Shown here: positions 1 to 36,979 of the stretch, in pieces
Position numbering within the stretch: the first letter of the stretch is position 1
How the letters are laid out: each line of letters begins with the position of its first letter
From: Nitrososphaera sp.
GTDB taxonomy: Archaea > Thermoproteota > Nitrososphaeria > Nitrososphaerales > Nitrososphaeraceae
Direction of reading: 5' to 3'
Length of the DNA stretch: 36,979 nt
NCBI RefSeq assembly: GCF_013388945.1
Contig: NZ_JACAEH010000019.1
Coordinates: 1 to 36,979, forward strand
Program-made: the position numbers and the translations under genes
Notes under the pieces: model-generated
Databases searched by the model: none
Told to the model about the DNA's origin: nothing
Seen by the model: only the letters and a program-made list of their open reading frames with translations

Positions 1-268
1 GGTCACAAAAGACGAGATAAAGCACCTTGGCTGGCTCTCCCGGATAGAGCTTTCAGATGACGAGCTTGACAGATACACGTCGCAGATAGAGCAGATAATC
101 GCGTACCTTGACACGCTTGACAGGATAGAGCTTGAAAAGGCCGAGCCAATAAAGGCAAGGAAAAAGTTCGCCGATCTTAGGCCGGACGAGTCGCACGCGT
201 TCGGGGCTGACGCGCTTGGCACCAAGAACCGCAAGGACGGCTTTGTGAAGGGCCCGAGGATGGTCTAG
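1..268 (+). CDS. gatC: Glu-tRNA(Gln)/Asp-tRNA(Asn) amidotransferase subunit C, 5' end cut off
   Basis: GatC is the small subunit that clamps GatA to GatB in the amidotransferase converting Glu-tRNA(Gln) and Asp-tRNA(Asn) to their amide forms. The open frame from base 2 reads VTKDEIKHLGWLSRIELSDD and continues to TAG at 266-268. This is the usual GatC opening (helix with KHLxxLSRIEL), so probably only a few N-terminal codons lie outside the window. The gene ends directly in front of the gatA ATG at 269 with no spacer, indicating one operon gatC-gatA-gatB. The long frame on the opposite strand over 53-676 is a shadow of gatC and gatA. Identification rests on the sequence pattern and on the neighbours. 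Confidence 0.9.
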   Translation, partial: VTKDEIKHLGWLSRIELSDDELDRYTSQIEQIIAYLDTLDRIELEKAEPIKARKKFADLRPDESHAFGADALGTKNRKDGFVKGPRMV

Positions 269-1702
269 ATGCTTTACAAGCTGGACGCGGCAAGCGTCGC
301 AAAAAAGGTGGCGGGGCGCGAGCTTTCTTCCGAGGAATACATCCACCAGGTGCTTGAGAGGATAGAGAAGGTCGAGCCCAAGGTGAACGCGTTTATCACG
401 GTCAACAAGAAAGCGGTAGAGCAGGCGCGCGCACTTGACAGGGAAATTCGCGACGGAAAACCCGCTGGCCCGCTTGCCGGCGTCGCAGTCGCAGTCAAGG
501 ACAACATATCGACAAAAGGCATCAGGACGACCTGCGCGTCTAGGATGCTTGACGATTATGTCCCGCCGTACGACGCCACCGTTGTAAGGCGGTTGCAAGA
601 CGCCGGCGCGATTATAGTAGGAAAGGTCAACCTGGACGAGTTTGCCATGGGCTCGACGACAGAGTTCAGCCGTCATGGTCCCACCCGGAACCCTTGGGAC
701 ATAAGCCGCGTGCCCGGAGGCTCGTCGGGCGGCAGCGCGGCAAGCGTGGCAGCCCTTGAATGCGCCGTCTCGCTTGGGTCTGACACCGGAGGCTCCGTGA
801 GGTGCCCCGCAAGCTTTTGCTCAGTCGTAGGCTTGAAGCCGACGTACGGACTCGTGAGCAGGTTCGGCCTCGTCTCGTACGCAAACAGCCTCGAGCAGGT
901 GGGGCCGGCAGGCAGGACGGTGGCCGACGTGGCGACGGTTCTTGGAGTCATAGCAGGCTTTGACGAGCACGACAACACCACTGCGGCAGGCAGGCCGTCG
1001 TACAGCGCATACAAAAAGCGGCCGCTCCGCGTCGGCCTTGTAAAGGAGTTCATCGAAGGCGCCGACGAGCAGGTGGTAAAAATAATCCGCGGCGCAGTCG
1101 ACACGCTTGCAAAGGAAGGGTGCGCGTGCGAAGAAACGTCGCTTCCGTCGGTGAAGTACGCGCTTGCCTCCTACTACACAATAGCCATGGCCGAGGCTTC
1201 AAGCAACCTGTCAAGGTACGACAACATGCGCTACGGCTTTGAGTCAAGCCCCGAGGGCTACGAGTGGAACTCGTACTTCTCTCACGCAAGGGGCAACTTT
1301 GGCGAGGAGGTAAAGCGCAGGATAATCACAGGCTCTTATGTCCTGTCGTCGGGCTACTACGGAAAATACTATTTGAAGGCGCAGCAGGCGCGCTCGATAA
1401 TAAGAAAAGAGCTGAAGTCGCTCTTCAAGAAATACGACGTGCTTGCAGGCCCGACGATGCCAATCCTGCCCTTCAAGATAGGCGAAAAGATAGACGACCC
1501 GCTAAAGATGTACCTTGTTGACGTCGACACCGTGGTCGCAAACCTTGCCGGCGTTCCTGCCATTTCTGTGCCTGCAGGGTTTGCCGGCGGCCTGCCGGTC
1601 GGCCTGCAACTGATGGCCGACGAGTTTTGCGAGCAGACGCTATTTGACGCAGCCGGGATGTTCGAGCAGGCCGCAGGCGTGCGGGGGAGCCCTGACCTCT
1701 GA
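269..1702 (+). CDS. gatA: Glu-tRNA(Gln)/Asp-tRNA(Asn) amidotransferase subunit A
   Basis: GatA is the amidase-signature glutaminase that releases ammonia for transamidation of misacylated Glu-tRNA(Gln) or Asp-tRNA(Asn). The 477-residue protein has normal family length. The amidase catalytic triad is visible: Lys77 in AVAVKDN, Ser152 in the glycine/serine-rich GGSSGGSAASV stretch, and Ser176 in SDTGGSVR, spaced as in characterised GatA. The ATG follows the gatC stop immediately, and the TGA overlaps the gatB ATG by one base (TGATG), a typical translational coupling. Archaea usually use GatDE for glutamine; GatCAB often serves Asn-tRNA, so the substrate in this organism depends on whether gatDE and AsnRS exist elsewhere. 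Confidence 0.97.
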   Translation: MLYKLDAASVAKKVAGRELSSEEYIHQVLERIEKVEPKVNAFITVNKKAVEQARALDREIRDGKPAGPLAGVAVAVKDNISTKGIRTTCASRMLDDYVPPYDATVVRRLQDAGAIIVGKVNLDEFAMGSTTEFSRHGPTRNPWDISRVPGGSSGGSAASVAALECAVSLGSDTGGSVRCPASFCSVVGLKPTYGLVSRFGLVSYANSLEQVGPAGRTVADVATVLGVIAGFDEHDNTTAAGRPSYSAYKKRPLRVGLVKEFIEGADEQVVKIIRGAVDTLAKEGCACEETSLPSVKYALASYYTIAMAEASSNLSRYDNMRYGFESSPEGYEWNSYFSHARGNFGEEVKRRIITGSYVLSSGYYGKYYLKAQQARSIIRKELKSLFKKYDVLAGPTMPILPFKIGEKIDDPLKMYLVDVDTVVANLAGVPAISVPAGFAGGLPVGLQLMADEFCEQTLFDAAGMFEQAAGVRGSPDL

Positions 1703-3126
1703 TGGAATACATGATAGGCCTTGAGATACACTGCCAGCTGACGGGCCTTGCAAGCAAGCTGTTCTGCCCGTGCGCGTGCAACTACCGCGGAAGCGAGCCC
1801 AACGCCAACACCTGCCCCGTGTGCCTGGGCCTGCCCGGGACCCTGCCGCTTCTGAACAAGAAGGCAGTCGAGTTTGCCGGCATGATATCGCTTGCGCTTG
1901 GATGCAGGATACCGGACGAGATAATGTTCTACCGCAAGAACTACTTTTACCCTGACCTTCCAAAGAACTTTCAGCTGACGCAGTACAACGCGTACGGCAT
2001 AACGAGCATAGGAGTCGACGGCAAGCTTGCGTACGGAGAAAAATCAGCAAGGATAAGGCTCGTGCAACTTGAAGAGGACCCCGGCAGGCTGGTGTACGAG
2101 GGCGGGAGCATGGAAAAGAGCCTCTACACTCTTGTCGACTACAACAGGGCCGGCGTGCCGCTCGTCGAGATTGTGACAGAGCCTGACTTTACCGACCCCA
2201 AGGACGTCAGGGATTTTCTGAACAAGATAACGTCGATAGTGGAGCACCTTGGCATCTGCGACACGAACCTTGAAGGCGCGGTCAGGTGCGACGCCAACGT
2301 GTCGGTGGCCGGCGGCAACAGGGTGGAGATAAAGAACGTGAGCTCGTTTGCCGACGTGGAGAAAGCGCTGCGCTATGAAATGACACGGCAAAAGACAATG
2401 GTCTCTCGCGACATCGAAGTCAAGGCGGAGACTCGCCACTGGGACGACGCAAGGAAGGTGACAAAAGAGTCAAGGTCAAAGGAGGAGGAACAGGACTACC
2501 GCTACTTCCCAGAGCCCGACGTTCCGTCGATTGAACTTGGCGGCGATTTTACAAAATCGTTACAGAGGTCGATGCCCGAACTGCCTGACGCAAGAAAGGC
2601 GCGCTTTGAGTCGATGGGGCTGACGCCCCACGTGGCTGCAGTCCTCATCGACAACAAGGAGCTTGCCGACTTTTTCGAGTCCGCTATAAAGATGCACAAC
2701 TCGCCAAAAGAGATTGCAAACTGGCTCGTGACGGATCTGATGGGATTTGTGGACGAGAAGGAAAAGGAGGCAGGCCACTACCTGTCGGGGATAAAGGCCG
2801 GGCCGGCGCACATTGCAGACTTGGCAAAGCTCGTCGAAGCCGGGACTGTCAACCGCGCGACTGCCAAGCAGATACTTGCGCAGGTAGTCGAAACGGGGGA
2901 GATGCCTTCAGACATTGCTAAAAAGACGCAGGTGACAAGGATAGACGACGCAGGCGCGCTTGCGCAGGCAGTAGACGCGGTGTTTGCTGCAGAGCCGTCG
3001 GCTGTAGCGGATGCAAAAAAGAACCCTGCAGCAGCCAACTTTTTGCTTGGCAAAGTCATGCAGCAGACAAAGGGAAGGGCCGACCCCAAGGCGGCGCTTG
3101 AACTGATACGCAAAAAGTTAGCTTGA
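1702..3126 (+). CDS. gatB: Glu-tRNA(Gln)/Asp-tRNA(Asn) amidotransferase subunit B
   Basis: GatB binds the misacylated tRNA, phosphorylates the side-chain carboxylate with ATP, and accepts ammonia channelled from GatA. The 474-residue product has the family opening (MIGLEIHCQL), the cysteine-containing zinc-site region near residues 23-41 (CPCACN, NTCPVCLG), the FYRKNYFYPDLPKNFQ and RLVQLEEDPG motifs of the kinase-like core, and a C-terminal helical YqeY-like tail domain from about residue 330. Length is normal. The start overlaps the gatA stop by one base. The gene ends three bases short of the convergent PadR gene, so the two transcription units terminate against each other. Confidence 0.97.
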   Translation: MEYMIGLEIHCQLTGLASKLFCPCACNYRGSEPNANTCPVCLGLPGTLPLLNKKAVEFAGMISLALGCRIPDEIMFYRKNYFYPDLPKNFQLTQYNAYGITSIGVDGKLAYGEKSARIRLVQLEEDPGRLVYEGGSMEKSLYTLVDYNRAGVPLVEIVTEPDFTDPKDVRDFLNKITSIVEHLGICDTNLEGAVRCDANVSVAGGNRVEIKNVSSFADVEKALRYEMTRQKTMVSRDIEVKAETRHWDDARKVTKESRSKEEEQDYRYFPEPDVPSIELGGDFTKSLQRSMPELPDARKARFESMGLTPHVAAVLIDNKELADFFESAIKMHNSPKEIANWLVTDLMGFVDEKEKEAGHYLSGIKAGPAHIADLAKLVEAGTVNRATAKQILAQVVETGEMPSDIAKKTQVTRIDDAGALAQAVDAVFAAEPSAVADAKKNPAAANFLLGKVMQQTKGRADPKAALELIRKKLA

Positions 3127-3129
3127 GAG

Positions 3130-3552
3130 CTACTTTCCCAGAGCCGCCAGCCTTTCTGCGACGCTCTTTATCCTGTCCCTGTACGGCTCGATCCTCGCCT
3201 TGTCAGACTTGCTCAGGTCCTCAAAGTAAGAGACGTACCCGCCTATCTCCTTGAGCATGTCTTCAACAGTGCGGGGCTGTCCGCCGTGCATGCCAAAAGG
3301 CCAGCCGATCTCTTCTTTTGCTTTCTGCGTCAGCTCGTACTTGCCGTCGTCCCTCTTTCTTATCAGCTCCTCCTGCACAAGGGCTTCAAGCAGCGGGTAC
3401 ACGGACCCCGGCGACGGCCTCCACCAGCCTTTTGTCATCACTTCGATGTCGTCCATTATCTCTGCGCCGTTCTTGGGCGAGCGCTCGAGCATCGAAATGA
3501 CAAACATCCTCAGCCCGCGCCTCCTTCTCATTTCCCAGCCAAATGGAAACAT
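3130..3552 (-). CDS. PadR-family transcriptional regulator
   Basis: The 140-residue protein has the PadR winged-helix pattern: an N-terminal DNA-binding domain (about residues 10-75) with MFVISMLERSPKNGAEIMDD, the hallmark WWRPSPGSVYPLLEALVQEELI turn-helix and a wing (KRDDGKYELT), then a C-terminal helical dimerisation region. PadR proteins are usually repressors that respond to small molecules or stress. A 30-base dyad covers the region between its TATA-like box and start codon, suggesting autoregulation. It lies downstream of, and on the same strand as, the slipin-msrB group but has its own promoter, so whether it controls those genes cannot be read from the sequence. The ligand is unknown. 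Confidence 0.9.
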   Translation of the reverse strand: MFPFGWEMRRRRGLRMFVISMLERSPKNGAEIMDDIEVMTKGWWRPSPGSVYPLLEALVQEELIRKRDDGKYELTQKAKEEIGWPFGMHGGQPRTVEDMLKEIGGYVSYFEDLSKSDKARIEPYRDRIKSVAERLAALGK

Positions 3553-3581
3553 ATCGAATTATCGATATCGATTTACCGATA
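3552..3581 (-). promoter_or_regulatory. Symmetrical operator over the padR start
   Basis: The central palindrome ATCGATATCGAT lies at 3561-3572. It is flanked at equal distance by TATCG (3552-3556) and CGATA (3577-3581), so the whole 30 bases are symmetrical about 3566.5. It touches the first base of the padR start codon and lies just downstream of a TATA-like TTATATTC (3585-3592, read on the minus strand). A protein bound here should block transcription initiation. PadR itself is the natural candidate (inference). Confidence 0.65.
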
Positions 3582-3596
3582 CGCGAATATAACCCT

Positions 3597-3719
3597 TTAC
3601 GCCCTGAACCCCTGCGTCATCTCGTGGCATACCTTGCTGTGTTCAAGCGCCTCTTTTCTTTCGCTGTCCTTGTCGACGTCAAACACCCGGTTGCAGGTGT
3701 AGCAGCGAATAAGCATCAT
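3597..3719 (-). CDS. 40-residue C2HC zinc-finger-like miniprotein
   Basis: This small frame begins [16 protein letters not shown] and has Cys6, Cys9, His27, Cys31 and His32, a spacing compatible with one zinc site. Its ATG overlaps the stop of the upstream GIY-YIG-like gene by four bases (ATGA), strong evidence for translation by coupling within the msrB operon. The stop is at 3597-3599, just outside the padR TATA-like box. I do not recognise a named family. Possible roles are nucleic-acid binding or metal binding; neither is shown. The operon overlap and the ordered Cys/His pattern are the reasons to treat it as real despite its size. Confidence 0.65.
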   Translation of the reverse strand: MMLIRCYTCNRVFDVDKDSERKEALEHSKVCHEMTQGFRA

Positions 3720-3997
3720 TTTTCCATGCACAGCGGCATTTTGCCCTGGTGCTTGTCCGCATAGTCTTTCAGCAGCTTTTGTCTTTCTTCTTCAAACGAA
3801 GGCGTGGGCATGTAGTGGAACCTTTTTGCATTTTTCGCGCATTGATCATTTAGCAGCTCTTCAAGCGACCTGCGCATGTTGGCGCTCCCGCCGATGTAGT
3901 GCACTTTCATGCTTGCATGCGTCACAAACACGCCGGCCTGCTCCGGCACTTTTTCTACGCCGGCCCTGTCAAAGTCTAGCCACTCTGACCAGCTCAT
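3716..3997 (-). CDS. Small GIY-YIG-like protein
   Basis: The 93-residue frame starts at ATG 3997 ([13 protein letters not shown]), overlapping the msrB stop by four bases (ATGA). This start is preferred over the open frame reaching back to 4108, which would overlap msrB deeply. Residues 20-45 ([20 protein letters not shown]) resemble the first two strands of a GIY-YIG nuclease fold, with YIG intact but the leading GIY replaced by GVF. The protein is shorter than typical catalytic GIY-YIG nucleases, and the metal-binding Glu is not obvious. It may be a minimal GIY-YIG module or only resemble one. Function unknown; co-transcription with msrB is likely. Confidence 0.7.
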
Positions 3998-4395
3998 TTC
4001 TCTTCCTTGTCCAGCTTTAGCGAGAGCGAGTTTATGCAGTACCTCATGCCTGTAGGGTTTGGCCCGTCGTCGAACAGGTGTCCCAGGTGTGCGCCGCACT
4101 TGCTGCACATGACCTCTGTCCTGACCATGCCGTAGCTCGTGTCTGTCTCTTCCTTGATGTTCTCGCCCTTTGCCGGCGCCCAGAACGACGGCCAGCCGGT
4201 GCCAGAGTCAAATTTCGTGTCAGACTTGAAGAGCTCGGCGCCGCATGCCGCGCACTTGTACGTGCCCCTGTCGTGGCAGTCCCAGTACTCGCCCGAAAAC
4301 GGGCGCTCAGTCGCCTTGTTCCAGCACACCTCGCGCTGGTCGGGGCTCAGGTGCTCAAACTTTTCGTCAGCAGGCTTTTTGCCCATGTCCTTCAT
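3994..4395 (-). CDS. msrB: Peptide-methionine (R)-S-oxide reductase MsrB
   Basis: MsrB repairs methionine R-sulfoxide in oxidised proteins in the cytoplasm. The 133-residue protein shows all expected features: two CxxC pairs for structural zinc (Cys48/Cys51 and Cys97/Cys100), the [11 protein letters not shown] substrate motif, the GHLFDDGP motif, and the catalytic RYCINSLSL with Cys120. Length is normal. The gene begins a few bases after the end of the split slipin gene and overlaps the next small gene by four bases, so it is part of a minus-strand operon. A stress-response membrane protein (SPFH) beside a protein-repair enzyme fits an oxidative-damage theme (inference). Confidence 0.97.
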
Positions 4396-4398
4396 ACG

Positions 4399-4710
4399 CT
4401 ACTCTCCCTTCTTTTCTGCCTTTTCCTCGGCCTTGACCGACTTGGCTACCTTCTTTGTGTTTTCCAGATACGCCTGCGTCAGCGCAAGGTTGCCAAAGCC
4501 GATGGAGTTGAGCGACTCTGAAGGCACCATCACAATCGTGTTGCCCTGCACCTTTATCGACTCGTACAGCATGTTGGACTGCCTGAGCGCGTACGCGACA
4601 GGGTTTTCCGTGTAGACCTTGGAAGCCTCTTCAAACTGCTTTGCGACCAAAACCTCGGACTCGCCATAGGTGACCCTTGCGTTCTTCTCCCTTTCTGCCT
4701 GCGCCTGCAT
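4399..4710 (-). pseudogene. C-terminal part of slipin/SPFH protein, behind an in-frame TAG
   Basis: This 103-residue frame starts with an ATG immediately after, and in the same reading frame as, the TAG that ends the upstream slipin piece. It reads MQAQAEREKNARVTYGESE, exactly the coiled-coil stretch expected to follow the SPFH domain of a slipin, then FEEASKVYTENPVAYALRQSNMLYES and VPSESLNSIGFGNL, the usual slipin C-terminal region. The two parts therefore make one normal slipin interrupted by one stop codon. It may be translated separately by restart at TAGATG, be non-functional, or reflect a sequencing error. The reading frame after the stop is intact, which suggests the interruption is recent or tolerated. 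Confidence 0.75.
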
Positions 4711-5352
4711 CTACATGGCGTCTTCAAGCTCTTTTGGTATCGCTACCTGCCTTATCTCGACTCCCGTCACCTCTATGCCCCAGCTGCTTGCCTCGCTTGC
4801 AATTATCGACTTGATGTGCAGGTTGACCTCCTCCCTCCTTGAGAGTATGTCCTGGAACACCGACGCGCCGATGTTGTTGCGGAGTGTGGTCTGCGACACC
4901 TGCTGGATCATGTCGTTAAAGTTCTCCACATTGAGGATGGAGTCCTTTGCCCTGTCCTCTATAATCCTGTAGCGCAAAATAGCGTCGATGGTCACGGGCA
5001 CGTTGTCCTTTGTCAGCATGCGCTCGGCTGTAAACTCTCTTACCTTTTCGCGAATGTCGACTACAAGTATGCTGTCCACAAACGGAATCCTTGTCTGGAC
5101 GCCGGGCCCCACCTGCCTCTGGAACCTCCCGAGCCTCAGGATAATCGCCCTCTCATACTGCTTGATTATCATGAGAAACGCCGAGATGATGACGCCCACC
5201 CCGATTGCTAAGGCTATGTACGCCACCACCGGCGTGTCAGTCGCGCTTGCAATCGCAAGCCCGACTGTGATTATCACTGCACCTGCTATGACATGGGACC
5301 CCGAACCCTTCTGGCTGACCAGGCGATCGAAAAACATGGCTCTTGCTGACAT
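4711..5352 (-). pseudogene. Slipin (SPFH/stomatin-like) N-terminal part, ended by in-frame TAG
   Basis: Slipins are membrane-anchored SPFH-domain proteins that form oligomers and organise membrane microdomains and proteases. The 213-residue frame has two hydrophobic segments (about residues 20-63), then the SPFH core with QYERAIILRLGRFQRQVGPG, VDIREKVREF, TKDNVPVTIDAILRYRI and VEIRQVAIPKELEDAM. It stops at TAG (4711-4713) exactly where other slipins run on as AMxxQAxAERE. The remainder of the protein lies in frame directly downstream (4399-4710). A TCG-to-TAG or similar single change would explain it. No NfeD-like partner gene, common beside slipins, is seen here. Confidence 0.75.
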
Positions 5353-5394
5353 TTATGCCTCAATAGTATTTCGCAGAACAAGGATTTAGGGATT

Positions 5395-6651
5395 CTATTT
5401 CCTAGCCAGCTTCTCGAGGTGGTCTGCGACTATGGGCAAGAACGCGCCCACGTCGGTTACTATGCCGACTGCCTGCGCCGTGCCCCTGTCCACTAGTTTT
5501 GTGACGACAGGCTGGCTGATGTCTACTGCCACTACCTTTACCGAAGATGGCAGCATGTTGCCCACTGCTATGGAGTGGAGCATCGTGGAAAACATCAGCA
5601 CCATCCTGGCGCCTTTGAGCACTTCCTTGTACTTGCGCTGCGCCTCTACGACATCGGTAACAACGTCGGGTATGGGCCCGTCGTCGCGGATGGACCCTGC
5701 CAGCACAAATGGGACGTTATGCCTGACACACTCGTACATCACGCCGGATTTCAGGATCTTCTTTTCTACCATCGCTTTCAGGCCGCCGGCCTTGAACACC
5801 TCGTTGATTGCGCGCATGTGGTTCCTGTGGCCCCTGACCGCAAGCGTGCCGTCCTTTACGTGCATGCCAAGCGACGTGCCCAGAAGCGCATTTTCTACAT
5901 CATGTACTGCAATTGCGTTGCCTGCAAGCAGGCCATCAATATAGCCCATCCTTATCAGGCGCGCAAGCGCTTCCGACGCGCCCGAGTGCACCAGCACCGG
6001 ACCTGACACCACTATTATCTTGCCGCCTGCCTTCTTGGTGTTGAATATGTCGCTTGCCACCTTGCGGGCGATGTGCTGCGTGGGCCGCTCGCTTGAGCTA
6101 GAGCTTGACATGAACTGGAATATGTCGACGCCCTCTCTGGGTCTCTCTACAGGTGTTATTTTCACGCCGCGCTCGCCCACCACGACCATGTCGCCTTTTT
6201 GCACGTCGCGGATCATCTTGCACTCTGCAGCCTTTTTCCTGGTGTCAAGCACGATGCACTTGTCCATCATCATGTTCTGCACGTCTATCCACTGGCCCCG
6301 GTAGTAGACCTGCGTCGGGTTGTTGGTCGTGCTGTAAAAGTCGTCGGGCATTACGTTGTCCTTTCTGGCAGGTTCCAGTTGCACCTCCTGCACGGAGATG
6401 GGCTGGGCGCCCTCGCGGTAGACCGCCTCAAGGAGCCTCTCGAGGTGCTCCTCGTCCCTGCCCTTCACAAGCAGGCGGGCGTAGCTTGGGTCCTTCTTCT
6501 TCTTGCCCACCGTGAACTCGAGGACCTGAAAGTCGCCCTTGAGGTCCATGACGGTGTCAAATATCCTCGTGAGTATCATCGAGTCTATGAGGTGACCCTT
6601 GACTTCGATCTCTTGCTCGCGCCGCGCCAAAGCTGATAACGGTATTTGCAT
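5395..6651 (-). CDS. TIGR00300/LOR-SDH family protein, possible archaeal ornithine cyclodeaminase
   Basis: The 418-residue protein matches by eye the archaeal family annotated as LOR/SDH bifunctional enzyme conserved domain (TIGR00300). Features are an N-terminal ACT-like or LOR domain (EIEVKGHLIDSMILTRIFDTVMDL), a central region with YYRGQWIDVQNMMMDKCIVLD, and a Rossmann-like C-terminal half (KIIVVSGPVLVHSGASEAL, GNAIAVHDVENALLGTSLG, RGHRNHMRAIN). A methanogen member has been reported as an NAD-dependent ornithine cyclodeaminase making proline, unrelated to bacterial Ocd; I recall this from the literature and cannot verify it here. Start ATG 6651 is preceded by a TATA-like ATATAACTTTATT inside the end of the upstream gene. 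Proline synthesis is therefore the best guess. Confidence 0.8.
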   Translation of the reverse strand: MQIPLSALARREQEIEVKGHLIDSMILTRIFDTVMDLKGDFQVLEFTVGKKKKDPSYARLLVKGRDEEHLERLLEAVYREGAQPISVQEVQLEPARKDNVMPDDFYSTTNNPTQVYYRGQWIDVQNMMMDKCIVLDTRKKAAECKMIRDVQKGDMVVVGERGVKITPVERPREGVDIFQFMSSSSSSERPTQHIARKVASDIFNTKKAGGKIIVVSGPVLVHSGASEALARLIRMGYIDGLLAGNAIAVHDVENALLGTSLGMHVKDGTLAVRGHRNHMRAINEVFKAGGLKAMVEKKILKSGVMYECVRHNVPFVLAGSIRDDGPIPDVVTDVVEAQRKYKEVLKGARMVLMFSTMLHSIAVGNMLPSSVKVVAVDISQPVVTKLVDRGTAQAVGIVTDVGAFLPIVADHLEKLARK

Positions 6652-6664
6652 TAAGCTAATAAAG

Positions 6665-6988
6665 TTATATCGGCAGCGAAAGCTTGCCGAAATACTCCTG
6701 CATGTTTCCCTCGGACTTCATCCTCGCCACTATCTCGTTTTTAGAGTCTTCGGGGAACCACTGCGCGATTGCCTTTGCAATGCCTTTGCTGTCGCAAAGT
6801 GCCAGCATGTAGCCCTGCTGTTCCTTTACGACTGCATAGAGGTTTTCCTCTCCGACCGGCTCCCACTTGTTGTCCTTGTTGTCCTTGAGCGCCAGCGCCG
6901 GCATGGCGTGGCCGGCGTATTTTGTGAGAAGCTCCTGCGCCGCCTTCACGCGCTTTTCGCCCATCTTGAGAGCCGTAAAGTACTGCAT
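6665..6988 (-). CDS. Conserved-looking hypothetical protein, 107 residues
   Basis: The frame begins MQYFTALKMGEKRVKAAQ and shares one base with the stop of the HD-phosphohydrolase gene, so it is probably the last gene of that operon. The product is soluble, mixed charged, without cysteines in pairs, signal peptide or membrane segment. It has alternating strand/helix character (NLYAVVKEQQGYMLALCDSKGIAKAIAQWF) that might be a small alpha/beta domain. I do not recognise the family. Codon use and operon position support it as a real gene. Nothing in the sequence indicates a specific function. Confidence 0.75.
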   Translation of the reverse strand: MQYFTALKMGEKRVKAAQELLTKYAGHAMPALALKDNKDNKWEPVGEENLYAVVKEQQGYMLALCDSKGIAKAIAQWFPEDSKNEIVARMKSEGNMQEYFGKLSLPI

Positions 6989-7554
6989 TATTTTCCTCTG
7001 GATTTTGCCGGCATTAAAGACTTTAGGATTTCAGTCAGCAAATCACTGTCCGTCGCGACGCCCCTGTGCGCGGAAGCGAAAAACTGGTCAAGAGAGTTCT
7101 TTGCCCTGCGCTCCTTTCTGTATCTGTCGGCCTGCAATGCCATCTCTAACTTGTCGATGCGGTGGACAAAGCGCGCCTCTTCTGTTTTGTTTTGCAGGTA
7201 TTCAAGCCATGCTTTTTCATGGATTTTTCTTGCCTTTGCCGGTATGCAGGAGAGGATCTTTTTCATCGCCTTTTTTTCCTGCTCTACCTTTTTCCTTGCG
7301 GTTATCTCGCCGGGCATATAGTCGCCCACGACAGACTCTGCAAGGTCGTGCAGGATTATCATCCTCAATACTTTCCCGGTGTCAAGCCCCATGATGTCTG
7401 ACAGCGCCATTCCTATTGCGCACATTGAATAGGTGTGGTCGGCAACTGATTCCGGGTTTTTGACACCTGCCTTTGCCGCCCAGCCGGCCCTGTCGACTGT
7501 CTTTAGCCCAAGGACCGCGTCAAAGAACGGCTGGAAATCCTTCATGCCCGACAC
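6988..7554 (-). CDS. HD-domain phosphohydrolase, YfbR/HDDC2-like
   Basis: This 188-residue protein carries the HD metal-binding signature: ESVADHTYSM (His40), ILHDLAESVVGD (His69, Asp70, Glu73) and a later Asp in VHRIDKLEMALQA. This arrangement resembles the HD_3/HDDC2/YfbR group, which includes 5'-deoxynucleotidases acting on dNMPs. The start is either GTG 7554, overlapping the upstream stop (GTAG), or ATG 7545 three codons later. Neighbours are a tiny membrane protein and a cobalamin adenosyltransferase upstream and a hypothetical gene downstream. Nucleotide salvage is the likely role, but substrate cannot be read from the sequence. Confidence 0.85.
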   Translation of the reverse strand: MSGMKDFQPFFDAVLGLKTVDRAGWAAKAGVKNPESVADHTYSMCAIGMALSDIMGLDTGKVLRMIILHDLAESVVGDYMPGEITARKKVEQEKKAMKKILSCIPAKARKIHEKAWLEYLQNKTEEARFVHRIDKLEMALQADRYRKERRAKNSLDQFFASAHRGVATDSDLLTEILKSLMPAKSRGK

Positions 7555-7766
7555 TACGGGATGGCGCCTGCGCTTGCGGCGCCGGGCAGAATGTCAAAGA
7601 CAAATGTGATGGCCGTGGTTGCAATAGCCATGGCCGCCGTTATTGCCAGTATCAAGAGCACGTTGCGCACCTGTCCCAACTTGTCAGATACAACCTGCCT
7701 TTCGCATTTATTCTTTATCAGGCTTTTTCCATGCGACGTCTGCGACGCCGAGGCGCTTGTTTGCAA
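7554..7766 (-). CDS. Small single-span membrane protein overlapping the cobalamin adenosyltransferase gene
   Basis: The ATG-started frame encodes 70 residues, but its first 20 codons overlap the end of the PduO gene in another frame. A TTG at 7679 would give a shorter 41-residue product starting at LGQVRNVLLILAITAAM and avoid the overlap. The middle is one clear transmembrane helix (NVLLILAITAAMAIATTAITFVF) followed by a short tail rich in Ala and Gly. Its stop overlaps the start of the HD gene (GTAG), which favours it being translated as an operon member. Function unknown. Confidence 0.55.
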   Translation of the reverse strand: MQTSASASQTSHGKSLIKNKCERQVVSDKLGQVRNVLLILAITAAMAIATTAITFVFDILPGAASAGAIP

Positions 7767-8277
7767 GCCTGGCTGCTACAAAGAGCAGGTCCGCAAGCCT
7801 GTTCAGGTAGACAAGGATTGCCGGGTTTATCCTCTCGACTTTGGATAGCGCTACTGCCGCAGTCTCGGCGCGCCTTGAGACCCCCCGGCAAACATGGAGC
7901 ATCGCCCCCGGGGTGCTTCCGCCGGGCAGGATAAAGAACGTGATGGGCGGCAATTCCGATTCTAGCCTGTCTATGATAGGCTCAAGCGCCGCTGCCATTT
8001 TTTCAGTCGTGCGGGGCGTGCCAAACTTGCTTGCCGGGTAGTCGGGGTCTGCAAGGTCAGAGCCCACCACGAAAAGGTCGTTCTGGACTTGCGTGAAAAT
8101 GTCGGCAAGGTCGGCAAGAACTTCCTCTAACCTGAGCATGCAGACTGCCATGCCGATGGAGGAGTTGAGCTCGTCGACGGCGCCGTATGCGACTATCCTC
8201 GGGTGGTCCTTGCCTACCCGCCTGCCGCCTATGAGGCCGGTCTCGCCCTTGTCGCCGGTCCTTGTGTATATCTTCAC
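7708..8277 (-). CDS. PduO-type ATP:cob(I)alamin adenosyltransferase
   Basis: This enzyme transfers the adenosyl group of ATP to cob(I)alamin to give adenosylcobalamin, the coenzyme of methylmalonyl-CoA mutase and related enzymes. The 189-residue protein has the N-terminal nucleotide-binding TRTGDKGETGLIGGRRVGKD, the YGAVDELNSSIG helix, the FILPGGSTPGAMLHVCRGVSRRAE signature, and LNRLADLLFVAAR. Length is typical of the PduO N-domain. It starts three bases after the tfuA stop, so it probably belongs to the ycaO-tfuA operon. Adenosylcobalamin is needed by the thaumarchaeal carbon-fixation cycle, and a CbtA-like predicted cobalt transporter lies 3.5 kb away. Confidence 0.95.
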   Translation of the reverse strand: MKIYTRTGDKGETGLIGGRRVGKDHPRIVAYGAVDELNSSIGMAVCMLRLEEVLADLADIFTQVQNDLFVVGSDLADPDYPASKFGTPRTTEKMAAALEPIIDRLESELPPITFFILPGGSTPGAMLHVCRGVSRRAETAAVALSKVERINPAILVYLNRLADLLFVAARLANKRLGVADVAWKKPDKE

Positions 8278-8280
8278 GTG

Positions 8281-8967
8281 CTAGGATTCCTGCACAGGGG
8301 ATTTAAGATTAGCTTCGTGCCTTTCCTTGAAGAACTGGACGAGCCTCAATGCGTCCATCTCCTTGAGGCTCTTTCTGTTCTCGACGATGTACGTGCGGAA
8401 GTTCTCGACGTCGCCAAGCTCGGGGTGCAGCCGCTTTGTCTCGTCGATGATGTCCTGGTAGTTGCGGTGCGGGAAGTAGATGCCCTTGGCAACTCTAACC
8501 ATCACCTTCTTTGTGGCCTCTGAAATGACGCCCTTCTTTTTCGCCAGGTACAGGTTGTAGCGTATGTCTATCATGGCCTCTGACTGGAGGTGAAAGTCGC
8601 CGTCGGCAAAGGTCACGGCCACCTCGTCGTCGGCGTCAACCTTGCCTTTCTTGTACAGCTCAAACACCCTGCCTATTCCGACCATTCCAAACTTTTCAAG
8701 CTCGACTGCCCTGAGCGCGCCGAGGCTTGCCGCGCCCGCAAGAAGCACTCCTTCCCGCCTTGCAAGCTGGTATACTTCAATCGGCGTTGGCGGGTAGTCC
8801 TGCAAAAACACGCCGTCCACAAGGCCTACCATCCCCACGTCGGGGCTTGCGGCCAGCCTCAAGAGGTCGCCCTTTTTCGCCGGCGGCCTATAGTCTGCGT
8901 CGGGAAAAAGCGTCCTTGCCTTTTCGTGGCTCAAAGACGGCCCGAGGAAGATTATTGGTTTTGCCAT
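8281..8967 (-). CDS. tfuA: TfuA-like protein, partner of YcaO
   Basis: The 228-residue protein has the TfuA family pattern: IIFLGPSLSHEKARTLFPDADYRPPAKKGDLLRL at the start, then VDGVFLQDYPPTPIEV and REGVLLAGAASLGALRAVELEKFGMVGIGRVFELY. I chose ATG 8967 (MAKPIIFLG) rather than the upstream frame start, because the family begins there and this ATG lies within the last codons of ycaO. TfuA proteins accompany YcaO enzymes in peptide or protein thioamidation and are thought to deliver or activate sulfur. In methanogens the YcaO-TfuA pair thioamidates a glycine of methyl-coenzyme M reductase; no such enzyme is expected in an ammonia oxidiser, so the target here is unknown. Confidence 0.92.
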   Translation of the reverse strand: MAKPIIFLGPSLSHEKARTLFPDADYRPPAKKGDLLRLAASPDVGMVGLVDGVFLQDYPPTPIEVYQLARREGVLLAGAASLGALRAVELEKFGMVGIGRVFELYKKGKVDADDEVAVTFADGDFHLQSEAMIDIRYNLYLAKKKGVISEATKKVMVRVAKGIYFPHRNYQDIIDETKRLHPELGDVENFRTYIVENRKSLKEMDALRLVQFFKERHEANLKSPVQES

Positions 8968-10295
8968 TGCCCAAAGCACTCCTTTGCGCGCCTTCCCATC
9001 ACCGACTTTGTTATCTTGAAAGTCTCGAGTCCCGGCACTATCGCCCTGACCACCGGTATGCCAAGCTCCGGGTTTGTCAGGTCCACGATTATGGCCCTGC
9101 CAAGGCCGGCGGCTGCAAGCCGCGACTTGACGAACTTGATGTCGTCAAGTATGTCTTCGTGAAAGTACGTCTTGACCTCTGAAAACCTGATCTTTTCTTT
9201 TGACGGCATGAACTGCCATGCCCGCTTGTCGTCGGTGTTGTTCTCGCCGTACCTTATCTTGCGCAGGTCGTCCCGGGCCCCCTGGATGTTTGCGGCGCGA
9301 GTCTGAGAGACCTCGGTTATCGCCCGCAAGAGCGCTATCCGTGCGTCGGGGTGCGTGCCGTGGCCCTCTGCCAGGTAGCCATAGTCGTGCGTCACCCACT
9401 CGATGCTCGACGCATTGAAGGTGGGAACGCCGATGTCAGACGTGATGTCCTTTATTATCAGAGGTATGCCGGCTTTATCGAAATGCGCGACAAGGTTCTG
9501 CACAGGCTCAAAGTCGATGCCGGTGATGTCGACTTCGGGGAATATGCCGGGGTCGTCGACGAACCTGTCTGACTGTATGGGCGACACTGGAATGCCTGCC
9601 GCATGCAGCGAGTGCGCGATGTGGCGCAGTATGTGGAACGGGATTGCGCTTGCGCGAAGCTCTGCAACGCTCATCGCGTCGCGCTCTATGACCTCGCAAA
9701 GCGCGTGGCACACCGCCTCTTCCGGGACGTTTCCAGAGGCTAGGCCGTTTGTGTGGAAGTACGAAAACGGGTTGACTGCAGGCGGCGCGGGGTTGTACCG
9801 AAAGAGCGCGATTGACGCCGGGACCATCACCTCCTTTCCCGTCCCGAGGTCAAAGCCGGCAACAAAGTCCATCAGCATGTCGTCCCTGTACTCAAAGCGC
9901 GTCGGCTCGACTATCTCGTCGGGGTGGAGCACGTCGTGGCTCTTTGAGAGCTCTGCATAGCTTGAGCGCACAAAGTTCCTCGGTCCTCCTGCAGGGAGCG
10001 ACGAGTACCTTTCGATGCTCTCCATCAGCGCGCTTGCCATTGCGTGCTCGCGCGTCGGGCCCTTGCCGCTGTACACCCAGATGTAGTCCTCTGTTCCCGG
10101 AAGCACTGCAGAATAATTCGGTATCCTGAGCACGTCCATGTCGGTAATGTCTGCAAGGCGCGTGACTCCTATTTTTTTTGCAAGCGGGACGACTTTCTGC
10201 AGAGTTTCGCTGGCAGGCTTGATCCTCGACGTGCCGTTTGAGGTCCACTTTTTCCTGCTTTGAAGCTCCAAGACTACCGGGCAAAATGCTCCCAA
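8952..10295 (-). CDS. ycaO: YcaO-domain ATP-dependent backbone-modifying enzyme (TfuA-associated)
   Basis: YcaO enzymes phosphorylate a peptide backbone amide with ATP and install azoles, amidines or thioamides. The roughly 440-residue protein has the expected ATP/Mg motifs: KGPTREHAMASALMESIERYS, NGLASGNVPEEAVCHALCEVIERDA, and LRAITEVSQTRAANIQGARDD. The C-terminus (CFGQWQNQ) lacks the proline-rich end of azoline-forming YcaO proteins, as is usual for TfuA-paired ones. The start is unclear: TTG 10295 or TTG 10271 fit, and no ATG is available near. Its 3' end overlaps the tfuA start by 16 bases. No adjacent small precursor peptide is evident, so modification of a cellular protein is more likely than RiPP synthesis. 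Confidence 0.92.
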   Translation of the reverse strand: MGAFCPVVLELQSRKKWTSNGTSRIKPASETLQKVVPLAKKIGVTRLADITDMDVLRIPNYSAVLPGTEDYIWVYSGKGPTREHAMASALMESIERYSSLPAGGPRNFVRSSYAELSKSHDVLHPDEIVEPTRFEYRDDMLMDFVAGFDLGTGKEVMVPASIALFRYNPAPPAVNPFSYFHTNGLASGNVPEEAVCHALCEVIERDAMSVAELRASAIPFHILRHIAHSLHAAGIPVSPIQSDRFVDDPGIFPEVDITGIDFEPVQNLVAHFDKAGIPLIIKDITSDIGVPTFNASSIEWVTHDYGYLAEGHGTHPDARIALLRAITEVSQTRAANIQGARDDLRKIRYGENNTDDKRAWQFMPSKEKIRFSEVKTYFHEDILDDIKFVKSRLAAAGLGRAIIVDLTNPELGIPVVRAIVPGLETFKITKSVMGRRAKECFGQWQNQ

Positions 10296-10340
10296 AAGTG
10301 CATATCAAGCTTTGCACTGCAGCGCAGAGCATTCCGGGAG

Positions 10341-10351
10341 CTTATCTATCG
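10341..10351 (+). promoter_or_regulatory. TATA-like box before the 10371 gene
   Basis: CTTATCTATCG lies 20-30 bases before the ATG at 10371, the position expected for a leaderless archaeal transcript. It supports that ATG over the longer upstream frame. It is also within the divergent spacer from ycaO. Confidence 0.5.
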
Positions 10352-10370
10352 TAAATCCCAAAGGACCCAC

Positions 10371-10811
10371 ATGGCAAACATTACTGAACAGAAAAGCGAG
10401 GCGCAGGCGGCGTACGAGGAGATAAAATCGCGGTACCTGCAGATGCAGGCGTCGATAAAGAAGCATTTCCCAAAGGTGGACTCGAGGCTGGTGAGGGAGC
10501 TTTTGATGCACAGCGCAGATGCAACCGAGGGGACGAGGCTGTTCTCGCTTGAGGTGCTGGCAAAGGAAGGCACAAACCCGGAAAAAGCAAGGGACTACTT
10601 TCTAAGCAAGACGGGCAAGGTCCCAAGCTCGTACGAGCACGGCACGCACTACCTTGTCAACGTGCTCTTGACGTTTGAGCTGTTGCAGGACATCCAGAGC
10701 TACCCTGAAGTCGAGTACATAACCGGAAGCTACGTCGGAGTCACAAGCGCCGTGTCGCAGATACACTACCACAGGGGCGCCGACGAGCAGAGCAGGATAA
10801 TGGACGACTGA
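10371..10811 (+). CDS. Uncharacterised helical protein, 146 residues
   Basis: The start at ATG 10371 (MANITEQKSEAQAAYEEIK) is chosen because a TATA-like box lies directly in front; an open frame extends further upstream but runs into the ycaO start region. The product is soluble and mostly helical. Residues 1-45 are charged and heptad-like, followed by VRELLMHSADATEGTRLFSLEVLAKEGTNPEKARDYFLSKTG and HYLVNVLLTFELLQDIQSYPEVEYITGSYVG. There is no signal peptide, membrane helix or cysteine cluster. I do not recognise the family. It heads a run of small genes on the plus strand, each with its own promoter or tightly linked. Confidence 0.75.
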   Translation: MANITEQKSEAQAAYEEIKSRYLQMQASIKKHFPKVDSRLVRELLMHSADATEGTRLFSLEVLAKEGTNPEKARDYFLSKTGKVPSSYEHGTHYLVNVLLTFELLQDIQSYPEVEYITGSYVGVTSAVSQIHYHRGADEQSRIMDD

Positions 10812-10847
10812 AAAACGATTATTTATCCTTCTTTTTCATTATTTTTC

Positions 10848-11201
10848 ATGGACACGCCGAGGGAGCTTGAATGGTACCTGCGCGACCACTTTTTCAAGCA
10901 GGCCGGAAAGGGCAGGCCGCAGCTCGCAAGGAGCGCCATTGCAGGCGAGATGGTCAGCGTCTACCTGCGATACCGAGACTATGATCCGCAGGAGCTTGGC
11001 AGGCTAATCTCGCCGGTGATAGACAACCTCGTCTCAAACAGGGTGCTCTTGCAGGACGAGGACGCCATAACGACGTCGTCAGCGCTTTTCCGCATGCAGT
11101 GCGCCACATGCTACTACGTCAGCTACCTTGTCGACGCAGAGGCCCGGGCGTGCCAGCGCTGCGCGGGAACGAACCTGCACGAGTTCCCCAAGAAGAAATA
11201 A
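10848..11201 (+). CDS. Uncharacterised protein with C-terminal zinc ribbon
   Basis: The 117-residue product starts at ATG 10848, with a TATA-like TTATTTATCC at about 10818-10827. Residues 1-80 are a mainly helical domain that could include a winged helix (GEMVSVYLRYRDYDPQELGRLISPVIDNLVSNRVLL). The C-terminus carries two cysteine pairs, MQCATCYYVSYLVDAEARACQRC, forming a plausible rubredoxin-like zinc ribbon, followed by a basic tail. This layout suggests a nucleic-acid or protein-interaction role, but no family is recognised. Confidence 0.75.
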   Translation: MDTPRELEWYLRDHFFKQAGKGRPQLARSAIAGEMVSVYLRYRDYDPQELGRLISPVIDNLVSNRVLLQDEDAITTSSALFRMQCATCYYVSYLVDAEARACQRCAGTNLHEFPKKK

Positions 11202-11231
11202 GCTTTTTTAGTCCATCGGCGTCTACCCTGC

Positions 11232-11591
11232 ATGTTGCCTACTGCACATGACGAACTGTGCAAGAACGTCTTTGCGATAGACCCCGCCATCAGGTTTGCC
11301 GGCGTGATAAACAAGATGGGCAAGCTCCTGGCAGGGGGCATGAGGGACGGCCTTTCGCCTTTAGAGTCTGTAAAGGACATGAACAAGCTATACATCGAGA
11401 TGGCGCTGAGGGCCGCCATGCGGCAGGAGTTTGACAAGGAGTTCGGACCCACCATCTACTCGTTTTCAGAGCGGGAAAAGATCAAGATAGCGACCTTTCC
11501 TATGAAGCAGGGCAACTTTCTTTTGATATCCATGGAAAGGGGCAAGCCGCACGACAAAATAATAAGCAGGATACTTGAACTCGTACGCTGA
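11232..11591 (+). CDS. Uncharacterised thaumarchaeal-type small protein (DUF6659-like)
   Basis: The 119-residue protein starts at ATG 11232, about 20 bases behind a TATA-like GCTTTTTTAG. It reads HDELCKNVFAIDPAIRFAGVINKMGKLLAGGMRDGLSPLES, then MALRAAMRQEFDKEFGPTIYSFSEREKIKIATFPM and LLISMERGKPHDKIISRILELV. The pattern (an FAGVIN segment, a central helix, then a two-strand end) resembles small single-domain proteins repeated many times in Nitrososphaera genomes and filed as DUF6659. The family name is from memory and tentative. A Roadblock/profilin-like sensor fold is possible. Its TGA overlaps the next ATG by one base (TGATG). Confidence 0.75.
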   Translation: MLPTAHDELCKNVFAIDPAIRFAGVINKMGKLLAGGMRDGLSPLESVKDMNKLYIEMALRAAMRQEFDKEFGPTIYSFSEREKIKIATFPMKQGNFLLISMERGKPHDKIISRILELVR

Positions 11592-11821
11592 TGCCAAAGC
11601 GACGCAGGGCGCGCGAGGACGACGAGCTTGTGCCGCCAAAAAAGATAACCGGAAAGGAGCTTTCCGAAATAGAAGAACTGAGCGCACGGCTGACGGCGCT
11701 TGTTGAGACGCTCGACGAGCGGGGCGTAATCAACAAGAAGGAATACGACAGGATAGTCGCGATGCGGCTGCACGAGATTTCAAAGGCAGCCGCGATAGAA
11801 GAGCTGGACGAGGAGCTGTAG
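11591..11821 (+). CDS. Small charged helical protein
   Basis: This 76-residue frame starts with an ATG overlapping the preceding stop by one base. It has a basic N-terminus (MPKRRRARED), then two long charged helices (TGKELSEIEELSARLTALVETLDERGVINKKEYDRIVAMRLHEISKAAAIEELDEEL) typical of a short coiled coil. The stop is one base before the GTG of the CbtA-like gene, so it is likely translated with both neighbours. Family and function are unknown; it is not CbtB, the usual small partner of CbtA, because the His-rich metal motif of CbtB is absent. Confidence 0.65.
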   Translation: MPKRRRAREDDELVPPKKITGKELSEIEELSARLTALVETLDERGVINKKEYDRIVAMRLHEISKAAAIEELDEEL

Positions 11822-11822
11822 A

Positions 11823-12521
11823 GTGCAAACAGGCAGGACTCTTGCGCTTTCGATGGCGTCCGGCATGGCAGCCGCTGCCGTGCTTGTGGCGATGAACTAC
11901 CTTGTCGCCGGGCCATACGTCAGCGAGCTCGAATTCCAGTACATCGACATCAAGCTTGCAGAAGGGTTCTACATTGAAGAGGACATCGATCAGGCGCTAC
12001 AGGCGCAGCATTTCTGGCGCGCCGGCTTTCCTGTAATCATGGGGATCAGCGGCGGGGCGCTCGTCGCACTTGCATACGCAAGGCGCGGCAAGGGCGCCTT
12101 CATGGTCGCGCTTTCCGTGGCCGCAGTCTCGTGGTTCTCCCTCTACGTCATGCCTGCTTTGAAGTATCCCCTCGTGCCGGACGTGCTCTTTGACCCTGCG
12201 GCTGCAGGCCAGTACGCGGTACTTTTTGCGGGCTACTCTGCTGCTTCAGGCCTTGCGGCCCTTGGGACGGCGATAGGGTTTGCCAAGACTGGAAGAAAGA
12301 ACTGGTATTTTGGAGCAGCTGGTGCCTACCTTGCCATCGTTGCAGGGTTGTACGCCGTTTTTCCAAGCCTGCCCGAGCCGGAATTTTACGACATGGCATT
12401 GCTTGGGCAGTGGCGTTCTGCTACTGCGGCAGGCATGACCGCGTTCTGGTTCACGCTTGGCATCCTTGCAGGCGCGCTACTGGAAAGGGAAGAGAAGAAA
12501 GGCGCCGGGAGAGGGATTTGA
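11823..12521 (+). CDS. cbtA: CbtA-like predicted cobalt transporter subunit
   Basis: The 232-residue membrane protein starts with GTG 11823, one base after the previous stop. It has about five hydrophobic segments (near residues 9-30, 70-87, 91-110, 131-151 and 159-180, with a further one at 210-222), an arrangement typical of CbtA. CbtA is a predicted cobalt transporter often under B12 riboswitches in bacteria. No B12 riboswitch or CbtB is seen here. A cobalamin role fits the PduO adenosyltransferase 3.5 kb away. The last 19 bases, including the stop, overlap the 3' end of the convergent tRNA-Ser gene, and the protein tail (KKGAGRGI) is encoded by the tRNA acceptor region. Confidence 0.75.
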   Translation: MQTGRTLALSMASGMAAAAVLVAMNYLVAGPYVSELEFQYIDIKLAEGFYIEEDIDQALQAQHFWRAGFPVIMGISGGALVALAYARRGKGAFMVALSVAAVSWFSLYVMPALKYPLVPDVLFDPAAAGQYAVLFAGYSAASGLAALGTAIGFAKTGRKNWYFGAAGAYLAIVAGLYAVFPSLPEPEFYDMALLGQWRSATAAGMTAFWFTLGILAGALLEREEKKGAGRGI

Positions 12522-12600
12522 ACCCTCGGGACCTTTACAGGTCACAAGCTGGCTGGAAGATTTTCCAGGCTTGCGCCCTCCCAGGCTAGGCGACCCCGGC
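12503..12600 (-). tRNA. trnS-GGA: tRNA-Ser (anticodon GGA) with a 12-base intron
   Basis: Read on the minus strand, the acceptor 5' arm GCCGGGG pairs with 3' TCCCGGC (one G-U pair), followed by discriminator G. The D arm has GCC/GGC, the anticodon stem is CAAGC/GCTTG, the long variable arm is GACC-TGTAAA-GGTC, and the T arm is GAGGG-TTCAAAT-CCCTC. The long variable arm, G73 and the CTGGAA loop identify serine, reading UCC/UCU codons. The anticodon loop is 19 bases instead of 7, so a 12-base intron sits after position 37. CCA is not encoded. Without the intron the length is 86, normal for tRNA-Ser. The gene overlaps the end of cbtA on the other strand. Confidence 0.93.
12551..12562 (-). other. 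Intron of tRNA-Ser at position 37/38
   Basis: The 12 bases AATCTTCCAGCC interrupt the anticodon loop at the canonical archaeal site. CTGGAA of the loop can pair with TTCCAG of the intron, giving the helix of a bulge-helix-bulge substrate for the splicing endonuclease. The exact boundary can slide by a base or two because of the run of A residues. Confidence 0.8.
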
Positions 12601-12625
12601 AGCCGACATCGCTTTGCGCACTTCT

Positions 12626-12635
12626 GTATATATTT
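12626..12635 (-). promoter_or_regulatory. TATA box of tRNA-Ser
   Basis: AAATATATAC, read on the minus strand, lies 26-35 bases upstream of the first base of the mature tRNA. This is the normal archaeal TATA distance. Confidence 0.75.
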
Positions 12636-12640
12636 CCATG

Positions 12641-12934
12641 TGCCTTGGGGCTTTGTAAAAAAAGCTAGCCCGGTCTGGCTGATTCATTACAAACAAAACG
12701 GGAGGCGACACGCCCGGTCTGCCTTAAAAGAACCAATTCCTGCGGCGGGAATCTTCTGTCGCCTGAATTGCACCATTTTTTCGTGCTCAAAATGGTGCAG
12801 GGTGCACCATTTTTCCACGCTCAGCTGGATAGAAAAGTGGCCGGATCCGCTGTGCAACGGATCCAATCCTGGCTTAAAGGATGTGCAGGCAAAAGTATCG
12901 AGAGGCGACTTTTTTACAAAGCCGCGCCTTGGCA
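12641..12934. repeat. Gene-poor segment bounded by imperfect inverted repeats
   Basis: The stretch 12601-12966 holds no convincing gene. Its outer arms are inverted copies: TGCCTTGG plus GGCTTTGTAAAAAAAG on the left (12641-12664), and on the right (12909-12934) the reverse complement of TGCCAAGG plus GGCTTTGTAAAAAAG. Inside are a GGATCCG/CGGATCC hairpin near 12840-12862 and the three-arm repeat at 12769-12813. The size (294 bases), inverted ends and lack of coding capacity resemble a small non-autonomous element. No clear target-site duplication is visible, so a structured RNA or an eroded element are alternatives. Confidence 0.5.
12769..12813. repeat. Three-arm TGCACCATTTT repeat, copy 1
   Basis: TGCACCATTTT occurs at 12769-12779, its exact reverse complement at 12789-12799, and a third direct copy at 12803-12813. 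Arms 1 and 2 form a perfect 11-base stem around a nine-base loop TTCGTGCTC. Arm 3 could compete with arm 1 for arm 2. The same loop, arm order and spacing recur at 33964-34008. Confidence 0.8.
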
Positions 12935-12966
12935 AAGATAGAAATTGAGGTTAGGCCGTTTTATCC

Positions 12967-13131
12967 TTGATTTTGAGTAACCAGGGGCTTTCTGACAGCT
13001 GCAAGCTCTCCAACCACGCGGACTGCGACGACTGCATGTGCAAGTGCCACATCCCCGGGACCATGGAGAACCTTGCGAGGAACATCGCCAAGCTGGAGCG
13101 CAAGCGTCCCGGCATCGGCGAGACCCTCTGA
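12967..13131 (+). CDS. Cys/His-rich miniprotein, 52-54 residues
   Basis: The frame starts at TTG 12967 or TTG 12973 and ends TGA at 13129-13131. It encodes a Cys-rich centre, SCKLSNHADCDDCMCKCH, followed by a charged helix (MENLARNIAKLERKRPGIGETL). The five Cys and two His in 18 residues suggest a metal site. High third-position G+C, matching the neighbouring genes, supports coding. No ATG is available near the start. A family is not recognised. The short product probably binds zinc or iron and a partner through its helix (inference). Confidence 0.6.
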   Translation: MILSNQGLSDSCKLSNHADCDDCMCKCHIPGTMENLARNIAKLERKRPGIGETL

Positions 13132-13139
13132 CTTTTCTT

Positions 13140-13385
13140 TCAGCGCAAAAAGGCGCGCATCCTGCTTACGATAATGTCTGCGCCCGTGCCGGTTATCTCT
13201 GAAAGAGCACTTTCAATCTCTTCGATGGACGAGCATGGAGGCTTGCCGATCCTGAGCCCGTACTTGTTCTGGAGCGCCATTATCATGGCGTCGACGGAAT
13301 CCTCACCAAAGACGCCCATGGCCTCCCTGAGGGCCCTCTCGAGGCGTGTGCAATAGCCTGCATCCTCGCGGTTCTCGGAGGCCAT
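13140..13385 (-). CDS. Small NitrOD5-like domain protein
   Basis: The 81-residue protein starts at ATG 13385 behind a TATA-like AGATTATCAG (about 13409-13418). The pattern LERALREAMGVFGEDSVDAMIMALQNKYGLRIGKPPCSSIEEIESALSEITGTGADIIVSRMRAFL resembles the small helical output domain called NitrOD5 in thaumarchaeal proteins: a first helix, a Tyr-Gly-Leu turn, then a last helix. The name is recalled, not checked. Such domains occur alone or fused to sensor modules, and their biochemical role is unknown. It is convergent with the 54-residue gene and just downstream of cbf5 on the same strand, but has its own promoter. Confidence 0.7.
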   Translation of the reverse strand: MASENREDAGYCTRLERALREAMGVFGEDSVDAMIMALQNKYGLRIGKPPCSSIEEIESALSEITGTGADIIVSRMRAFLR

Positions 13386-13422
13386 TCACTGACCTAGTGT
13401 GCGCAAACTGATAATCTTTTCG

Positions 13423-14478
13423 TCAAAAGTCGTCGTCGCTTTCAAGCTTGCCAAGGTCGACCTCGGACGCTGCCGCCTGCGGGGCGACTGCCTGCTCACC
13501 CCTTGAGCGCCACGCCTTGGAGTAGGTGTCCGGCTTCATTATGAGGCGCTTCATGACAAAGGCCACGCCCTTGGCGTTTTCCTCTATCTGCTCCCTTGTC
13601 ATCGCAGCCTCGCCGAGGCCTATAATCTCGCCTTTTAGCGTATAGACGCCAACAAGCTCGCCTGCGCGAAGGTCAGATGGGACTGCTATTACGCCCGGGA
13701 CTGCAAGCGGCGCGCCGTGGCACAGCGCGTCCACCGCCGTGTCCCTGACTGTAACGCCGCGGATCCCTTCAAGGCATTTTTCTATCGGGAGCACCAGCCT
13801 GCGCAGCTTGTCCTCGTCGCCTGCCTCCTTGAAGCGCTGGTATGCGTCTGAAAGGTCGTGCAGGCGCACCAGCCCGTCTTTTTCGTAGAGGTTGCTCACC
13901 TGCGTCCTGCGAAGCTCCACCATCGTTGCGCCCGGCGACAGGACCTCGCCCACGTCGTAGATTATCTTGCGTATGTACGTGCCTGCCTGGCACAGCACGC
14001 GCATCAGCACCAGCCTGTCATAGTCCTCGATGTAGTCAAACTCGTAGACTGTCCGGACGCGCGTCACGCGCTTTACCGACGAGCGCTGCGGCGGGCGCTG
14101 GTATATCTCACCCGTGAACTCTTTCATTACTTTTCTCACGCGCTCTGCAGGGACATGAGTGTGCAGCCTTGCAAGCGCATAGTACTCCTTGGGGCCGATG
14201 AGGAGAACGCCAAGCGCCTTGGTGCCCTCGCCGAGGCCCAGCGGCAGCAAGCCAGTGGCGCCGGGATCCAAGGTGCCCGAGTGCCCCGCCTTCTCTATTT
14301 CCAGGATGCGCTTGACCCACGCCACGACCTCGTGGCTTGTGGGGCCGGCAGGCTTGTCCACAAGTATCATGCCGTACTGCAAAAGATCTGGAATCGGGCG
14401 CCTGTCAGGATAGTGGCCGTACTTGTCGTCGGTCACGTCGTCGTCCACGTTGACAAGGTTCTGGAGCTGGGGGAGCAT
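13423..14478 (-). CDS. cbf5: tRNA/rRNA pseudouridine synthase Cbf5 (TruB family)
   Basis: Cbf5 is the catalytic subunit of archaeal H/ACA RNPs that isomerise uridine in rRNA, and it can also act on tRNA U55. The 351-residue protein has the GMILVDKPAGPTSHEVVAWV opening, catalytic Asp71 in HSGTLDPGATG, the CQAGTYIRKIIYDVGEVL motif, and a C-terminal PUA domain (about residues 255-325, VPGVIAVPSDLRAGELVGVYTLKGEIIGLGEA). An acidic tail ends in SDDDF. It follows cmk with one spacer base, as in many archaea where cmk-cbf5 ends the spc operon. Confidence 0.96.
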   Translation of the reverse strand: MLPQLQNLVNVDDDVTDDKYGHYPDRRPIPDLLQYGMILVDKPAGPTSHEVVAWVKRILEIEKAGHSGTLDPGATGLLPLGLGEGTKALGVLLIGPKEYYALARLHTHVPAERVRKVMKEFTGEIYQRPPQRSSVKRVTRVRTVYEFDYIEDYDRLVLMRVLCQAGTYIRKIIYDVGEVLSPGATMVELRRTQVSNLYEKDGLVRLHDLSDAYQRFKEAGDEDKLRRLVLPIEKCLEGIRGVTVRDTAVDALCHGAPLAVPGVIAVPSDLRAGELVGVYTLKGEIIGLGEAAMTREQIEENAKGVAFVMKRLIMKPDTYSKAWRSRGEQAVAPQAAASEVDLGKLESDDDF

Positions 14479-14479
14479 T

Positions 14480-15061
14480 CTACCTACCCACTTGGCGCCT
14501 GACTATGAGCTTTGACACCTCTATCAGGGCGTCGAGGGACAGCCTGTCCGTGTTGAGCGCGTAGTCAAACACTGACAGGTCCTCTCCAAAGCTAAAGCCG
14601 TACAGGTTTCTGTATATCTTGACGTTCTCTGCGTCGCGCAGAGATACTATCTTTTCTGCCTCCTTGACCGTTATGCCGTCGCGGTTTGCCATCCTTGACG
14701 CCCTGTTTTTGGGCGAGCCTTTCAGCCAGAACTTGATGATGCTCTCGTCCTTTACGAGCCACGGGAGCGTGTAGCTTGTTATCACGGCGTTCTCTTTCTT
14801 CAATATCTGCTCCAGCCTCTTGTCGACCTGCTTGTCAAACGAGGGGTCGCGCTTGCGCTCTGCCATGAACTTTTTTGCCTCCGGCGTGTCCCACCAGTCC
14901 TCCCTTGAAGTGGCGCTGGAATACCCTTTTTCGTGTGCAAGCATCTTCAGTATGTCGCCCCCGTTGTACGTGACAAGCCCGAACTCCTTTGCAAGCTCGC
15001 TTGCCATGGTGGTCTTGCCGACGGCAGGCCAGCCGGATATCACGACGCTGAACCTTGACAT
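14480..15061 (-). CDS. cmk: Archaeal cytidylate kinase
   Basis: Cmk phosphorylates CMP and dCMP with ATP. The 193-residue protein has a P-loop in SGWPAVGKTTMASELAKEFG (about residues 9-28), the NGGDILKMLAHEKG region binding the nucleotide base, and the lid-like RASRMANRDGITVKEAE segment of the archaeal Cmk group. Length is normal for the short archaeal type. It starts one base after the stop of the EMC3-like gene and leads into cbf5, the standard archaeal ribosomal operon order. Confidence 0.93.
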   Translation of the reverse strand: MSRFSVVISGWPAVGKTTMASELAKEFGLVTYNGGDILKMLAHEKGYSSATSREDWWDTPEAKKFMAERKRDPSFDKQVDKRLEQILKKENAVITSYTLPWLVKDESIIKFWLKGSPKNRASRMANRDGITVKEAEKIVSLRDAENVKIYRNLYGFSFGEDLSVFDYALNTDRLSLDALIEVSKLIVRRQVGR

Positions 15062-15062
15062 G

Positions 15063-15656
15063 TCACATGCCTGTCATGCCGGTCTTGGTCACCCTGGACA
15101 CTATCCCTGAGAAGGCAAAGGAGGTCAGCAGGAACCATCCCCAGAGGTAGACCTCGCCGGGGACCACGCATGCGCCCTTGGGGTTGCCCTGGTCGTCGAG
15201 CTGCTGGTGGTTGGTCACGTCCTCGTCGCTGCACATTATCCACGGTATGAAAATGGGAGAAACGTTTACCACCTGGCCAAATATCGCCGGGAACACGAAT
15301 ATCCAGATCATGAAGGACGGTATCATGTAGATGAACATGGGGCGCATCTGCTGCTGTTGCACCTCCATTGCCATCTTGTTGACGTAGGCCTGCTTCTTCT
15401 TCAGCTCCTCGATGCGGGGCTTGTCTCCCTTTCTCACGGCGTCGGTGTAGGCCTTGCGCCACTCGTTTGTCTCCTTCATTATCTTGTTGGTGCGCTCGAT
15501 GTCCGTGGTCTTTTTGCGGAGCATCGCAAAGCCAAAGCTCATGGCGACAGAGATTGCAAGCGCAACAATGGACGCCGATATCATGTCCGGAAATATCGGG
15601 TTCCTGGTATACTGGGGCGTGAAAAGCTGCAGTATTATGCTACCAAAGTCTATCAT
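15063..15656 (-). CDS. EMC3/TMCO1 (DUF106) family membrane insertase, YidC-like
   Basis: The 197-residue membrane protein belongs by pattern to the archaeal DUF106 group of the Oxa1/YidC/EMC3/TMCO1 superfamily, which helps insert membrane proteins. It has an N-terminal transmembrane segment (about residues 24-46), a charged cytoplasmic coiled coil (KTTDIERTNKIMKETNEWRKAYTDAVRKGDKPRIEELKKKQAYVNKM), then hydrophobic segments in FIYMIPSFMIWIFVFPAIF and WGWFLLTSFAFSGIV. An extra hydrophilic insertion (CSDEDVTNHQQLDDQGNPKGAC) with two cysteines lies before the last span and could form an external disulfide. It lies between adk and cmk near secY, the usual archaeal context. Confidence 0.93.
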   Translation of the reverse strand: MIDFGSIILQLFTPQYTRNPIFPDMISASIVALAISVAMSFGFAMLRKKTTDIERTNKIMKETNEWRKAYTDAVRKGDKPRIEELKKKQAYVNKMAMEVQQQQMRPMFIYMIPSFMIWIFVFPAIFGQVVNVSPIFIPWIMCSDEDVTNHQQLDDQGNPKGACVVPGEVYLWGWFLLTSFAFSGIVSRVTKTGMTGM

Positions 15657-16237
15657 TTAGTTCCAACTCCAAGTATCCTTGCTATCCCTTCTGCCGCCTC
15701 ATCAACCTTGCCGTCGTCGTTGAGAACTATCGCAAAGGGCGCGCCGGTTATCACCGAGCAGGAGGCCAGCATCATCTTTGAGATGTCTAGGTCATTTTTA
15801 ATGGCTTCGGCTGACGCCTCGTCGCGTTTGCGGGTCGGGTCGTTCCTGCGCCTGTCGGCTATCTGTTTCGGGTCTGCCGCTACCATTATCAGGTTTGTGG
15901 GGTTCATTATCGTGACAAGGCGCATGGGCAGGCCGGGATAGTATCCCTCGTCCGTGCTTATGAAAAGGTGCGTGTCGACAATCACAATGTCGTTTTTCAT
16001 CTCTGCGATGTGTCGCGCGGCCGACTCTTGCAGCTGGCGCTGCTTTTCCACTGGGAGCCTGCGCATCTCGTCGCGGTCCTTGACGCCCAGCTTTTGCGCC
16101 TCTTCAAACATCAGCGTGCCATAGGTGACTATGGTCGCATTGCGCTTTTTTGACAAGAGCTCTGCTGCGCGGGTGATGACCGTCGTCTTGCCGACTCCGG
16201 GTATCCCGACGATGATTGCGCGCTTATTTCCTGCCAA
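15653..16237 (-). CDS. adkA: Archaeal adenylate kinase
   Basis: AdkA interconverts ATP, AMP and ADP. The 194-residue protein is of the archaeal type, not the bacterial one: P-loop GIPGVGKTTVITRAAELL (residues 11-28), TYGTLMFEEAQKLGVKDRDEMRRLPVEKQRQLQ, DTHLFISTDEGYYPGLP, and a short RRRNDPTRKRD lid. Its start overlaps the 3' end of secY by 14 bases, and its stop overlaps the start of the next gene by four bases, so translation is coupled throughout this block. Confidence 0.95.
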   Translation of the reverse strand: MAGNKRAIIVGIPGVGKTTVITRAAELLSKKRNATIVTYGTLMFEEAQKLGVKDRDEMRRLPVEKQRQLQESAARHIAEMKNDIVIVDTHLFISTDEGYYPGLPMRLVTIMNPTNLIMVAADPKQIADRRRNDPTRKRDEASAEAIKNDLDISKMMLASCSVITGAPFAIVLNDDGKVDEAAEGIARILGVGTK

Positions 16238-17654
16238 GGAGGGCCGCCAGTTTGGGCATGTATGTGTCTATCTGCTCTTTGACAAGCGTCTGGTAGTAGC
16301 TTACCATGATGTTTACCATCAGGAGTATGCCTGTCCCGGACCCAAAGACGCCCAGCATGTCAGACAGCGCCGCAAGAAGCCCGATTATGACGCCGGATAT
16401 TATCGTGAGCGACGGGATGTAGCGATTGAGCAGCGTCTCGACAGAACCTTCCGAGCGCCTGAAGCCTGGCACCTGCACGTCGGCGTCAAGCAGGTTCCGG
16501 GCAGCGGTCCTTGCGGAAAGGCCTCCAAGCTCGACCCAGAGCCTTGAAAATACCGTGACTATGCCTGTAAAGAACACGACGTATATGGCCGCGCGCACAG
16601 GGTCTGCGACCATGGCCTCCAGGCTGCGCGGGCCGGTGATGTAGTACAGTATGCCGCCTGTCGGCGTCTGCTGCTGTTCGGCGTCAAACTGCGCAATCCA
16701 GTTGAAGAACGGGTTGGAGTTGTTGGGGTTGTAGTTTGCCCACATCATCTGGCCCATGAATATGCCGTTTGCGATGAGCGCCGACGCCAGGATGACAGGA
16801 ATGACTGACGTGTACAGCAGCTTGATTGGATACACAGCAGTAAAGCCCCTGTACTTTGTGGAGACGATGGGTATGTCGACATGTATGCCCTCGATATACA
16901 CGAGTATGAGTATGACTGCGACTGTGAGCGACAGGCCGAATATGCTTGGAAGCTGGCCCGAGCGGAATATGGCGTCCTGAACGTGGCCGTCAAAGCCGGC
17001 CTGGATGGTAAAGGGCGCGATGCCAATAGGCCCGTCAGGCGCAGGTAGAGGCGAGAACACGCTCCACAGAATAGTCTGGGCGATGCCTGCCATGATGAAC
17101 AGCGACAATCCAGAACCCACGCCCCAGCCCTTCTGCACCATCTCGTCCATCAGCATGACGAGGAACGACGCGAAGATCAGCTGCGCAATGACAACGGGTA
17201 TGATGTCCGCGTGCGCAACAAGCGGGCCATATACTGAGAAGCCGTACAGCCCGCCCTCTGCCACTATGACTATTATCGTCACTATCTTTGTTGCAGACGT
17301 GAAGAGCGACCTGTCGTCGGGGTTCTTGAAGTCCAGCCTGATGAGGTCGGAGCCCTTCAAGAGCTGCATGAGCAGGCCTGCCGTGACTATGGGCCCGATG
17401 CCAAGCTCCATCAGCGTGCCTTGCTGCGCGGCGAAAATTACCCTTGCAAATGCGAGGAAGTCAAATTGCGGGTCGTCCGTGACGCCGTAAAGCGGGATCT
17501 GGCCCATGATGAGGTATGCAAATAACGCGATTCCGGTCCAGACGAATTTTTCAGTCAGGGAGATCTTTTTCTTGGGCTTGGGGACTTGCGGGACATAGGC
17601 TGAAGCGCTTCTTATGATGCGCCTGAGCCCTGTCTCATTCTGCCTCGTGCTCAT
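16224..17654 (-). CDS. secY: Preprotein translocase subunit SecY
   Basis: SecY forms the membrane channel for protein export and insertion. The protein (476 residues from ATG 17654, MSTRQNETGL) has the archaeal SecY layout of about ten transmembrane helices, a plug region near residues 45-80 (GQIPLYGVTDDPQFDFLAFARVIF), GIGPIVTAGLLMQLL, and C-terminal GFRRSEGSVETLLNRYIPSLTIISGVIIGLLAALSDMLG with GTGILLMVNIMVSYYQ. I prefer ATG 17654 because it gives the family N-terminus and overlaps the uL15 stop by only 20 bases; the longer frame from 17717 would add a basic stretch not found in SecY. Position between uL15 and Adk is canonical. Confidence 0.97.
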   Translation of the reverse strand: MSTRQNETGLRRIIRSASAYVPQVPKPKKKISLTEKFVWTGIALFAYLIMGQIPLYGVTDDPQFDFLAFARVIFAAQQGTLMELGIGPIVTAGLLMQLLKGSDLIRLDFKNPDDRSLFTSATKIVTIIVIVAEGGLYGFSVYGPLVAHADIIPVVIAQLIFASFLVMLMDEMVQKGWGVGSGLSLFIMAGIAQTILWSVFSPLPAPDGPIGIAPFTIQAGFDGHVQDAIFRSGQLPSIFGLSLTVAVILILVYIEGIHVDIPIVSTKYRGFTAVYPIKLLYTSVIPVILASALIANGIFMGQMMWANYNPNNSNPFFNWIAQFDAEQQQTPTGGILYYITGPRSLEAMVADPVRAAIYVVFFTGIVTVFSRLWVELGGLSARTAARNLLDADVQVPGFRRSEGSVETLLNRYIPSLTIISGVIIGLLAALSDMLGVFGSGTGILLMVNIMVSYYQTLVKEQIDTYMPKLAALLGRK

Positions 17655-18069
17655 CGGAGATAACCTCGCCGCCTGCGGCCTCGATTTTTGACTTGGCTTT
17701 CTCGGAGACCTTGGCAACCTTGACAGTGAACGCGCCGCCTATCTTGCCTCCGCCCAGCAGCTTGTCGTATCCAAGCGAGGTCAGATCCAGGACGACTTTG
17801 CCTCTCTCTTCCTTGCCGTGCTTTGCAAAGACCACGTCCAGGTCGCGCACGTTTAGCCACCTGTTTACGACGTTGCGGTTGAGAGAGTTGAAAGCGTCAT
17901 GCCCAAAGTGGTCCGGCTCCTCGATTACAGTCCTTATGAAGAAGTGCTTGTGCTTGCCGGCGCCGCCGATGCCTCCTCGGCTTCCAGCCTGCCTGTGCTG
18001 GCCTACTTGGCCCCAGCCGCAGTACCTGCTGCCTCTTTGCCGTCTGCTTTTTCTAAATCTGGTAGCCAT
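17635..18069 (-). CDS. rpl15: Ribosomal protein uL15
   Basis: uL15 is a large-subunit ribosomal protein. The 144-residue archaeal/eukaryotic-type product starts at ATG 18069 (MATRFRKSRRQRGSRYCGWGQVGQHRQAGSRGGIGGAGKHKH) and continues with the YGWGQ-like glycine-rich segment, HFGHDAFNSLNR and the C-terminal KVVLDLTSLGYDKLLGGGKIGGAFTVKVAKVSEKAKSKIEAAGG. I chose this ATG over the frame start at 18078 because the family begins MATRxRKxR. It is preceded by a spacer of about 60 bases from uL30, the longest gap within this operon. Confidence 0.96.
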   Translation of the reverse strand: MATRFRKSRRQRGSRYCGWGQVGQHRQAGSRGGIGGAGKHKHFFIRTVIEEPDHFGHDAFNSLNRNVVNRWLNVRDLDVVFAKHGKEERGKVVLDLTSLGYDKLLGGGKIGGAFTVKVAKVSEKAKSKIEAAGGEVISDEHEAE

Positions 18070-18128
18070 AATCATCACTGTTGTGCTGGAATTGATTCAC
18101 GTTCTGCTGTCACCTTAATTAAGTCTTA

Positions 18129-18587
18129 CTAGAGCATCCGCTTCACGATCTCGGCCAGCTCCTTGTCGTCGCCGAGAACGCCCGCCTGCGCATACTGCTG
18201 CTTTGTCTTTCTCTTGAATCCGCCCTTTGGTGGCGAGAGTGCAAACCATGGCTTCAGCCCTTCTATCTTTGACATCGCCACCTTGTTGTCCGCAATTGCC
18301 GCCGCCAGGTCGTCCATGCTCTTGTACTCCTTCGGCAGGTCGGCCTTTGTTATGGGCTTGTAGCCCGCCTTTCTGCCACGCTTTTCGAGGAGCTCCTTTA
18401 CCATGCCCGAATCGGCCTTTGTCCAGGCGACGACTTCCTTGACCTTCCTGAGCATGCCAAGCGACTCTTCGGTTTCTGGCACCAGAGTAGCGCGGAAGCG
18501 CTTGTCTAGGTTGAGGCCGTCAAGCGTGGTCCTCGCCCACGTCGGGATGTTGACCGTTCCTTTTATTCTGACAACAAGATACGCCAT
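18129..18587 (-). CDS. rpl30: Ribosomal protein uL30
   Basis: uL30 is a large-subunit ribosomal protein. The 152-residue archaeal form reads MAYLVVRIKGTVNIPTWARTTLDGLNLDKRFRATLVPETEESLGMLRKVKEVVAW, then LEKRGRKAGYKPITKADLPKEY and the archaeal tail FALSPPKGGFKRKTKQQYAQAGVLGDDKELAEIVKRML. ATG 18587 gives the family start; two further ATG codons just upstream are possible but unlikely. It follows uS5 almost without a gap, as in all archaeal spc operons. Confidence 0.96.
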   Translation of the reverse strand: MAYLVVRIKGTVNIPTWARTTLDGLNLDKRFRATLVPETEESLGMLRKVKEVVAWTKADSGMVKELLEKRGRKAGYKPITKADLPKEYKSMDDLAAAIADNKVAMSKIEGLKPWFALSPPKGGFKRKTKQQYAQAGVLGDDKELAEIVKRML

Positions 18588-18592
18588 AACCA

Positions 18593-19210
18593 TCAACCCA
18601 CGCTGTAGGTGCTTCTCAGGGCGTTGAATATCGCTTTTGTCGTGGACGACATGGTGTTAGTAGAGCCAAACGACTTTGTCCACGCGTCCTTGAGTCCTGC
18701 AAGCTTTAGCAGGTTGCGGATGTTCTCGCCAGCAACTAGCCCAAGGCCCCTTGGACCCGGAACGATGTCTATTGTTACGCTGCCGCCCTTGCCCCTCACC
18801 TTGAACGGCACTGAGTGTAATTGGTTGCACCTGCATTCCCAGCTTCCGCACCCGAGCTTTACCGGGATGACGTTGAGGTAAGCGGCGTTTGTTGCCTTGT
18901 CTATTGCCATCCTCATCTGCGCTGCCTTGCCCTTGCCGATTCCAAACCAGCCGGCCTCGTTGCCTACAGCGACGAGCGCGTTAAAGCGCGTCATCTCGCC
19001 GGCGTCCGTCTGCTTTTGAACTATGCCGACGTGGACCACCTGGCTCTTGATGTCAGGCAATAGGTGCTTGACAATCTCTGATTCCTGTATCCTGAGGCCG
19101 TTTTCGTATATCTGATCCATCGAGTTTATCTTGCCTGCAAGGACCATCTGCCCTAGAGTCGTCCTAGGCTTCCACTCTACCTGCTGTTCCTGCCTTGAAA
19201 AGTGACTCAC
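18593..19210 (-). CDS. rps5: Ribosomal protein uS5
   Basis: uS5 is a small-subunit protein involved in decoding fidelity and mRNA entry. The 205-residue archaeal form has WKPRTTLGQMVLAGKINSMDQI, the double-stranded RNA-binding domain with VVHVGIVQKQTDAGEMTRFNALVAVGN and GWFGIGKGKAAQM, and the C-terminal domain with GCGSWECRCNQLHSVPFKVRGKGGSVTIDIVPGPRGLGLVAGENIRNLLKLAGLKDAW. Its start overlaps the uL18 stop by four bases. Length is typical for archaea. Confidence 0.97.
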   Translation of the reverse strand: MSHFSRQEQQVEWKPRTTLGQMVLAGKINSMDQIYENGLRIQESEIVKHLLPDIKSQVVHVGIVQKQTDAGEMTRFNALVAVGNEAGWFGIGKGKAAQMRMAIDKATNAAYLNVIPVKLGCGSWECRCNQLHSVPFKVRGKGGSVTIDIVPGPRGLGLVAGENIRNLLKLAGLKDAWTKSFGSTNTMSSTTKAIFNALRSTYSVG

Positions 19211-19896
19211 TTCTTCTTGCCCTCCTTGGGTTTCTTCTCAGCCTTGGCCTCTTTCTTTGGTTCCTTACCGCCCTTTGGCTTGGCTTCCTTCTTGGGCGCC
19301 TCTTTCTTCTCTTTCGGTGCCCTCGGCTCTGCAGGCTTGCCGGTTATCTTGGTCCTTACCTCGTCAAAGTGGGAAGGATAGTCCTCCGGCTTGAGGCCGT
19401 TCTTCAAAAGAGCTGAAAACCGTGAATTGTATTCCTGCTGGTCTGACTTCAACGCGTTTGCATAGTCGGCGATGTGCTGGCCGGATATTCTCTCGTCTGA
19501 CGGCACAGATTCTTCAGATATCGGCATGTTCACGCCTGCATCTGCAATGCCCTTGGCGCACGCTGCGACCCTCGTGGTAAAGTGCTCCTTGCCGATGTAC
19601 AGCACCGCCTTGCTGGTGCCCTTTTCAAGCGCCTTCTTGCCAAGGAGCAGGCCTGTCAGGTAGCACGCTGGCAGGTTGTTTGTAGAGCCCTTCCAGCCGT
19701 GCTTGGCAAGCTCGTGGCTGTGCGCTGAAGCTATAACCCTGTCGCCTGTTGGCGTGGCCTTTATCACCTGCGCCGATACGTTCTGGTCCGTGACTCTGAC
19801 TGTGGCAAACGAGTGCCTGCCGATGATGACGGCGGCCCTCTTGCGGTAATTGGTCTTGTCAAGCCTTATCCTCTTGAGAGTATGCACAAAAGTCAA
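19207..19896 (-). CDS. rpl18: Ribosomal protein uL18 with lysine-rich C-terminal extension
   Basis: uL18 binds 5S rRNA. The body (about residues 1-180) has KRIRLDKTNYRKRAAVIIGR, SHELAKHGWKGSTNNLPACYLTGLLLGKKAL and CAKGIADAGVNMPISEESVPSDERISGQHIADYANAL, as in archaea. The last 40 residues are an almost pure Lys/Glu/Pro/Ala tail (KEKKEAPKKEAKPKGGKEPK and onward), likely disordered and RNA-contacting. The start is TTG 19896 or GTG 19887; a GGGTGA at 19907-19912 is spaced correctly for the TTG. This is the first gene of the ribosomal block here; upstream is larB, not the usual L19e. Confidence 0.95.
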   Translation of the reverse strand: MTFVHTLKRIRLDKTNYRKRAAVIIGRHSFATVRVTDQNVSAQVIKATPTGDRVIASAHSHELAKHGWKGSTNNLPACYLTGLLLGKKALEKGTSKAVLYIGKEHFTTRVAACAKGIADAGVNMPISEESVPSDERISGQHIADYANALKSDQQEYNSRFSALLKNGLKPEDYPSHFDEVRTKITGKPAEPRAPKEKKEAPKKEAKPKGGKEPKKEAKAEKKPKEGKKK

Positions 19897-19948
19897 CTAG
19901 TATCATTCACCCTTTCCAATGCGATAGGGGTCAAAAAATTCTATAGCA

Positions 19949-19956
19949 CTTATAAA
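19949..19956 (-). promoter_or_regulatory. TATA-like box of the uL18-to-cbf5 operon, overlapping the larB stop
   Basis: TTTATAAG, read on the minus strand, covers the larB stop codon and lies 53-60 bases before the uL18 TTG. This gives a leader of about 25-30 bases with a GGGTGA ribosome-binding sequence, unlike the leaderless genes around it. Confidence 0.55.
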
Positions 19957-20732
19957 CGTTCATAGCTGGCGTTCACTCTCTTGGCGATTGACGCCGCAAA
20001 CGCGCCCGCCCCCACGCCGTTGTCGATGTTGACCACCGCAAGCCCGAGCGTGCAGCTCTGCAGCATCGACGCAAGTGCGGCGACGCCTTCAGATCCAAAG
20101 CCATAGCCCACCGATGTGGGCACGCCTACCACAGGCACGTCAACCATCGACGCAACCACCGACGCAAGCGCGCCTTCCATCCCGGCGACGACGACTATGG
20201 CGCCCACCTTTTTTGAGAGCATGTCTTTGAGCGCAGGGAACAGCCTGTGCATGCCTGCGATGCCGACATCATAGCTTGTTATCGCCTTGCAGCCCATCGC
20301 CTCTGCAACAAGGCGCGCCTCTTCTGCGACCCCGATGTCAGATGTGCCGGCCGCCACAACGCCTACAGTGCCGCGGTTCTTTTGCGCCGGCTTGTCGATG
20401 ACAAGAATAGTAGTGCTGTTCCTGCCGGTCTCCACCTTCAGCCCTTTTTTCTGAAGCGCAGAGACGAGCCTTTTCAGGTCACGCTTTTTTATCCTGCTCA
20501 CCACAACCCGGCCGCTTCTTTTGGCAGAAGCGACGGCTATCTTGACAGTGTCGGCGTACTCTTTGCGCTCTGCCAGGATTATCTCGGGCAGGCCCTTTCG
20601 GGGCTCCCTGCCGACGTCCAGCTTTGCAATATCCTCGACGTGCTCGATTGCGCTTATTGCTATCTGCTTCTGCGCCTCCTCAAAGCTGATTGCGCCCCTT
20701 GCGAACCTGTCAAGGATTGTGCGTAAGTCCAA
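19950..20732 (-). CDS. larB: LarB, pyridinium-3,5-biscarboxylate mononucleotide synthase
   Basis: LarB carboxylates nicotinic acid adenine dinucleotide in the first step of nickel-pincer nucleotide (NPN) synthesis, the cofactor of lactate racemase-type (LarA) enzymes. The 260-residue protein has the LarB N-terminal part (LDRFARGAISFEEAQKQI, FAKLD-like IAKLDVGREPRKGLPEIILAERK) and a PurE-like carboxylase domain with GTVGVVAAGTSDIGVAEEA, DVGIAGMHRLF, VVVAGMEGALASVVASMVDVPVVGVPTSVGYG and a glycine-rich end. Start TTG 20732 is preferred: a TATA-like box lies about 25-34 bases upstream. It sits beside mdh and 2 kb from larC and larE, which run the other way. Confidence 0.92.
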   Translation of the reverse strand: MDLRTILDRFARGAISFEEAQKQIAISAIEHVEDIAKLDVGREPRKGLPEIILAERKEYADTVKIAVASAKRSGRVVVSRIKKRDLKRLVSALQKKGLKVETGRNSTTILVIDKPAQKNRGTVGVVAAGTSDIGVAEEARLVAEAMGCKAITSYDVGIAGMHRLFPALKDMLSKKVGAIVVVAGMEGALASVVASMVDVPVVGVPTSVGYGFGSEGVAALASMLQSCTLGLAVVNIDNGVGAGAFAASIAKRVNASYERL

Positions 20733-20756
20733 GCAGATTACGATTGACGATATCGG

Positions 20757-20766
20757 GATAAAAGGT
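20757..20766 (-). promoter_or_regulatory. TATA-like box of larB
   Basis: CCTTTTATCC, read on the minus strand, lies 25-34 bases before TTG 20732. This matches a leaderless archaeal promoter and helps to fix the larB start. Confidence 0.6.
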
Positions 20767-20775
20767 TTGGTGAAA

Positions 20776-21690
20776 TTAGAGGGGGAGGGCCGCGATTGCT
20801 TCCTTGACGCTTGCCACTCCTTTGTTAAAGACGTCCTGCTCAAAGCCGTCCAGCTTGAGCTCGATTATCTTTTCGACGCCGCCAGCGCCAATGACAGCAG
20901 GCACGCCGATGCAGATGTCAGACACGCCGTACTGGCCCTGCAGGTACGCAGAGACGGGTATCACCATCTTTTTGTCCTTTGCCATCGACTCTATCATGGT
21001 CGCGACCGCGTTGCCCGGCGCATACACCGTTGCGCCCTTTAGCGCAATGACATCGGCTGCGACCTTCTTTGTCTTTTCAAAGATCTCGTGCGCCTTTTCC
21101 TTTGAGATAAAGTCGTGGAGCGGTATGCCGCCAAGCGACGAGTAGCGGGTGAGCGGGAGCATGTTCTCGCCGTGCTCTGAAATCACCATCGCCTGTATGG
21201 AGTCGCGCGAGACGCCTGTAGCCTCCTGTATAAAGCTCTTGAACCTAGACAGGTCGAGCATGCCTCCCATGCCCATCACCTTGCTCTTTGCAGAGCCGAT
21301 AGTCTTGAGCGCAAGGTAGGTCATCGGGTCAAGCGGGTTTGTAACTACAATCACCGTGGCATCCTTTGCGTACGTCGCTATCTTGGACGCGACGTCCTTG
21401 ACTATTCCTGCGTTTGTCTTTAAAAGATCCATCCTTGTCATGCCCGGCTTGCGCCCGACGCCGGCGACAAGCACGACATAGTCTGAGCCGCGCATGTCTT
21501 CATAGTTGTTGGAGCCCCTTGCAATGGAGTCGGAGCCCCTCTCGGAGAGCTGGTGGTTTATGTCCATCGCCTCGCCCTGCGGCAGGCCCTGCACGATGTC
21601 AAGCAGCAATATGTCGTCGAGTTCTCTCAGGCCGCAGTTGAGGGCGGCAGAAGCGCCAACTTTGCCGGATCCAATAACGGTTATTGTCAT
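20776..21690 (-). CDS. mdh: Malate dehydrogenase (LDH/MDH superfamily)
   Basis: The 304-residue enzyme oxidises malate to oxaloacetate. It has [15 protein letters not shown] (Rossmann loop), Asp31 for NAD preference, the active loop [13 protein letters not shown] with Arg80 and Arg86, Asn118 in VTNPLDP, Arg149 in MLDLSRF and catalytic His173 in SEHGENM. Arg80 in the loop marks malate rather than lactate specificity. A TATA-like TTTATAAG lies 25-32 bases before the ATG. Upstream of larB on the same strand with a 43-base gap, it is next to the NPN-cofactor genes, which may point to a hydroxyacid theme such as malate isomers (inference). Confidence 0.95.
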
Positions 21691-21714
21691 TTGTGGTGCT
21701 AGCGCGCTGGATTA

Positions 21715-21722
21715 CTTATAAA
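21715..21722 (-). promoter_or_regulatory. TATA box of mdh
   Basis: TTTATAAG, read on the minus strand, lies 25-32 bases before the mdh ATG at 21690, giving a leaderless transcript. A divergent box for the SRPBCC gene (CTTAATTAT, 21785-21793) lies in the same spacer. Confidence 0.65.
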
Positions 21723-21814
21723 CCTACAAACTGTCAGGCTCAGTCGGGCAAGTCTGATCTAGTCAGGGGTAGCGCACTGCCCAACTTAATTATCGGCACG
21801 GCGAATATTCCATC

Positions 21815-22234
21815 ATGTCCATTCAGATCGAAAACTTTGACGTGCAAAATGTATCTATATCCGCTCCCTTTGAGCGAGTCTTTTCATACATTGCCGATCC
21901 AGCGAACCTGCCAAGATGGACGAACGCGTTTGCCAAAGCAGACGAAACAAGCGCCGTTATGGTAACCCCTAACGGGGAACTCAAAATCGGACTCAAAACA
22001 AAAGCCTCAAAGGAGCACGGCACGGTTGACTGGTACATGACCATGCCTGACGGCAGCGTCGGAGCAGCGTTCTCTAGAGCGACTCCAAACGGGTCCGGAA
22101 CGGTATACACTTTTGTCCTGATGGCTCCTCCTGTTCCTGTGGAGCAAATCGAAGGAACCCTCAAGCAGCAGAAGGAGATCCTGCGCAAGGAGCTTGAAAA
22201 GCTCAAAGGAATTCTGGAGGGTGCCAGCCCTTAG
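21815..22234 (+). CDS. SRPBCC (START/Bet v1-like) family protein
   Basis: The 139-residue protein shows the polyketide-cyclase/START-like pattern: VSISAPFERVFSYIADPANLPRWTNAFAKADETS at the start, then GTVDWYMTMPDGSVGAAFSRATPNGSGTVYTFVLMAPP, and a long C-terminal helix (VEQIEGTLKQQKEILRKELEKLKGIL). Such proteins bind hydrophobic ligands in a deep cavity. There is no signal peptide. It is divergent from mdh with a TATA-like CTTAATTAT about 22-30 bases before its ATG. The ligand is unknown. Confidence 0.85.
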   Translation: MSIQIENFDVQNVSISAPFERVFSYIADPANLPRWTNAFAKADETSAVMVTPNGELKIGLKTKASKEHGTVDWYMTMPDGSVGAAFSRATPNGSGTVYTFVLMAPPVPVEQIEGTLKQQKEILRKELEKLKGILEGASP

Positions 22235-22262
22235 CCGAACACCTGCGAGTGCTTTCTCAAAA

Positions 22263-22287
22263 CTGATCGCAGATCAGCTTTAAATTG
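22263..22287 (+). promoter_or_regulatory. Promoter of the 22310 gene with an adjoining perfect dyad
   Basis: A TATA-like CTTTAAATTG (22278-22287) lies about 23-32 bases before GTG 22310. Immediately upstream is the perfect dyad CTGATC-GCA-GATCAG (22263-22277), abutting the TATA box in the position of the BRE. This could be an operator for a repressor or activator. Confidence 0.5.
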
Positions 22288-22309
22288 AGCAGCTGCTGAC
22301 ACAAAGAGC

Positions 22310-22882
22310 GTGTCAGGGAAAAAGGGGGGAGGTAAGCGCGACGACAGCTATTTTGCGGCCGAGAGGCGAAAGAACAAGAACACACGCCTGTTGCTCATCG
22401 GGGCCGGCATCGGCGTCGCCATCGCGGCTGTAGCAGCTGCATTTGCGTACCAATCCATCAACCCTCCAGACCCTTACGTCCTTGGCTCTGCGCACGAACA
22501 CGCCGTGTTTGCAGTAATCCTTGACGGGCAAAAAATAGACTTTTCGCAGGACAAGTACCAGGTCAAGTCGCGGTTCATACACGTCGAGAACAACGACGGG
22601 ACGACGATTCATCGTCACGCCGTAGGTGTGCCTTTTGAATTCTTCCTTGAAAGCGTCGGCATGGGAATACAGGGCGACTGCTTTGTCCGCGACGACGGCC
22701 AGCAATTCTGCGACGACGGAGGCAAGCAGCTCAGGTTCTTTGTCAACGGCGAAGAGGTCGACCTGCTCGCCAACTATGTTGTGGAGGACGAGGACCGTGT
22801 GCTTGTGATATACGGCAACCAGACCGATGAGGAGATCCAGCAGGAACTTACCCTGCTTGATGAGACGCCGGTCAAGAAGTAA
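22310..22882 (+). CDS. Membrane-anchored His-rich extracytoplasmic protein
   Basis: The 190-residue protein starts with GTG 22310 (leaderless by its TATA spacing). A basic N-terminus (SGKKGGGKRDDSYFAAERRKNKNTR) precedes one transmembrane anchor (about residues 27-47), so the rest lies outside the membrane. The outer domain has HEHAVFAVILDGQKIDFSQ, RFIHVENNDGTTIHRHAVGVPFEFF, two cysteines spaced for a disulfide (DCFVRDDGQQFC) and LRFFVNGEEVDLL. The His residues (HEH, IHRHA) could bind copper or another metal, which would suit a copper-dependent ammonia oxidiser. Similar proteins recur in thaumarchaea as I recall, without assigned function. Confidence 0.75.
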   Translation: MSGKKGGGKRDDSYFAAERRKNKNTRLLLIGAGIGVAIAAVAAAFAYQSINPPDPYVLGSAHEHAVFAVILDGQKIDFSQDKYQVKSRFIHVENNDGTTIHRHAVGVPFEFFLESVGMGIQGDCFVRDDGQQFCDDGGKQLRFFVNGEEVDLLANYVVEDEDRVLVIYGNQTDEEIQQELTLLDETPVKK

Positions 22883-22886
22883 ACGT

Positions 22887-22895
22887 GATATAAAG
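22887..22895 (+). promoter_or_regulatory. TATA box of larC
   Basis: GATATAAAG ends 19 bases before ATG 22914, consistent with a leaderless larC-larE-desulfurase transcript. It supports this start over the frame reaching back to 22827. Confidence 0.6.
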
Positions 22896-22913
22896 CGCCA
22901 CTCAATGACTTGC

Positions 22914-24155
22914 ATGGCAAAGCTAGCGGTCATTGACTGCCAGGTCGCCGGGATCGCCGGCGACATGCTGATGTCGGCCCTTGTGGACGCCGGCGCTGAC
23001 AGGAAAAAGGTAGCCGATGCAATCTTTGCCTGCCAGAAATTCCTGAAGGGAAGCAAGATAACCAAGGTGTCGTTTGACAAAATAACAACACACGGGTTTT
23101 ACGCGACGCAGCTTGCGCTTGTCTGCAAGGACAGCGTGCACGAGCGCAAAGGGGCGGAGATGACAGGCGCGCTTGAAAAGACCTGCGACCTGCTCGGCAT
23201 ATCCGGCAAGGCGCGCAGGTTTGCCGAGTCGTCGCTCAAATCGATAATATCTGCCGAAGCCACAATCCACGGCGAGAGCCCGGACAGCGTCCACCTGCAC
23301 GAGGCGTCAAGCATAGACACGCTTGCAGACATTGTGGGCTGCGCGGTCGCGCTAGACGACCTCGGGCTGTTTGACGCACAGGTGTATTCCACAAAAATAG
23401 CGGTGGGCGCCGGCACGCTGAAGTTCTCGCACGGCAAGGTGCCAAACCCTGCCGATGCAGTACTGCACATATTCAAGGGCCGGCAGTTTGTGCTCGAAGG
23501 CGGGCAGGCAAAAGACGAGCTTGCCACGCCCACCGGCTCCGCACTTCTTGCCAATATTGCCCAGAAAAGCGTCGACTCGTACCCGCCCATCACCGTGGAA
23601 AAAATCGGCTACGGGGCAGGCTGCAAGAAATTCGCCGGCTTTGCCAACCTTGTCAGGGTTACGATAGGCACGGCGCCGGCTGCGGCTGAAAAAGACACGG
23701 TGTGCCTCGTGGAGACAAACGTCGACGACGTAACCGGCGAGACTCTTGGCAACCTCATAGAAAAGCTGACCGAGGCCGGCGCAAAGGACGTGACCGTCCT
23801 GACGGGCACCGGCAAGAAGGGCCGGCCCTCCCATCTCGTGAGGGTTATATGCGATAACAGGCTACAGGACGCCATGCTCGACGTGCTGTTTGGCGAGACC
23901 GGGACTCTTGGCGCCCGGATACAGCAGGTGGAAAGGGTGGTTCTTCCCCGCGAAATAATCACAGTGCCGGTAAAGATAGCGGGCAGCACGTTCAACGTCC
24001 ACGTCAAGGTCGCCAAGGACGCTGCAGGTAACATAAGGGGAGCCAAGCCCGAGTTTGAAGACATCAAGATAATCGCCGCGCGCTGCGGCATGCCTGCCCG
24101 GCGCGTGGCAGAGCTCGTGGGCGCGCAGGTGGCGCAAAAGACTGGTGCGACATGA
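22914..24155 (+). CDS. larC: LarC, nickel insertion into the NPN cofactor precursor
   Basis: LarC is the CTP-dependent cyclometallase that inserts nickel into the pincer nucleotide. The 413-residue protein has IDCQVAGIAGDMLMSALVDAGAD, ESPDSVHLHEASSIDTLADIVGCAVALDDLG (the LHEVGxxD-like region), ELATPTGSALLANIA, and the C-terminal part with VETNVDDVTGETLGNLIEKLTEAGAKDVTV, KKGRPSHLVRVIC and a basic end. In Lactiplantibacillus, LarC is made from two frames by frameshifting; here it is one uninterrupted frame. Start ATG 22914 is fixed by the TATA box. It overlaps larE by four bases. Confidence 0.95.
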   Translation: MAKLAVIDCQVAGIAGDMLMSALVDAGADRKKVADAIFACQKFLKGSKITKVSFDKITTHGFYATQLALVCKDSVHERKGAEMTGALEKTCDLLGISGKARRFAESSLKSIISAEATIHGESPDSVHLHEASSIDTLADIVGCAVALDDLGLFDAQVYSTKIAVGAGTLKFSHGKVPNPADAVLHIFKGRQFVLEGGQAKDELATPTGSALLANIAQKSVDSYPPITVEKIGYGAGCKKFAGFANLVRVTIGTAPAAAEKDTVCLVETNVDDVTGETLGNLIEKLTEAGAKDVTVLTGTGKKGRPSHLVRVICDNRLQDAMLDVLFGETGTLGARIQQVERVVLPREIITVPVKIAGSTFNVHVKVAKDAAGNIRGAKPEFEDIKIIAARCGMPARRVAELVGAQVAQKTGAT

Positions 24156-24958
24156 CAGACTTTGAAAGGCTTGCCGGGTGGTTCGTGCAAAACGGCGAGC
24201 GGGCGCTGGTGGCGCTCTCTGGCGGGGTGGACAGCGCCGTGGTCGCGCTTGCCGCAAAAAAAGCCCTTGGCAACAACACCGTCGCAGTCACGGCAGACTA
24301 CAAGACGCTTGCAGAAGAAGAGCTAGAGAGCGCGAGGCAGGTCGCGCGTGAGATAGGCATACGCCACGTGATAATCGAGTACGACGAGCTGGAAAACCCG
24401 GAATTTGTGAAAAACGACGGCTCGCGTTGTTATCATTGCCGGACAGAGCTTGGTGAGCACCTTGCAAGGGAGGCAGAAAAGCTTGGAATAGCGCTGATGG
24501 TAGACGGCACGCACGTCGACGACCTGTCAGACTACCGCCCCGGGATTCGCGCGCTGCGCGAAAACGGCGTGCGGAGCCCGCTTGCAGAGCTTGGCATCGG
24601 AAAGGCGTCAGTCAGGCAGATGGCAAAAGATCACAACCTGTCGGTGCACGACAGGCCGTCAAACGCGTGCCTTGCTTCGAGAATACCTGCAGGCATGGAA
24701 GTCACCTATGAAAAACTGCGCAGAATAGAAAGCGCCGAGATCGCAGTCAAGTCTGTGTTTGGCGTGAGGCAGGTGCGCGTGCGCGACCACGGCGACGTGG
24801 CGAGAATAGAGGTCGGAAAGGACGAGCTCCTCAGGGTGTTTGACGCAGACAAGCTTGCGATAATCGACGCCAAGCTGAAGGAGCTCGGCTTCAAGTTCGT
24901 CGCAGTCGATGCGGCCGGCTACAGGCAGGGCAGGCTAGCGGTGGTGGAAAATGGCTGA
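24152..24958 (+). CDS. larE: LarE, sulfur transferase for the NPN cofactor (probable Fe-S type)
   Basis: LarE is a PP-loop ATPase that adenylates the pincer precursor carboxylates and turns them into thiocarboxylates. The 268-residue protein has SGGVDS (residues 23-28), Cys93 and Cys96 in RCYHCRTEL, and Cys173 in NACLASRIPAG. Single-Cys LarE enzymes sacrifice that sulfur; the three-Cys arrangement is associated with [4Fe-4S] LarE enzymes that can use external sulfide. The gene overlaps larC by four bases and the following cysteine desulfurase by eight, which provides a natural sulfur source. Confidence 0.95.
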   Translation: MTDFERLAGWFVQNGERALVALSGGVDSAVVALAAKKALGNNTVAVTADYKTLAEEELESARQVAREIGIRHVIIEYDELENPEFVKNDGSRCYHCRTELGEHLAREAEKLGIALMVDGTHVDDLSDYRPGIRALRENGVRSPLAELGIGKASVRQMAKDHNLSVHDRPSNACLASRIPAGMEVTYEKLRRIESAEIAVKSVFGVRQVRVRDHGDVARIEVGKDELLRVFDADKLAIIDAKLKELGFKFVAVDAAGYRQGRLAVVENG

Positions 24959-26126
24959 GCGCATCTACCTTGACAGTGCCGCTTCGACGCCTGTTGCCGA
25001 CGACGTGATGCAGGAGATGCTGCCTTACCTGAAGCAGCAGTTCGGCAACCCGTCGTCGATACATTCCTTCGGGCGGGAGACCACGCGCGCAGTACAGCAG
25101 GCCCGAAAGCGCGTCGCAGAGCTTGTGGGCGCCAAGACGTCAGAGATAACGTTTACCTCGGGAGGCACGGAAGCCGACAACCTCGCAGTCAAAGGAGCCG
25201 CAGGCTATGCAAAAGACCGGCTGGGCAAAACGCACGTCATTACAAGCTACATAGAGCACGACGCGGTGCTCGAGCCCTGCCGCGACCTTGAGCGCTTGGG
25301 ATACAGTGTCACGTATCTCCCGGTTACTGCAAAGGGTGAGGTCCGGCCAGAGGACCTGCAAAAGGCGCTCACAGAAGACACGGCGCTTGTGAGCATCATG
25401 CACGCAAACAACGAGGTCGGGACGATACAGCCGGTAAAGGAGCTTTGCAGGATTGCGCACGGGGCTGGCGCGCTGTTCCACACAGACGCCGTGCAGGCCG
25501 CAGGCAAGATATCTGTCAGCGTGAAGGACCTCGGCGTCGACCTTCTCTCAATGTCGTCTCACAAGATAAACGGACCAAAGGGCGTGGGCGCGCTGTATGT
25601 CCGCGACGGCCTTGAGATATTCCCGCTGATACACGGCGGCGGGCAAGAGTCGGAGCTCCGCTCGGGGACCGAAAACGTGCCGGGAATCGTCGGCTTTGGC
25701 AAGGCCTGCGAGCTTGCCGCAAAGAACCTTGCAGTCTATCAAAAACAGGTGTCAGGGTTGCGCGACTATCTTGTCGATAAAGTGCTCAAGGAAATTCCGC
25801 ACAGCAGGCTCAACGGTTCTTCTGACAACCGCCTGCCTGCAAACGCGCACTTTACGTTCTTTGGCGTGAACGGCGAGGACCTGATAATCAAGCTGGACGA
25901 AAACGGCATCGCCGCGTCTACCGGCTCGGCATGCTCTGTCAAGAAGCAAAAGCCCTCTCACGTGCTGAAGGCCATGGGCTTTTCGTACGAGGAGATAACC
26001 GGCTCGCTCCGGCTTACGCTTTCTGCGCAGAACACGAAAGAGGAGATAGACCGTACAGTGTACGTGTTGTCAAACGTCGTAAAGGAGCTTCGAGCGCTTT
26101 CACCTTTCAAGTCAAAATACGTCTGA
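24951..26126 (+). CDS. Cysteine desulfurase (NifS/IscS class)
   Basis: The enzyme uses PLP to release sulfur from cysteine as a persulfide. The 391-residue protein has IYLDSAASTPV, FTSGGTEADNLAVKG, HANNEVGTIQ, the PLP lysine in SSHKINGPKGVGALYV (Lys205), RSGTENVPGIVGFG, and the active Cys328 in ASTGSACSVKKQKPSHVL. This is the class I NifS/IscS loop. Its start overlaps larE by eight bases; co-translation with larE suggests it feeds sulfur to LarE or its Fe-S cluster. General Fe-S cluster assembly is also possible because archaeal genomes often have few other desulfurases. Confidence 0.95.
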   Translation: MAERIYLDSAASTPVADDVMQEMLPYLKQQFGNPSSIHSFGRETTRAVQQARKRVAELVGAKTSEITFTSGGTEADNLAVKGAAGYAKDRLGKTHVITSYIEHDAVLEPCRDLERLGYSVTYLPVTAKGEVRPEDLQKALTEDTALVSIMHANNEVGTIQPVKELCRIAHGAGALFHTDAVQAAGKISVSVKDLGVDLLSMSSHKINGPKGVGALYVRDGLEIFPLIHGGGQESELRSGTENVPGIVGFGKACELAAKNLAVYQKQVSGLRDYLVDKVLKEIPHSRLNGSSDNRLPANAHFTFFGVNGEDLIIKLDENGIAASTGSACSVKKQKPSHVLKAMGFSYEEITGSLRLTLSAQNTKEEIDRTVYVLSNVVKELRALSPFKSKYV

Positions 26127-26130
26127 AAAT

Positions 26131-26140
26131 CTTTTTATGC
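26131..26140 (+). promoter_or_regulatory. TATA-like box of the peroxiredoxin gene
   Basis: CTTTTTATGC lies 23-32 bases before ATG 26163, consistent with a leaderless transcript. Confidence 0.6.
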
Positions 26141-26162
26141 TGATGCTGACCGGATTTCATTT

Positions 26163-26645
26163 ATGGCAAAGGCATCAGTTCCAAAGATAGGCCAGAAGGC
26201 ACCCGACTTTGAACTCCCCGACGCTGACATGAAGATGCACAAGCTCAGCGACTACAGGGGCAAAAAGACAGTCCTTGCGTTCTTTCCGGCGGCAGAGTCT
26301 CCCGTGTGCACCGCAGAGATGTGCACGCTCCGGGACTCGATGGACGAGCTGCGCGACTATGGTGCGCAGGTGCTCGGAATTTCAGTTGACGGCCCGTTTT
26401 CAAACAAGTTCTTTACGGTAAACCGCCACCTTAACTTCCCCGTGCTCTCTGACTATGACCGGAAAGTGATAAGCAGGTACGGCATCGTGATGAAGAATCT
26501 GGCCTCGCTCAAGGGCTACAACGCCGCAAAGAGGTCGGTGTTCATACTGGACGAGCAGGGCAAGGTGCGCTACAGGTGGGTGTCAGATAACCCGCTTGTT
26601 GAGCCAAACTACGCGGAGATAAAGGAGCACCTGAAGAACAACTAG
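26163..26645 (+). CDS. Peroxiredoxin, BCP/PrxQ-like
   Basis: Peroxiredoxins reduce H2O2 and organic peroxides. The 160-residue protein has the thioredoxin fold opening (VPKIGQKAPDFELPDADMKMHKLSDYRGKKTVLAFFP), peroxidatic Cys49 in the AAESPVCTAEMC loop, and Cys54 five residues later, the resolving cysteine position of atypical 2-Cys BCP/PrxQ enzymes. RSVFILDEQGKVRYRWV closes the fold. Length is typical. It has its own promoter; with msrB it is one of two oxidative-defence genes in the window. Confidence 0.95.
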   Translation: MAKASVPKIGQKAPDFELPDADMKMHKLSDYRGKKTVLAFFPAAESPVCTAEMCTLRDSMDELRDYGAQVLGISVDGPFSNKFFTVNRHLNFPVLSDYDRKVISRYGIVMKNLASLKGYNAAKRSVFILDEQGKVRYRWVSDNPLVEPNYAEIKEHLKNN

Positions 26646-26656
26646 CTCCTCCAATT

Positions 26657-26666
26657 CTTTATATAG
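26657..26666 (+). promoter_or_regulatory. TATA box of the CFI-box gene
   Basis: CTTTATATAG lies 19-28 bases before TTG 26685 and supports that TTG as the start of a leaderless mRNA. Confidence 0.6.
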
Positions 26667-26684
26667 AAAAGAAGGGCAAAAGGA

Positions 26685-27434
26685 TTGTTGCACAAAACGC
26701 TCCTCGGCGTTGCAGTTGCTGTTGCAGCCGTGCTTTCGCTGGGCCTGATCCCTGCGCCGGCAATGGGCCAGGACTCGCTTGGGTTCGGGGACAGGGTCTC
26801 GGTGGAAGTCACCCGGGCAAACCAGACGGGCACAAACGGCACCGATGGCGGGACCGCGCAGCCGTCGGGATGCCTCATAGCGACAGCGGCGTTTGGCTCG
26901 GAGCTGACGCCGCAGGTGCAATTCTTGCGCGACTTTAGGGACCAGCGCATACTTTCGACCGCAGCAGGCTCGAGCTTTATGAATGTCTTTAACACCTGGT
27001 ACTACAGCTTTAGCCCGTCAGTCGCAGACTATGAGCGGGAGCAGCCCTGGCTCCAGGCAGCGGTCAAGACTGCAATCTATCCGCTCCTTGGGATACTTGG
27101 CGTCGCAGAGAAAGGCTACAGCCTTGCGGACGGCGAAGCAGGCACGGTTCTTGCAGGGTTTGCTGCAAGCACACTCATCGGCGCGGTCTATTTGTCGCCG
27201 GCTGCTGTTGCCATTCGGAAAAAGGCGCCTGCGAAAAAACTTGCAATGGCGCTTGCCGTGGCGCTTGTTGCCTCGCTTGGCATGATAGCGGCAGGCGCGG
27301 CGCTTGAAAACAGCACGCTTCTCATGGCCTCGACTGCGCTGTTTGTGCTCTCTTCGATGGGAATGGGCATAGTGGCCGTGATGCGCCTTGCAAGAACGGT
27401 TGAAGACCGCCTTAAGGAAGGCCAAAGTCCATAA
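26685..27434 (+). CDS. Exported membrane protein with CFI-box domain
   Basis: The 249-residue protein begins at TTG 26685. Residues 1-28 form a signal peptide ending at PAMGQDS. A short Gly/Thr linker precedes the CFI-box motif, SGCLIATAAFGSELTPQVQFLRDFRDQRIL (Cys63), normally placed near protein ends in archaea and bacteria as CFI-box-CTERM. Unusually, here it is followed by about 155 residues with four hydrophobic segments (near residues 152-170, 185-200, 205-219 and 222-240). The CFI-box function is unknown. It forms the last G+C-rich gene before the island. Confidence 0.8.
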   Translation: MLHKTLLGVAVAVAAVLSLGLIPAPAMGQDSLGFGDRVSVEVTRANQTGTNGTDGGTAQPSGCLIATAAFGSELTPQVQFLRDFRDQRILSTAAGSSFMNVFNTWYYSFSPSVADYEREQPWLQAAVKTAIYPLLGILGVAEKGYSLADGEAGTVLAGFAASTLIGAVYLSPAAVAIRKKAPAKKLAMALAVALVASLGMIAAGAALENSTLLMASTALFVLSSMGMGIVAVMRLARTVEDRLKEGQSP

Positions 27435-27491
27435 ATAATTATCTTTCGATTTTGCTGCATAACAAGATGCAGTCAGACCGGGAGTAATATC

Positions 27492-27503
27492 TTATGCAAC
27501 ATT
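27492..27503. repeat. Candidate left edge repeat of the island
   Basis: TTATGCAACATT occurs just behind the stop of the ABC permease gene. An 11-of-12 match lies at 33778-33789, just outside the recombinase gene. Together they bracket the A+T-richer block and could be attachment-site remnants, though a match of this length may be chance. Confidence 0.35.
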
Positions 27504-28319
27504 CTACTCATTGTGCTGATTCAGGCCCCACCTAGCCCTTACTTTTTCTTCAAGCCTCATGAACACTAGTCGGTCAACAAGCAAGCCTATTGCAAAGATA
27601 GCTATCATAACCGCGATTATTTGACTCATGTCGTTGAATTCCCTGCCTACGTGAAGGACGTGACCAAGCCCGTAAAGGGTCGTTATCAGTATCTCCGCCC
27701 CTATCAAAGCATGCCACGCAAACGACCAAGCCTGCCGAATGCCCATGATGAGCGAGGGGGTAGCTGCAGGAATCATTACGTACCTGAGTAGCGCGAAACC
27801 ACTTGCGCCCATGTTCTTGGCAGCCCGTATGTAGATTGGGGGCACGTTGCGGATGGAGCCGTAGGTCGATGTCATGACAGAGAAGACTGACGCCATGATT
27901 ACTACAAAGAGTATGCCAAAGTCATTGAACCCTATCAGGAGTATTGAAAATGGCACCCACGCGATACTTGGAAATGTGAGTAGTCCTACTGCAAATGAGC
28001 TCATGGTCTTTCCAAAGCCCTGAAACTTCACCATCGTCAGTCCGACTGCGCCGCCTATTCCCACGGCCATTGCAAACCCTGCAAGGAGCCTCCACATAGT
28101 CACCCCGATACCGACTGTCATGGAAGAATCGGTCACGAGGCGGGCAATTGTTTCTATCACCTTCGCCGGAGTGGGCATGAGCACAGACGGGAAGATTCCG
28201 ATGTTTGAAACAAGCTGCCAGATTCCTACAAACGCGGCTAGGAAAAGGACGACATTGGCGATGTCAGTCGTATCTGGCCGGTATTCCTGCTTCCTAGCTT
28301 CAAGGATGGCTTTTTGCAA
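27504..28319 (-). CDS. ABC transporter permease, SsuC/TauC/NrtB type
   Basis: The 271-residue membrane protein has about six hydrophobic segments and the binding-protein-dependent permease (EAA-type) motif in RNVPPIYIRAAKNMGASGFALLRYVMIPAATPSLIMGIRQAWSFAWHALIGAEIL. This is the subgroup transporting sulfonates, taurine, nitrate or thiamine precursors. Its start overlaps the ATPase stop region by 20 bases, so the two are translated together. The exact substrate cannot be told from the permease. Codon use is less G+C-rich than that of genes outside the island. Confidence 0.9.
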   Translation of the reverse strand: MQKAILEARKQEYRPDTTDIANVVLFLAAFVGIWQLVSNIGIFPSVLMPTPAKVIETIARLVTDSSMTVGIGVTMWRLLAGFAMAVGIGGAVGLTMVKFQGFGKTMSSFAVGLLTFPSIAWVPFSILLIGFNDFGILFVVIMASVFSVMTSTYGSIRNVPPIYIRAAKNMGASGFALLRYVMIPAATPSLIMGIRQAWSFAWHALIGAEILITTLYGLGHVLHVGREFNDMSQIIAVMIAIFAIGLLVDRLVFMRLEEKVRARWGLNQHNE

Positions 28320-29115
28320 ACTTGAAATCCTCCTGCAGCTCGTTCAAAAGTTCTCTGCGGATTGCGCTTATCTCCGGGCTGTCAATGTCGTGGGGCTTTG
28401 GATAGTCTATCACAATTTCCCTCTTTATGCCTCTGGTGTGTGGCGAAAGGAGTATGATACGATCTCCCAGTTGGACGGCCTCGTTGATGTTGTGCGTGAC
28501 AAACAGGATCGTCTTGCCAGTCGATTTGTGTATCTGAAGTAACTGTTCGTGCAAAATCTCCCGCGTCTGCACGTCAAGCGCTGCAAAAGGCTCATCCATC
28601 AGTAATATCTGTGGGTCAAGTGCCAAAGCCCGCGCAATGGCTACCCTCTGCTTCATGCCCCCTGAGAGCTGGTATACGTATGAACCTGCAAACCTTGTCA
28701 GAGAGACCATTTCTATGAAATTACTGGCGATCTCTTTTCTGAGCTCCTTTGGGATTCCGGCGATCTTTAGCCCGAACTCTACGTTGTCCGTGACCGTCAG
28801 CCAGGGAAAGAGGGCTCCTTCCTGAAATATGACAACCCTCTCTGCTTTTCCAGTATTTTTGTTATCGCGCTTGGCAGAAATCGAGCCAGAATCAGGCGCG
28901 TCCAAGCCTGCTATTATGTTCAGAAGGGTGCTCTTGCCGCATCCTGAAGTACCCACTATAGTGACAAATTCACCTTCTCTCACGCGCAAGTTTAGTCTGT
29001 CGAGCACGCCGTGACGTCGAGGGTCACTGTTCTTCTCTACTTGCGGAAAGGTCTTGGAGACCTCTTTCAGTTCCAGAATTACGTTGCCCTGATATTCCTG
29101 TTCGATCTGAGCCAT
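28300..29115 (-). CDS. ABC transporter ATP-binding protein, SsuB/TauB/NrtD type
   Basis: The 271-residue ATPase has Walker A GTSGCGKST (residues 55-63), Q-loop VIFQEGALFPWLTV (Gln98), signature LSGGMKQRVAIARAL (150-164), Walker B LLMDEPFAALD (171-181) and H-loop ILFVTHNINEA. The FPWLTV after the Q-loop is characteristic of nitrate/sulfonate/taurine ATPases. A TATA-like TTATATCC (29138-29145) lies 23-30 bases before its ATG, so the ATPase-permease pair has its own promoter. Confidence 0.93.
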   Translation of the reverse strand: MAQIEQEYQGNVILELKEVSKTFPQVEKNSDPRRHGVLDRLNLRVREGEFVTIVGTSGCGKSTLLNIIAGLDAPDSGSISAKRDNKNTGKAERVVIFQEGALFPWLTVTDNVEFGLKIAGIPKELRKEIASNFIEMVSLTRFAGSYVYQLSGGMKQRVAIARALALDPQILLMDEPFAALDVQTREILHEQLLQIHKSTGKTILFVTHNINEAVQLGDRIILLSPHTRGIKREIVIDYPKPHDIDSPEISAIRRELLNELQEDFKFAKSHP

Positions 29116-29137
29116 CGCACAATGTCCTGTGCATAGC

Positions 29138-29145
29138 GGATATAA
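29138..29145 (-). promoter_or_regulatory. TATA-like box of the ABC ATPase-permease pair
   Basis: TTATATCC, read on the minus strand, is at leaderless distance from ATG 29115. It shows that the pair is transcribed separately from the binding-protein gene. Confidence 0.55.
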
Positions 29146-29226
29146 CTCACGTCAAAGACGCAACATCTGCGAGTTTGATGCCGATTTGGCTTAGGAGATC
29201 AGATACCATGGGATCATTGGAAAAGT

Positions 29227-29436
29227 TCACACCTGCCTTGATGTTCCCCACTTCACGCTGTTCCATATTCTTTCATGCAGATAGTAAATAGCAGTAGCCG
29301 ATACGCTGAAAACTATCGTGATAATGGTAGTCTGCTGCAGATTGCCCGTAAATATCCAAGAAATCAGAGCCAAAAGACCTGTAAGAATTGCCCTATAACT
29401 GAGCATCTTTACAAGCGACCTTTTTCGCGTTTCCAT
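29227..29436 (-). CDS. DUF2061-type small membrane protein
   Basis: The 69-residue protein reads KRSLVKMLSYRAILTGLLALISWIFTGNLQQTTIITIVFSVSATAIYYLHERIWNSVKWG, the full DUF2061 pattern: two transmembrane helices and the closing HERxWxxxxWG. In other organisms this gene often lies with sulfate-assimilation or sulfur genes, in line with the sulfonate-type transporter here. A TATA-like sequence (29456-29465) precedes the ATG. After KWG the frame adds only TSRQV and stops. Function unknown. Confidence 0.88.
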   Translation of the reverse strand: METRKRSLVKMLSYRAILTGLLALISWIFTGNLQQTTIITIVFSVSATAIYYLHERIWNSVKWGTSRQV

Positions 29437-29455
29437 AGCCGTGTTACGATCTTGA

Positions 29456-29465
29456 GGATATAAAA
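29456..29465 (-). promoter_or_regulatory. TATA-like box of the DUF2061 gene
   Basis: TTTTTATATCC-like sequence, read on the minus strand, lies 20-29 bases before ATG 29436 and behind the stop of the binding-protein gene. Confidence 0.55.
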
Positions 29466-29480
29466 AAGAGGGAAAGAAGA

Positions 29481-30566
29481 TTATGTTATTTCTTGCAATC
29501 CTCTTTCTCGCAGAACCTTGTTTAGGATGGTCAAGTCATAGATTTCCGAGAGGTCCGGTTTCTGCCTTAGATAGCCCAAATCGTAAGCGGCGTTTGCCGA
29601 CTCGACAAGCGAATCTTTGATTGGATCGTAAGTAAGTTTTAACCTAGAGAGGGCGTCTTTGAATTCGTCATCTGGGATCGTCTTGCCGGTCAGAACCTGC
29701 AGCTGTTCGTTAAAGACTCTACGGGCCTCGTCAGGATGCGAATTTATCCAGTTTGTTTCGTCAATGTGCGCCTTGATCAGCTTTTCTATAACATCGGGGT
29801 TCTGGTTCAGATACTCTGTACGCACAATGATATGCGCTGTTACAAAGTCTCCGTTCGGCCACAGGTCTCGCTCGTCTAAGAATATGCTAGCGTTTGCTTC
29901 CTTGACGTGTTTGGCTACCCATGGCTCTGGAACCCAAGCGCCATCAATATCTTTCTTTACTAGCAGCGTAAAGATGTCTCCGTTTGATGCAGGCAGTACC
30001 TCTACATTCCCTCCATTCTCTTTTGTCTTGTAGCCGTTGTCAAGAAGGTACTTGCGCAGCGCGACATCCTGCGTATTACCCAGCTGGGGCGACGAGAATT
30101 TCTTGCCTGCAAAGTCTGCAACCGAGTTAATCCCTGCATCATTTCTTACAACAAAGGATGCGCCGCCGCTTGCAGCCCCTGCCACTATGCGCAACGCCTT
30201 ACCTTCAGATTGAACATAGCCGTTGATTGCAGGGTTTGGTCCGATGTATGTCACGTCTATCTGGTTTGCAAAGAGTGCTTCTATGGCAGATGGACCTGCG
30301 TTGAAGATCTGGGTTTTCACCTCAATGTTACTTCCAAGGGCCTTCTGAAAGTCACCGTTTCCAAGGCCTATGACCGCCTGTGCATGAGTGAGGTTAGGGA
30401 AATACCCTATCCTTACCGTTTTCTGCTGTGCTGGTTCAGCAGCGGTCGTTGGGTTGTTGGTTGCAGTGTTTGTACTGCCAGTCGATGTCGCGAGTAGCGG
30501 AACCGACGTGAAAATGACCGCTATGATTATGGCCGCGGCGATGCCAAACTTTAGCTTGTTGTTCAT
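29481..30566 (-). CDS. ABC transporter substrate-binding protein, SsuA/TauA/NrtA-like
   Basis: The 361-residue protein has a signal/anchor at residues 6-27, a Thr/Asn-rich linker (STNTATNNPTTAAEPAQQ) typical of archaeal surface binding proteins, then a periplasmic-binding type II domain: VRIGYFPNLTHAQAVIGLGNGDF, FNAGPSAIEALFANQIDVTYIGPNPAINGYVQS, GASFVVRNDAGINSVADFAGKKFSSPQLGNTQDVALRKYL and DIDGAWVPEPWVAKHV. These are the SsuA/TauA/NitT hallmarks. The ligand is an oxyanion or sulfonate; aliphatic sulfonate is favoured by the neighbouring ComA-like gene. It is divergent from that gene across a 157-base spacer with repeated motifs. Confidence 0.93.
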   Translation of the reverse strand: MNNKLKFGIAAAIIIAVIFTSVPLLATSTGSTNTATNNPTTAAEPAQQKTVRIGYFPNLTHAQAVIGLGNGDFQKALGSNIEVKTQIFNAGPSAIEALFANQIDVTYIGPNPAINGYVQSEGKALRIVAGAASGGASFVVRNDAGINSVADFAGKKFSSPQLGNTQDVALRKYLLDNGYKTKENGGNVEVLPASNGDIFTLLVKKDIDGAWVPEPWVAKHVKEANASIFLDERDLWPNGDFVTAHIIVRTEYLNQNPDVIEKLIKAHIDETNWINSHPDEARRVFNEQLQVLTGKTIPDDEFKDALSRLKLTYDPIKDSLVESANAAYDLGYLRQKPDLSEIYDLTILNKVLRERGLQEIT

Positions 30567-30588
30567 GGGTTGATTCGCCGTCTGTTAG

Positions 30589-30715
30589 GGTTAATACTGC
30601 TCTTGAAGATGCAAGAAATGCAAGATACATGCAAAATCCTAGTAGAAATCGACGTCAAAGTGCAGAATCCGCACAGTTAGCAAGTTCAAAATATGCGCAT
30701 AAACTGCATATGCAT
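30589..30715. promoter_or_regulatory. Divergent promoter and operator-like repeats between the binding-protein and ComA-helix genes
   Basis: AGTATTAACC (minus strand, 30589-30598) is the likely TATA box of the binding-protein gene, and GCATAAAC (30697-30704) that of the ComA-helix gene. Between them ATGCAA occurs at 30609, 30618 and 30629. Palindromes ATGCGCAT (30693-30700) and TGCATATGCA (30705-30714) flank and overlap the plus-strand TATA. The shared ATGC core suggests binding sites of one dimeric regulator, plausibly the winged-helix protein encoded next to it. Confidence 0.5.
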
Positions 30716-30723
30716 GTACAGAA

Positions 30724-31710
30724 TTGCTTGAAGATTACGCCAAGAACAGGGTGGACGGCAAAAAGCCGAGAAAGGAAGGGAGGACCTACGTCATTGACAA
30801 GTTGCAGGGCCTTGATAAGGAGAACTTTGAAGCGATAGCCCCTTTCGTCGATGCGGTCAAGATCTATGGCGTTCTCCCCCTTTTGTTGCCTGAACAGGTA
30901 TTGCAGAAGAAGATAAAATTTTACCAAGACCTTGGCGTAAAAGTCTCCACCGGTAGTACCATTTCTGAATACATGGTAGCGGAAAACGCGTTCGACAAGT
31001 TTGTAGCGGCTGCAGCTAGAATAGGATTTGACATCATAGAAATCGGCGAGAACAGTCTTGACTTAACTTTTGAACAAAAGAAAAAGGTTACTGACACCAT
31101 TTTGGCCAAGAACCTAGAATTTCAATGGAAGGTGGGCAAAAAAGACCCGCGCCACCAGCTATCCATAGACTCTCTGGCAGCAAAGGTTGATGAGGCAGTC
31201 AAGCTAGGATCGGACAAGGTTGTGCTCGAAGCCAACGAGGGCGTTAACGTTGGCATATACGATGAAAAGGGAGCGATCAAGTGGAACTTTGTTGGAGCGC
31301 TTACTGCAAAATTTCCTCCAAACACTTTCATCTTTGAAGCGCCGCTTGAACATCAGCAGTCTGCCCTGATCGCAGAATTCGGTCAGAGAGTGAACCTTGC
31401 TGAGATCCATGTCGATGCTGTATCGTCAATAGAATCTCAAAGGAGGGGATTCCCTACAAAGGCGTCCTTCAGTGTGTCTTACTTGCGCAAAGAGCCCGAA
31501 GGAGGCCCGGGTGCAAAATTCGTCTATTTCATAATCAAGACTAGGCACCCTATAGACCAGGTTCAGATCATGGAGATGACGAGGCTGCCACGAAGGACTG
31601 TACAAAGCGCAATAGACGAGCTCAAGAGCCAAGGGTTGGTAATAGAAAGAAGTAGTCTCGACGATGCCAGAAAGAAGGTTTACAGTCCGGTGCAGTCAGT
31701 ATGGCTGTAG
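30724..31710 (+). CDS. ComA-like phosphosulfolactate synthase fused to a winged-helix domain
   Basis: The 328-residue protein starts at TTG 30724; a stop at 30700 in the same frame rules out a longer form. Residues 1-250 match phosphosulfolactate synthase (ComA), which adds sulfite to PEP in coenzyme M synthesis: KPRKEGRTYVIDKLQGL, STGSTISEYM, GFDIIEIGENSLDL, WKVGKKDPRHQ, KVVLEANEGVNVGIYDEKG, FIFEAPLEHQQSALI, RVNLAEIHVDAVSSIESQRRG. The usual KFGWGTS segment is KIYGVLPLL, so activity may be altered. Residues 262-328 are an added winged helix with recognition helix RLPRRTVQSAIDELKSQGLVIERS. It is divergent from a sulfonate-type binding protein. A sulfur-sensing regulator evolved from an enzyme is the likeliest reading (inference). 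Confidence 0.88.
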   Translation: MLEDYAKNRVDGKKPRKEGRTYVIDKLQGLDKENFEAIAPFVDAVKIYGVLPLLLPEQVLQKKIKFYQDLGVKVSTGSTISEYMVAENAFDKFVAAAARIGFDIIEIGENSLDLTFEQKKKVTDTILAKNLEFQWKVGKKDPRHQLSIDSLAAKVDEAVKLGSDKVVLEANEGVNVGIYDEKGAIKWNFVGALTAKFPPNTFIFEAPLEHQQSALIAEFGQRVNLAEIHVDAVSSIESQRRGFPTKASFSVSYLRKEPEGGPGAKFVYFIIKTRHPIDQVQIMEMTRLPRRTVQSAIDELKSQGLVIERSSLDDARKKVYSPVQSVWL

Positions 31711-31790
31711 TCTCTATGCAGGAACCGCACATTTCGCGCTTTACAGGCGCATTTGACGATGAATAAATCCTGTGCAACCTACAATATACC

Positions 31791-32057
31791 ATGTTTGACG
31801 CATCTACCATAACACCAAGACAGACAGCCGAACGCGCGAATTTTATAATCTGCAACGAATGCTTTTGGTGCGCCTCATTGCTCGGCATTAAATCCGTTAT
31901 TAAGGAATGTCCCTCCTGCCGCAAGAGTTCCGTAGAATCCATGCCAATCTTTCGTGATGAGAGATACACGGTCGATTACAACACTAGTACTGGAATAGTG
32001 CTAGAGTTTTCACTGGCAAGTAGGAAAAGTTTTGTGGCATCCGAGCATCATGGGTAG
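31791..32057 (+). CDS. Small zinc-ribbon protein, 88 residues
   Basis: The protein starts at ATG 31791, with TATA-like GAATAAATCC about 20-30 bases upstream. It has two cysteine pairs, ICNECFWCASLLG and KECPSCRKSSVE, making one probable zinc ribbon (residues 21-45), then a beta-rich tail (PIFRDERYTVDYNTSTGIVLEFSL). Short proteins like this are often seen on archaeal mobile elements or as small regulators. The stop overlaps the next start by eight bases. Family not recognised. Confidence 0.7.
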   Translation: MFDASTITPRQTAERANFIICNECFWCASLLGIKSVIKECPSCRKSSVESMPIFRDERYTVDYNTSTGIVLEFSLASRKSFVASEHHG

Positions 32058-32208
32058 TGCAACTTGTTATAACAAAATAAGCTGCAGAGCGTGTGGCCAG
32101 AGACTCATCGTAACAAAGGTCTGTAGTTATTGTGGAGAACCAGTTAATTGGGAATGTAGTGGCTGTTCATATGTTGATGATTCATCACATAGCCATGGTG
32201 GGGTATAG
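32050..32208 (+). CDS. Cys-rich miniprotein with three CxxC pairs, 52 residues
   Basis: The ATG (32050) lies inside the end of the preceding zinc-ribbon gene (eight-base overlap), implying coupled translation. The protein reads ISCRACGQRLIVTKVCSYCG, then NWECSGCSYVDDSSHSHGG: three CxxC pairs plus a His-rich end, a compact zinc-binding domain of the double-zinc-ribbon style. Its low G+C matches the island. Function unknown; nucleic-acid binding or a partner of the neighbouring zinc-ribbon protein are possibilities. Confidence 0.65.
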   Translation: MGSATCYNKISCRACGQRLIVTKVCSYCGEPVNWECSGCSYVDDSSHSHGGV

Positions 32209-32234
32209 AAATCAGCCGCATACCCACCAGAACT

Positions 32235-33584
32235 CTAGACAGAAACGGTTTTAGCTGTGGCATTCAGGCTGAGAGTATCAAATTTGACATGTATGGACTT
32301 GGCTATCTGTGCTTTGATATGCTCAGGGATGCCCCCGTAACACTTGTTCAAGACTTCGGTATTTTCCCATCCTCCTAAGCTTGCAACGTATGCAAGTGAC
32401 CAATTAGTAGCCGCTAGATAATACTGTGCCATTGTATGCCTGAACAAATGCAAAGGATGTCCGTTAAAGTATAGCCCGTCTCCTAGTGCGTATATTCTTG
32501 TCTTTTCATTTAGCCAGCTTCTTCTATCAAGCTCTGCAAATATTTTCTTAAACCTGACAGCCATTCTTGACATAAAGTAAGAAGCCTGCAGCGCATTTGC
32601 CTTGTCGCTCTTGGCGTCCTCAAAAAACAAGAATTTCCTTCGCGGCAGCCTGTCACGTGCGGTCTCGACAACAGCCCTGCATTCTTCAGTTGGGTACTTG
32701 ACCCACCACTTGCCTTCTTTTGTCAGGTACCAGTCGCCGCGCTTGATCTTTGGCTCAAACTGCTCGATTCTAAATAAAGGTGAGAAAGCTATTCTATCCC
32801 AACTCATAGATGCCATTGCAAATGCCCTTGCTCCGGTATGAAGGTCGATGTTCATGAAGCTCCAAGCTTCCCAGTCGCCCTCACTCCCAAGCAGCCTGTT
32901 TACCTTGTCTATCTGGTCAGGTGTAAGCATGATGTCTTTGTACTCGCCGAGCCTCTCAGGCGTCGTTGACAGTCCGTAGCGTCTTCCTTCCCCATGAGCG
33001 AAATTGATGTTGTGAGCGGCAAGGAAACTGCGATAGGCGTTAATCGTGTTTGTTTTCTGCATCTGTGGATGAGCAGTATTGAACCATGCAAGGAAATTAT
33101 GCCAATATTCAATCGCTAGTTCCTTGCGCTTCGCGGTATCAATAGGCACACCAAAGCTTACGATAGTCTCTGGCATCAACTTTAGCTGGTCAGACATGCA
33201 GTGTACCACATTGAGAAGGTACTGGATTCTTCTCGGTGGAATCCCTCCGGATTTCAGAAACGTTATCCACTTTTGAATGCACGGGAGCTGGTTGAACGGT
33301 TCACTTTCTAACTGCCTATATTCATTTGCAAGCTGTTTTTGCAGCGAGATTACGATGTTCCCATTGGCATCACGCCTGATTCCCCACTTGCCCTCTCTAT
33401 CCATTTCTGCCAGATAGCGTGAGACAGTACTGTGGTCCTTGCCAATGTCAGTGCCTATTTCTCTAGTTGTATAGTTACCGTTCTGTATGCTTATTGCTAT
33501 AGCTTCTTTGATCTTATCCCTGTCTTTGACCTTTAGCCCCTTGACACGTAGACGGCTCTTTCTTCTTACAAATACTTGAGCCAC
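32235..33584 (-). CDS. Tyrosine recombinase (integrase) with N-terminal helix-turn-helix
   Basis: The 449-residue protein starts at GTG 33584. Residues 20-62 form a helix-turn-helix (KIKEAIAISIQNGNYTTREIGTDIGKDHSTVSRYLAEMD). The C-terminal half has the tyrosine recombinase residues: Arg253 in LHTGARAFAMASMSWD, His379-x-x-Arg382-His in HLFRH, Trp406 in LGGWEN and nucleophile Tyr416 in NKCYGG. All appear intact, so the enzyme may be active. It lies at one end of the A+T-richer block, as integrases do in genomic islands. The HTH fusion at the N-terminus is unusual for XerCD-type enzymes and may recognise the att site or regulate its own gene. Confidence 0.9.
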   Translation of the reverse strand: MAQVFVRRKSRLRVKGLKVKDRDKIKEAIAISIQNGNYTTREIGTDIGKDHSTVSRYLAEMDREGKWGIRRDANGNIVISLQKQLANEYRQLESEPFNQLPCIQKWITFLKSGGIPPRRIQYLLNVVHCMSDQLKLMPETIVSFGVPIDTAKRKELAIEYWHNFLAWFNTAHPQMQKTNTINAYRSFLAAHNINFAHGEGRRYGLSTTPERLGEYKDIMLTPDQIDKVNRLLGSEGDWEAWSFMNIDLHTGARAFAMASMSWDRIAFSPLFRIEQFEPKIKRGDWYLTKEGKWWVKYPTEECRAVVETARDRLPRRKFLFFEDAKSDKANALQASYFMSRMAVRFKKIFAELDRRSWLNEKTRIYALGDGLYFNGHPLHLFRHTMAQYYLAATNWSLAYVASLGGWENTEVLNKCYGGIPEHIKAQIAKSIHVKFDTLSLNATAKTVSV

Positions 33585-33777
33585 TAGCCATCTACCTCTT
33601 CCTTCGTATTTGCACCTAGAACTGACATAAGCAGTGACGTGGTAGGGGGATAGATATATCAGATAACAAATAATAAAGTCGGAAAAATTGTTAGTGGTAC
33701 TTGATGAGTCCTGAAGCAGATGTTTAGTGTCTGTACATTTTCAGGGCTAGCTTGAATCTTCGCGCCTGTGCAACGGT

Positions 33778-33799
33778 TTATGCAACGTTTTTGTTGCAT
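33778..33799. repeat. Right edge repeat and hairpin
   Basis: TTATGCAACGTT (33778-33789) matches the left edge repeat in 11 of 12 positions. ATGCAAC (33780-33786) and GTTGCAT (33793-33799) form a perfect seven-base stem around GTTTTT, an arrangement like a recombinase core site with inverted arms. It lies about 200 bases upstream of the recombinase start. Confidence 0.4.
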
Positions 33800-33963
33800 T
33801 GGACGCACGAAGGTGGCGATTTTCTCACATAATTATTTACAAAACCTGCATCACTGCCCAGCCTGACTTTTGGGGCAGGCGCGTATCAAATATTAAAGAA
33901 CTAACAGTCCGGCGGTTTTCCACTGGAAATGGCGGTAGAGCGCGGATATGCCTGTCCCAAAAT

Positions 33964-34008
33964 TGTAACATTTTTTCGTGCTCAAAATGCGACAAGCTGC
34001 ATCATTTT
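33964..34008. repeat. Three-arm repeat, copy 2
   Basis: Arms TGTAACATTTT (33964-33974), AAAATGCGACA (33984-33994) and TGCATCATTTT (33998-34008) sit at exactly the same spacings as in copy 1 and share the loop TTCGTGCTC. The stem is now imperfect (CATTTT/AAAATG intact, two outer mismatches). Confidence 0.75.
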
Positions 34009-34049
34009 TCTGCATCTCCACTGGAAACGATGCCTCCAAAGCTGGCAGG

Positions 34050-34562
34050 CTACTCTATAACCGCAAGCACGTCGTTTCTTGAAACGCTTGCGCCCTGCTT
34101 GACCTTTATCTCCTTCAGGTGGCCGTCCCTGTGCGCCTTTACCGCAACCTGCATCTTCATCGATTCCAGGACTACAATGACGTCGCCCTTCTTGACGTCG
34201 GTTCCCGCCTGTGCCGGGATGTTCACGACCCTGCCTGGGATCTGGCTTGCCAAGTTCCTGTCACCGCCGCCGGCCCCGCCAAGCGCCGACGCCTTTTCCA
34301 AAACTTCTGTGAGCTTGGAATGCTTTTTGACAGTTATCGGCTGGCCGTCCAGCATTATTCTTATCTCGGCGCTCCCCGAGTTGAGCACCTTTGCGTGGTG
34401 GAACCTGTTGTCCAGTATGAACTCAAACTCACCGCTCCCAGACTTTAACAGCTTGAGCGTGTGGTTCTTGCTGCCGATGCTGACAAGCACCGAGCCGTCG
34501 TCAGCGGTCCTCAGCACCTCGCCTTTTAGCATCTGCGCAAGATCGCCGACTTTGAACTCCAT
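34050..34562 (-). CDS. Biotin carboxyl carrier protein of acyl-CoA carboxylase
   Basis: The carrier swings carboxybiotin between biotin carboxylase and carboxyltransferase. The 170-residue protein has a beta-rich N-terminal part (residues 1-80), a Gly/Ala linker, and a biotinyl domain with the biotin site VLESMKMQV (Lys136) and KEIKVKQGASVSRNDVLAVIE. The N-terminal domain resembles those of propionyl-CoA carboxylase type carriers. Its ATG abuts the biotin carboxylase stop with no gap. In thaumarchaea one biotin-dependent complex carboxylates acetyl-CoA and propionyl-CoA in the 3-hydroxypropionate/4-hydroxybutyrate cycle. Confidence 0.94.
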   Translation of the reverse strand: MEFKVGDLAQMLKGEVLRTADDGSVLVSIGSKNHTLKLLKSGSGEFEFILDNRFHHAKVLNSGSAEIRIMLDGQPITVKKHSKLTEVLEKASALGGAGGGDRNLASQIPGRVVNIPAQAGTDVKKGDVIVVLESMKMQVAVKAHRDGHLKEIKVKQGASVSRNDVLAVIE

Positions 34563-36056
34563 CTAGAGGTTCACCCTTGCCTGCTTCCACCCTGACGACT
34601 TTGCCGGCGCGCCCTTTTTCACAAGCTCCGAGTGCAAAAGCGCGGCCGCGACTGCAGCCGACGCCTTCTCCTCGGCTTCTTTCTTGGACTCCTCGTTCAT
34701 CCTGTCAAAGACCTTGAAGCGCTCAAGGTAGTCGGTAGAAAGTTCGCCTTTTATGAAATTCTTCTCGTCCATTATGGTCTTGTAGAGCGGGATGGTGGTG
34801 TTGATACCCTCTATCACAAACTCGTCCAGAGCGTTGCGCATCCTCACGCGGGCCTCGTCAAAGTTTCTTCCCCACGTCAGGAGCTTTGCCACAAGCGAGT
34901 CGTAAAAGCCGGATACGGTGCACCCCGGGTACAGGTAGGTGTCGACCCTGACTCCTGGCCCGTAGGGTATGTTGCAGTATGGCACGGGGCCGACGGACGG
35001 CGCAAAGTCGTAGAACGGGTCCTCCGCGTTTACCCTGCACTCTATGGCGCAGCCGTTCATCTTCAGGTCCTCCTGCTTGAACGGGATCTCCTCGCCCTGC
35101 GCGACTGCCACCTGCAGCTTCACAAGGTCAAGGCCGGTGACAAGCTCGGTGACCGGATGCTCCACCTGCAGGCGGGAGTTTATCTCGATAAAGTAAAAGT
35201 TGCCCTCCGGGTCGCGCAGAAATTCTGCGGTGCCTGCGTTCAAGTAGTCAACCGCAGCTGCAGCCCTGACTGCTATTTCGCCTATGCGCTCGCGCGTCTT
35301 CTGGTCGACGACAGGCGAGGGCGACATCTCTATCAGCTTCTGGTGCCTGCGCTGTACAGAGCACTCCCTCTCGAAAAGGTGCCGGCCGTTTCCGTGCGAG
35401 TCGCGTATCAATTGAAATTCGATGTGGCGTATCCTCTGCAGGTATTTCTCCACAAAGAGCGCCGACTTGCCAAACGCCGCCTTTGACTCGGCAGACGCCA
35501 TCTCAAACTCCTGCCTGAGCTGCTTCTCGTCGTTTGCAAGCCTGATGCCCCTGCCGCCTCCGCCAAAAGCCGACTTTAGCAGCACTGGATACCCAGCCTC
35601 GTGCGCAATGTCTGCCGCCTTTTCAACGTCGCTTACTATGCCGTCGCTACCGGGCACCGTCGGGACCTTAGCCTTTTTCATGACTGCCTTGCACTTCATC
35701 TTGTCGCCGGTCAGGTCCATCGCCTTTGCCGTGGGGCCAATGAATATCATGCCGTTCTTGTCGCAGAGCTCTGGAAAGTTTTCGTTCTCTGAAAGGAAAC
35801 CATAGCCGGGGTGGATTGCATCCGCGCCTGCAGCCTTGGCGGTTTCGACTATTTTTGCCATGTTCAGGTAGCTTTGCGCCGGCGCCGCGGGCCCTATGTG
35901 GTAGGCCTCGTCGGCCCTCTTTACGTGGACTGCGCGCACGTCCTCGTCAGAGTATACTGCAATCGACTTTATCCCAAGCTCCCTGCACGCCCTGATGACG
36001 CGGAGCGCTATCTCGCCCCTGTTTGCGATCAGGATGCTCGTGATTTTCTTGCCCAT
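34563..36056 (-). CDS. accC: Biotin carboxylase subunit of acetyl-/propionyl-CoA carboxylase
   Basis: The 497-residue ATP-grasp enzyme carboxylates biotin with bicarbonate and ATP. It has SILIANRGEIALRVIRACRELG, YGFLSENENFPELC, the glycine-rich ATP loop PVLLKSAFGGGGRGIRL, the conserved HIEFQLIRDSHGNGRHLFERECSVQRRHQKLIEMSP, and FYFIEINSRLQVEHPVTELVTGLDLVKLQ. The C-terminal region includes ALDEFVIEGINTTIPLYKTIM. About 45 extra residues at the end (Glu/Lys/Ala-rich) go beyond the bacterial AccC length and may contact the partner. The gene lies nine bases after the carboxyltransferase stop. Confidence 0.97.
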   Translation of the reverse strand: MGKKITSILIANRGEIALRVIRACRELGIKSIAVYSDEDVRAVHVKRADEAYHIGPAAPAQSYLNMAKIVETAKAAGADAIHPGYGFLSENENFPELCDKNGMIFIGPTAKAMDLTGDKMKCKAVMKKAKVPTVPGSDGIVSDVEKAADIAHEAGYPVLLKSAFGGGGRGIRLANDEKQLRQEFEMASAESKAAFGKSALFVEKYLQRIRHIEFQLIRDSHGNGRHLFERECSVQRRHQKLIEMSPSPVVDQKTRERIGEIAVRAAAAVDYLNAGTAEFLRDPEGNFYFIEINSRLQVEHPVTELVTGLDLVKLQVAVAQGEEIPFKQEDLKMNGCAIECRVNAEDPFYDFAPSVGPVPYCNIPYGPGVRVDTYLYPGCTVSGFYDSLVAKLLTWGRNFDEARVRMRNALDEFVIEGINTTIPLYKTIMDEKNFIKGELSTDYLERFKVFDRMNEESKKEAEEKASAAVAAALLHSELVKKGAPAKSSGWKQARVNL

Positions 36057-36065
36057 CTTGCTCCC

Positions 36066-36979
36066 TCACAGGTTGATGTTCCCGTGCTTCTTGTACGGCC
36101 TGGCCTCTTTCTTTGTCGCAAGCGCTTCAAGCGCGCGGATTATCATAGGCCTGGTCTCCATAGGGTCTATAACGAGATCGATTATGCCACGCTCTGCCGC
36201 AAGGTAGGGGTTTGCAAACTTATCGCGGTATTCCTTGGCTAGCTTTTTCTTGAGCGCCGGCGCGTCCGGGGCGCTTTTCAGCTCGCGCCTGTTGATGATA
36301 GTGACTGCTGCCTCTGGACCGAGCACCGCAATCTCTGCACTGGGCCAGGCATAGTTGATGTCTGCGCGCAGGTTCTTGCTCCCCATTGCGATGTAGGCGC
36401 CGCCGTATGCCTTACCCACTATGCAGGTTATCTTTGGGACCGTCGCCTCGCAGTACGCGAATAATAGTTTACTGCCGTGCCTGATGATGCCGTTGTGCTC
36501 CTGGTCGGTGCCTGGCAGGTAACCCGGCGTGTCTACAAGCGTGACTATGGGTATGTTGAAAGAGTCGCAGAACCTGATAAAGCGCGCCGCCTTGTTTGAC
36601 GAGTTGATGTCAAGCGCGCCTGCGAGGTACATGGGCTGGTTTGCGACAATGCCGACGGTCCTGCCGCCCATCCTTGCAAAGCCTACAAGCACGTTTTCTG
36701 CAAACAGCTCGTGGACCTCGAAAAAGTCGCCGTTGTCGACTATAGACTTGATAATCTCGTTCATGTCGTACTGCTGGTACGGGTTCTCTGGCAGTATGTT
36801 GATGAGCTTCGGGTCGACCCTGTTAGAGTCGTCGCTCGTCTCTACGGCTGGTGGCTCCTCCGCGTTGTTCTGCGGCAGGAAAGACAGGAGCTTCTTTATC
36901 TTGTCAAAGCAGTCGTACTCGTTTTTCGCCACAAAGTGCGCGACGCCGGACTTGCTTCCGTGGGCTCGCGCGCCACCAA
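36066..36979 (-). CDS. Acyl-CoA carboxyltransferase subunit, 5' end cut off
   Basis: The enzyme moves the carboxyl group from biotin to acetyl- or propionyl-CoA. The frame is open to the window end, where it reads GGARAHGSKSGVAHFVAKNE, the crotonase-type oxyanion region of carboxyltransferases, so an N-terminal part of roughly 200 residues is missing. The visible part has LINILPENPYQQYDMNEII, ARMGGRTVGIVANQPMYLAGALDINSSNKAARFIRFCDSFNIPIVTLVDTPGYLPGTDQEHNGIIRHGSKLLFAYCEATVPK, KAYGGAYIAMGSK and AVLGPEAAV. It is the first visible gene of the three-gene carboxylase operon. Confidence 0.95.
   Translation of the reverse strand, partial: GGARAHGSKSGVAHFVAKNEYDCFDKIKKLLSFLPQNNAEEPPAVETSDDSNRVDPKLINILPENPYQQYDMNEIIKSIVDNGDFFEVHELFAENVLVGFARMGGRTVGIVANQPMYLAGALDINSSNKAARFIRFCDSFNIPIVTLVDTPGYLPGTDQEHNGIIRHGSKLLFAYCEATVPKITCIVGKAYGGAYIAMGSKNLRADINYAWPSAEIAVLGPEAAVTIINRRELKSAPDAPALKKKLAKEYRDKFANPYLAAERGIIDLVIDPMETRPMIIRALEALATKKEARPYKKHGNINL

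Follow-up and report, generated by a model that had tools for sequence, protein, structure and literature searches.

A ComA-like barrel fused to a winged helix is probably a sulfur-assimilation switch in soil ammonia-oxidizing archaea, and not the coenzyme M enzyme named by databases, with its DNA binding being inferred. The fusion is encoded in the window that we analyzed, a 36,979-nucleotide stretch from Nitrososphaera sp. As far as can be read from sequence, the fusion itself, its conservation in two archaeal phyla, its linkage to sulfur genes, the substitutions in its barrel, and an element in the promoters are all established. We consider it likely that the protein is an enzyme-derived regulator of sulfur assimilation that represses its own gene, activates a transporter, and senses sulfite or a related ligand, with the binding to DNA, the identity of the ligand, and the sign of regulation all being inferred. 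This lends support to the original prediction of an enzyme turned regulator of organosulfur transport, since ordinary ComA proteins have no such C-terminal part and the linkage is conserved (binding and ligand again being inferred), and extends it because of linkage to cysH, sat, and cysC elsewhere, the absence of ComB, and a recurring spaced-TGCA element.

The fusion gene is, as predicted, a single uninterrupted frame of 328 residues (30724-31710, + strand), found by an open reading frame scan and matched by full-length homologs. It starts with a TTG codon, which is backed by the same start residue being encoded by ATG or TTG in ~50 orthologs. The N-terminal part, predicted to be a ComA-like barrel at residues 1-250, matches the PF02679 ComA profile over residues 13-243 (30760-31452, +), with E = 3e-66 and 223.7 bits against a cut-off of 25.2, and this is the domain that we propose to be the sensor. 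An AlphaFold2 model produced from 41 sequences shows eight strands in a (beta/alpha)8 barrel, which Foldseek aligned to PDB 1QWG with E = 5e-21, a TM of 0.85 on the target, and 24-32% identity in the structural match. The winged helix that had been placed at residues 262-328 folds at residues 262-322 in the model (31507-31689, +), with helices at 262-274, 279-286, and 290-302 and a two-strand wing at 306-322, and is predicted to bind DNA. Modeled alone, this domain has a pLDDT of 87, and its Foldseek matches are SlyA/MarR-type regulators (prob 1.00) and the RPC39 winged helix. Profile searches were less even, with ComA far over its cut-off but only weak MarR_2/TrmB matches at residues 267-324, MarR_2 being slightly below the Pfam cut-off (E = 1.7e-5, 25.3 against 27 bits). 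The two domains are separated by a linker (~243-260) that is disordered in the AlphaFold2 model, after which only H1-H3 and the wing are seen, without flanking MarR dimerization helices. The winged helix is the most conserved part of the fusion, with 12 of the 19 invariant columns among 39 fused proteins falling in residues 260-316 and a recognition helix, LPRRTVQ, that is nearly invariant. In line with the original prediction, we ruled out that the C-terminal part is an ordinary ComA extension, because MJ0255 (251 aa) and B. subtilis ComA end after the barrel; unfused ComA relatives of the same class also lack it. Two other open reading frames lie on this side of the spacer. A small CxxC zinc-ribbon-like ORF is found downstream of the fusion gene (31791-32057, +), with comparable small CxxC proteins close to the cassette of other genera (L116, L117, and L144), and an integrase-like gene with a weak PF00589 match (32235-33584, -) adjoins the fusion gene and is probably a mobile-element remnant, since a relative near the L066 fusion gene is broken into pieces.

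ComA adds sulfite to phosphoenolpyruvate (PEP). We traced the residues common to M. jannaschii and B. subtilis ComA through the family, using M. jannaschii numbering and taking as barrel mouth the conserved residues at the C-terminal ends of predicted strands, which is the usual place of the active site in such barrels. In the window clade (53 sequences), D20, K43, E79, E103, K137, E168, E205, and Q212 are retained, and there are, with almost no exceptions, six substitutions (G45Y, W46G, G75S, E133K, R170N, and N227E) and a missing S172. The changed residues lie at C-terminal strand ends in the AlphaFold2 model. Thermoplasmata and the f7 group retain nearly all ComA active-site residues (D20, K43, GWG, GGT, E79, E103, E133, K137, E168, R170, S172, FEAP, Q212, and N227). 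At the other extreme, two loci between transporter genes (L116:2752-3741 and L117:10166-11152) have a strongly decayed barrel and an intact winged helix, and this fusion paralog is an apparent pseudoenzyme regulator. The window protein also misses the cut-off of the phosphosulfolactate synthase equivalog TIGR03849 (166.8 against 280 bits), and the own genome, which has cysH-sat and sulfite reductase, has no PF04029 match that would indicate ComB, while control genomes do. We therefore rejected synthesis of coenzyme M by the window protein, which the barrel-mouth substitutions and the lack of ComB make unlikely. Judged from sequence alone, the window-clade barrel is probably a sensor in which catalysis has been altered or lost, and the Thermoplasmata fusions, which may still be enzymes, are possibly trigger enzymes.

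How widespread is the fusion? In the family, 58 of 70 genomes have a match, and it is also found in some Nitrosopumilaceae and, in a scan of named genomes, in many Thermoplasmata; its conservation across species and two archaeal phyla is thus established at the level of sequence. The own genome (G000) has a second full-length fusion that is 66% identical (G000:C15:92302-93285; loci L002 and L065). This paralog is divergent from an SsuA-like gene of its own, which is followed by a permease but no adjacent ATPase. A class-wide search returned fused forms in several families, together with unfused ComA homologs of 280-300 aa. A tree of barrels only has a branch (SH-aLRT of 89) that separates all fused proteins from unfused ComA and from the references of M. 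jannaschii and B. subtilis, which makes a single fusion event likely but not proven; it is a quick tree with long branches. We found no description of a ComA-winged-helix fusion in the literature that we searched. Of the 14 loci with unfused homologs, 12 (L089, L092-L096, L099, L103, L107, L108, L112, and L114) have a gene of the MmgE/PrpD family close by, which points to an uncharacterized enzyme pair. In Nitrosopumilaceae, stand-alone winged-helix copies of 73-102 aa lie beside cassettes (L088:137-355 and L086:7055-7360), and one of them has TGCA-N5-TGCA sites 56-65 bp upstream.

As predicted, the fusion gene is divergent from an SsuA/TauA-like gene (29481-30566, -), whose product is a sulfonate-type substrate-binding protein with a PF13379 match and a TIGR01728 score over the cut-off (214.9 against 163.5 bits). 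It is followed by genes for an SsuB/TauB-like ATPase (28300-29115, -; PF00005, with SaoA/TauB-type NCBIfam models below their equivalog cut-offs) and an SsuC-like permease (27504-28319, -; PF00528). The substrate of the transporter is not fixed, since the ATPase and the permease miss the SsuB and SsuC equivalog cut-offs (176 against 395 and 96 against 347 bits, respectively). Between the SsuA and ATPase genes is a gene for a small DUF2061 membrane protein (29227-29436, -) that has no match in the cassettes of relatives with which it was compared.

The predicted linkage of the fusion to SsuABC-type transporters holds well beyond the window. After removal of duplicates there were 97 fused loci, of which 60 lie no more than 5 kb from a gene related to sulfur assimilation, compared with none of the 14 unfused ComA loci, where apart from one generic ATPase no listed sulfur gene was found within that radius. 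SsuABC-type components account for 40 of the 97 (against 0/14), cysH, sat, cysC, or the phosphodiesterase found together with sat/cysC for 15 (3 of them resting on the phosphodiesterase alone), rhodanese only for four, and TauE only for one. No listed sulfur gene lies within 5 kb in the remaining 37, about half of which are on contigs too short to tell. In four genomes of the Nitrososphaera group (G000, G026, G027, and G042), each of the two SsuA-like genes is next to one of the two fusion genes. One deep Nitrososphaeria group and Thermoplasmata have the fusion divergent from cysH(-sat) or beside sat/cysC, with sat, cysC, and TauE being identified via Pfam: cysH is divergent from the fusion in 8 of 8 Thermoplasmata loci (L217-L224), often followed by sat, the order is phosphodiesterase-cysC-sat-fusion in L186, and the fusion is divergent from sat-phosphodiesterase-cysC in L101/L216. 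In a Nitrososphaeria cassette (L109), TauE adjoins the transporter. The common denominator of the linked genes is the assimilation of oxidized sulfur, which passes through sulfite. Two associations deserve mention in their own right. Genes for sat, a type I phosphodiesterase, and cysC form a conserved cluster beside the fusion (L101:8957-12108 and L186:2450-6930), which occurs in one deep Nitrososphaeria group and soil Thermoplasmata, and a rhodanese gene is often near the fusion (L085:3-599 and, within cluster c6, 10 further loci), with a TGCA-N5-TGCA site 57 bp upstream in L085.

The spacer between the divergent genes contains the three expected ATGCAA boxes (30609, 30618, and 30629), an arrangement equaled by 28 of 20,000 dinucleotide shuffles. 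These coincide with a candidate three-box operator, TGCA-N5-TGCA-N7-TGCA (30610-30633, with boxes at 30610-30613, 30619-30622, and 30630-30633), for which there are no binding data and which, like the other candidate sites, is assigned to no strand. The inferred TATA-like element of the SsuA gene (TATTAA, 30591-30596, -) is 13 bp from the operator and kept in orthologous spacers. Toward the fusion gene lie a second candidate site, TGCAGAATCCGCA (30661-30673), with one mismatch to TGCA-N5-TGCA, an equally inferred TATA-like element, AAAATATG (30688-30695, +), and directly 3' of it a candidate autorepression site, CGCA-N5-TGCA (30696-30708), at the equivalent position of which paralogous fusion-gene promoters have TGCAGAATCTGCA. 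Two palindromes had been thought to overlap the fusion gene's TATA box; this is true of ATGCGCAT (30693), but TGCATATGCA (30705) is downstream of AAAATATG. What matters functionally seems to be TGCA at N5/N7 spacing, and neither ATGCAA nor the palindromes in themselves.

Upstream of fusion and SsuA genes, TGCA-N5-TGCA is seven-fold enriched compared to other intergenic DNA, and other TGCA spacings are not enriched in the same regions, except for N7 and, weakly, N12. Counted by lineage, the pair is present in 8 of 22, versus 0.3 expected from shuffles, and none of the other four-base palindromes containing G or C is found at N5 spacing in more than one lineage; the probability attached to this count is optimistic since the motif was picked after the sequences had been seen. 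The exact triple gives a stronger result, with all eight copies in 0.99 Mb of loci lying in cassette promoters, in both Nitrososphaeraceae and the Nitrosopumilaceae lineage, although the eight amount to about four independent cases because some are overlapping or orthologous. In SsuA and ATPase promoters, the triple box is just upstream of the TATA-like element and always in the identical orientation, which is where the archaeal activators CopR and OxsR act (PMC7830388, PMC9426492). In the fusion gene's own promoters, a TGCA pair is directly downstream of the TATA-like element, which suggests autorepression. The element has clear bounds. Of the 22 lineages, 14 lack the exact pair, neither the pair nor the triple box was found in Thermoplasmata loci, and the scanned part of the own genome (1.23 Mb, 62%) has a single intergenic triple box with no more than one mismatch, the one at 30610-30633. 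The operator is absent from the cysH-sat and sulfite-reductase promoters of the own genome, a check valid for G000 and plus-strand relatives only, so a global regulon using the same operator is not supported. We also discarded TGCA-N5-TGCA as a genome-wide marker since it is too frequent (148 places, against 52 for the control).

A mechanism can be proposed as follows. The ComA barrel would serve as the sensor, and the MarR-like winged helix on its flexible linker would read DNA by binding TGCA-N5-TGCA(-N7-TGCA). Bound just upstream of the BRE/TATA of the SsuA gene, the protein would activate the transporter, and bound just downstream of its own TATA it would repress the fusion gene; the sole basis for inferring activation or repression is where the sites lie with respect to a presumed TATA box. 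The presumed ligand is sulfite, because sulfonate use and sulfate reduction converge there, or another compound of ComA chemistry (PEP or phosphosulfolactate), and by sensing it the protein would let the transporter answer to the sulfur state of the cell. The three TGCA boxes are at 0, 9, and 20 bp, on one helix face. A bolder idea, which we regard as rather doubtful, is that the trimeric architecture of ComA is kept and that each trimer sets its winged helices on the three boxes, so that a sulfite-binding barrel reads the operator. If true, this would be an archaeal sulfite-sensing transcription factor, with non-dimeric DNA reading by winged helices, common to two phyla.

Other explanations have to be weighed against this regulator. 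It is possible, if unlikely, that the fusion is a trigger enzyme throughout, i.e., a still working enzyme for sulfite and PEP (or related substrates) that binds DNA and reports the flux through its own active site. The nearly complete active sites of Thermoplasmata and f7 members would fit this, as would the D20, K43, E79, E103, K137, and E168 that the window clade still has, and there is a precedent in RbkR, a bifunctional archaeal regulator-enzyme for riboflavin kinase (PMC8305020). What speaks against it is that virtually every window-clade sequence has substituted or lost W46, E133, R170, S172, and N227, and that the L116/L117 barrels have lost more residues still. We find it highly improbable that the protein is a metabolic enzyme only, in which the barrel would scavenge sulfite or produce a sulfonate and the winged helix would have a structural role or mediate protein contacts. 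Winged helices can indeed be non-DNA-binding, and where the gene is in line with transporter genes (L067, L087, L139, and L141) an enzyme is as natural as a regulator, but this would leave unexplained why the recognition helix belongs to the most conserved part, why winged-helix copies stand alone beside cassettes (L086 and L088), why barrels decay while the winged helix persists, and why cassette promoters have the spaced-TGCA element.

The remaining alternative concerns sulfur itself. Nitrate, bicarbonate, thiamine precursors, and aromatics are also among the substrates of SsuA-like proteins, and the fusion could be a dedicated regulator of the adjoining transporter only, with neither substrate nor ligand being a sulfur compound. 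This is consistent with a triple box that is unique among intergenic sites in the scanned part of the own genome and absent upstream of its cysH and sulfite reductase, with the missed SsuB/SsuC equivalog cut-offs, and with published tests in which taurine had no positive effect on N. viennensis growth (PMC4129164). We nevertheless consider it improbable, given that the SsuA-family cut-off is met, that the fusion adjoins cysH, sat, cysC, and TauE in other lineages, and that the known relative of the barrel uses sulfite.

Our preferred reading, a sulfur-assimilation regulator, would provide ammonia-oxidizing archaea and Thermoplasmata with a candidate regulator and operator for this pathway, for which our searches found no dedicated regulator in either group. 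Sulfur would thereby join the pathways whose own enzyme fold became an archaeal transcription factor, and a gene annotated as "phosphosulfolactate synthase" in one of these genomes should not be taken to mean coenzyme M biosynthesis.

Compared to known systems, the fusion shares with ComA (MJ0255, PDB 1QWG; B. subtilis, 1U83) the (beta/alpha)8 barrel and D20, K43, E103, K137, and E168. It differs by its C-terminal winged helix, seven changed barrel-mouth positions, a transporter neighbor, a score below the TIGR03849 cut-off, and a genome without ComB. With MarR/SlyA it has in common the winged-helix core seen by Foldseek and MarR_2, but only as a 60-residue DNA-reading core that lacks the MarR dimerization helices and remains below the MarR_2 cut-off. 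CysB and Cbl, which are LysR-type, regulate bacterial sulfate/sulfonate assimilation, with cysH, sat/cysD, and ssu as targets. Their role and target genes correspond to those proposed for the fusion, yet they have another ligand-binding domain, and we know of no sequence or fold relation between them. RbkR consists of an HTH and a riboflavin kinase, and ThiR of an HTH and a ThiN thiamine-phosphate synthase domain. Like the fusion, both combine a metabolic enzyme domain with an HTH in a single polypeptide, and their genes neighbor others of the pathway concerned, whereas enzyme fold and pathway are different, their HTH is N-terminal and that of the fusion C-terminal, and the operator is unrelated. 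Such archaeal enzyme-HTH regulators are the nearest kind and offer a precedent (PMC8305020). Of the criteria for this kind, a promoter motif is met only in part of the Nitrososphaeraceae/Nitrosopumilaceae lineages and without binding data, and a chain conserved across species and linkage to one pathway (60/97 versus 0/14) are both met by the fusion.
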